From Anaerolineae bacterium (lineage in GTDB: Bacteria; Chloroflexota; Anaerolineae; Aggregatilineales; Phototrophicaceae): a stretch of DNA of 34,901 bases. Positions within the stretch are counted from its first letter, which is position 1; every line of letters starts with the position of its first letter. The position numbers and the translations under genes were made by a program. This document shows positions 1 through 34,901 of this stretch, piece by piece. Location: the NCBI GenBank assembly GCA_025454525.1, contig JALOOG010000036.1:1-34901 (forward strand), given 5' to 3'. Below the pieces are notes generated by a model that was not told the DNA's origin, made no database searches, and was given only the letters and a program-made list of their open reading frames with translations.

Positions 1-296
1 GCCGCAAATTTTTTGACGATCTCATCTTCTAGCTTGTCGTCTTGATCTTTCGCTTCCCAATAGCCGCGATCCCGCCGGAATTGATCGCGGATCACCCCGT
101 CGAATCGGATCAGGCGTTGATCGAGTCGATGCGATTGTTCGATCAGGAGTTCAAGGTCAAAGATCCGCGCCGCGTCGGATAATAGCGCTTTGAATGGCTC
201 ACGCAAGCCGAGTTCATTGGTGACGCGGTGATGTTGGATCGCTTGGCGCGTCTCATAGAAGGTTTTGATCGCCTTGTGTTTTGCGGAAAGCGTCAT
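1..296 (-). CDS. Type ISP-like restriction-modification enzyme, N-terminal fragment
   Basis: The reading frame starts at an ATG at 296 and stays open to the window edge, giving 98 residues. It begins MTLSAKHKAIKTFYE and contains GYWEAKDQDDKLEDEI near residues 75-92. The G-Y-W-E-A-K-D stretch, preceded by Asp/Arg-rich sequence, matches the D...ExK nuclease signature at the N-terminus of large single-chain (type ISP / Eco57I-like) enzymes that fuse nuclease, helicase or methylase parts. Family membership is from remembered similarity of the 'VTNEL..R.PF..LL' and 'GYWEAKD..D.L..EI' patterns. The methylase and specificity domains lie outside the window, so intactness is unknown. The gene points away from the rest of the window. 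Confidence 0.7.
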   Translation of the reverse strand, partial: MTLSAKHKAIKTFYETRQAIQHHRVTNELGLREPFKALLSDAARIFDLELLIEQSHRLDQRLIRFDGVIRDQFRRDRGYWEAKDQDDKLEDEIVKKFA

Positions 297-422
297 GATC
301 GCTCACATCTACTTCAGATCATAAAAATATGTTCTAGTATAACGCGGGGTAGGGACGGATGCAATAGAATTTAAACGATGGAGTGTGCTTGCGCTTGCAG
401 TGCTTTCATCAACGGCGGTAGA

Positions 423-458
423 AGGGGTGGTAGGGTGATGATTCACCCCACGACCCCT
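423..458. terminator. Terminator-like hairpin downstream of the SH3/propeller operon
   Basis: Arms at 423-438 and 443-458 pair over 16 bases with two mismatches around a TGAT loop. It lies 38 bases past the stop of the minus-strand SH3 gene. The best T-run (four T) follows on the plus strand, so its use as an intrinsic terminator for the minus operon is uncertain. The remaining bases between 297 and 495 show no convincing gene. Confidence 0.45.
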
Positions 459-495
459 TTTACTTGGGTCTTGTGTCTGGCTATCAACCAACGAG

Positions 496-1551
496 TTACG
501 GCATCATCTCGGTGTTGGCCGATTCATCGGTGGTAAAAAATGGATCACGACGCTCATACGGCGCGATCAACAAACGCACGATGTTTAAGTGGCGTTCCGC
601 CGATTCGATCTCATCTAAGCCCGCTTGGATCGTAGGGGAGTCGATCACCCGATCGCCCGGTTGAGCGCAGATCTCTCGGAATTGTCGGATCGCGGTGTTG
701 ACATGGCTCACCGCATTTTGGATCGCGGTGACGCTGGGTCCATAGATTGGTTCACGGATCAGATCGGCAGGATTAAAGCTATAGGCACGCAAGCGAAAAT
801 CATCCGGGATATTGTTACAGGTGGTGGGTTGACCGCGGTCTAAAGCGCGCCAACGTTCACCAATATCCGCTAACATCCGGTTCAGGCGGAAGTTTTCTAA
901 ACGCAATTGTGATCCCAAGCGGCCATATACAAACAGATAGGATCGATCGGGTAAACGTTCATACCCAAAGGGAACGCCCGTGGCCCACGTCCCTGTCCAA
1001 TAAAAGCGCCCGTTCATCTTAAATTGCAGCCAAAAATGGCCTGAATTTTCTGACCCTAACCGGCCGGTTAACTCCACCTGTACGGTTTGATCAAACGGAT
1101 TATCCACTTGACGGGACGCATCCACTTCATCTTCATAGATATATTCATCCGGTTCAAGGATCAAGGTCGTGCCTGCAACCCGGGCCGTAGGGACGGTTCC
1201 CACGCCGTCAATCGGCAAGGTGAGGATGTCGCCCGTCCACACCAAAAGCCAATAAGCGACCCAACCATAAGTCACCCCGTCTTGAGTGAAGACATCCCGC
1301 GCACCTGCTTCTAACGGGCCGGTATAGGCGATCTGAATCCAATCCGCTTCGATCGTGCGTCCGGTGGCGCGATACGTCTCACCGAACGGCAACACCGCTA
1401 AGCGATCCCAAGAGGTGCCAGGGCCACCCCGCAATACAGCGTTGTCTTGGGGGGTGACATAGACCACCGAGAGGTCTTGGGCGCGGATCACCCACGCAAG
1501 TGCAAAGGCGAATACGGCCAATAAACTTAACGCACTCAATCGTTTCAACAT
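496..1551 (-). CDS. Exported SH3-domain protein
   Basis: 351 residues. The first ~24 residues form a signal peptide or anchor (MLKRL, then a hydrophobic run ending at RAQD). Residues about 28-75 look like a bacterial SH3 domain: 'V-x-L-R-x-G-P-G-x-S-W-x-R-L-A-V-L-P-x-G' followed by 'W-I-Q-I' is the usual SH3b pattern. The middle (about 140-220) is beta-rich with Trp/Phe-rich motifs, and the C-terminus is probably helical. The start ATG at 1551 has a clear AAGGAG site. The gene lies 12 bases after the beta-propeller gene and is very likely co-transcribed with it. A cell-surface role such as wall or glycan binding is inferred from the SH3b fold. No catalytic motif is visible. Confidence 0.75.
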   Translation of the reverse strand: MLKRLSALSLLAVFAFALAWVIRAQDLSVVYVTPQDNAVLRGGPGTSWDRLAVLPFGETYRATGRTIEADWIQIAYTGPLEAGARDVFTQDGVTYGWVAYWLLVWTGDILTLPIDGVGTVPTARVAGTTLILEPDEYIYEDEVDASRQVDNPFDQTVQVELTGRLGSENSGHFWLQFKMNGRFYWTGTWATGVPFGYERLPDRSYLFVYGRLGSQLRLENFRLNRMLADIGERWRALDRGQPTTCNNIPDDFRLRAYSFNPADLIREPIYGPSVTAIQNAVSHVNTAIRQFREICAQPGDRVIDSPTIQAGLDEIESAERHLNIVRLLIAPYERRDPFFTTDESANTEMMP

Positions 1552-1563
1552 ACACAGCTCCTT

Positions 1564-4500
1564 TTAGGGGGTTACGCTTGGCGTTGGCGTTGGAGTCGTG
1601 ACGCGGCCATCGCCATAGGTTCCCGGTTCTTGCGCCCAAACCAGATGTTGGATCGAGCCAGTGGTGAGATCGACGACTTCACCCGTCTCGAGATTCAAAA
1701 TCAGCGTGTGTGAGCCGACTCCTTCAACCGTTTCATCTTTGGGCAAAGGGGCAAGTAAGGCCAGATAGCGGTTATCCGGTGACCAGGTGAACGGCCCTTG
1801 ATACAACCGCGCTCCGGTTTCCGGTAGACAATAGGTACGGGTTTCTCCGGTAACACTATCCCATACGCCGATCGGTTGGGAGCGTGAATTCATAGAGAAA
1901 GCCCGATAGCGGCCGTCATTTGACCAAGTGCCATTCTCAAATTCAGGGAGATATTGGTTGGTAACGTCTGGGAACACCACTTGATAGACTTCTGTGCGAC
2001 TGCTCAAACGCGGATGCGGCATCTGATAGAACAGGCGACCCCCGTCAGGATGCCACGTAAAATCCACCCCACCGAAAGGCAATTGTGCGAACAATTGATA
2101 CTCATGGCGTTCGGTGTGATACAAGTAATATTTGTAACCGATGCCTAGTCCGGTGTTATAGGTCGTATAGGCCACCGCCCACAATCCCCCCGGTTGACGA
2201 CTGACAAAACTGGTCGGCAAACCGTTGATCGAAAATTCAGGAATCCATGGACTCGGATCCGGGAATACGTTGATCACATCCCGCACATACGCATCCGGAT
2301 AGTATACATAGCCATAGACATCGGTCACTTCAAGCGGGGCCTGCCATTCTAAGGCCTGATTGCCTGACCAATACAGGTTAAACGGGAAGGGAGTCGGCGG
2401 ATTCGGCGTGCGTTTGTCCCATAACACGCGCTGATCACTGCTATCCGGTCGGATCACGTAGATCAAGTCAAAATCTTCGGCCAAGACCCAACGGTTATCC
2501 GGCGAAAATTGGCAATCGATCCCGCGTCCACATTGGATGATACTTTCATCGGGGGCGCGTTGCCCGGTTTCCGGTTCAATCACCCAAAGCGGCCCGCTGT
2601 CAAAGGCAGCGTACAGGCGGCCGGTTGCGTCATAACTGGCCGGCGGATTATCGATCGAATAGAGCGTTTCGGCCGGACAAATCGGTTGTACCCGCACGCT
2701 ACGAAACGCGGGTTGATCGGCACGGGGATATAATGTGAGTGCGATCGTCGGTGTTAAGGTCGGACGCGGTGTGCCGATCATGTTATAGGTGGGCGATGAG
2801 GACGGTTCAGCACGGATCAAGTTGGCTCTCGACAATTGTGCCACGGCCGTCTGTGTCACCACCGCCATGATCGAGTCATACGGTTCAATCAATCGGTAGA
2901 TCACCAATTCACCGGGTAAACTGGACGCAGCCACAAATTCCGCATTCGGACTCAAAATCGCCGTACCCAGTTCGCGCCGTTCGATCTCCCGAAACAGTTG
3001 ATAGACCCGATCCAAGGGACGGCGGATCACCACCGGACGGGTAAACGCACCGCTGGCCCGTTCACCGGTTTCGGCGTTAATAAACATGGTCACTCCCAAC
3101 AGCGGATCAAACTCATCCGACGGTTGTACCACACCGATCCCCTCGCATAACAGATCGGCTAAGCGGGCGCGATCTTGTGGGCTGGCATTCGCGGTGATGT
3201 CATTCCACACATCAGCGTAGGCTTGCGCCTCACCCGCAAATTGCGCGGTTAAACAGGTGGGGACTTCACCGATCGCCACTCCCGTCGGTTCAATAAAGAC
3301 GGGGGTATCGGTCGGACGAAACAGATCCTCCACTTCATCAGCGCTCTCTGGCAAGTCTTCACAGATCAACAATGTCCACTCATTCAAGTGATCGGCTCGC
3401 AAGTAGTACACCATGCGCTCCCAAAGCTGGGAGAAACGCGCTTCATGTTCAGGATAGCGATCCATGATACATTGTGGCAAGCTGTTTTCGGCATAATCCA
3501 CGCCATAGACGCGGCGCGGTTGGGTTTCATCAAAGCCTTGACCATAGACGAACACGGTCTCTTCATCTACCCAGCCGTATTGACGGCCTCCCATGGGTGG
3601 CAGATCATCCCCCGCGATCAACCATTGCAGACCGTCCTCATAATGATAAAGCGCGATCTGATTGCCCGGCGCGTGTTGACCATACGAATTGACCCCATAC
3701 ACGACTAAAAATTGCGTCCAAGACGGGTTCGCAAACACCTCTTCCACTGAACTTCCCGGTAAGCCGTCAAAGCGCACCGTGTAATTGATGTTTTCGCGCA
3801 AGTCTAAGACACTCGCACCGGCCCCATCGTAGGTGTAATACTGTGAGAGAAAACGATGTCCGTCATCTGAAGTGGCGATGATCTCGCCGTCGATTCGGAT
3901 CACTTCACGGCGGATAATTTGACCGGAGGCGATGTCCCATTCACGCCACTCCGATCCGCTCAACGTGACCACACTGGTATTGTTTTCGCTAAAGTAGAAG
4001 CGCTCAAATTGACGGGAATACCGGAGATCTTCGGCGATCACCTCGTTGGTGTCCGCTTCGATCCGCTGAAAATCGCTGATGATCACCTCACCGGATTGAT
4101 CATAAGCCAAAATGCGGTTCTGATTGCGGCGTTGATAACCACCAATCGCTCGCAAGGCCGGTAAAAAGCGATCCAACTCTTCACCACTCTCCAGATCATA
4201 GGTGACAACATACTCATCTCCGTCTTGCAAACGGATCAAGACCTGATCCCCGTTGGGATGAATCGCCATTTGCGAGAATTGTCCGGAGTTGCTGAATTGG
4301 AAGTAACCGAGATCGGTATCCTCCTCATAGACATATAACAAGGCGCGCACGTTGTCTTGTGAGGCGGCCGGCGGCAAGAGCAGATCGACTAACGTCACCG
4401 TGAGCGGACGTTCTCCATAGCCGGTAGTAGAATCGCGGTAATAGTAACCCAAAAACGTCCGTAATAACGGGATGTTTCTTCGCGATGCCTGTGGCCCGAT

Positions 4501-5418
4501 CACACGCGCCGACTCGCCCAACTCTAAGCCGCCCAACAGATCGCGATCTTCTTCCGTGAGGCGGACATCCATCGGGATCTCGACCAAAGCTCGGCGGTCG
4601 GTATCGACTTGTAACAAGGTGTTGGCCGAGACCGGACGCACATACACGCTTTGATCGCCTAAGCTGTTCCAGATGATCAACGGGTCTTGTTCATAACGAT
4701 CGGTGGGGATCTCGTATTCAGTCGCTAAGGTGAAAGCATTCAACACACGCAAGCGACCGGGTAATGCGGCGATGATCGTGTCATCAGGGGATAGTACGAA
4801 GCCATTGGCATAATCGAACATCTGGATCGCTTCGACTCCGCCGGGGAGGGTGGATTCGCCGTCTTCGCGGGCAGCGGGCAGATGCCAGACCCACGGATAA
4901 ACGATCGTATCGTTTTCAGTGAGACGTAAGGCGCGCGGCGCGGGATAGACACCATAAAAGATCAACACCTGATCATCACTGCTAAAGGCCAAGGGGCCGA
5001 ATAATTGTTGCACCCCACCTAGGTTATCTAACCGTGCCGCTAAAGTAGCGCTTTCCGTGTCCCATAATTCCATCGTCAGCCCAAAAGTGACGGCTAACCA
5101 TCGCCCATCCCGACTGAAGGCCAGATCCCCATATTGTCCACGCTCATGTAACACCGCGATTGTGCTGTAATCTAGGGCATTGACCAAGAGCAAACGACTG
5201 TAGGCATCTACGATCGCCATCCGCTCCCGTTGCGGATCGTAGACCATTTTACGCGGAAGCGCACGCCCGATCTCTCCGACGATCTCAAAGACGGGGGTGT
5301 GCGTAGCGGTAGGAGTCCCGTCGGTTTGTGCGATAGAGGGTGAACTCCATTGCGACAAGACTCCGCCCGCAAACAATAAACTTAAACAGAGGGCTAAAAG
5401 TAGAGAGATGCGTTTCAT
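1564..5418 (-). CDS. Large exported beta-propeller (WD40/TolB-like) protein
   Basis: 1284 residues starting MKRISLLLALCLSLLFAGG, a clear signal peptide, followed by a Thr/Pro linker (TPTATHTP). The body is made of repeated propeller-blade signatures such as 'DLAFSRDGRWLAV', 'CQFSPDNRWVLAED', 'WSPDNRYLALLAP' and 'SNDGRYRAFS', spread over two blocks (about residues 45-560 and 960-1270). A helical, Cys-containing stretch around 690-760 may separate them. The C-terminus is a TPTPTPSVTP tail. Such blades form protein or ligand interaction platforms, and no enzyme motif is visible. It is the first gene of a two-gene operon with the SH3 protein. The partner is unknown. Codon use is normal for the window. 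Confidence 0.8.
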   Translation of the reverse strand: MKRISLLLALCLSLLFAGGVLSQWSSPSIAQTDGTPTATHTPVFEIVGEIGRALPRKMVYDPQRERMAIVDAYSRLLLVNALDYSTIAVLHERGQYGDLAFSRDGRWLAVTFGLTMELWDTESATLAARLDNLGGVQQLFGPLAFSSDDQVLIFYGVYPAPRALRLTENDTIVYPWVWHLPAAREDGESTLPGGVEAIQMFDYANGFVLSPDDTIIAALPGRLRVLNAFTLATEYEIPTDRYEQDPLIIWNSLGDQSVYVRPVSANTLLQVDTDRRALVEIPMDVRLTEEDRDLLGGLELGESARVIGPQASRRNIPLLRTFLGYYYRDSTTGYGERPLTVTLVDLLLPPAASQDNVRALLYVYEEDTDLGYFQFSNSGQFSQMAIHPNGDQVLIRLQDGDEYVVTYDLESGEELDRFLPALRAIGGYQRRNQNRILAYDQSGEVIISDFQRIEADTNEVIAEDLRYSRQFERFYFSENNTSVVTLSGSEWREWDIASGQIIRREVIRIDGEIIATSDDGHRFLSQYYTYDGAGASVLDLRENINYTVRFDGLPGSSVEEVFANPSWTQFLVVYGVNSYGQHAPGNQIALYHYEDGLQWLIAGDDLPPMGGRQYGWVDEETVFVYGQGFDETQPRRVYGVDYAENSLPQCIMDRYPEHEARFSQLWERMVYYLRADHLNEWTLLICEDLPESADEVEDLFRPTDTPVFIEPTGVAIGEVPTCLTAQFAGEAQAYADVWNDITANASPQDRARLADLLCEGIGVVQPSDEFDPLLGVTMFINAETGERASGAFTRPVVIRRPLDRVYQLFREIERRELGTAILSPNAEFVAASSLPGELVIYRLIEPYDSIMAVVTQTAVAQLSRANLIRAEPSSSPTYNMIGTPRPTLTPTIALTLYPRADQPAFRSVRVQPICPAETLYSIDNPPASYDATGRLYAAFDSGPLWVIEPETGQRAPDESIIQCGRGIDCQFSPDNRWVLAEDFDLIYVIRPDSSDQRVLWDKRTPNPPTPFPFNLYWSGNQALEWQAPLEVTDVYGYVYYPDAYVRDVINVFPDPSPWIPEFSINGLPTSFVSRQPGGLWAVAYTTYNTGLGIGYKYYLYHTERHEYQLFAQLPFGGVDFTWHPDGGRLFYQMPHPRLSSRTEVYQVVFPDVTNQYLPEFENGTWSNDGRYRAFSMNSRSQPIGVWDSVTGETRTYCLPETGARLYQGPFTWSPDNRYLALLAPLPKDETVEGVGSHTLILNLETGEVVDLTTGSIQHLVWAQEPGTYGDGRVTTPTPTPSVTP

Positions 5419-5506
5419 ATTCGATCCCGTGTATTCAGCTTTACCCTCTATTTAAGATCAAAAGTGGTAATTGTGCTACTCGCTTTCCCTACGCTTGCCC
5501 ACCGCT

Positions 5507-5833
5507 TTAACGGTTGCGTTGTCGGGCGCGATGTTCACGCACCTGGCGCTCAACCGAGTCTAAGGCGCTGTGGAGCGCTTGGGCCGGACGTTCGCCCACT
5601 TCATGCACCACGATGTCATTTCCACGGATAAAGACGCGGATCGTCACCTCATTCGCAAATGAGACCTCGCGGCCTTTGGCCTGTGGCACCAGTTTCACCA
5701 TTGCGCCGATGATGTCTTGATGTTGATCGGCCAAAGCGCGAATCCGATCTTCGGCCTCTTGTTGTAAACCTGCGTCGTCGTTGACCTCGTTGTAATAATC
5801 AATGTGGAATTGGGTAAACCCTTGATCATTCAT
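5507..5833 (-). CDS. HPF/RaiA-family ribosome-associated protein
   Basis: 108 residues. The alternating pattern 'I-x-A-L-A-D-Q-H-Q-D-I-I-G-A-M-V-K-L-V' followed by 'V-T-I-R-V-F-I-R-G-N-D-I-V-V-H-E' and a basic C-terminal helix resembles the sigma-54 modulation / ribosome hibernation factor fold (beta-alpha-beta-beta-beta-alpha). In the family these proteins bind the 30S subunit near the decoding site and stabilise inactive ribosomes in starvation or stress. It lacks the long C-terminal dimerisation extension of long HPF, so it resembles the short HPF/YfiA class. The start is ATG at 5833 with a GGGAG site. It stands alone, upstream of and divergent from the BON-domain gene. Confidence 0.7.
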   Translation of the reverse strand: MNDQGFTQFHIDYYNEVNDDAGLQQEAEDRIRALADQHQDIIGAMVKLVPQAKGREVSFANEVTIRVFIRGNDIVVHEVGERPAQALHSALDSVERQVREHRARQRNR

Positions 5834-6033
5834 CTGATGCTCCCTCGCTTCCTGTGAGGTCTATTGAACGGGATTGACCTGAACTAAGCCTAAACGGGAG
5901 CTAAAAATCTGCTCATGGAGGGTTTAGACAAGTGGCTTAATGTAGATTGAAATTGAACATATCACCCTTCATGTTACCACCGCTCATCCCACTCAAAATA
6001 AGCATTTTTATCAATTTTAGGGAGGATTTTGTG

Positions 6034-6867
6034 ATGACCAACGATCCACGCCGTTACCGAGATCAAGAGGATGAAGTTGATCGCGATCGGACTTTGGGCA
6101 ACGTCCGCGGCCGCGAGGCCGGCTCACAGTACCGCGATCCGGGCCAACGCAGTCGTTCCGATTATGATCAACACGATCAAAATCAGTCTAATCAGCGTGG
6201 GCAAAACCGCTCACGGGATTATCAGACGAATGAAGATTACGAGATCGGTCAACGCGGCGATTATTACGGGAGTTCTGGCTATGAGGGCCGTCCCGGTCGC
6301 TGGGAAGGGCAAGGACAAGGGCAAAGCGGGCGCGGTCAAAGTTCCGGCGGCCGTGATCAAGGAATGCGCTCCGAACGGAATTATAACGATCAAGGCTATC
6401 AATCAGGGGATGAGCGCTACGGATCGGGATCGTCACAAGGGCGCGGCATGAGTAGCGGTCAACATCGCGGCAAAGGGCCGCAAGGGTATCAACGGTCGGA
6501 TGATCGTATCATGGAAGAAGCGTGCGAGATCTTGACCGATCATGATCAAATCGATGCGGGTCAGATCCAGGTGCAAGTGAGCGGCGGTGAGATCACCTTA
6601 GAAGGCACGGTAAGCGATCGTTATCAAAAGCGCATGGCTGAGGATGTGTTAGAGGGGATCTCTGGCGTAAAAGAGATCCATAATCGCTTGCGTGTGCAAC
6701 AGGCGATGTCGATCGGTCAATCCGGCATGAGTGGCCAAAGTGGATCACAAGGTCAATCCAGCGAAACGACGGGACATAGCGGGACACAAAGCCAGATCAC
6801 CGGCCAATCGGGTCAAACAAGCGGGCAAAGTGGATCGGGTGGCGGCGCGGGCAATCGTCACGAATAA
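6034..6867 (+). CDS. BON-domain protein with low-complexity flanks
   Basis: 277 residues from ATG 6034, chosen because AGGGAGG lies 8 bases upstream (6019-6025). An in-frame ATG at 5947 lacks a site and would add an unlikely leader. Residues 1-150 are hydrophilic and rich in Arg, Gly, Gln, Asp and Tyr, probably disordered. Residues about 155-221 are a BON domain (helix, 'I-Q-V-Q-V-S-G-G-E-I-T-L-E-G-T-V', helix, 'G-V-K-E-I-H-N-R-L-R-V'). The tail (228-270) is built from Gly-Gln-Ser-Gly-like repeats. BON domains bind membranes or polymers and occur in osmotic-stress proteins. No signal peptide is seen, so it may be cytoplasmic. A strong terminator follows. Confidence 0.8.
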   Translation: MTNDPRRYRDQEDEVDRDRTLGNVRGREAGSQYRDPGQRSRSDYDQHDQNQSNQRGQNRSRDYQTNEDYEIGQRGDYYGSSGYEGRPGRWEGQGQGQSGRGQSSGGRDQGMRSERNYNDQGYQSGDERYGSGSSQGRGMSSGQHRGKGPQGYQRSDDRIMEEACEILTDHDQIDAGQIQVQVSGGEITLEGTVSDRYQKRMAEDVLEGISGVKEIHNRLRVQQAMSIGQSGMSGQSGSQGQSSETTGHSGTQSQITGQSGQTSGQSGSGGGAGNRHE

Positions 6868-6876
6868 GCAGGCACA

Positions 6877-6910
6877 TGAGATCGGGGTGTAGACTCCGGT
6901 CTCATTTTTT
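6877..6910 (+). terminator. Rho-independent terminator of the BON gene
   Basis: Arms 6877-6888 and 6893-6904 pair over 12 positions (two G-U) around GTAG and are followed directly by six T. It lies 9 bases past the stop codon. Confidence 0.9.
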
Positions 6911-6933
6911 CGGGAACAAAAATCGGGGAAAAG

Positions 6934-6950
6934 GGCCGCTCATCGCGGCC
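6934..6950 (-). terminator. Probable terminator of the lipoprotein gene
   Basis: GGCCGC (6934-6939) pairs perfectly with GCGGCC (6945-6950). Read on the minus strand the stem is followed by CTTTTCCCC, just past the stop of the minus-strand lipoprotein gene. Confidence 0.55.
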
Positions 6951-6952
6951 AA

Positions 6953-7462
6953 TCAATCCGTTTGTAGGGTGTTGAGCATGATCTCAAAGAAGGCAAAGTC
7001 CCCCGTTGCGGTGAAACCTACCGTGCGATCGCGAAGCTCCACCACCAACACGTAAAATTCATCGTCAAAGCGATCTTTGATCACAAACAAAGTTGCGTCT
7101 TGCCCACTCGGTAAGCGACGGGTTTCGCGACGTTCTGGGCCCAACGTTTCGTTTTGTGCGATCAACGACTCGATCGTGACTTCGGGTGGATAGACCGTGC
7201 CTTCGATCTTGCCGCCGATGAATTGCCCGTTGGGATCGGCGCTGTAATCTTTAGAGACCACCGCAAAGGTATAAGCGTAGGGATCATCGGTAATGGGGGG
7301 GTAGATGTCCCAACCGGTCGGATAGCGAAAACGAAAACCGACTAAGCTATCGGTATACAGATCCGATCCTTCTAAGGGGATCGGGGTGGGGGTGGGCGGC
7401 GCGGGATTACACGCGATCAAGGCGAATCCCAAGGAGAAACAGAGTAGGACAACGCGTAACAT
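6953..7462 (-). CDS. Small lipoprotein, PsbP/DUF1795-like
   Basis: 169 residues. The N-terminus MLRVVLLCFSLGFALIAC is a lipoprotein signal with lipobox L-I-A-C, so Cys18 would be lipidated. A short Pro/Thr linker (PAPPTPTPIP) follows, then a domain beginning 'S-L-V-G-F-R-F-R-Y-P-T-G-W-D-I-Y', the entry motif of PsbP-like/DUF1795 folds, and ending 'F-F-E-I-M-L-N-T-L', their typical last helix. Function is unknown; in Chloroflexota such proteins are common surface lipoproteins. It is divergent from the esterase gene and monocistronic. Domain assignment is by pattern only. Confidence 0.65.
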   Translation of the reverse strand: MLRVVLLCFSLGFALIACNPAPPTPTPIPLEGSDLYTDSLVGFRFRYPTGWDIYPPITDDPYAYTFAVVSKDYSADPNGQFIGGKIEGTVYPPEVTIESLIAQNETLGPERRETRRLPSGQDATLFVIKDRFDDEFYVLVVELRDRTVGFTATGDFAFFEIMLNTLQTD

Positions 7463-7588
7463 AATAGCCTCAACTTCAGTTTAGTTCACCACTCGCCATT
7501 ATATCACCAAAAATTCAAACAACTATCACGTTGGTTTTATCTCTCACAGGCTTAATTACGGTTGTGATTGTCATTAGGAGGATGATCG

Positions 7589-8416
7589 ATGGCGATGTGG
7601 CACGATTATCAAGATTATATGCAGCATGATACGGGCAATGTGCAGGGGATGTTACGGGTATTGCCGCAAGTGTATAGCCCGCATTTAGACAATCATCGCG
7701 ATGTGGTGGTCTATTTGCCGCCGTCTTATCATCAGGATGAGACTCGGCGTTATCCGGTCTTGTATATGCAAGATGGCCAAAACCTGTTTGATGAACATAC
7801 CAGCTTTTCGGGTGAATGGTACGCTGATGAGACCTTGAACGCGCTTGCCCAAGAAGGCATTGAGGCGATCGTGGTCGCTTTGCCTAGCACCGAATCGCGG
7901 TTAGATGAATATAGCCCGTTTCATGATCCCAAACATGGTGGGGGGCGTGGTGATGCCTATTTAGCGCTGATCACCGAGACGATCAAGCCGATTGTGGATG
8001 CCGATTTTCGGACGCGCACAGAGCGGACCTGTACCGGAATTTTGGGATCTTCAATGGGCGGATTGATCAGCTTGTACGCCTATTTTCGTCGGCCGGAGGT
8101 GTTCGGATTCGCAGGGGCGCTAAGTCCGGCCTTGTGGTTTGCAGATTACGCGATTTTCAATTATGTGCGTGGGTTGGAACAAGTTCCTCATGGACGGATC
8201 TATTTAGATGCAGGGACTCAAGAGTTGTGTTGTAGTGAGGATGCAAGCGAAAAATCGCGGCGTTACTTGGAGTCGGTGCGACAGATGCGTGACCTGTTAC
8301 GCGATCCGATCAGCCTTCAGTATGTAGAGGCGCACGACGCGGGCCATCGTGAACAGGAATGGGCGCGCCGTCTACCTGAAGCTTTGCGATTTTTGTTAAT
8401 GCCTTGCGTTATGTAA
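7589..8416 (+). CDS. Esterase-family alpha/beta hydrolase (copy 1)
   Basis: 275 residues, no signal peptide. 'R-D-V-V-V-Y-L-P-P-S-Y' and 'Y-P-V-L-Y-M-Q-D-G-Q-N-L-F-D' are hallmarks of the putative esterase family (enterochelin esterase/esterase D-like). The nucleophile elbow G-S-S-M-G-G places Ser155. Asp207 in 'L-D-A-G-T' and His253 in 'D-A-G-H' are likely triad partners. AGGAGG at 7576-7581 sits 7 bases before the ATG. A second gene at 24711-25547 encodes a close paralogue with the same C-terminal W-A-R-R-L-P-E-A-L-R-F-L-L. Substrate is unknown. The 3' end overlaps the convergent response regulator gene by 21 bases, so its last codons and stop lie inside that gene. Confidence 0.82.
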   Translation: MAMWHDYQDYMQHDTGNVQGMLRVLPQVYSPHLDNHRDVVVYLPPSYHQDETRRYPVLYMQDGQNLFDEHTSFSGEWYADETLNALAQEGIEAIVVALPSTESRLDEYSPFHDPKHGGGRGDAYLALITETIKPIVDADFRTRTERTCTGILGSSMGGLISLYAYFRRPEVFGFAGALSPALWFADYAIFNYVRGLEQVPHGRIYLDAGTQELCCSEDASEKSRRYLESVRQMRDLLRDPISLQYVEAHDAGHREQEWARRLPEALRFLLMPCVM

Positions 8417-8842
8417 CGCTGAAGCATTTAAATCTGACCAATAGCGGGTCATCTCAACGATCGTCCCGCTAAATTCGACAAAATTGGCTTGTTTGCGAAC
8501 GTAGCTATTTGCTCCCAGATGATAACTTTGGATCAGATCCGAGGCTTCGCTAGAGGTCGTCAACATCACCACAGGTAAGTAACGGGTGACTTCTTGCCCA
8601 CGTAAATACGCTAACACCTCTAAACCATTCATCAACGGCATTTTAATGTCTAAAAACACCACAATCGGCAATTCGTGCGGGTTACGGCCCGCATATTTTC
8701 CCTGTGCGAATAAAAAGTCTAACGCTTCACGTCCATCCCGGACGACGCTAAACACTGCGTTCACGTTGGCTTTTTTAAGTGCGCGCATCGCCAAGCGCAC
8801 ATCATCTTCATTGTCTTCAACCAACAGAATTTGATTTTGCAT
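8396..8842 (-). CDS. Single-domain response regulator (Rcp1-like)
   Basis: 148 residues starting at ATG 8842 (MQNQILLVEDNEDD). GGGGAG at 8850-8855 lies 7 bases upstream; an upstream in-frame ATG at 8974 lacks such a site. It is a receiver domain only: acidic pocket E9/D10, phospho-acceptor Asp65 in 'V-F-L-D-I-K-M-P', switch Thr95 or Thr96, Lys117 in 'Y-V-R-K-Q'. The insertion with R-N-P-H-E-L-P before the acceptor strand and the 'N-E-D-D' start are typical of Rcp1-type regulators that pair with phytochrome-like kinases. No kinase gene is in the window. The residue after Lys117 is Gln rather than the usual Pro. Confidence 0.88.
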   Translation of the reverse strand: MQNQILLVEDNEDDVRLAMRALKKANVNAVFSVVRDGREALDFLFAQGKYAGRNPHELPIVVFLDIKMPLMNGLEVLAYLRGQEVTRYLPVVMLTTSSEASDLIQSYHLGANSYVRKQANFVEFSGTIVEMTRYWSDLNASALHNARH

Positions 8843-9050
8843 AACACAACTCCCCAGATCCCAGCCTTCATCGATCGGTATTTGCGACGACTTGATTTTA
8901 TTAAAGTGAGGTGGTGGGTGAGATGAATAAAACAAATCTACATATAGCTTATCAGGAATCCGCTCAAAACTCAAATTGATGTAATAAAGTTAAAAATTGT
9001 GTTTTATCGAAAATCGGCGTATTTTTAAGCTTTTACTCATCTAGCAGGTG

Positions 9051-9079
9051 TTGAAGTTAACCCGTTTTTTAGATACACT
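9051..9079 (+). promoter_or_regulatory. Candidate promoter of the second receiver gene
   Basis: TTGAAG (9051-9056) and TACACT (9074-9079) are separated by 17 bases in an A/T-rich divergent intergenic region, with the start codon 37 bases further on. Both boxes match the sigma-70 consensus at 4 of 6 positions. Confidence 0.4.
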
Positions 9080-9115
9080 GAAATAAAGTTTGAAATACTA
9101 GGGATCGGAAATAGA

Positions 9116-9478
9116 ATGCGTATTTTGGTGATCGATGATGATGCCAACATTCGGGAAATTATCCGCTATTATTTAGACAAAACCGGACATCAAGTAAGCG
9201 AGGCCGAATCGCCGCGTGCGGCACGTCGCTATTTCAATCAAGAATTGGCCTTTGAACTTCTCTTAATGGATACTCATTTTATCGAAGGCCCCAGTTGGCC
9301 CTTTTTAGCAGAATTAAAGGAGCGTTACCCACGTTTGCCGATTGTGATGATGACCGCTATGCCGACCGATGAATGGTGCGTGTTATGCGATCAACATGGC
9401 GCGGACGGCAAACTGACCGGACTTTCATCGGATGAGCTGTATGCCACCCTCCGCTTATCGCGGGATCTAAAACAATAA
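9116..9478 (+). CDS. Stand-alone receiver-domain protein
   Basis: 120 residues: 'M-R-I-L-V-I-D-D-D-A-N-I-R-E-I-I' supplies the acidic pocket Asp7-Asp9, Asp52 in 'L-L-L-M-D-T-H-F' is the phospho-acceptor and 'V-M-M-T-A-M' supplies the switch Thr. The conserved Lys would be the one in 'A-D-G-K-L', and it lacks the following Pro. No output domain is present. It is divergent from the Rcp1-like gene (about 270 bases between starts), so the two receivers may act in one phosphorelay or share control. No partner kinase is visible. Confidence 0.82.
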   Translation: MRILVIDDDANIREIIRYYLDKTGHQVSEAESPRAARRYFNQELAFELLLMDTHFIEGPSWPFLAELKERYPRLPIVMMTAMPTDEWCVLCDQHGADGKLTGLSSDELYATLRLSRDLKQ

Positions 9479-9548
9479 GACTGGGCCGCTAAGCCACGAT
9501 CGTGCTGACTGATTTGAACGGGATTCCCCTCACTTCTCGCTTAAACCC

Positions 9549-9576
9549 TTGACAGCCTTAGTTGACCTGATACAAT
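9549..9576 (+). promoter_or_regulatory. Sigma-70 promoter of tRNA-Phe
   Basis: TTGACA (9549-9554) is a perfect -35 box. A 16-base spacer leads to TACAAT (9571-9576), a 5 of 6 match to the -10 consensus. The tRNA begins 16 bases downstream. Confidence 0.8.
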
Positions 9577-9591
9577 ACCGCTATCACCAAC

Positions 9592-9664
9592 GCCTCGGTA
9601 GCTCAGTTGGTAGAGCACTGCACTGAAAATGCAGGTGTCGCGGGTTCGAGCCCCGCCTGAGGCA
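9592..9664 (+). tRNA. tRNA-Phe (GAA)
   Basis: A complete cloverleaf can be drawn: acceptor GCCTCGG/CTGAGGC (one G-U), D stem GCTC/GAGC, anticodon stem CTGCA/TGCAG with loop CTGAAAA (anticodon GAA), five-base variable loop, T stem GCGGG/CCCGC with TTCGAGC, and discriminator A. The CCA end is not encoded. It has its own promoter and terminator. Confidence 0.97.
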
Positions 9665-9665
9665 A

Positions 9666-9692
9666 AACCCGACTCCCAAAGTCGGGTTTTTT
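9666..9692 (+). terminator. Intrinsic terminator after tRNA-Phe
   Basis: AACCCGACT (9666-9674) pairs perfectly with AGTCGGGTT (9680-9688) around a five-base loop, with a T-run at 9687-9692. Confidence 0.92.
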
Positions 9693-9722
9693 GATCCAGC
9701 GATCCCCCCTCCGCGCACAACT

Positions 9723-9751
9723 TTGATCTTATGCTAGAATGATTCTAGATT
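9723..9751 (+). promoter_or_regulatory. Candidate promoter with embedded palindrome
   Basis: TTGATC (9723-9728) and TAGATT (9746-9751) have a 17-base spacer. The spacer carries the inverted repeat CTAGAAT-G-ATTCTAG (9734-9748), seven perfect pairs around one base, a possible operator. The exported SH3 gene starts 38 bases downstream. Confidence 0.4.
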
Positions 9752-9788
9752 CTGCCGACTCGTGTTCGATTAGACAAAGGCAAGCGCG

Positions 9789-11495
9789 ATGAAAATCCCA
9801 CAGTTCTCCTTCCTACTCCTTTTGGCCGTTTTGGGGGTGGTGACATTCACAACCGCTCAACCTGCCGTCCCTGGTGGAAATGCCTGTACCGCCTTGGTGG
9901 AACAAGCATTGATCGATGTTGGCAACAACTGTAGCGACTTGGCGCGTAACAGCGGTTGCTATGGTTATAATCAAGTGAGCGCGAGTTTTGTCACGGAGGT
10001 CGCCGAAGATTTTTTTGATCAACCGGCGGATCGGGCAGACTTGATCAGCTTACAATCCATGCAAACCTCCCCCTTAGATCTAGACGGGCAAACTTGGGGA
10101 GTGGCCGTGCTGAATGTCCAAGCGAATGTGCCGAACACACTGCCTGGACAGGCCGTTACCCTCCTCTTATTCGGCGACACTGAGATCGAAAATGCGGTGG
10201 CTCCTGAGGCCGCGCTATTGCCAGTGGATCCGATTTCGGTGGTGGTACGCGCTAATCAAAACCGCGTGAACATGCGGAGCGGCCCCGGTAGTAATTTTAA
10301 CGTGATCGCCTCGATCCCCAACGGCACCGCGTTAGCCGTTGATGGGCGTGATGAGACTGGCACATGGGCGCGCGTCTCGTTTGACGATCAATTGGGTTGG
10401 ATTAGCACCACCTTGATCGCGGTGTCCGGTACAACCGCCCTTGACACCTTGCCGATCGTGACGGATAAGCTCAACACCCCTATGCAGGCCTTCTATTTCA
10501 CCACTGGCATCGGCGCAATCGATTGTGTGGAAGCGCCTAACGTGTTGGTGATCCAAAGTCCAGAAAATTTGACCGTGAACCTGACCGTGAACGGCGCGGA
10601 ATTTTCGATCGAATCGACCGCCGGCTTGTTTAGCACTCAAGATGACCTTGGCACACTCAAGGCGTTTGAGGTGATGTCTGAACAGATCGCGGATCTTGAT
10701 CTCACAGATGAAACTGCTTGCCGTCATACCCGGATGTTTATGTTGGATGGCGCGGCCAATCTCAACGAGGGCGAAATGCGTTTGCCTTTAGGACACCTTA
10801 GCCAACAGATCACCTGTCAGGATGCAGACGGCGCGCCTGTGTTTGTCTCGGAATGGGACACGCCGCAACGGATGAGCGAAAATGATCTCGCGCTGTATAC
10901 GAGTCTAGAGCTTGTGCCGGAAGATCTGTTGCATTACCCGATCCGCATCCCCAGTAATGCGGATATTGACGCGGCCTTAGCGACTCCAACCCCGCGTCCA
11001 CGCCCGACACTGCCCGCAGCGACTCGCGTCCCTGGTACCAGCGCTCCGCGTGCCACACCAGTCCCCGGTGTGAATCCGACCAATACCCCTCAAACGGGCG
11101 GTACGGTCAATTGTGGAGGTTTCCAACCGACTTCCCCGTTAGGTGGGGCCGGTGTCAACTTTGGGCCACAAGATTTTTACTGGGATCCGGTGAATGACCC
11201 CAACATCAGCGCCTATCAAGTGGATGTGCGCGCCGCCGATGGATCGGGTGGATTCTTGGTTCGCATCGGGGCAAATTCGACCACCGTGAACATCAATTTA
11301 CGCGATCGGCGTTTAGGTTTAGGCACGGATGTGATCTGGTTTGTACAGGCGTTGACCGGAAATAATGAGGCCGGCTTCAGCACGGTGTGTCAGACGGGGA
11401 GCGTCACCGTTTCGCGTCAAATGCCCCCGCCGGATTTGGCTTGCCGTGATCTGGGTGGGCGTTGGGACGGGAGTACCTGTAGCTATCAGAATTAA
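9789..11495 (+). CDS. Exported SH3-domain protein
   Basis: 568 residues with a signal peptide (MKIPQFSFLLLLAVLGVVTF, cleavage near TTAQ). Residues 30-140 hold a Cys-containing domain that starts 'A-C-T-A-L-V-E-Q-A-L', a pattern recurrent in Chloroflexota surface proteins. Residues about 150-215 are a bacterial SH3 domain ('V-N-M-R-S-G-P-G-S-N-F-N-V-I-A-S-I-P-N-G' ... 'G-W-I-S'). A beta-rich region lies at 220-385, then a Pro/Thr linker with T-P-T-P-R-P-R-P, then a C-terminal domain with Trp-rich strands and paired Cys, ending 'C-R-D-L-G-G-R-W-D-G-S-T-C'. It is probably secreted. Function beyond ligand or glycan binding cannot be said. It is monocistronic and the nearest downstream terminator is 250 bases beyond the stop. 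Confidence 0.78.
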   Translation: MKIPQFSFLLLLAVLGVVTFTTAQPAVPGGNACTALVEQALIDVGNNCSDLARNSGCYGYNQVSASFVTEVAEDFFDQPADRADLISLQSMQTSPLDLDGQTWGVAVLNVQANVPNTLPGQAVTLLLFGDTEIENAVAPEAALLPVDPISVVVRANQNRVNMRSGPGSNFNVIASIPNGTALAVDGRDETGTWARVSFDDQLGWISTTLIAVSGTTALDTLPIVTDKLNTPMQAFYFTTGIGAIDCVEAPNVLVIQSPENLTVNLTVNGAEFSIESTAGLFSTQDDLGTLKAFEVMSEQIADLDLTDETACRHTRMFMLDGAANLNEGEMRLPLGHLSQQITCQDADGAPVFVSEWDTPQRMSENDLALYTSLELVPEDLLHYPIRIPSNADIDAALATPTPRPRPTLPAATRVPGTSAPRATPVPGVNPTNTPQTGGTVNCGGFQPTSPLGGAGVNFGPQDFYWDPVNDPNISAYQVDVRAADGSGGFLVRIGANSTTVNINLRDRRLGLGTDVIWFVQALTGNNEAGFSTVCQTGSVTVSRQMPPPDLACRDLGGRWDGSTCSYQN

Positions 11496-11519
11496 GCATA
11501 CCACCGTGTGGAGCGATTA

Positions 11520-11774
11520 AAAGTCAAGCAGGGCAGCTCTTTTTCCCAGATAACAGGGATCAAAGGGTTGCCCTAGCTTCAAATGCCATAACCAAACACT
11601 TCTGCATCTCGCTAATTTCCCTTCCCATGGAGACACCCTGATTTTATGCGGGCCAGTTCACGCCATGTACATGGCGGTCGCTAGAGTCGGGGTGTACGCA
11701 AGCCAATTTCTTGTACCTACTTTCGCTGGACAAAGCGATGAACGGGATGAGTATCTTCGCTCATCCCGTCTTTT
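11520..11774 (+). ncRNA. Candidate structured RNA or long structured 3' UTR
   Basis: This gene-free stretch folds into three ordered elements on the plus strand. Hairpin 1 (11526-11579) has AAGC-AGGGCA against TGCCCT-A-GCTT, with an inner stem around CCC/GGG. Hairpin 2 (11633-11695) has ACACCC against GGGTGT, enclosing CGCCATG-TA-CATGGCG (11661-11676). The third is a terminator at 11742-11774. I matched none of the signatures of tmRNA, RNase P RNA, SRP RNA or a T-box. It could be an independent small RNA or the 3' end of the SH3 messenger. Confidence 0.35.
11742..11774 (+). terminator. Intrinsic terminator between convergent genes
   Basis: ACGGGATGAG (11742-11751) pairs perfectly with CTCATCCCGT (11760-11769) around an eight-base loop, followed by CTTTT on the plus strand. 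The hairpin could also serve the minus-strand lipoprotein gene, but there is no T-run on that side. Confidence 0.75.
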
Positions 11775-11785
11775 GGATCCTCGGT

Positions 11786-12964
11786 CTAATTTTGGGTCAC
11801 AGTCACCTCATACAAGGCGCTGTTATTCACCTCGCTGACTTCTTCCACCTGATTGTTGATGTCCGCACGGGCTTGAATCGTGTAACTTCCCGCGGCGTTA
11901 AAGGTCAGATCTAACGGGATCGTGATGCTCTCGTTTTGGCGCAATCCGCTAATCTGAATATCGATCGGGTTTTGGCCCGTGATCTGAACGCGCATAGTAA
12001 AGCTGGGAGTACGACGTGCGCCCGTGTTGGTCACAATAAAGGTGTATTGTTCGGTAACACTGGTTTGACCGGACATAATCAAGACATCGGTTTCCCCTAC
12101 GATGCTGGTGATCACCAGATCCGACGGCGTGGGAGTCGGCGCATTGGTCATGGTCGCACTCGGAATCGGGGTGATCGTCGGAGTCCAAGTGGCGGTCGGT
12201 TGATTCAGCGGAGTCGGTGAGGCTGGCGCGGCCACGACAGGAATACTTTGGCAATTTCCGTAAAGCGTGGTGAATTGCGCGCTGATCCAACCGATACTCG
12301 TGCCGGAACGCACTTGCCACCAACTATTATCCCCCAACCGTCCGGTTAATGGGATCTGTTCGCCCGCGGGCAAGGTGCGGATCACGCTAAAGGTGGTGTT
12401 GGGGCCTTGGCGCATGTTCAGGCCCGTATTGACCAAGGCCCGACAAGTGGGATCATTCGGATCGATCACTGGGCCGGAACTCCCTCCGCCAGAAGTCCCG
12501 CCGCCCGCAGACGGCGTAGAGGTCGGGGCGCTAGGTGAACCGACCACGATCTGAATTTCAGCGGGATCGCTCACCACCGAAGCGCGATACGCCAACACGC
12601 GCAAGGTGACATTGCCTTGGGTGGTGGGGGTGTAATCCAAGACGGCGCTAAAAGTGCGTTGTCCGGCGGCGGTTTCGGAGGAGACCGTTTTGACGATCTG
12701 CCCATTGGCAAACAATTGTACACGGGTGACACCGACTTCATCGGTTGCGGTTGCGCTCACCAACACCTGTTGATTCACCGGCACGGTGCGCCCGTTTTCC
12801 GGCGAATCGATGCGAATGGTGGGTTTACCGGCCGCCTGTTGCGGCGGGGTGGTATTGGTAGCGCGGACGGGTTGACGGGGGGTGTCATCCGCGCCTAAAT
12901 TACAACCAGTTAGAGATAACGTCAACAACAGGGTTAACGCGATCAAGCACAATTTAGCGCGCAT
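11786..12964 (-). CDS. Lipoprotein with Ig-like, SH3 and CARDB-like domains
   Basis: 392 residues. The signal peptide ends in lipobox L-T-G-C (Cys21). Residues 48-142 form an Ig-like domain ('I-D-S-P-E-N-G-R-T-V' ... 'V-Q-L-F-A-N-G'). Residues about 175-238 are a bacterial SH3 domain ('G-L-N-M-R-Q-G-P-N-T-T-F-S-V-I-R-T-L' ... 'G-W-I-S'). After a Pro/Thr linker, residues about 285-392 look like a CARDB adhesion module ('V-T-N-T-G-A-R-R-T-P-S-F' ... 'V-N-N-S-A-L-Y-E-V'). The order suggests a membrane-anchored adhesin or wall-binding scaffold. It converges on the exported SH3 gene across the structured RNA region. No partner is evident. Confidence 0.8.
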   Translation of the reverse strand: MRAKLCLIALTLLLTLSLTGCNLGADDTPRQPVRATNTTPPQQAAGKPTIRIDSPENGRTVPVNQQVLVSATATDEVGVTRVQLFANGQIVKTVSSETAAGQRTFSAVLDYTPTTQGNVTLRVLAYRASVVSDPAEIQIVVGSPSAPTSTPSAGGGTSGGGSSGPVIDPNDPTCRALVNTGLNMRQGPNTTFSVIRTLPAGEQIPLTGRLGDNSWWQVRSGTSIGWISAQFTTLYGNCQSIPVVAAPASPTPLNQPTATWTPTITPIPSATMTNAPTPTPSDLVITSIVGETDVLIMSGQTSVTEQYTFIVTNTGARRTPSFTMRVQITGQNPIDIQISGLRQNESITIPLDLTFNAAGSYTIQARADINNQVEEVSEVNNSALYEVTVTQN

Positions 12965-13029
12965 ACAGGCGATCCTTCCTCAAGTTAAGCTCATCCTGTT
13001 ATTTTAGCACACCCGCCCCGTGTCACAAT

Positions 13030-13578
13030 TCAACGCTTGCCCACCGCTTCCCCGTTGAGTAGATGACCGACCAACAATTTAAGGTACAAAACGGGAATCA
13101 GCCACGCCCAAGCGATCGGAAAAAATGACAAGGCTTGCTGGATCAAGATCGCGATCACCAACAATAAAAAGGCGATCGGGCGTTGCAAGTAGTGCGGACT
13201 CCAAACGATCATCGCGGTTGCCAACCACAAATACAGGTAAAAGATCAGCAATACCGACGCATCGACTCCGAACACAACCGCCAATAAAGTAAGATGAATC
13301 GCGTGGCCAGCATTAAACAAGAGATGATCCCGCGGGCGGGCTTCTGGGCCGTGATATTGACGCTTGGCGGCCTCCGTGGCATTGACCACCGCGCCGCCTA
13401 CCAAGTCTGCCGCTAAAATCAGCGCCACGATCCATTGAAGCGCATTCCATGTGACTTCAGCGCGCATCCCGATGATGATCATAAAAATCACCCCAACAAT
13501 CACCGCACACAGATCCAGGATTACCTCGCCACGGCTAGGGGATCGGCCTAATAAGAGATTTTCTAAACGTGCGTTCAT
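13030..13578 (-). CDS. Polytopic membrane protein, unknown function
   Basis: 182 residues with about five or six hydrophobic helices (near 20-38, 47-68, 92-106, 108-125, 134-150, 152-172) and a short basic N-terminus. A central 'K-R-Q-Y-H-G-P-E-A-R-P-R-D-H' loop and 'N-A-G-H-A-I-H-L' in the third helix are the only polar or His-rich motifs. I do not recognise the family. The start overlaps the thyX stop by four bases (ATGA), so it is translationally coupled to thyX and is the last gene of the operon. That position does not by itself point to a nucleotide-related role. Confidence 0.7.
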   Translation of the reverse strand: MNARLENLLLGRSPSRGEVILDLCAVIVGVIFMIIIGMRAEVTWNALQWIVALILAADLVGGAVVNATEAAKRQYHGPEARPRDHLLFNAGHAIHLTLLAVVFGVDASVLLIFYLYLWLATAMIVWSPHYLQRPIAFLLLVIAILIQQALSFFPIAWAWLIPVLYLKLLVGHLLNGEAVGKR

Positions 13579-14318
13579 TGGGAATCTTTTAAGCTAAACT
13601 GCTCAAATGCTTCGGCCGTCCACGGCAAAGCGGGCTTAAAAAACGTTTCGTAGATCGCTTTTGCGTATACTTGGATCTCGTATTGCGCGTCTGGGGCCAT
13701 GCGTAACCGCAAAAATTGCATCAAGTTATGAGCATCCACCTTAACCACCCACGTATAATAGATGCTAAAGCCCGGCAAGAATAAACGCGCCATTTCCCGC
13801 GCCACCCCTTGATCGATCGCCGCTTGATACAGTTTAAAGCCCGCGTCATAGTGCGCGATCAACTGTTCGGTAAGTTGTTGATCGACCTCATCCGGGACTT
13901 GGCCGTCACTGCCTTGTTTGTTGTCTTTGGCTTGCATCCGCCATAAGGTCGGCACGTAAAAATCGTCTTCTTCAAATTCGGTATATCGGCCCGATTGGGC
14001 GTTATACGAGGCCATGCGATGCCGCGCCCATTGCCACCACACGATCACCGGCGCACGCACCCGAAATTTAAACTCCACCATTTCAAATGGTGAGGTGTGA
14101 CGGTGTTTCATCAGATAAAACAACAATTTTTTATCTTTGTCAGCGCCTTTGCTCTCCCCTAAAAAGCTGACGCGGGCCGCGTTGACAATCGCGAGATCCC
14201 CGCTGATTTCGGTCAAGGGATGCGGCATCAGATCTACCAATTCGATCCACCCTTTGCCGTCCAAAAGTTCAATCCGTTTGCCGATCAAAAGTTCAATCTG
14301 TTTGCTGATCAACATCAT
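13575..14318 (-). CDS. thyX: Flavin-dependent thymidylate synthase
   Basis: 247 residues. ThyX makes dTMP from dUMP using FAD, NADPH and methylene-tetrahydrofolate. The family signature R-H-R-x7-S is present as R99-H100-R101 ... S109, in the larger motif R-H-R-M-A-S-Y-N-A-Q-S-G-R-Y. Conserved 'H-x-S-P-F-E' (residues 74-79) and 'A-R-x-x-L-P' (here 'A-R-L-F-L-P') also occur. The start follows the dut stop without a gap (stop 14319-14321, ATG 14316-14318), so dUTPase and ThyX, consecutive steps to dTMP, are coupled. A second Met follows immediately and could also be the start. No thyA is seen in the window. Confidence 0.95.
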   Translation of the reverse strand: MMLISKQIELLIGKRIELLDGKGWIELVDLMPHPLTEISGDLAIVNAARVSFLGESKGADKDKKLLFYLMKHRHTSPFEMVEFKFRVRAPVIVWWQWARHRMASYNAQSGRYTEFEEDDFYVPTLWRMQAKDNKQGSDGQVPDEVDQQLTEQLIAHYDAGFKLYQAAIDQGVAREMARLFLPGFSIYYTWVVKVDAHNLMQFLRLRMAPDAQYEIQVYAKAIYETFFKPALPWTAEAFEQFSLKDSQ

Positions 14319-14750
14319 CTAACTCCCAGTAGAGCCAAAGCCGCCCGATCCGCGTTCAGTCGGGGTGAGATTGCCCAATTCTGGTACGATCACGGGGGCC
14401 TGGGTGAAACACGGCACGATCAATAATTGGGCGACTTTTTGCCCTTGATCTATGCTGTAAGCTTGATCGCCGACATTCAACAAGATCAACTTGACCTCGC
14501 CCCGATAAGCGGAGTCGATTACGCCGCCCATGGTGTGCAGTCCGGCGACCGCCATACTCGACCGTTCCCGAATGATCCCAACATAGCCGAGCGGGATCTC
14601 TAAGTGTATTCCGGTCGCTAACATCGCACGTTGACCGGGGACAAGCGTGATCGCTTCTAATGAGAATAGGTCGTAACCCGCGTCACCTTGACGCGGCGCG
14701 GCGAATTTTAGCCCTAATTCGGTGAACTTGGGATCTAGATAAACACGCAT
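14319..14750 (-). CDS. dut: dUTP diphosphatase
   Basis: 143 residues from ATG 14750, preceded by GAGAGG seven bases upstream. An upstream in-frame start at 14804 would overlap the SDR gene and lacks a site. All five trimeric dUTPase motifs are present: D-A-G-Y-D-L (23-28), R-S-S-M-A (63-67), G-G-V-I-D-x2-Y-R-G (75-84, catalytic Asp79), G-Q-K-V-A-Q-L (103-109) and R-G-S-G-G-F-G-S-T-G (133-142). The enzyme hydrolyses dUTP to dUMP, which feeds ThyX encoded immediately downstream, and keeps uracil out of DNA. Confidence 0.95.
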   Translation of the reverse strand: MRVYLDPKFTELGLKFAAPRQGDAGYDLFSLEAITLVPGQRAMLATGIHLEIPLGYVGIIRERSSMAVAGLHTMGGVIDSAYRGEVKLILLNVGDQAYSIDQGQKVAQLLIVPCFTQAPVIVPELGNLTPTERGSGGFGSTGS

Positions 14751-14781
14751 TCGTTTCCTCTCTGCTTTGGCTAAGCTAAAT

Positions 14782-15546
14782 TTATTTGTATTGCCGTAAA
14801 GCACGCCGCCCGATCCAATTCGGGATCAAGACGTTGGCGATCACAATCAAGCGATCCAACCACCGGAAGATCACCCGCTTACGTCCGCGTTCGACCGCTT
14901 GCACAATGCCTTCAGCCACTTCAATCGCGCTCATGATCGGCAAACCGCCGCCAGATCGGCCACTTTTGCCGAGTCGTTTCTCGTTAAACTCGGTTTCGGT
15001 GCGCCCCACCAGCAGATCGATCACGCCGATGCCACGTTCTTCTAATTCTAAGCGGAGTGATTGTGCCAGACTACTCACGGCCGCTTTACTGGCCGCATAG
15101 GTGGCCGCATACGGTGATACCATGTTATACACGATTGATGAGACGATCGCGATCTGACCACCCGCACGCATCACCGGCACGGCCGCCCGCACACTGTGTA
15201 GAACGCCGTTGATATTGGTCTGTAAGACCGTTTCGATGTCCTCCCACGCCGAATCGACGATCCCACCGCGTTGACCGAGACCAGCATTAGCGATCAAGAT
15301 GTCTAAGCGGCCGAAGCGGCCGAGGGTTTCTCTTACGGCCCGATCCATATCAGAGCGCACATCCGCTTGAATGGCCAAAAAATCGCCGTGCGGTGCGGGT
15401 AATTGTAAGATCTCGCGTTGAAGTTCCGCTAGTTTATCGGCCCGGCGGGCTGTCCCTGCCACATGATAGCCACGGCGGGCAAAGGCCAAGGCCGTAGCAT
15501 ACCCGATCCCGCTAGATGCGCCCGTGATTAAAACGACTCTGCTCAT
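14782..15546 (-). CDS. Short-chain dehydrogenase/reductase
   Basis: 254 residues from ATG 15546. A GGGGACA site lies upstream, and the earlier ATG at 15561 overlaps that site. The cofactor-binding motif is T-G-A-S-S-G-I-G (residues about 7-14), followed by 'N-A-G' and the catalytic Ser with Y-x3-K ('Y-A-A-T-Y-A-A-S-K-A-A'). An R-R pair after the first Rossmann strand suggests NADPH preference. The C-terminal 'R-V-I-F-R-W-L-D-R-L-I' with a hydrophobic stretch resembles membrane-associated SDRs of the DltE/YqjQ type. Substrate is unknown. It lies between ftsI and dut, all on the minus strand. Confidence 0.88.
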   Translation of the reverse strand: MSRVVLITGASSGIGYATALAFARRGYHVAGTARRADKLAELQREILQLPAPHGDFLAIQADVRSDMDRAVRETLGRFGRLDILIANAGLGQRGGIVDSAWEDIETVLQTNINGVLHSVRAAVPVMRAGGQIAIVSSIVYNMVSPYAATYAASKAAVSSLAQSLRLELEERGIGVIDLLVGRTETEFNEKRLGKSGRSGGGLPIMSAIEVAEGIVQAVERGRKRVIFRWLDRLIVIANVLIPNWIGRRALRQYK

Positions 15547-15624
15547 AAGGTCTGTCCCCATTGGTGCGCTAAAACAGCCCCCAACTATACAATATCTAGA
15601 GGATCAACGGAATCGGGGACTCGA

Positions 15625-17397
15625 TTACCGATCGATATTGATGATCGCACCGCCTTCGGCTGCCAACGCATAACGAACATCATCCGTTGGGATCTCTAAC
15701 ATCAACACCAAGCGCTCCGCTAAACGGGCAAAGGTGGGCGCGGCGGTCTGACTGGCATAATAGCCATTGCGCGGCCGATCCAACTTGATCAAGATGCTCA
15801 ATTGCGGGTCATCCGCGGGCAAGAATCCGATAAAGGTCACGATCGAAAAGTTCGGATCATATTGCCCGGTCGGGAGCGGTATTTCGGCCGTTCCGGTTTT
15901 ACCGGCCACGGTGTAACCGGGGATGCGTGCTTCCTCATCTAGGCCGTTTTCGACCACCGTCACCATCATGTCGGTGACGATCCGGGACGTTTCACCGGAT
16001 AACACGCGGATCGTAGCGCTAGGTTCGATGTTGGTGATCGTGCCGTCCGCAGCCACAACTTGTTGCACGATGCGCGGCTGCATCATCAAGCCGCCATTGG
16101 CGATCGCGTTAAATGCGCTCAACATTTGCAGCGGCGTAACCGCCACACCTTGCCCATAGCTATTTGCGCCGAGGTCACTGGGACTCCAAGTGGGATCAAT
16201 GTTGGGGATCTTAAGCGTGCCGGGCGCTTCTCCTTGCAGATCGACTCCAGTACGTTGACCAAAGCCAAAGCGGGCCATCGTGCCGTAAAAGCGATCCATG
16301 CCCAACTGCTCTACAGCGATGGTGGCCGCGCCGATATTCAGCGAGTTCACGAGGATCTGCTCCACATCCACCACACCATAGGCTTGCCGATCCCAGTTGC
16401 GGATCTCGCGCCCACCGACATTTAGCGTCCCGGTGTCATTGTAGGTCCAGAGTGGGGTGATCACGCCTTGCTCTAAGCCCGCGGCCACGGTCATCACTTT
16501 AAACACCGATCCGGGTTCATACGGAATGGATACCGCCGGATTTTGGAACAGGCGCGGGTCATCGACCGCCTGATAATTGTTCGGATCATAGGTCGGCGCG
16601 TTGACCATCGCCAAAATATCCCCGTTGCGCGGATTCATCACGATGATCGTGCCGGAGGCCGCATCATATTGTTGTAAGGCGTTGAGTAACTCGGTTTCGG
16701 CCAAAAATTGAATATCGCGGTCTAAGGTCAACACGATGTCTGAACCGCGTAACAGGCGTTCATCGTCTTGCGGCACATCAAACGGGATATAACTCACCTG
16801 TTGTTCGCGTGTTTGCCCGGCGAGGATGTCTTGATAATAGGCTTCGATCCCCTCATAACCGCGAAAATCATCGCGATCCCCTCCCACAAAGCCGATCACC
16901 TGTCCGGTGAGCGCACCTTGTGGATAATAGCGCAAGGGGATCGGTTCAGCGTTGACTCCGCCTAATTCCGCTTGATCCACTTGCCGCCATTTTTCCGGAA
17001 TCACATTGGTCGCGACCAGTTCCCACGGGTTATCGCTGTAGACGATGTTACGCACATTCAACGGGTCTAATTGTAGGATCGCGGTCAATTGTGCGATCGT
17101 GCGATTCGGATCCGAAACCAAATTCGGGCTGATGCCGATGCGGTATTGTAAGGTATTCACCGCCAACGGTTGACCATTGCGATCGTAGATCGTGCCACGG
17201 GCGGCAATTTCACGGCGGGAAGTGCCGTAATTGGCGTTGCGGGTCTGTTCCACATAAGCCGCCACACGCGGATCTTGAGGGGCCTGAAACAAGATCATCC
17301 GCACGATCAAGATCACACAAGCGGCCAGCAAAATCGCCACGATCACCGGCAAGCGTTGGCGTAAAGTCTCTTGTTGTACACTGGTGGTAGCCTGCAT
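15625..17397 (-). CDS. ftsI: Peptidoglycan transpeptidase FtsI/PBP2-type
   Basis: 590 residues from ATG 17397, chosen because AGGAG precedes it; an upstream GTG at 17418 overlaps the ftsL-like stop. One N-terminal membrane helix (about 16-37) is followed by the PBP dimerisation domain ('R-G-T-I-Y-D-R-N-G' at 68-76) and a transpeptidase domain with S297-V-F-K300 (acyl Ser), S352-L-N354 and K500-T-G502. It crosslinks septal peptidoglycan. There is no PASTA domain in this copy. It is in an operon with the ftsL-like gene and rsmH, as in the classical dcw cluster, but mraY and the mur genes do not follow. Confidence 0.93.
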   Translation of the reverse strand: MQATTSVQQETLRQRLPVIVAILLAACVILIVRMILFQAPQDPRVAAYVEQTRNANYGTSRREIAARGTIYDRNGQPLAVNTLQYRIGISPNLVSDPNRTIAQLTAILQLDPLNVRNIVYSDNPWELVATNVIPEKWRQVDQAELGGVNAEPIPLRYYPQGALTGQVIGFVGGDRDDFRGYEGIEAYYQDILAGQTREQQVSYIPFDVPQDDERLLRGSDIVLTLDRDIQFLAETELLNALQQYDAASGTIIVMNPRNGDILAMVNAPTYDPNNYQAVDDPRLFQNPAVSIPYEPGSVFKVMTVAAGLEQGVITPLWTYNDTGTLNVGGREIRNWDRQAYGVVDVEQILVNSLNIGAATIAVEQLGMDRFYGTMARFGFGQRTGVDLQGEAPGTLKIPNIDPTWSPSDLGANSYGQGVAVTPLQMLSAFNAIANGGLMMQPRIVQQVVAADGTITNIEPSATIRVLSGETSRIVTDMMVTVVENGLDEEARIPGYTVAGKTGTAEIPLPTGQYDPNFSIVTFIGFLPADDPQLSILIKLDRPRNGYYASQTAAPTFARLAERLVLMLEIPTDDVRYALAAEGGAIINIDR

Positions 17398-17414
17398 GTG
17401 CGTTCTCCTGTTGT

Positions 17415-17915
17415 TCACCCTTCTGGGTTGCTAAATCCCTCAAATTGCTCGCGCAAAAACGCCAGTTGTTGACGAAACCAATCGCCGAAGGTCTCGGTGT
17501 ATTCAAGGGGGGGCGCTTCATCTTCTGGACGCGGTTGGGCGACGGTCTGTTCCCGGTTGGCGGTGTACCCATCAACAACCAGATACTCAATATCATCCCG
17601 ATCGGCCGGGGTAAAGCCCAACGCTTGAGCGCGGGCCTGCAAATTTGGTAAGCTTTTGAGTTCGGCGATCTCAACGCGCAATTCTTCATTGGTGCGCTCT
17701 AATTCATCGCGTTGTTGGATCAATTCACGCATTTCTAGGCCGCGTGAGGCCTCTAACGCCACTTGTGATAAATACAACGCGCCCATGATCAGCGCTACAA
17801 AGATCCCCAACGTGCCGACGGCGATCACTTGACGCTGTGGCCGCCATCCCGATTGACGGAGCGCATGTTGTACCCAGTTGCGCGAACCCTTCTTAGCATT
17901 TTTGGTCTGATTCAT
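17415..17915 (-). CDS. FtsL/DivIC-like septum protein
   Basis: 166 residues. A basic cytoplasmic N-terminus is followed by one membrane helix (about 30-50), then a coiled coil (about 55-92, 'L-I-Q-Q-R-D-E-L-E-R-T-N-E-E-L-R') and a 'A-Q-A-L-G-F-T-P-A-D-R-D-D-I-E-Y-L-V-V' segment. That is the FtsL signature of a hydrophobic-Gly-hydrophobic step before the last strand. The C-terminal tail is acidic and Trp-containing. In the family these bitopic proteins bridge FtsQ/DivIB and FtsI/FtsW in the divisome. Its place between rsmH and ftsI is the classical ftsL position. The start ATG overlaps the rsmH stop by four bases. Confidence 0.85.
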   Translation of the reverse strand: MNQTKNAKKGSRNWVQHALRQSGWRPQRQVIAVGTLGIFVALIMGALYLSQVALEASRGLEMRELIQQRDELERTNEELRVEIAELKSLPNLQARAQALGFTPADRDDIEYLVVDGYTANREQTVAQPRPEDEAPPLEYTETFGDWFRQQLAFLREQFEGFSNPEG

Positions 17916-18880
17916 CGTGTTGGTTTTACCTTGTTTAGCGTCGGTGGCTTGGGAGCAAGTTTTTCGACCACGCGCAACTTAGCACTACGACTCCGGGCAT
18001 TGTGCGCGATCTCGCTTTCCGACGCGATCATCGGTTTTTTGTTGACCCATTGTACTACGGCCGGCTTTTCTCTCAAAACCATGCCCGGCGGGGAGCGGAT
18101 CTCGGTGCTGGCTTCCCGGAAGGTCTGTTTGACGATCCGATCTTCAAGGCTATGAAAGCTGATCACCGCTAAGCGGCCGCCCGGTCGCAACAGATCGATC
18201 GCGATCGGTAAGGTGGATTCGATCACCGTTAATTCTTCATTGACCGCGATCCGTAAGGCCTGAAAGATTCGGGTGGCGGGGTGGATCGGTTTGCCTTTGC
18301 CATAGTGTTTTTTAGCGGCCCGTTCGATCAGATCGGCTAATTGGCGGGTGGTCTGATACGGACGGCCGGCCACGATCGCACGGGCCAAGCGGCGGCTATC
18401 GTTTTCCTCACCGTAGCGAAAGAAGATCTCCACCAATTCGGACTCGTCCCACGTATTGACCACTTGCGCCGCCGTGAGACGATCGCCTTGTGGATCAAAG
18501 CGCATATCCAAGTCCCCATCCCGCATAAACGAGAAACCGCGTTCTGGGGTATCCAATTGCATGGACGACACACCCAGATCCAACAGAATCGCGTCTACGC
18601 CGTCGTTCCAGCCATGTTGATCGGCATAATCGCGCATTTCGGTATAACTCGCGTGGATCAAGTGCGCTTTTTCACCGTAGATCGCTAGTTTTTCGCGGGC
18701 GATCGCGATCGCATGGGGATCGAGATCAAATGCGAGGATCGCCCCTACGCCCCGCTCCAAGAGGGCGGCGGTATGTCCACCCGCGCCCAACGTGCCGTCG
18801 ATCACCCGTTGGGGGGGATGTGCCGGATTCGGGATCAAGGTGGTGAGGACTTCCTCTAATAGAACTGGGATATGCGCCAT
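17912..18880 (-). CDS. rsmH: 16S rRNA (cytosine-1402-N4) methyltransferase
   Basis: 322 residues from ATG 18880 (MAHIPVLLEEVL), the canonical N-terminus. An upstream in-frame start at 18940 would add 20 unrelated residues. The SAM site shows G-T-L-G-A-G-G-H-T and 'F-D-L-D', then 'D-A-I-L-L-D-L-G-V-S-S-M-Q-L-D' and 'R-G-F-S-F', 'D-M-R-F-D', 'A-V-I-S-F-H-S-L-E-D-R-I-V-K', all hallmarks of MraW/RsmH. It methylates N4 of C1402 in 16S rRNA. No good Shine-Dalgarno precedes it. mraZ is absent; a methyltransferase gene lies 107 bases upstream. Confidence 0.96.
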   Translation of the reverse strand: MAHIPVLLEEVLTTLIPNPAHPPQRVIDGTLGAGGHTAALLERGVGAILAFDLDPHAIAIAREKLAIYGEKAHLIHASYTEMRDYADQHGWNDGVDAILLDLGVSSMQLDTPERGFSFMRDGDLDMRFDPQGDRLTAAQVVNTWDESELVEIFFRYGEENDSRRLARAIVAGRPYQTTRQLADLIERAAKKHYGKGKPIHPATRIFQALRIAVNEELTVIESTLPIAIDLLRPGGRLAVISFHSLEDRIVKQTFREASTEIRSPPGMVLREKPAVVQWVNKKPMIASESEIAHNARSRSAKLRVVEKLAPKPPTLNKVKPTR

Positions 18881-18987
18881 ACGGTTTAGTTGGATTATCC
18901 GACGATGATCTAAGTCTAATCGACAATCAGCACGCGGCAAGTGTGGGATTTTCGATTAAACGCAGCAAGAAGCGTTATAAACCACGA

Positions 18988-19779
18988 TCATGTCAACGGG
19001 TCAAAGAGCGTGAGATACCCCCGCCGTACTAAACGCGGACGCAGATCCACCGGATAACGCAACCCTAATCCCCGCGCCCCCGCGATCCACCGTTGCCGCT
19101 CACCCGTTTGACCCATTCCGCGCGCCCGATCTAATGCGATCCGCCATGCGTCGAAAAAAGCAGCCGGACGCGGATCATAAGCGTGATGAATCAAACGCTT
19201 CGGTAAGATCGCCTGAAACTGCACGGGTTCAATCCGTTCACGAAAGTTAGTGCCGAATACCAAGCCCTGATGCGCTAAATCACCCGTAGGCAGTTTGCGA
19301 TAGAGATCAAATGCGACAATCCGTCCGGTGGGAGTGGATGTGCCTTCGATCAACAAGCCGCCGATCGCTAAACCGCGTGCCATTAAGCTTAACGCCGATG
19401 CGACTTCCTGTTCTTCATATTGGCGCAAGACGTTATACGCCCGAATCACCCGCGCCTGCTCACCCCCCAATAGATCCCCCAGATTAAACCCGCCCAACCG
19501 AAAGCGGATCACCTCTCCCTGCTCATACGGTAAGGCGGCCGCCACACGGGCCGGATCGATCTCAATGCCTAACAAGCGGATACGCCCGTTGATCGTTTGC
19601 CAACGCGCCCACATTTCCAAGGCCGTCCACGGATACGCCCCGTAACCGAGATCCACGATCAGCGGCGATCCCTCTCGCAAGACGTGGGCATGGGTGAGCG
19701 TCACGTAATGATCCACTTGTCGCAAGCGATTGGAGGCGGTTTTGCCGCGTGTCACTTGGCCAACGCGGCGTTTTGTCAT
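18988..19779 (-). CDS. Class I SAM-dependent methyltransferase, unknown substrate
   Basis: 263 residues. Motif I is 'I-V-D-L-G-Y-G-A-Y-P-W-T-A-L-E', and the acidic residue after strand 2 is in 'L-L-G-I-E-I-D'. 'V-I-R-A-Y-N-V-L-R-Q-Y' is a likely motif-IV region. The C-terminal third is Arg-rich, with 'H-H-A-Y-D-P-R-P-A-A-F-F-D-A-W' as a distinct motif. The specific target is not recognised. The gene starts three bases after the anti-sigma stop, so it is probably read with the sigma/anti-sigma operon and leads toward rsmH. Confidence 0.75.
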   Translation of the reverse strand: MTKRRVGQVTRGKTASNRLRQVDHYVTLTHAHVLREGSPLIVDLGYGAYPWTALEMWARWQTINGRIRLLGIEIDPARVAAALPYEQGEVIRFRLGGFNLGDLLGGEQARVIRAYNVLRQYEEQEVASALSLMARGLAIGGLLIEGTSTPTGRIVAFDLYRKLPTGDLAHQGLVFGTNFRERIEPVQFQAILPKRLIHHAYDPRPAAFFDAWRIALDRARGMGQTGERQRWIAGARGLGLRYPVDLRPRLVRRGYLTLFDPLT

Positions 19780-19782
19780 GGT

Positions 19783-20691
19783 TTAATCATCGTCGTCATC
19801 ATCATCGTCGTCATGATTTCCACCTCGATTGCCATTGCCATTACTGTTGCCATTTCCGGATCCACCGGGATTCGGTGCCGGAGACTCGCAACGCGCCCGC
19901 CAACCTTGCGCCGGGGCCCATGCGGGCGGCGGATGTGAACAATCCCCCGAATCCCGCCAGATGACCCCATTCGGGCCAGCTTCGATCACATTTTGCGCCG
20001 GATCATCGTTGTTGAGGACGATGGTATCGGCGATCAAGATGCGCCCCTCCGCTAATTCGCCTTCGACGCGCACGAGGTCACCGATGCGTAACACCGCTAG
20101 ATAGGGATCTTCCGCCGCTAAGATCACCGTAAACCCGTAGACCGTCACTCGGTTTAAGTCAATGGCTTCAATTTCCCCTTCAAGGATCACGATCACCGGT
20201 AAGGGTGTCAGCGCGATCGGTTCAATGGCGACAAGCGGCGTGGGGGGAATCAAGGTTAGCGACGGCGCGATCGTGTGTGTGGCGCTAGGGGACGGTGCAA
20301 GGGTATTTGTAGCGCTAGGGGACGGGGCAAGGGTATTTGTGGCGCTAGGGGACGGGGCAATAGTCGTCATGAGTTGCGCGATCTGGACGGTGGGAGTCGG
20401 ATCGGCGGGATCGATCTCCGGCGAAAACATGAACCAGACCACAATCAAGAGAAAAGCGGCCGCGATCGCAACCCCTAGCTGCCAAGGAAAGCGCGGCCGT
20501 AACACGATCGGCGTAGCGCGGACTTGCGCTTCAATCAGCGCACGGGCCGTGGGTGATAAAGTTGGGCGTGGCGCGGATGCTAACCGGAGTGCGGCATTTA
20601 GCAACGGATCATCGCCCGACGGCGGTAACGTGGTTTGATGTGGTGGAAAATGCCGATCGAGATCTTCTGCTAAGGGATTCGGGTCATTCAT
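19783..20691 (-). CDS. Membrane anti-sigma-like protein with DUF5666-like domain and poly-Asp tail
   Basis: 302 residues from ATG 20691 (GGGGAGG site upstream), overlapping the sigma gene by 8 bases. Residues 1-65 are cytoplasmic and rich in Leu/Pro, without a visible zinc-binding anti-sigma motif. One membrane helix lies at about 71-88. The outside part has three near-identical A-P-S-P-S-A-T-N-T-L repeats (112-140), a DUF5666-like beta domain (about 168-235, core L-R-I-G-D-L-V-R-V-E-G-E-L), a W-R-D-S-G-D-C ... P-P-P-A-W-A-P-A-Q-G-W-R module (245-264), a Gly/Asn-rich linker and nine terminal Asp. Anti-sigma function is inferred from topology and coupling to the sigma gene. The C-terminus is paralogous to the protein at 22531-24099. 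Confidence 0.75.
   Translation of the reverse strand: MNDPNPLAEDLDRHFPPHQTTLPPSGDDPLLNAALRLASAPRPTLSPTARALIEAQVRATPIVLRPRFPWQLGVAIAAAFLLIVVWFMFSPEIDPADPTPTVQIAQLMTTIAPSPSATNTLAPSPSATNTLAPSPSATHTIAPSLTLIPPTPLVAIEPIALTPLPVIVILEGEIEAIDLNRVTVYGFTVILAAEDPYLAVLRIGDLVRVEGELAEGRILIADTIVLNNDDPAQNVIEAGPNGVIWRDSGDCSHPPPAWAPAQGWRARCESPAPNPGGSGNGNSNGNGNRGGNHDDDDDDDDD
20281..20360 (-). repeat. 30-bp tandem repeat in the anti-sigma gene
   Basis: Two full 30-bp units (20281-20310, 20311-20340) and 20 bases of a third, nearly identical, encode the A-P-S-P-S-A-T-x-T linker repeats. Unit length is a multiple of three, so copy-number change would keep the frame. Confidence 0.9.
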
Positions 20692-21253
20692 CTGTTTGAC
20701 CTCCCCGTAAATAATGTCGGACTTTGGTCTCGCCAAGGACTTGTGCGAGTTGAAGCAGGGCGCGGTGTTGGATCGATTTCACCGCCGAAACACTCTTATG
20801 GACGATCGTTGCGACCTCTTGATGACTTTTGCGTTCCATGAAGCGTAAAACTAAGATCGTCTGTTGTTCCTCGTTTAATGAAGCGACCGCACGGCGTAAC
20901 ACATCTACCTCTTGCTGATTCAGTAAGCGGCCTTCTGGTGAGGTGTCCTCCTCAAACAGGTTTTCGGTCAATTCGGATTGTGGGCGGCGGTTGGCGCGTC
21001 GCCGAAAATCGATCACCCGTGCGGCGGCGATCCGATACAACCATGCCTCAAACGGGACTCCGGTAAGACGATAGTTTTTCAGGCCTTCGACCATTTTCAC
21101 AAATACCTCGGCGGTGAGGTCTTGCGCGTCCTGTTCAGTTGGGACACGATAATACACATAGCGATAAATGCGATCGACATGCGTCTGATACAAAGTCGCA
21201 ATTGATTCCCGATCCCCCGCTTGCGCTTGTTGAATCAGCCGCTCTAACGACAT
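20684..21253 (-). CDS. ECF-family RNA polymerase sigma factor
   Basis: 189 residues from ATG 21253 (MSLERLIQQAQAGD), with GAGG upstream. An in-frame ATG at 21292 would lie within the predicted promoter. Region 2 runs about 22-90 ('L-Y-Q-T-H-V-D-R-I-Y-R-Y-V-Y-Y-R-V' ... 'E-A-W-L-Y-R-I-A-A-A-R-V-I-D-F-R-R-R'). Region 4 runs about 125-180 ('L-N-E-E-Q-Q-T-I-L-V-L-R-F' ... 'A-V-K-S-I-Q-H-R-A-L'). ECF factors direct RNA polymerase to a small regulon in response to surface signals. The downstream overlapping membrane protein is the probable anti-sigma factor. A GCAAC-N16-CGGT motif upstream suggests autoregulation. Confidence 0.92.
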   Translation of the reverse strand: MSLERLIQQAQAGDRESIATLYQTHVDRIYRYVYYRVPTEQDAQDLTAEVFVKMVEGLKNYRLTGVPFEAWLYRIAAARVIDFRRRANRRPQSELTENLFEEDTSPEGRLLNQQEVDVLRRAVASLNEEQQTILVLRFMERKSHQEVATIVHKSVSAVKSIQHRALLQLAQVLGETKVRHYLRGGQTDE

Positions 21254-21290
21254 ACAACCAACCTCATTCGATGTACTGCTCATCATAAAC

Positions 21291-21315
21291 ACCGCTTAGT
21301 TACGCGCAATGTTGC
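21291..21315 (-). promoter_or_regulatory. Candidate ECF promoter of the sigma operon
   Basis: On the minus strand, GCAACATT begins at 21315. A 16-base gap separates GCAAC (21311-21315) from CGGT (21291-21294), and the sigma ATG lies 37 bases beyond. GCAAC/GGAAC-type -35 boxes are characteristic of ECF factors. The same geometry recurs before the poly-Asp gene. Confidence 0.55.
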
Positions 21316-21338
21316 GACATTAGGTGCAAAATAGCGGT
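21314..21338 (+). promoter_or_regulatory. Candidate ECF promoter of the PASTA gene
   Basis: GCGAC (21314-21318) is followed after 16 bases by CGGT (21335-21338) on the plus strand. Its -35 part overlaps the minus-strand one inside the near-palindrome AATGTTGCGACATT, giving back-to-back promoters. The TTG start is 48 bases downstream. Confidence 0.45.
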
Positions 21339-21362
21339 TGATTCGGTACGCTCTATTTTGCA
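21325..21362. repeat. Perfect 10-bp inverted repeat in the divergent control region
   Basis: TGCAAAATAG (21325-21334) and CTATTTTGCA (21353-21362) are perfect inverted copies 18 bases apart. The dyad covers the predicted -10 region and leader of the PASTA gene, so it may be an operator or a leader hairpin. Confidence 0.7.
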
Positions 21363-21386
21363 TGTTTTCAGTAGAAAGGACATCCC

Positions 21387-22466
21387 TTGAAGTTACGCTT
21401 GTTGTTACTGCTGCTGATCAGTCTAGGGGCTGGATCGGGTTGGGCGCAAAACCAAGACTCGGTGATCCCCGATCTGACGGGATTGAATGTGCCGCAAGCC
21501 ATGGCGACCTTGAATCAAGCCGGATTCGCACTCGGAACAGAACAAAGCGTGTTATGGACGGCCGATCTAGGTGTGCCGGAAAACACGATCACCGCGCAAT
21601 CGATCGCGCCTCAGAGTGCCTCTGCTCCCGGCACCGCTGTGAATGTCACCGTAGCACGCACCCCCAACATCACCCTGATCTATGACGATAACGATTTTAC
21701 ACTGATCAATCGCGCCGGAACGCGGATCGAATTGACGGGACTCGCCTTTAGCACCCTAGACAGCAGCACCGCCGCCACCTTTGATGCGACTCGTTGGGGG
21801 GGGCGTTTGCGCGGGGATTACTGTACGCAAGTATGGTCGGTGGGTCGCAATGAACCGAAACCGATCGACGGGTGTCGGAGCATCAGTTGGTTGACCACCA
21901 ATAACCCCGCCGAACACTTTTGGACGGCCGCTAATGGAGTCCGCACGTTTAATGTTACCCAAGACGGCGTAGAGCGGGCGATCTGTAATGCAGCGCCGCC
22001 CAATTCCCAAGATAGCCCGACCACCTGTGCGTTTTTTGTGGAGGCCGGCGGTCAAGGCGGCTTTGTGCCGTATATTTACCTCGCTTATACCACCGATCAA
22101 CTGGTGATCATCAATCGTTCGACCGATCAATGGATGTATTTGAACGGGACGACGATCTGGAATCAGCATCCGAATCGTGCGGTTTTAGGTGACTCGTTTA
22201 TCCCAGGTCGCCCCCGGTTATACACCGAACGTTTAGAAGTCGCCCGCACGCAACGGATCGCCCCCGGTCAATGTGTCCGGTTTAAATTGTCCGGCATGAC
22301 AGGCGATGAATTACCAGAAGCGTGTTTTGTGGTTGCGACCTTAGAATTACCGGTTGATCAATTGTTTTGGGCTTCAAACTTTGAGATTCAAGGGTTAGAT
22401 ATGGTTCGGCGCTTGTGTCGGGCCGCCACAGCCGACAAATTAACGATCTGCGTGATGCCGCGTTAA
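21387..22466 (+). CDS. Exported PASTA-domain protein
   Basis: 359 residues from a TTG start at 21387, supported by AAAGGA six bases upstream and the signal peptide that follows at once (hydrophobic to G-W-A-Q near residue 21). Residues about 25-92 form one PASTA domain ('V-I-P-D-L-T-G-L-N-V-P-Q-A-M-A-T-L-N-Q-A-G-F' split by the usual turn, ending 'P-G-T-A-V-N-V-T-V-A'). PASTA domains bind muropeptides or beta-lactam-like ligands in other bacteria. The rest is a Trp/Cys-containing beta-rich domain, with strands such as 'F-T-L-I-N-R-A-G-T-R-I-E-L' and 'L-V-I-I-N-R-S-T-D-Q-W' looking like an internal repeat. It is divergent from the sigma operon and shares its promoter motif. Confidence 0.78.
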   Translation: MKLRLLLLLLISLGAGSGWAQNQDSVIPDLTGLNVPQAMATLNQAGFALGTEQSVLWTADLGVPENTITAQSIAPQSASAPGTAVNVTVARTPNITLIYDDNDFTLINRAGTRIELTGLAFSTLDSSTAATFDATRWGGRLRGDYCTQVWSVGRNEPKPIDGCRSISWLTTNNPAEHFWTAANGVRTFNVTQDGVERAICNAAPPNSQDSPTTCAFFVEAGGQGGFVPYIYLAYTTDQLVIINRSTDQWMYLNGTTIWNQHPNRAVLGDSFIPGRPRLYTERLEVARTQRIAPGQCVRFKLSGMTGDELPEACFVVATLELPVDQLFWASNFEIQGLDMVRRLCRAATADKLTICVMPR

Positions 22467-22479
22467 CGAGAAAAAATCA

Positions 22480-22512
22480 ATGACCCGCCCAAAAACGTTG
22501 CGGGCGGGTCAT
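22480..22512 (-). terminator. Terminator of the poly-Asp gene, possibly bidirectional
   Basis: ATGACCCGCCC (22480-22490) pairs perfectly with GGGCGGGTCAT (22502-22512) around 11 bases. On the minus strand it is followed by TGATTTTTTC. It sits between two convergent genes and may also stop the PASTA transcript. Confidence 0.85.
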
Positions 22513-22530
22513 CTCACGCTTGCCTAAGAT

Positions 22531-24099
22531 CTAATCGTCATCGTCGTCATCGTCATCATTACCGCCGCCGCGTCCACGTCCGCCGCGTTCAATGATGATA
22601 ATCACATTGTTTTCGCATTTGCTTCGCCAACCGTGCGCCGGGGCCCAGGGTGGCGGCGGGTTGCCACATTCGCCATCATCGCGCCACACCACATCATCAT
22701 CCCCGATGTAAATATCGATGTCGATGATGATCACCACGATCGCGATCACGATCACCACATCCCCTTCACCGACCAGATCGCCTTCCACGCGGATGATGTC
22801 CCCGATGCGGATCACGGTCAACAACGGGTCATCAGGGTTAAGCTGAATCTCGATGTCATAGATGATGATGATGTTGACATTGATCTCGGTGACCGGGCCT
22901 TCAATGATGATGATCGTGCCGCCTTCATCGTCCTCATCCGACACATAATGCGCTTCATCCGACGCGGTGAAGGTTTCGCCGCCCGCTTGTGCGGTCACCG
23001 TGGCGGTATTGACTTGTGGATCATCGCTTTCGAGGTCAAACGGCCCGATGATACACTCAAAGCTATCCCCGGAGGCTAATTCGGCGGGGATCGTGCATCC
23101 GTCTAAGGCGTATTGGCTATCCGCGAGGGTGAGATTGGTAAACGGCACAGTCCCATCATTGGTTACCACGATCCGGAACGAGACCTGTTCATCATTGGGG
23201 ACGACCAAGCCCGGCGCGGAGTCAGCGGTATACCAGACCCCGCCCACCGAGACCAATTTTTCGATATTGATCAAGGGCAATGAACCGCCGTAGTAATGGG
23301 CGACATCGCTATCGGTGACGGTTTCGCTATCATCTCCGTCGTCATCGTCATCGGTGCTACCGACGGCAGTCGCTGTGACCGTGGCGGTATTGACGTGTTG
23401 ACCTTCAATGACGGCCACATCCGCGACGATACATTGGAAGCTTTCCTCAACTTCTAGCGTAGCGGGGATCTCGCATCCCAGCGTAAACATGCTATCGGTC
23501 AAGCTGATGTTGGTGAGCGGAAAATCGCCGATATTGGTCACTTGCAACAAAAACGAGACCGTCGCACCCAACTCCGCCACGCTACCGGGGGCGATTTGCG
23601 CGTCTAGCCAAGTCGCACCGCCGTCTACAGAAACGGATTTGGTTAATTCGATCGCCGCTTCTGTACATGCGGGGCCAGGCAAGCTGATCGCCTCAAAGCC
23701 GGGGCCGCCTTTGACCGCAACCTGTACATTGCCTTCATCGACTTGTCCACTAAACGACACGGAATAAGTACGGGTTTGATCCATGCGGAGCGGCAGATCC
23801 CATTTGATCCCGGTGATGCCTGTGTTCGGATCAGTGCCGATCGAAACGGCGCTAGACGGGTTAAAGCTGACCACCTCTAAGGCGGGATCACAAGATGGGA
23901 TTTCGATGTTAAAATGGCTTAAATCCGGTGGGACGTTTGTCCCGGCCACGGTGTAGGAAAAGGTGGTGAGATCGGACGCGGCGTTATAGCTCCGACCGCC
24001 ATAACTGACGTTAAAGCCGTTGACGGTGGGTGTCGTTTGCGCGAACACCGCCGGCGCGATCACCAACAAAAAACACAATGTCCATAACCATTTACGCAT
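22531..24099 (-). CDS. Secreted repeat protein with DUF11/CARDB-like domains and poly-Asp tail
   Basis: 522 residues with a signal peptide (cleavage near V-F-A-Q). Residues about 25-145 are one beta domain. Two DUF11-like repeats follow (about 148-268 and 280-385), each with 'V-T-N-x-G-x-x-P-x-T-N-x-x-L-x-D-S' and 'V-N-T-A-T-V-T-A'. An acidic insert (S-T-D-D-D-D-D-G-D-D) lies in the first. The C-terminal part (about 395-522) parallels the anti-sigma protein: R-I-G-D-I-I-R-V-E-G-D-L, then W-R-D-D-G-E-C and P-P-P-P-W-A-P-A-H-G-W-R, a Gly/Arg linker and eight Asp. An unusual run of Ile/Val/Asp alternation precedes the module. It is probably a surface or matrix protein and a target of the neighbouring sigma factor. 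Confidence 0.78.
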   Translation of the reverse strand: MRKWLWTLCFLLVIAPAVFAQTTPTVNGFNVSYGGRSYNAASDLTTFSYTVAGTNVPPDLSHFNIEIPSCDPALEVVSFNPSSAVSIGTDPNTGITGIKWDLPLRMDQTRTYSVSFSGQVDEGNVQVAVKGGPGFEAISLPGPACTEAAIELTKSVSVDGGATWLDAQIAPGSVAELGATVSFLLQVTNIGDFPLTNISLTDSMFTLGCEIPATLEVEESFQCIVADVAVIEGQHVNTATVTATAVGSTDDDDDGDDSETVTDSDVAHYYGGSLPLINIEKLVSVGGVWYTADSAPGLVVPNDEQVSFRIVVTNDGTVPFTNLTLADSQYALDGCTIPAELASGDSFECIIGPFDLESDDPQVNTATVTAQAGGETFTASDEAHYVSDEDDEGGTIIIIEGPVTEINVNIIIIYDIEIQLNPDDPLLTVIRIGDIIRVEGDLVGEGDVVIVIAIVVIIIDIDIYIGDDDVVWRDDGECGNPPPPWAPAHGWRSKCENNVIIIIERGGRGRGGGNDDDDDDDD

Positions 24100-24135
24100 A
24101 ATCGACCTTTCTCAAATGACATTGACATCTGTGAT

Positions 24136-24160
24136 ACCGCCTGAAGTGGGGTAACGTTGC
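24136..24160 (-). promoter_or_regulatory. Candidate ECF promoter of the poly-Asp gene
   Basis: Minus strand GCAACGTT with GCAAC at 24156-24160, a 16-base gap, and CGGT at 24136-24139. The start codon lies 36 bases downstream of the CGGT box, almost the same distance as at the sigma gene. Confidence 0.55.
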
Positions 24161-24197
24161 AAATTGAGACAAAGGTACTATTCGATTAGGGGAACTG

Positions 24198-24740
24198 ATG
24201 CGTTTATTTATCGCAATTGACCTACTGAACACGGTGAAAGACCAAGTGTTAAACGTCTGTGCAGATTTAAGCGGGGTGCGGTGGGTGCAACCGGCCCAAC
24301 TGCATCTGACCTTACGCTTTATCGGCGAAACTGATCAAGCCGTGGCGATCATCAACGCGCTTCGATCGATCCGATTTGACCCGTTCCCCTTGCAATTACA
24401 GGGCCTCGGTCAATTTCCAGCGAAAGGCGCACCGCGTGTGTTATGGATCGGATGTCAAGCGTCCGAACCATTGACCCACTTGGCCGCCTCAATCGAAACG
24501 ACGCTTACGGAGATCGGATTGCCAAAAGCCGATCAACCCTTCAAACCGCATTTGACGTTAGCTCGCCCCAAATACAGCTTAGATCGAGGCGAACTGCGGC
24601 GTTGGTTGGGCCAGCAGTTCGCGATCGATGCGTTTACGGTAACGGAATTTGTCCTATTTTCTAGCCAACTCGATCCTAAAGGCGCGATCTATCGGCGAGA
24701 AGCGGTCTTTTTAGCGGAGCGGTTGGGGGATCGGCCCTAA
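24198..24740 (+). CDS. thpR: RNA 2',3'-cyclic phosphodiesterase (LigT/ThpR)
   Basis: 180 residues, close to the normal family length. The two catalytic H-x-T-x motifs of the 2H phosphoesterase superfamily are H36-L-T-L (in 'L-H-L-T-L-R-F-I-G-E') and H117-L-T-L (in 'P-F-K-P-H-L-T-L-A-R'), preceded by the start 'M-R-L-F-I-A-I-D-L'. The family opens 2',3'-cyclic phosphate ends of RNA. It is monocistronic. The last 30 bases overlap the 3' end of the convergent esterase gene. No RNA ligase or tRNA-repair partner is adjacent. Confidence 0.93.
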   Translation: MRLFIAIDLLNTVKDQVLNVCADLSGVRWVQPAQLHLTLRFIGETDQAVAIINALRSIRFDPFPLQLQGLGQFPAKGAPRVLWIGCQASEPLTHLAASIETTLTEIGLPKADQPFKPHLTLARPKYSLDRGELRRWLGQQFAIDAFTVTEFVLFSSQLDPKGAIYRREAVFLAERLGDRP

Positions 24741-25547
24741 CAAGAAGCGCAATGCTTCTGGCAGACGACGCGCCCAAGCCGACTCGTGATGCACACCTTT
24801 CGGATCTTCCACATAATGCAACGACTCGCCTTCCACATACCCCTTGTGTTTGAGGATTTCGATCATACGTTGCACACCTTCCAGATAGGCGGCGCGATAA
24901 CGGCTGCTTTTCACCTCGTTATTTCCCGCGTCCAAGTAAAGGCGGCCGGGGGTATACGGAAATTCGCGGATCGAATCATAGATCTTGATGCCCGCTAACC
25001 ACAGCGACGGACTCATCACCATGCCCATCCCGAATACCGATCCTTGTCGGAAATACCCGTACAAGCTGATTAAGCCGCCCATGGATGATCCGCCGATGCC
25101 CGTATTGAGGCGATCTGGCAACGTCCGAAAAGAGCGATCGATTAAAGGTTTAACCGTTTTGGTGATAAATTGCAGATACAGATCGCCTTTACCACCGCCC
25201 CAACGGGTCTCAAACGGGCTATATTCTGCGATGCGATGTTCCCCCGTGTTCGGGAGTCCGACAACGATCGCTTCGATCCCGTCGCTTTCGGCTAATGCCT
25301 CCATGGTTTCGTCTACTTGCCATTCTTCCACATAGCTCAAAGCTTGATCGAAAAGATTTTGTCCGTCATGAAAGTACAAGACCGGATAACGGCGGTTTGT
25401 CACCCCGTAAGACGGCGGTAGATACACATACAGATCGCGTGTGTTGTCTAATTGTGGGCTATAGACCGCACGCGCAACCTGCAAGGTACCGACCACCGAA
25501 TGATGAGCGGATGTTTTTTCCGCCAAATAATCTTGCCACGTTGTCAT
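24711..25547 (-). CDS. Esterase-family alpha/beta hydrolase (copy 2)
   Basis: 278 residues from ATG 25547 (GGAGA upstream; an ATG at 25601 lacks a site). It is a paralogue of the protein at 7589-8416 along its whole length, sharing 'V-Y-L-P-P-S-Y', 'D-G-Q-N-L-F-D', 'G-G-S-S-M-G-G-L-I-S-L-Y' and 'W-A-R-R-L-P-E-A-L-R-F-L-L'. Predicted triad: Ser155, Asp206 in 'L-D-A-G-N' and His253 or His254 in 'G-V-H-H-E'. It is cytoplasmic, with no signal peptide. It differs from copy 1 mainly in surface stretches (for example V-K-S-S-R in place of the Cys-Cys segment). Substrate is unknown. Confidence 0.82.
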   Translation of the reverse strand: MTTWQDYLAEKTSAHHSVVGTLQVARAVYSPQLDNTRDLYVYLPPSYGVTNRRYPVLYFHDGQNLFDQALSYVEEWQVDETMEALAESDGIEAIVVGLPNTGEHRIAEYSPFETRWGGGKGDLYLQFITKTVKPLIDRSFRTLPDRLNTGIGGSSMGGLISLYGYFRQGSVFGMGMVMSPSLWLAGIKIYDSIREFPYTPGRLYLDAGNNEVKSSRYRAAYLEGVQRMIEILKHKGYVEGESLHYVEDPKGVHHESAWARRLPEALRFLLGPIPQPLR

Positions 25548-25657
25548 GGTTGTTGATCTCCATGCTATCAATAGTTCTATGATAGGGGAGATCAGGGGCA
25601 TTTGTAAACGTTGCTGATGTGGTTCTAAGACCGATCTTTCGGGTGGTTACTAGTGTG

Positions 25658-26287
25658 CTAAGTGGTGACGACGGGCAATTGTTTTAGATAACGATTATCC
25701 TGCAACAATTTGAGCATAAAATCGGCCACATCCGCCCGTGAGATCTTAAAACCGGAGTCTTTGCCCACAAACCCTACTTTGTACTTTCCGGTATGAGGGC
25801 CTTCGGTCAAGACCGGCCCACGCACGATGATCCAATCCAGATCGCTATTACGGATCAATTGGGTGAAACGTTCACCATCATTGATCACCTTGGGCGAGAG
25901 CAGTTTCAGCATGAATCCGGCGAATTTGTCCAATAATTTCGGTTGATCTTCTGGAGCGCGCACGCCGGCCCCAGTCAGGCTGATCAAGCGACGGATGCGA
26001 TGTTGTTTCATCGCGGCCATGATGTTTTCAGTCGCTTGGGTTTGAAGGTTATCGGGTGATCCTTTGACGTGGCCAATCACGTTGATCACCGCTTCTGTTC
26101 CCGCGATCGTCTGGGCTACGCACGCTGCGTCCATAATATCGCCTTGGATCAAGGTGAGGCGTTCATGTTGGATCGTCATCTTGGACGGGGTACGCACCAA
26201 AGCGCGCACTTCATGCCCGGCCGCTAACGCTTGTTGAACGAGCGGAATCCCGGTGCGTCCACTTGCGCCAAAGACTGCAATTTTCAT
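25658..26287 (-). CDS. NAD(P)-binding SDR-like protein (NmrA/YwnB type)
   Basis: 209 residues. 'M-K-I-A-V-F-G-A-S-G-R-T-G' is an atypical-SDR Rossmann start, followed by 'H-E-V-R-A-L-V-R', 'L-T-L-I-Q-G-D-I-M-D' and 'A-V-I-N-V-I-G-H'. 'R-R-L-I-S-L-T-G-A-G-V' lies in the central strand. It lacks a Y-x3-K motif, as is usual for NAD(P)H-binding regulators and biliverdin-reductase-like proteins. It is divergent from hxlR; a well-formed promoter and an operator-like inverted repeat lie directly upstream. This suggests an inducible redox or electrophile response. The precise reaction is unknown. Confidence 0.82.
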   Translation of the reverse strand: MKIAVFGASGRTGIPLVQQALAAGHEVRALVRTPSKMTIQHERLTLIQGDIMDAACVAQTIAGTEAVINVIGHVKGSPDNLQTQATENIMAAMKQHRIRRLISLTGAGVRAPEDQPKLLDKFAGFMLKLLSPKVINDGERFTQLIRNSDLDWIIVRGPVLTEGPHTGKYKVGFVGKDSGFKISRADVADFMLKLLQDNRYLKQLPVVTT

Positions 26288-26307
26288 CAGGTGAAACCTT
26301 TCATAAG

Positions 26308-26323
26308 TAGACCAGTCGGTTTA
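26308..26323 (-). promoter_or_regulatory. Operator-like inverted repeat at the transcription start
   Basis: TAGACCAGTCGGTTTA reads as TARACC-N4-GGTYTA with one imperfect pair. This symmetry resembles operators known for several TetR-type electrophile-responsive repressors. It straddles the predicted +1 of the NAD(P)-binding gene. No tetR gene is in the window. Confidence 0.5.
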
Positions 26324-26327
26324 CACC

Positions 26328-26357
26328 ACTATAGCGGTAAGTATCTGCCCATGACAA
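26328..26357 (-). promoter_or_regulatory. Sigma-70 promoter of the NAD(P)-binding gene
   Basis: Minus-strand TTGTCA (26352-26357) and TATAGT (26328-26333) with an 18-base spacer, each a 5 of 6 match. The start codon is 41 bases downstream of the -10 box. Confidence 0.65.
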
Positions 26358-26375
26358 GTACGCACAATTTTGTTG

Positions 26376-26397
26376 TATACTATCAAAAAGGATACTA
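26376..26397 (+). promoter_or_regulatory. -10 box and direct repeat before hxlR
   Basis: TATACT (26376-26381) is a 5 of 6 match to the -10 box; its -35 region would share the TGACAA sequence used by the divergent promoter. The hexamer ATACTA occurs at 26377-26382 and again at 26392-26397, 15 bases apart, a possible HxlR site. Confidence 0.4.
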
Positions 26398-26413
26398 ATG
26401 GAGCGGTGCGTGG

Positions 26414-26785
26414 ATGGCCCTTGAACAACATGACCCGGAGCGCTGTCCGGTGAAAGCAACAATGGAAGTGATCGGCGGTAAGTGGAAGCCGTTGATCGTG
26501 TATTATCTCATGGGAGGGACAAAACGCTTTGGGCAGTTACAACGCTTATTGCCGGATGTCACCCAACGTATGTTGACAAAACACCTCCGCGAATTAGAAA
26601 GCGACGGTGTGATTCATCGCGAAGTCTACCGGGAGGTGCCGCCACGGGTGGAGTATTCGCTTACTGAATTAGGGAAAAGCCTCGCCCCGATCCTTGAATT
26701 GATGCTCAAGTGGGGCGAGAAATATGTGGAATCACAGCCGTTACGTGCGACGGAGCAGCTTGAAGGCGATCTCGCGTCCGAGTGA
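26414..26785 (+). CDS. HxlR-family transcription regulator
   Basis: 123 residues. The family hallmarks are clear: 'C-P-V-K-A-T-M-E-V-I-G-G-K-W-K-P-L-I-V-Y-Y-L', 'R-F-G-Q-L-Q-R-L-L-P-D-V-T-Q-R-M-L-T-K-H-L-R-E-L-E' split by the winged-helix turn, and 'V-P-P-R-V-E-Y-S-L-T-E-L-G'. Cys11 is the conserved N-terminal Cys that senses thiol-reactive compounds in HypR/YodB-type members. It probably regulates itself, the divergent NAD(P)-binding gene and the convergent oxidoreductase operon. The last 45 bases overlap the 3' end of the convergent gene. Confidence 0.93.
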   Translation: MALEQHDPERCPVKATMEVIGGKWKPLIVYYLMGGTKRFGQLQRLLPDVTQRMLTKHLRELESDGVIHREVYREVPPRVEYSLTELGKSLAPILELMLKWGEKYVESQPLRATEQLEGDLASE

Positions 26786-27340
26786 AGTCCGCGAAAGTGT
26801 CACCCATAAGCGTACCAATGGCGCGATCAATTCGGCGTTGTTGATCGGCCCCACATCTAACGGCTCAAAGCCTAAGGTTTCGATCAGCGTTTGAACTTGC
26901 GCTTTTGCATCTTCATGATCGCCACAATAGAACATCGTGGCCTTGATCCCGTCAAAATCCGGCCGGCTATAGAGTTCTGCGCCAATGGTGTTCAATGCCT
27001 TGACAACGCGGGCATTATGGGCAAATTCGGCTGCTTCACTGGCTGATCCGCCGCCGAAATGATTGGTCGCATCGATCACGATCTTGTTTTGCCAATCGGG
27101 GATCGCGCTCACCGTTTCGCGCACCGCAGAGCCGGGGATTGCTAAGGTGAGCAGATCGGCCCAAGCGATGGCCTCTGCTAAGGTGAGGGTCATCAGGTCA
27201 TACTGACTGGCCAAGCGTTGTGCATTTTCGCCTTGGGGATCACGACTCGCCAGTCGCACATCGTAGCCTTTGGCGGTGAACGCTTTGATCAATTCTTCTC
27301 CGACGAATCCGCTTCCAATCACTGCAATTTTAGCGATCAT
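26741..27340 (-). CDS. F420-dependent-type NADP oxidoreductase family protein
   Basis: 199 residues. 'I-A-V-I-G-S-G-F-V-G-E-E-L' is the dinucleotide-binding start. 'V-R-L-A-S-R-D-P-Q-G' suggests NADP binding through Ser/Arg. 'D-L-L-T-L-A-I-P-G', 'I-V-I-D-A-T-N' and 'V-V-K-A-L-N-T-I-G-A' are typical of the pfam NADP oxidoreductase coenzyme F420-dependent family. Membership does not prove use of F420, since many members use other acceptors. It is the last gene of an operon with the ABM protein and the alcohol dehydrogenase (4-base overlap with the former). Its 3' end overlaps hxlR. Confidence 0.85.
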   Translation of the reverse strand: MIAKIAVIGSGFVGEELIKAFTAKGYDVRLASRDPQGENAQRLASQYDLMTLTLAEAIAWADLLTLAIPGSAVRETVSAIPDWQNKIVIDATNHFGGGSASEAAEFAHNARVVKALNTIGAELYSRPDFDGIKATMFYCGDHEDAKAQVQTLIETLGFEPLDVGPINNAELIAPLVRLWVTLSRTSLGREIAFKLLRRT

Positions 27341-27636
27341 GTGATCACCTCTGGGAACAGGAGTTTTTGACGTTTACCGAGTCGTTCAACCATAGCATCG
27401 GCGGTGACTTCACGCCATTTTTTAAAGTGTTCGCTCTCAAAGTGCGCTTTAAACGCTTCTTCATCGCGATACACTTCGACTAAGGTAAATTTAAACGGGT
27501 CTTCTTCGTCTTGCATCACATCAAACCGTAGATTACCCGGTTCTTCGCGTGATGATCGCGCATTTTCTAAGATCGCACGGACGACGGTATCTAAGTAAAC
27601 GGGTTTGATCACAAACTGTACTACCAACGTAATCAT
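27337..27636 (-). CDS. Antibiotic biosynthesis monooxygenase-domain (YgiN-like) protein
   Basis: 99 residues, the standard size for a single ABM ferredoxin-like domain. Recognised by 'F-V-I-K-P-V-Y-L-D-T-V-V', 'E-E-P-G-N-L-R-F-D-V', 'F-T-L-V-E-V-Y-R-D-E-E-A-F-K-A-H' and 'H-F-K-K-W'. Family members act on quinols or other small aromatics, or are LsrG-like isomerases. The stop overlaps the start of the next gene by four bases and it begins 10 bases after the alcohol dehydrogenase stop, so the three genes form one transcript. A detoxification role is inferred from context. Confidence 0.88.
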   Translation of the reverse strand: MITLVVQFVIKPVYLDTVVRAILENARSSREEPGNLRFDVMQDEEDPFKFTLVEVYRDEEAFKAHFESEHFKKWREVTADAMVERLGKRQKLLFPEVIT

Positions 27637-27646
27637 CGGTTCTTAT

Positions 27647-28642
27647 CTATCCTTGTGTTAAAACCATACGATAGCGTGCTTGATTATGGCGTACTTTTTC
27701 GATCGCGGCGTTGACCTCATTCATCGGGATCGCTTCGGTTTGAGCGACGATCCCATGTCGGGCGGCAAAGGTCAACATCTCACGCATCATAATGCGGCTG
27801 CCGATGCTGCTGCCTGTGACGGACTTCTGTTGCATCAGATGCCCGAACGGGACTTCGATCTTACCGTTGAGCGCACCCACAAAACACAAGATCCCATTTG
27901 GGCGTAAACAGCGGGTATAGAGACCCCAATCGAGCGCGACATTGACCGTACACAAGATCAGATCTAATGAGGCGGTGGCCTGTTTCATCTGGGTTGCGTC
28001 GGTGCTGACGATAAAGCGGGTGGCACCGAAAGCGCGCGCTTCGGCCTCTTTATCGGGTGTGGTGGAAAATGCGGCTACTTCACAACCAAACGCGGCCGCA
28101 AATTGTAACGCCAAGTGGCCTAATCCCCCGATCCCGATCACCCCGACACGGGCAGAAGAGTCTGCTAAGCGATGTAAAGGCGCGTATACGGTGACTCCGG
28201 CGCATAACAGGGGCGCGGCGTTTTCGGAGGAGAGGTTATCGGGGATCGCATAGGCGAAACGATGATCGATCTGTAGCAGGTCGGCGAATCCGCCGGGGCG
28301 ATCGACACAAGTGGCGACGCTGTTACGACACAGGTTTTCCTCACCGCGTAAACACCACTCACACGCTAAACAGCTTTCGGCCTGCCAACCCACCCCGACG
28401 CGCTGACCGACGGTGAGGGTACGGACTTGTGAACCGATTTCCGTGACGATCCCGACCACCTCATGACCCGGAACGACCGGATAGTGCTTGGCCCATTCAT
28501 CGATCACATGCACATCGCTATGACAGATCCCGCAATGCGACACCTTGATCCGCACCTCATTCGGGCCGAGGGCGGCCAAGTCATATTCATAAGGTTCAAG
28601 CGTTGCACCCTGTTGCAGGGCGGCGTAACCGTGCGCGCGCAT
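27647..28642 (-). CDS. Zinc-dependent alcohol dehydrogenase (CAD/YahK-like)
   Basis: 331 residues from ATG 28642, which has GGGGGA at proper distance (an ATG at 28648 abuts that site). Catalytic zinc ligands: Cys37 in 'H-C-G-I-C-H-S-D' and His60-Glu61 in 'P-G-H-E'. Structural zinc ligands: Cys91, Cys94, Cys97 and Cys105. The Rossmann motif is G-I-G-G-L-G-H-L-A. The pattern fits cinnamyl-alcohol-type NADP aldehyde reductases (YahK/AdhC), which reduce aldehydes broadly. It is the first gene of the three-gene operon, and with the adjacent HxlR regulator suggests aldehyde or quinone detoxification. Confidence 0.92.
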   Translation of the reverse strand: MRAHGYAALQQGATLEPYEYDLAALGPNEVRIKVSHCGICHSDVHVIDEWAKHYPVVPGHEVVGIVTEIGSQVRTLTVGQRVGVGWQAESCLACEWCLRGEENLCRNSVATCVDRPGGFADLLQIDHRFAYAIPDNLSSENAAPLLCAGVTVYAPLHRLADSSARVGVIGIGGLGHLALQFAAAFGCEVAAFSTTPDKEAEARAFGATRFIVSTDATQMKQATASLDLILCTVNVALDWGLYTRCLRPNGILCFVGALNGKIEVPFGHLMQQKSVTGSSIGSRIMMREMLTFAARHGIVAQTEAIPMNEVNAAIEKVRHNQARYRMVLTQG

Positions 28643-28771
28643 TATCATCCCCCGATCATCGCTAAAAGCCGGATTATAACGCGAAAGCTGTCCGATTTTT
28701 ACAAGCGTCCGTAGAACATCTTTGCTATCCTAAACGTATCATCCTCTTTCAGAGACAGGAGAACAAAGCAA

Positions 28772-29167
28772 ATGGAGATCAACTGGTTAGCGGTGATTGT
28801 GTCCGGCGTGCTGTATTTTATGATCGGGGCGTTGTGGTATTCGCCCTTACTGTTCTCAAAATTGTTTTTGAAGTATCGCAACGCCACACCAGAAGAATTG
28901 AGCGGCCCGCCTTATGAGTATATCGCTACGGTGGTCTTAGATCTGATTAATGCGTTGGTGTTAGCGGTGATCTTAAAGGCGTTGGGGATCACGGATCTAG
29001 GAACGGGTGTGTTGATCAGCGTATTGATCGGTTTTGGGATCGGGTCAACCTCAACATTGACGTTTGCGATCTATTCTGGGCCGCATAAAGCGTTATGGGC
29101 GATCTATACGGGGTATCAATTGGTCGCATTTGCGGTCATGGGCGCGATCTTGACCCTTTGGCGGTAA
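28772..29167 (+). CDS. DUF1761 membrane protein
   Basis: 131 residues with four predicted membrane helices. The N-terminal 'I-N-W-L-A-V-I-V-S-G-V-L-Y-F-M-I-G-A-L-W-Y-S' pattern (W-x3-V and G-A-x-W-Y-S-P) is the DUF1761 signature. Function is unknown. AGGAG (28757-28761) precedes the ATG by 10 bases. The final codons (G-A-I-L-T-L-W-R and stop) lie in a 33-bp sequence repeated exactly at 30903-30935, on the other side of the toxin-antitoxin module, so this 3' end may be an integration site. Confidence 0.85.
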   Translation: MEINWLAVIVSGVLYFMIGALWYSPLLFSKLFLKYRNATPEELSGPPYEYIATVVLDLINALVLAVILKALGITDLGTGVLISVLIGFGIGSTSTLTFAIYSGPHKALWAIYTGYQLVAFAVMGAILTLWR

Positions 29168-29171
29168 ACTA
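29139..29171 (+). repeat. Direct repeat, left copy
   Basis: 33 bases beginning TGGGCGCGATC and ending GGTAAACTA, covering the last codons and stop of the DUF1761 gene. It is identical to 30903-30935 in the same orientation. Confidence 0.95.
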
Positions 29172-29186
29172 AGCGGCGGTGGCATC

Positions 29187-29215
29187 AACCGATGGCATTG
29201 CGAGTCATCGGTTTT
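29187..29215 (+). terminator. Probable terminator after DUF1761
   Basis: AACCGATG (29187-29194) pairs with CATCGGTT (29206-29213) around 11 bases and is followed by TT (29214-29215), four T in total. It also lies just past the mazF stop on the other strand. Confidence 0.55.
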
Positions 29216-29225
29216 GACTTTCTCG

Positions 29226-29636
29226 CTAACGTTTGGGGGTATAGCCGATGCAAAAGGCGATGGTATCTGCGATCAAGTCTATTTGTGCATCGTGCAAACG
29301 CCCAATCTTGTGTTCAAAGCGGTCAATGGAAACGGATTTTACTTGGAAGGTATTGGCACCAGAGTCAATTTTTAGCGTATTGATCGCGTCTTTCGGGATT
29401 TTGACGATCCAAAAGTAATTTTTGTCCTCAAAGTTTTTTCTCCAAGTGGTCAACGGCACGACAATGCGAAGTTTTAAGTTCCATTGATAGGTGATATTCA
29501 TGACAACGGCCGGTCGTGGTTTGTTAATTTCATCACCGACCGTTGTCGCTGAATCAGAGGGAGTTGGAGAAACGTTGTCAAAATTTACCAACCAGATTTC
29601 GCCACGTTGAAAATTAGGTGTGTCACTCTTCGTCAT
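29226..29636 (-). CDS. MazF/PemK-family toxin
   Basis: 136 residues from ATG 29636 (a TTG precedes it at 29639). 'F-Q-R-G-E-I-W-L-V-N-F-D' is the usual strand-1 motif. 'K-P-R-P-A-V-V-M-N', 'L-R-I-V-V-P-L-T' and 'A-N-T-F-Q-V-K-S-V-S-I-D-R-F-E-H-K-I-G-R-L' complete the MazF fold, a sequence-specific ribosome-independent mRNase in known members. The catalytic Arg is probably in 'N-K-P-R-P' and the Ser/Thr in 'V-P-L-T'. The gene overlaps the upstream XRE-ImmA gene by 14 bases, so the two are translated together. An intact reading frame suggests an active toxin. Confidence 0.85.
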   Translation of the reverse strand: MTKSDTPNFQRGEIWLVNFDNVSPTPSDSATTVGDEINKPRPAVVMNITYQWNLKLRIVVPLTTWRKNFEDKNYFWIVKIPKDAINTLKIDSGANTFQVKSVSIDRFEHKIGRLHDAQIDLIADTIAFCIGYTPKR

Positions 29637-30807
29637 CAAAGTCTACCAGTTCATTGGCCTCAAAGGTTTCAAAGTCGTCCTCTGCCGCGGCCGCAAAAGC
29701 CTGACTCATCACCCGTTCGCGTTCTTCAGGAGACATCGCCATGAGATCATAAACGGTTAGATGATCGGACGTTTCTATTATACCTTCTGGGTCTTGCCAA
29801 CCCCTATAGACAATTTTAAGCCGATCGCTGTTGATCAAACCTTCAGCAAAAGCACGATGGGCCATTTGCGAGAGTTGCAAAGGGGTTTCTTCCCCACTAA
29901 AGCTTACCGGCTCTTGTTTGTGCCATCCCTGTTGACGTAATTGCATGTTTAAGAACTTGAAATGCGCCTCATTGATAATGCCTAAATCTTTGGCACGATA
30001 GACCCATGCCGCCATGCTTAACCCATATTTTCGCTTGAGGATCTTAAGTTCATCCCAGTCCAGTTGATGACGATGCCCCCCTAATTCATGAAATACTCGT
30101 TCTTTCGGCACAATCAACGCACCCCCAAAATAATGAGCAAACTTCTCGCTCTCTTTCGGAGGAAGCCCGCTGGTATCCATGACCAGATGTCCTAATTCAT
30201 GCGCCAAAGTCATCCGACGACGATCTACACTCACTTTAAGGTTGATCACCGTTACCGGAGTCTCTTGATCCACCCACCCACACAACCCATCAAAGTGACC
30301 TTGATCCGCATCCCAACCGACCACGATCACCTGATGATCTTCGGCCGTTTGTATTAGGCTCGCGATCGGTTGATCCTCTAAGCCCCAGTGTTGACGTAAG
30401 TTCAATGCTGCTTGTTCAACATCCTCTAAAGTTTGCACACACGTCGGTTGCGGTAGCATCGTGCCTTGTGGATGTTGTAACAAGGATCGCAATTCCAGTT
30501 GTAACGCGATCACATCTTGCGCGTAAGCCTTGATCATCTCTTGCCGTGTGCTGTTTAGTTTCTGGGTACGTCTAAAAGCATCCCACTTGACCTCTTTTAC
30601 CCCTGTAAAGGTGAAATAATCGGGGTTCACCTTTAACAATTGTCCGACTAACAGGAGTAGTGAAGCGGGCGGAGTGCTTTTCTCAAGCTCATATTTTGAG
30701 AGCGCCGCTTTGGTGATCGAATAGCCTAAAGCGCTTAATTGTTGCGCCAATTGTGTTTGAGTCATGCCCGCCACAAGGCGCGCCTGTTTTAATCGTGACC
30801 CTAACAT
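29623..30807 (-). CDS. XRE-HTH plus ImmA/IrrE metallopeptidase protein (putative antitoxin)
   Basis: 394 residues. Residues 1-66 are an XRE helix-turn-helix ('L-K-Q-A-R-L-V-A-G-M-T-Q-T-Q-L-A-Q-Q-L' ... 'L-S-K-Y-E-L'). Residues about 120-300 are an ImmA/IrrE (M78, COG2856) domain with zinc motif H203-E-L-G-H207 and probable third ligand Glu221 in 'E-K-F-A-H-Y-F-G-G-A-L-I-V-P'. The C-terminus is acidic, ending D-E-E, which may occupy the toxin. In the ImmA family the peptidase cleaves a repressor; in HTH-fused forms it acts as an antitoxin or regulator. It is read first in an operon with mazF. Its promoter carries a palindrome, which fits autorepression. Confidence 0.88.
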   Translation of the reverse strand: MLGSRLKQARLVAGMTQTQLAQQLSALGYSITKAALSKYELEKSTPPASLLLLVGQLLKVNPDYFTFTGVKEVKWDAFRRTQKLNSTRQEMIKAYAQDVIALQLELRSLLQHPQGTMLPQPTCVQTLEDVEQAALNLRQHWGLEDQPIASLIQTAEDHQVIVVGWDADQGHFDGLCGWVDQETPVTVINLKVSVDRRRMTLAHELGHLVMDTSGLPPKESEKFAHYFGGALIVPKERVFHELGGHRHQLDWDELKILKRKYGLSMAAWVYRAKDLGIINEAHFKFLNMQLRQQGWHKQEPVSFSGEETPLQLSQMAHRAFAEGLINSDRLKIVYRGWQDPEGIIETSDHLTVYDLMAMSPEERERVMSQAFAAAAEDDFETFEANELVDFDDEE

Positions 30808-30840
30808 GATGTTTGCCTTTACCCTTTTGTGTTGTTGACA

Positions 30841-30888
30841 ATTGTAGCATAAGTTACCTAAAAATCAACAAAAAATGGCATTTTTGTT
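30841..30888 (-). promoter_or_regulatory. Promoter and operator-like repeats of the toxin-antitoxin operon
   Basis: Minus-strand TTGATT (30863-30868), a 16-base spacer and TACAAT (30841-30846). The palindrome ACAATTGT (30838-30845) covers the -10 box, a natural place for XRE autorepression. A second inverted repeat AACAAAAAATG/CATTTTTGTT (30867-30877, 30879-30888) lies just upstream. Confidence 0.55.
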
Positions 30889-30902
30889 CTATTGTCTAAT
30901 TT

Positions 30903-30935
30903 TGGGCGCGATCTTGACCCTTTGGCGGTAAACTA
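30903..30935 (+). repeat. Direct repeat, right copy
   Basis: Exact second copy of 29139-29171, here outside any gene, 36 bases before the NUDIX start. Confidence 0.95.
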
Positions 30936-30970
30936 GAGGGATACTTCGCTAGAGATGGGGTATCCCGACG

Positions 30971-31483
30971 ATGGTTGATGGTCAGATTTTGTATCAAAAT
31001 CGGTTTGTGGCGTTGGTAGAGCGCGATCACTATACCTTTCTACACGAGATTCGCTCCGATGGACGATTGATCGTGATCGTGCCGTTTCGTATGGAGAACG
31101 GCGCGATCCAATGGTTGGCGCGGGTGGAAATCTGCCCGGCTCACAGTATGACCCCGAAGCGTTGTGCGATCACCGGAGGCGTTGATCCCGATGAGACGAT
31201 CCTACAGGCCGCGCAAAATGAACTGTATGAAGAAGCCGGGTATCGGGTATCGGCGGAGGCATTGATCGATCTTGGTTTCGTTTATCCGTCCAAAAGCGCC
31301 GATACGATCGCCACTCTGTATAGTGTGGATCTCACCGGACAAACTGCTGAAACCCCGCCTTCCGACGGATCACACTGGGAACAAGGTACAGGTGTGGACT
31401 GGGTGGATCAGACCGAAGCCTTAGCGATCACCGATGCGCTGTTTTTAGCGACTTGGGCGCGCCTTCAATTCCGAACAAGGTAA
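30971..31483 (+). CDS. NUDIX hydrolase
   Basis: 170 residues. The Nudix box is G-G-V-D-P-D-E-T-I-L-Q-A-A-Q-N-E-L-Y-E-E, followed by A-G-Y. It fits G-x5-E-x7-R-E-U-x-E-E-x-G-U except that the Arg of R-E is Asn. The metal-binding E-x2-E-E core is intact, so activity is likely. Before it, 'D-H-Y-T-F-L-H-E-I-R-S-D-G-R-L-I-V-I-V-P-F' forms the usual leading strands, and the overall layout resembles ADP-ribose pyrophosphatase-like enzymes. Substrate is unknown. It would follow DUF1761 directly if the toxin-antitoxin cassette were removed. Confidence 0.88.
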   Translation: MVDGQILYQNRFVALVERDHYTFLHEIRSDGRLIVIVPFRMENGAIQWLARVEICPAHSMTPKRCAITGGVDPDETILQAAQNELYEEAGYRVSAEALIDLGFVYPSKSADTIATLYSVDLTGQTAETPPSDGSHWEQGTGVDWVDQTEALAITDALFLATWARLQFRTR

Positions 31484-31620
31484 TCACTGGGGAAAACACA
31501 TAACATTTGTTACGATGTATTCGCGCATCTGTGTTATCATCGACTCAACTTGAGCGCGATCACCCTCAGGGGGTTTGAATGGATGGGACTTCTACTTTGT
31601 TTTTACGGTTTTGTGTTTGA

Positions 31621-31857
31621 TTTTCGACTTTAAGGTGTAATCTTGATCACATTGCCACGGCCAACGGATCTATTTTTAGTTTGCGCCATAAAAATCTTCT
31701 GGATCGGACGGTGCATCTACCCGTTTTTGTCGTCCATAAGCGCGAATGGGAAAGTCAAGATTTACTCCACAAAGAGTCGCTCAAAATCCTCACCGTGAAC
31801 TTTTTTAACGCTTGTATCTTGGCTCTCCGCTCCGCATCCGGCTGCCAGTGTTTGGGC
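31621..31857 (+). pseudogene. Possible decayed coding remnant
   Basis: 79 codons are open between TGA (31618-31620) and TAG (31858-31860), with no ATG and no Shine-Dalgarno. The peptide (for example H-L-P-V-F-V-V-H-K-R-E-W-E-S-Q-D-L-L) has a protein-like composition but I recognise no family. It may be a fragment left by deletion or simply a chance frame. Confidence 0.25.
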
Positions 31858-31879
31858 TAGTTGTGAATGTTGGCAGCCG
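31839..31879. repeat. 9-bp perfect inverted repeat
   Basis: CGGCTGCCA (31839-31847) and TGGCAGCCG (31871-31879), 23 bases apart. There is no adjacent T-run, so it is not a typical terminator. Confidence 0.7.
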
Positions 31880-31958
31880 TCACACTGACTCAATTCTTTT
31901 TGTAGATTTACGTCTGTGGTTCAAAGCTTTTAACAGAAACTTTTTTGCACCTCGCAAT

Positions 31959-31987
31959 TTGCCTTAAATTGCCTTTGCTTCTATAAT
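31959..31987 (+). promoter_or_regulatory. Promoter of the ATPase gene pair
   Basis: TTGCCT (31959-31964), a 17-base spacer and a perfect TATAAT (31982-31987). GGAGAG at 32009-32014 lies six bases before the GTG start. Confidence 0.65.
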
Positions 31988-32020
31988 TCCGCTCACCCTT
32001 ATAAACTTGGAGAGTTCATC

Positions 32021-33088
32021 GTGACCCAATCCCCTTTTATCATCGGCCGCCCGTTGCGAGCTCATGAACCTTTATTTGGACGGGAAGAACAATTACAGTT
32101 CATCGACCAGAGCATCCGTAAATTTAGTTGTGTGAACATCGTTGGGGAGCGGCGCATGGGCAAGACCTCGCTGATCAATCGCCTCATGGCGCGAGAGTAT
32201 CCGAACACGGTTTTAGCGTTTGTTGATCTTCAAGGTATTCAAACTGAAGGCGCGTTTTACCGTAAATCACAAATTGAATTGCTTGCCAAGTTATCCTCAC
32301 TTGATCGTAATCTTACCAAATTGAAACGACAGTTAGCAGATCAAACCGAGTCAACCCTAGAGATATTTGAACGAACGTTACGATCATTGAAAGAAAGGGG
32401 AATCCGGACGGTTTTAGTGCTTGATGAATTTGAGCAAACCTTGAGCGATCATACCTCATTTCGATTTCCGATCTTCTTTGATCAATTAAGCGCCATGATT
32501 ACCGCAGAAGATATTTCTATGATTATTTCCTCGCGTAAGATCCTTAGCGTATATTTTAATGATCCGAAGCGTTCTAAGTCGTTAACCTCAACTTTCCCGC
32601 GTTACTTCCCACCTACTCAACTAAAAAATTTAGATGAAATGGAGGCAATTGAACTTTTATGTCAAACGTCGGATTACCCTCTTACCGCATCAGAGGCTAG
32701 AATTGCTTTCGAGTGGTCAAAGGGTCATCCATGCCTTGTACAATGTGCGGGTGACGCTTGGTATGAGGGTAAGTGTGAAGATAAGCCGTTAAAAGAAATT
32801 AAAGAACAATACCTAAATTTACAATCCAATGCCTGCTTCACCAGAGAAAAAAGCAATAGACCAGATTTTAGTTGGAGGAAAAAATTAAAAGAGTTCCTGA
32901 TTGCTCTATTTTGGCAATTCCCTAAACGAATAGGTCAAGTTGTGCAACGTCTCGGCCTTAAGTTAGATGAAATGGCTGCTTGGGTGATGGGTATGATCTT
33001 GATTATTGCGCTTATTTCACTGATGATTGGGGTTATCAATCATACTGAATTGGGATTATGGTTTCGGCAAATAATGGGGCTTTGGTGA
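32021..33088 (+). CDS. P-loop STAND/AAA-like ATPase with C-terminal membrane helix
   Basis: 355 residues from GTG 32021 (GGAGAG site). 'L-F-G-R-E-E-Q-L' (18-25) is the entry motif of the AAA_16/ATPase_2 class. Walker A is G42-E-R-R-M-G-K48-T49 and Walker B is 'V-L-V-L-D135-E136-F-E'. 'I-I-S-S-R-K' is a sensor-1-like strand, and 'W-S-K-G-H-P-C-L-V-Q' is the conserved 'G-x-P' region of this class. One membrane helix is predicted at about 319-339, so the ATPase would face the cytoplasm from a tail anchor. GATC is rarer here (11 in the gene, none in 32581-32990 by hand count) than in core genes, suggesting acquisition. The next gene starts five bases later and carries a related ATPase domain. Confidence 0.85.
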   Translation: MTQSPFIIGRPLRAHEPLFGREEQLQFIDQSIRKFSCVNIVGERRMGKTSLINRLMAREYPNTVLAFVDLQGIQTEGAFYRKSQIELLAKLSSLDRNLTKLKRQLADQTESTLEIFERTLRSLKERGIRTVLVLDEFEQTLSDHTSFRFPIFFDQLSAMITAEDISMIISSRKILSVYFNDPKRSKSLTSTFPRYFPPTQLKNLDEMEAIELLCQTSDYPLTASEARIAFEWSKGHPCLVQCAGDAWYEGKCEDKPLKEIKEQYLNLQSNACFTREKSNRPDFSWRKKLKEFLIALFWQFPKRIGQVVQRLGLKLDEMAAWVMGMILIIALISLMIGVINHTELGLWFRQIMGLW

Positions 33089-33093
33089 TAAAA

Positions 33094-34901
33094 ATGAACT
33101 GGCGTGAGATCATGATCGGCGGCTTGTCTTTACCGTTTGAGCTGTATTTTCAACCGACGCGCTTTAGAAAACGGGTACATGCACTCGCGCCCGAACTTGA
33201 TGAAGATTATAACCTATGGCAAGCGCGGAAATATTGGAAAGAACCGACATTTCGACAAGGCATCATCGCGTTAACCTTACAGGCACTCATCGCGTTAATA
33301 TGGGCCCCGCTCATCACAATCGCATTGTCCCTGATGGGCGTTGAAATTGATGTTATCGGCGTGGCGTTCGGCGTGGCGTTCGGCGTGGCGTTCGGCGTGG
33401 CGGGAGGCGTGGCGGGAGGCGTGGCGTTCGGCGTGGCTTACGGCGTGGCGGTCGGCGTGGCGTTCGGCGTGGCGGGAGGCGTGGCGTTCGGCGTGACGGG
33501 AGGCGTGGCGTTCGGCGTGGCGGGAGGCGTGGCTTACGGCGTGGCGTTCGGCGTGGCGGGAGGCGTGGCTTACGGCGTGGCGGTCGGCGTGGCGGGGGGC
33601 GTCGCGGTCGGCGTGGCGGGGGGCGTGGCGGTCGGCGTGGCGGCAGGCGTGGTCGCCACAGTAACCGTTACCCATCTCTGGTTATACTCGTTCTGGTTCA
33701 TGCTCCATAACCTACAAACCTTCTGGGTTCAATTACGTCCTCGCGCTATTCACTCCCTTTGGCGTTGGCATCCGACACGCTTGGACGAAACGATCCTCTT
33801 GCCCTTGTGGGGATTGGATCACTTGTTAAGTACCTACTTTCAGCACGATCCAGAACGAGGAAAAATGGCCTTAGACGAAATCGCGGCACACCCGACCCAG
33901 AACCGGGCCGTGTGGCGTGCGTGGGTATTGATCGCCGAAAATCAGGCGAAACGCGCTCAAACGGTCGAAACAATTGCGGCTTTTCGGCGGGAATTGACTT
34001 GGCTAAGCCCTGAAACCCCTGTGGTGAAACGCGATAAAAACGCCTTATTGCACCTGCGAGACATCAGCCAAGAAGTGGACGCAGCCCTACAGAGCGACTC
34101 CGCCTTAAACCGGGTGAATCGTTTCATGCAAGCGTTAAAAACCATTAAGGCCACAGGTTTACAAGTAGGGCGATTTAATCCCGTGGTGAGTCAATGGTAT
34201 GAGATCATTATTCAAGCGTTAGTCGAAGCCCGACGTGAACAACAACGGCTTGAGCCGATCCCGAACCCCTATGTCAGTGACGGCAAACCGTTACGGCCGA
34301 ATCAGCGGGTGGATGAAGATCAGGTATTCAAAGGGCGCGAAAGTTTATTTCGACAAATTGAAAGCGTCACTGACGGACAAGGCAAGACTTTCTTATTGAT
34401 TGGTCAACGGCGTTCCGGCAAAACTTCGGCGTTATTGCATTTACCGCGCCGTTTAGGATCACGCATCGTGGCCGCGTTTGTCGATATGCAAAAGGTCGCT
34501 AACGGGGAAGATACCCGCGCCATTTTGCAAAAAATAGGCGAAACGGTGTTTGACGAGGCTCGGCGTTATCATCAGGTCTATTTGCCGCCATTAACGATCG
34601 AAAACGACCCTTATAACGATCTAGACCAGTGGCTCAATTACCTTGAAAAGACCATTCCCTATCACCTGTTGATCTGTTTCGACGAATTTGAGGCGATTCA
34701 GCAGGCGATCGATAATGGGCGGTTGGATCGGCGATTTTTGTCCTTCTTGCGTAACACCCTCCAGCATCGGCGCAAGGTCACGATCTTACTTTCGGGGGTG
34801 GCAGAGATCGATGAATTGCCGGATGCTTGGGCCAATGCGTTGATCAACACGGTTAAATTGCGGATTAGCTTTTTAGAACACGCCGATACTGTCGAGTTGA
34901 T
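33094..34901 (+). CDS. Glycine-zipper repeat membrane protein with P-loop ATPase domain (3' partial)
   Basis: From ATG 33094 the frame stays open for 602 codons to the window edge. Residues 1-88: a polar N-terminus and one hydrophobic segment (about 59-82). Residues 89-188: 25 tandem Gly-Val-Ala-X units with no charged residue. Residues 189-210: a Trp/Phe-rich hydrophobic stretch. About 225-400: a helical linker. Then a second ATPase domain with F-K-G-R-E (412-416), Walker A G437-Q-R-R-S-G-K443-T444 and Walker B 'C-F-D530-E531-F-E'. The G-R-E, R-R-x-G-K-T-S and D-E-F-E motifs match the upstream protein, so the two probably work together. The initiator site is weak; coupling to the previous gene is likely. 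Function is not known. A membrane effector driven by an NTPase is an inference. Confidence 0.85.
   Translation, partial: MNWREIMIGGLSLPFELYFQPTRFRKRVHALAPELDEDYNLWQARKYWKEPTFRQGIIALTLQALIALIWAPLITIALSLMGVEIDVIGVAFGVAFGVAFGVAGGVAGGVAFGVAYGVAVGVAFGVAGGVAFGVTGGVAFGVAGGVAYGVAFGVAGGVAYGVAVGVAGGVAVGVAGGVAVGVAAGVVATVTVTHLWLYSFWFMLHNLQTFWVQLRPRAIHSLWRWHPTRLDETILLPLWGLDHLLSTYFQHDPERGKMALDEIAAHPTQNRAVWRAWVLIAENQAKRAQTVETIAAFRRELTWLSPETPVVKRDKNALLHLRDISQEVDAALQSDSALNRVNRFMQALKTIKATGLQVGRFNPVVSQWYEIIIQALVEARREQQRLEPIPNPYVSDGKPLRPNQRVDEDQVFKGRESLFRQIESVTDGQGKTFLLIGQRRSGKTSALLHLPRRLGSRIVAAFVDMQKVANGEDTRAILQKIGETVFDEARRYHQVYLPPLTIENDPYNDLDQWLNYLEKTIPYHLLICFDEFEAIQQAIDNGRLDRRFLSFLRNTLQHRRKVTILLSGVAEIDELPDAWANALINTVKLRISFLEHADTVEL
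33358..33657 (+). repeat. 25-copy 12-bp in-frame tandem repeat (GVAX)
   Basis: Units are variants of GGCGTGGCG plus one codon. The fourth residue is Phe, Gly, Tyr, Val or Ala; one unit has Thr for Ala and the last reads G-V-V-A. Near-identical units, for example three GVAF units in a row at 33358-33393, indicate recent expansion. Changes by whole units keep the frame. Confidence 0.95.

Follow-up and report, generated by a model that had tools for sequence, protein, structure and literature searches.

Why should a putative membrane-bound anti-sigma factor and a secreted protein from the same locus end in the same set of domains and the same run of aspartates? The question is raised by a 34,901 bp stretch of DNA (the window) from a member of the Chloroflexota, a phylum in which, to our knowledge, envelope building and monitoring are largely unknown. 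The comparisons described here suggest that these cells sense their own surface through an anti-sigma factor that wears a copy of a surface protein's tail.

On the minus strand, 20684..21292 encodes an ECF sigma factor with sigma-70 regions 2 and 4 (Pfam Sigma70_r2, 60.4 bits; Sigma70_r4, 46.2 bits), whose top NCBIfam model, the best of 118 up to E 1, is the BldN family (TIGR02952) at 139.6 bits, below the curated cut-off of 206.45 for membership. The anti-sigma factor gene (19783..20736, minus; 317 aa as listed) overlaps the 3' end of this ORF. Judging from promoter position and homologue lengths, the ORF-finder starts of both genes are probably too far upstream, and the true starts are probably the ATG at 21253 for the sigma factor (189 aa) and the ATG at 20691 for the anti-sigma factor (302 aa). 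The first-pass annotation had called the latter an anti-sigma factor, an identity supported by its position at the end of the ECF sigma ORF, by a transmembrane segment at residues 87-105 (20422..20478, minus; hydropathy), and by an N-terminus that matches a profile of 15 other such N-termini, the window being excluded from the profile, with an E-value of 1e-18. The segment is the single clear hydropathic span; an N-terminal signal is absent, and a weaker second peak (167-185) enters the first strand of the OB block described below. Hydropathy thus predicts the RsgI-type topology of one membrane span, an inside N-terminus and a C-terminal outer domain. Pfam includes an RsgI model; the only Pfam family found for the anti-sigma factor up to E 1 is DUF5666, with no match to the RsgI N-terminal sigma-binding domain, and its partner sigma matches ECF models rather than SigI.

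The secreted protein, here called the cargo, is a 522 aa product (22531..24099, minus) with an N-terminal hydrophobic signal and DUF7507/DUF11-type repeats (Pfam, hydropathy); a Pfam search gave no match to an enzyme domain. BLASTP of the whole anti-sigma factor against the whole cargo yields a sole significant alignment, at their C-termini (38% identity, 75/130 positives, E 3e-13). Both ORFs lie at the coordinates first given, and the shared elements that had been read from the letters are all in place in them: the R-I-G-D-[LI]-[VI]-R-V-E-G pattern, the W-R-D-x-G-x-C ... P-P-P-x-W-A-P-A-x-G-W-R-x-[KR]-C stretch, and a Gly-rich linker followed by nine terminal Asp in the anti-sigma factor and eight in the cargo. 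Along the anti-sigma factor these correspond to a predicted, DUF5666-like OB-fold (residues 180-256, 19969..20199; AlphaFold2 mean pLDDT 84.6), a Cys/Trp/Pro loop running from W-R-D to the final C (residues 260-283, 19888..19959), and a Gly/Asn-rich linker with the D9 tail (19786..19887), all on the minus strand; the cargo has an Ile/Val-rich OB-type block recognised by sequence comparison (residues 395-470, 22690..22917), a Cys/Trp/Pro loop recognised by its invariant residues (472-495, 22615..22686), and a linker with the D8 tail (22534..22614), likewise on the minus strand. Two Cys, two Pro and two Trp of the loop are invariant in the 17 blocks compared. The earlier label 'DUF5666-like' is right insofar as some relatives pass the gathering cut-off of 27 bits for DUF5666 (PF18914), including the secreted protein of a second locus discussed below (118.7 bits), but it is weak in the window itself, where the anti-sigma factor reaches 20.1 bits and the cargo has no DUF5666 match up to E 1. 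Prediction gives the five-strand barrel topology of an OB-fold; residues 1-77 of the anti-sigma OB model align to PriB/SSB OB-folds with VIA-align Z up to 10.6 (61 residues, rmsd 1.4), Foldseek E-values are no better than 3e-3, and the fold searches on the block returned the OB-fold without further functional hint.

The plus strand carries a gene for a secreted PASTA protein (21387..22466; Pfam PASTA, 33.2 bits) with predicted lamin-tail-like Ig domains; its model (pLDDT 87.9) matched PASTA and lamin-tail structures in Foldseek, and the fold searches gave no further functional hint. An ECF-type motif, GYRACRTT-N13-CGGT, occurs upstream of the sigma, PASTA and cargo genes. The candidate promoter of the sigma/anti-sigma operon (GCAACATT-N13-CGGT; 21291..21315, minus) stands back to back with that of the PASTA gene (GCGACATT-N13-CGGT; 21314..21338, plus), and the candidate for the cargo gene (GCAACGTT-N13-CGGT) lies at 24136..24160, minus. 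Three of the ten exact sites in the window genome are these promoters, the reversed pattern giving eight. The motif was spotted by eye in the same upstream regions that were then scored, window included, each with its own locus left out and related loci retained; on this basis the promoter matrix exceeded threshold in 18/27 sigma, 17/38 other-block, 6/20 PASTA and 0/22 anti-sigma upstream regions (9/27, 21/38 and 14/20 of the first three classes being without the motif), compared with 9/432 control ORFs, the threshold having been fixed at that 2%. These counts include 60 of the 68 block-bearing ORFs, eight having been dropped for short upstream regions. The one fresh set, 20 further PASTA upstream regions not used previously, gave seven above threshold and 13 without the motif. 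In keeping with the zero count, anti-sigma genes are presumably co-transcribed with their sigma genes. Some motif-less genes sit inside operons or carry misplaced starts. An outer domain shared with members of the putative regulon, a further RsgI-type trait, is indicated by the shared block together with the shared promoter motif, regulation here being predicted from sequence. If this is right, such a motif would let parts of a regulon be read from the genomes of uncultured bacteria.

Whole or partial, the shared block is found in 44 of the 154 genomes of the window's order, on proteins encoded directly 3' of related sigma genes and on secreted proteins. Across 61 regions selected for having block hits (counts over regions, here and below, are therefore not unbiased), 22 of the ORFs that bear it follow a related sigma gene immediately on its 3' side and 46 do not. 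These two classes were assigned by position alone, and the second includes a kinase-like protein (L150) and ORFs cut by contig ends. One member of that second class (L144:2676-3989) is an anti-sigma factor by its N-terminus. Of the 22 genomes that have an anti-sigma carrier, 18 also contain another block carrier; in the regions read for the other four (G023, G056, G057, G072) no second carrier turned up, although G023 and G072 have other partial matches. The co-occurrence with ECF genes that the first-pass annotation had proposed to test is supported, in that the pairing of sensor and cargo recurs across the order, and the finding it named as fatal, a module widespread without a sigma link, did not materialize: no Cys/Trp loop was seen outside the order at E <= 1e-3 in samples of 396 class and 400 phylum genomes (12 candidates scored per genome), which include some genomes of the order itself. 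Counting block-bearing ORFs that are complete at the 3' end, 8/21 anti-sigma and 15/45 others have a run of at least four Asp within three residues of the C-terminus, as do 0/444 of the remaining ORFs that reach 150 aa in those regions; poly-Asp ends on block-bearing ORFs exceed chance. The full-length PASTA protein (E <= 1e-60, a threshold we chose after seeing the data) is present in 36 of the 154 genomes, every one of which also has the block (Fisher 1e-27 by genome and 1e-11 by genus, relatedness not corrected for). Eight block genomes lack it, and its profile finds shorter matches in many block-less genomes, 79/154 genomes matching at E <= 1e-10.

A fresh within-genome duplication of the block was considered as the source of the window pair and rejected, because the two blocks fall in different groups of the block tree, that of the anti-sigma factor with anti-sigma blocks and that of the cargo with secreted-type blocks. 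In this tree, built from the 47 of 68 block-bearing ORFs with full blocks, an all-anti-sigma group (68/87; inner six 96/86) takes in seven of the 16 anti-sigma blocks, while nine lie unresolved among secreted-type blocks; for this reason, and because its bootstrap had not settled, the tree is weak. The G015 pair is an exception, its two blocks being sisters (99/88).

The window genome holds a second locus in which a sigma gene lies between genes for a secreted LysM protein and an anti-sigma factor with LysM, acidic tails being present on both proteins. LysM, a wall-glycan-binding domain, scores 38.2 bits on the secreted protein and 38.9 bits on the anti-sigma factor, and BLASTP aligns the two with an E-value of 4e-13. 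The second locus is an unrelated pair built to the same design as the window pair, and such sensor/secreted pairs were found in 14 of the 21 LysM regions read. Within the window genome the design occurs in two of 23 recognised sigma-type loci, five of the 23 being long and housekeeping-like and four lacking a following ORF in the same orientation.

We propose a self-regulated ECF switch whose membrane anti-sigma factor displays outside the cell the same docking block as the cargo that the switch turns on, a reading we regard as evenly poised. Its support, at the level of sequence, comprises the shared block, the recurring pairing, the common promoter motif, the co-occurring PASTA protein (which its candidate promoter would place in the regulon) and the LysM pair. 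The sigma factor would read the GYRACRTT-N13-CGGT motif, and the block would dock to a site in the envelope, perhaps wall glycan or the PASTA protein, for which the anti-sigma copy would serve as a probe. Where sites are free or changed, the probe may bind and the anti-sigma factor be inactivated, probably by proteolysis, and the sigma factor would make more cargo and PASTA protein; cargo filling the sites would then shut out the probe, and the cell would therefore count how well its surface protein is installed, in the way that RsgI anti-sigma factors detect polysaccharide through the type of module used by the induced enzymes. The first-pass annotation had suggested that the outer part of the sensor may mimic or compete with the secreted product, with feedback on surface assembly or on a cation bound by the Asp tail. 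The link between sensor and cargo gains support from the recurring pairing, the motif common to sigma and cargo genes, the recurrence with LysM and the within-system match of tails; mimicry or competition as such would be a further step. The variable tail chemistry between genomes argues against the cation as a general rule.

The tails bear on the rival closest to that earlier idea, homotypic sensing, in which the ectodomain of the anti-sigma factor makes direct contact with the secreted protein, through its block or its tail, and co-assembles with it or is titrated by it, with no need for a third ligand. Anti-sigma and secreted tails are alike in the OB system (16 pairs with the Cys/Trp loop on the partner, 15 genomes; mean dipeptide cosine 0.42 vs 0.30, 11/5000 shuffles as high), although less so when single residues are compared (210/5000), and in the LysM system (14 loci; 0.70 vs 0.51, 0/5000), including with one locus per genus (nine; 0.67 vs 0.46, 0/5000). 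Same-system tails are closer than cross-system tails in 10/10 genomes with both systems, or 9/9 without G083, which rests on a probably mislabelled protein, making it unlikely that a genome-wide tail habit or relatedness is the sole cause. Secreted-type blocks are also richer in Ile and Val than anti-sigma blocks in 12/13 genomes. Against homotypic contact, only 3/14 loci (3/9 by genus) have a tail that matches its own partner better than any other, within-locus gene conversion or a local habit of repeat expansion could produce the matching, and the glycan ligand of LysM makes such contact unnecessary; we consider it rather unlikely. Many of the matched tails have a composition other than poly-Asp (GMGMGM, Asn/Asp, Gly/Asn, Arg/Asp/Ser), so that it seems to be the match, and not Asp as such, that is conserved, a pattern suggestive of selection acting on both partners together or of recurrent gene conversion. 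A bolder reading of the same tails, which we think unlikely, is that they are a disordered pairing code, each anti-sigma factor recognising its own secreted partner, or sharing its assembly, through a tail of the same chemistry, so that OB/Cys/Trp and LysM circuits would run in parallel without cross-talk and the anti-sigma copy would act as an assembly-poor decoy metering installed cargo.

The same block and tails might instead be a common stock from which surface proteins and anti-sigma ectodomains draw by domain shuffling, the sigma factor responding to a signal that has nothing to do with the cargo. Domains of the DUF5666 type and low-complexity tails are indeed present on surface proteins in other parts of the class, and the design is rare among the sigma loci of the window genome; yet the promoter common to the sigma, PASTA and cargo genes, the pairing by system within a genome and the want of poly-Asp ends among control ORFs render this quite unlikely. 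Block and tail could also be a sorting or processing tag, recognised by membrane machinery for installing or modifying surface proteins, with the anti-sigma factor reporting the load on that machinery. This would explain why a single C-terminal block caps scaffolds that are unrelated to each other (DUF11 repeats, DUF5666 repeats, GYWANHP-type). Many secreted members adjoin a multi-TM family, TMP (conserved D-E-x4-H-E and E-E-x2-E-M), or a membrane spermidine-synthase-like protein; TMP is found in 3/21 LysM regions (L251, L266, L267) and, at a threshold picked after seeing the data (E <= 1e-40), in 28/154 genomes, 23 of them with the block, and the synthase-like protein (E <= 1e-30) in 14/154, 12 with the block. 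However, the window genome, 97% complete in 230 contigs, yielded no TMP at E <= 1e-5 and no synthase-like protein at E <= 1e-30. Both are therefore unlikely readers of the tag in this bacterium and were rejected for this locus, TMP as the dedicated sorting enzyme. C-terminal sorting tags of the PEP-CTERM and LPXTG kind consist of a short motif, a hydrophobic helix and a basic end, and the same genome encodes an enzyme dedicated to them, whereas sequence and hydropathy here show a Gly/Asp end and no hydrophobic helix past the block, as known sortase or exosortase tags would have. We judge a sorting tag decidedly improbable.

Among known systems, the proposed switch most resembles SigI/RsgI of Clostridium (Acetivibrio) thermocellum, in which the outer domain of the membrane anti-sigma factor (CBM, GH10, PA14) resembles in kind those of the induced extracellular enzymes, and SigI drives its own operon and those enzymes (PMC4711584); the window differs in its ECF-type sigma, the unmatched RsgI N-terminal domain, a block of OB/Cys/Trp (or LysM) type with a matched low-complexity tail, a cargo without enzyme-domain match and an accompanying PASTA protein. 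BldN/RsbN of Streptomyces likewise pairs a BldN-type ECF sigma with an adjacent anti-sigma gene and controls secreted surface proteins, the chaplins and rodlins, but the window sigma falls short of the BldN model and the portions of that account we consulted describe no domain common to RsbN and chaplins (PMC4255298). In type IX secretion, PorA shares its C-terminal domain with the cargo and acts upstream of the ECF sigma factor responsible for producing the secretion machine, and its authors suggest feedback; there PorXY-SigP signals through a two-component system, whereas here the anti-sigma factor itself carries the cargo domain (PMC7712824). The window system is best read as an RsgI-like sensor with its effector's binding module, the matched low-complexity tails being new here. 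None of the titles listed in literature searches on sigma/anti-sigma factors, DUF5666, Chloroflexota, sorting or LysM describes it, although it may be published elsewhere. If true, the domain on an anti-sigma factor would name the surface protein being watched, giving a readable logic for one bacterial order, and the RsgI principle would extend beyond polysaccharide-degrading Clostridia, with matched tails added.

The OB-regulon promoter is largely missing from the LysM loci. One of their upstream regions, that of the L217 secreted gene, lies just over the earlier threshold for the OB-regulon promoter with an irregular spacer, the rest falling below it, and four LysM genes show, by eye, a different candidate box pair, AACYTT-N14-GTCG.

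The window is one whole contig (C21) of a genome of 5.24 Mb in 230 contigs, and the locus of interest holds an ECF sigma factor gene (20684-21292, minus strand); an overlapping 3' neighbour (19783-20736, minus) whose product, the anti-sigma factor, has a single clear membrane span; a secreted PASTA protein gene divergent from sigma (21387-22466, plus); and, beyond it, a secreted protein with DUF11-type repeats that we call the cargo (22531-24099, minus). Promoter positions and homologue lengths suggest 21253 and 20691 as the probable starts of sigma and anti-sigma factor. The first-pass annotation held that anti-sigma factor and cargo share their C-terminal domains, and this shared feature is real: their C-termini are alike in BLASTP (E 3e-13 over 130 aa), with no other significant stretch between them. 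The common block comprises a predicted OB-fold and a two-Cys Trp/Pro loop (Cys/Trp loop), and is followed by a low-complexity tail. A division and wall cluster lies near the sigma operon (15625-18940), the genes of which we take, judging from sequence, to encode a penicillin-binding protein, an FtsL-like protein and RsmH; elsewhere in the window, 16 kb from each other, are the genes of a pair of similar esterase-like proteins that each have YLPPSY and GSSMGG (7589-8416 and 24711-25601).

Two Cys, two Pro and two Trp are invariant across 17 aligned blocks, and a few rows of a wider 27-block set lack one of these positions. An AlphaFold2 model built on the 27-row alignment folds as a small beta barrel at a mean pLDDT of 84.6; confidence is lower ahead of the loop (block means of 66-73) and intermediate within it (76-84). 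The model resembles OB-folds by VIA-align (Z 10.6 at best) and more weakly by Foldseek (best E 3e-3). The DUF5666 match on the window's anti-sigma factor is under the Pfam cut-off.

We read 61 regions (labelled L), the window included, all picked for their matches, using profiles for sigma, block and neighbours. Block-bearing ORFs lie directly 3' of a sigma gene in 22 cases and elsewhere in 46. In the first group a membrane span falls somewhere within residues 56-147; in the second, a hydrophobic segment begins within the first 45 residues in 35 of the 38 whose 5' end is inside the contig (manual count, two doubtful). A tree of 47 full blocks, its bootstrap not settled, clusters the two kinds without separating them (7 label changes vs 13.6 after shuffling); the window's own two blocks fall in different groups. 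Secreted-type blocks are richer in Ile+Val than anti-sigma blocks (medians 0.31, n=31, vs 0.24, n=16), an excess seen in 12 of 13 genomes. Some secreted members have as their C-terminus a basic two-Cys segment (CKLTGFGNGxIRxKC type) and a Lys/Arg/Ser tail in place of, or following, the Cys/Trp loop (L043:4844-7780, L057:5644-7206, L142:7852-8658, L144:209-1339), and on contig C179 of the window genome a DUF5666-type segment occurs on a protein with a start that is Ser/Thr-kinase-like by eye (L150:6438-7883).

A search with the anti-sigma block (106 aa) finds matches at E <= 0.01 in 18 of the 41 near genomes, counting the window's own. A block alignment used as profile query (A2) finds matches in 44 of 154 genomes and 24 of 61 genera of the window's order at E <= 1e-3, many of them to the OB part alone or the loop alone. 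The annotation's alternative, a module widespread without any link to sigma factors, is at odds with wider samples, searched with 12 candidates scored per genome. In the class sample 27 of 396 genomes match (11 in the order), and no match outside the order passes profile position 84, where the loop starts; in the phylum sample, queried with alignment A3, 5 of 400 match, and the alignments of the three outside the order end at position 89 at most, in proteins that on reading lack the Cys/Trp loop. Among named genomes a scan found 25 loci, of which 23 are titled Chloroflexi, Anaerolineae or a subgroup; the others are a match over 15 aa in a Phycisphaerales MAG and a locus titled Pleurocapsa minor (L100, JAHHHY010000016.1), a title that is probably the name of a culture partner or the result of a wrong bin. 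A sigma gene of this type is also present in each of six regions that were chosen, in other families of the class, for DUF5666-type matches: in L181-L183 the anti-sigma factor has an Asn/Asp/Ser-rich tail, as does a secreted protein of DUF5666 type, in L184 the anti-sigma factor has repeated DUF5666-type segments and a GMGMGM end, and in L185 and L186 anti-sigma factors have Asp/Met/Tyr tails. The Cys/Trp loop therefore seems to belong to the order, and the habit of pairing appears to be older.

Reading of upstream sequences revealed a bipartite motif, GYRACRTT-N13-CGGTnTA. A loose regular expression matches upstreams of sigma (14/27), PASTA (4/20) and block genes not directly 3' of sigma (10/38), none of 22 anti-sigma upstreams, and 4 of 432 controls; a weight matrix that excludes the locus being scored, its threshold chosen so that 9/432 controls pass, gives 18/27, 6/20, 17/38 and 0/22, respectively. 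Among fresh PASTA upstreams 7 of 20 exceed this threshold, including 3 of the 11 with no listed block match within 10 kb on the same contig, and 4 of the 9 near an OB-part match. Fisher values, which ignore relatedness, are 2e-19 (sigma), 1e-5 (PASTA), 1e-14 (other block genes) and 1e-6 (fresh PASTA). The window genome has 10 exact sites, whereas the reversed pattern has 8; three of the 10, upstream of sigma, PASTA and cargo, are the window's candidate promoters, and one of the other seven is 95 bases upstream of a long ORF. Some control matches look like further regulon members, namely secreted proteins with Gly/Asn-rich tails beside sigma/anti-sigma genes (L052, L056, L127). A segment resembling HPVAxxIAxxFGVxxxxVxxxHCxGxGFGxIxRA is common to proteins beside sigma genes (L056:2273-3340, L127:9552-10475, L052:9629-10528, L139:5377-6525), whose Gly/Asn or APGNS-like tails resemble anti-sigma tails; it received no Pfam name in three proteins scanned.

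PASTA domains bind peptidoglycan. At E <= 1e-60 the PASTA protein occurs in 36 of the order's 154 genomes. All 36 have the block, and in several of them no block match lies on the contig of the PASTA gene; 8 block genomes lack a full PASTA protein. Shorter profile matches, for the most part to the second domain, extend to many more genomes, 79/154 matching in all at E <= 1e-10. Its model (pLDDT 87.9) has matches to PASTA and to lamin-tail Ig domains. ORFs matching the second domain also occur at L053:1924-3756, by eye Ser/Thr-kinase-like, and L126:2685-4523.

The window genome has 24 sigma loci over the cut-off, of which our own profiles recognised 23 (five long and housekeeping-like), and among these one further anti-sigma partner has a similar tail. 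On that contig, C156, the gene order is secreted protein, sigma, anti-sigma factor; the secreted protein has five DUF5666 domains followed by LysM and an acidic tail, and the anti-sigma factor has a C-terminal LysM and an acidic tail. As a query the latter matches 86 of 154 genomes of the order at E <= 1e-10, many by LysM or the N-terminal part alone. In 20 regions chosen for their matches plus C156, sigma is followed by a LysM anti-sigma factor in 19 of 21, and 14 of 21 have a further tailed LysM protein. Upstream of LysM genes not beside sigma (L249, L250, L253, L266) we saw by eye a promoter-like pair, AACYTT-N14-GTCG, a pattern consistent with a second sigma factor that is insulated.

The tails of partners are matched in both systems. 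For loop-bearing partners of the window-type (OB) system, tails from the same genome are more alike than shuffled ones, with 11, 14 and 210 of 5000 shuffles as high for dipeptides, tripeptides and single residues, respectively. For dipeptides of LysM tails none of 5000 shuffles is as high as the real value, and again none with one locus per genus, while the own partner ranks first in just 3 of 14. Such likeness might reflect genome-wide composition or ancestry; however, in genomes holding both systems, tails within a system (not always on the same contig, as in genomes G021 and G083) are closer than tails across systems in 10/10 cases, or more safely 9/9 without G083, where the protein used is probably a mislabelled anti-sigma factor; this speaks against either as sole cause. 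The annotation's suggestion of a cation-binding Asp tail found no support, and the tail is too variable for Asp as such to be what matters.

At the sequence level there are thus a shared block, a recurring pairing, a shared motif, a co-occurring PASTA protein, a second module type and matched tails. In the mechanism we propose, the sigma factor would read the GYRACRTT-N13-CGGTnTA motif, the block may dock to either a site in the wall or the PASTA protein, occupancy by the cargo would feed back, and the anti-sigma factor would be cut. The nearest precedent in mode of working is SigI/RsgI (PMC4711584), in sigma type and surface output BldN/RsbN (PMC4255298), and in the idea of feedback by a cargo domain PorA/SigP (PMC7712824). 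The window system differs from RsgI in N-terminal domain and sigma type and is not a member of that family, but the reading that it works like RsgI stands.

A multi-TM family with conserved DExxxxHE and EExxEM and no Pfam match adjoins secreted block or LysM proteins (L046:9982-10746, L044:6681-7958, L043:2542-4773 and 12 more), some members being fused to a membrane spermidine-synthase-like domain or an apparent remnant of one. A small membrane protein (~180 aa; no Pfam match in two scanned, the L126 locus as its copy L103) lies between a membrane spermidine-synthase-like gene and the sigma gene at three loci (L041:10181-10705, L053:9121-9690, L126:9909-10478), and L184:744-1322 resembles it by eye. 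In genome G015, a protein with strong HTTM and vitamin-K-dependent gamma-carboxylase-like matches (L055:7349-9088; Pfam 306 and 127 bits) is encoded between a secreted block gene and the sigma gene.
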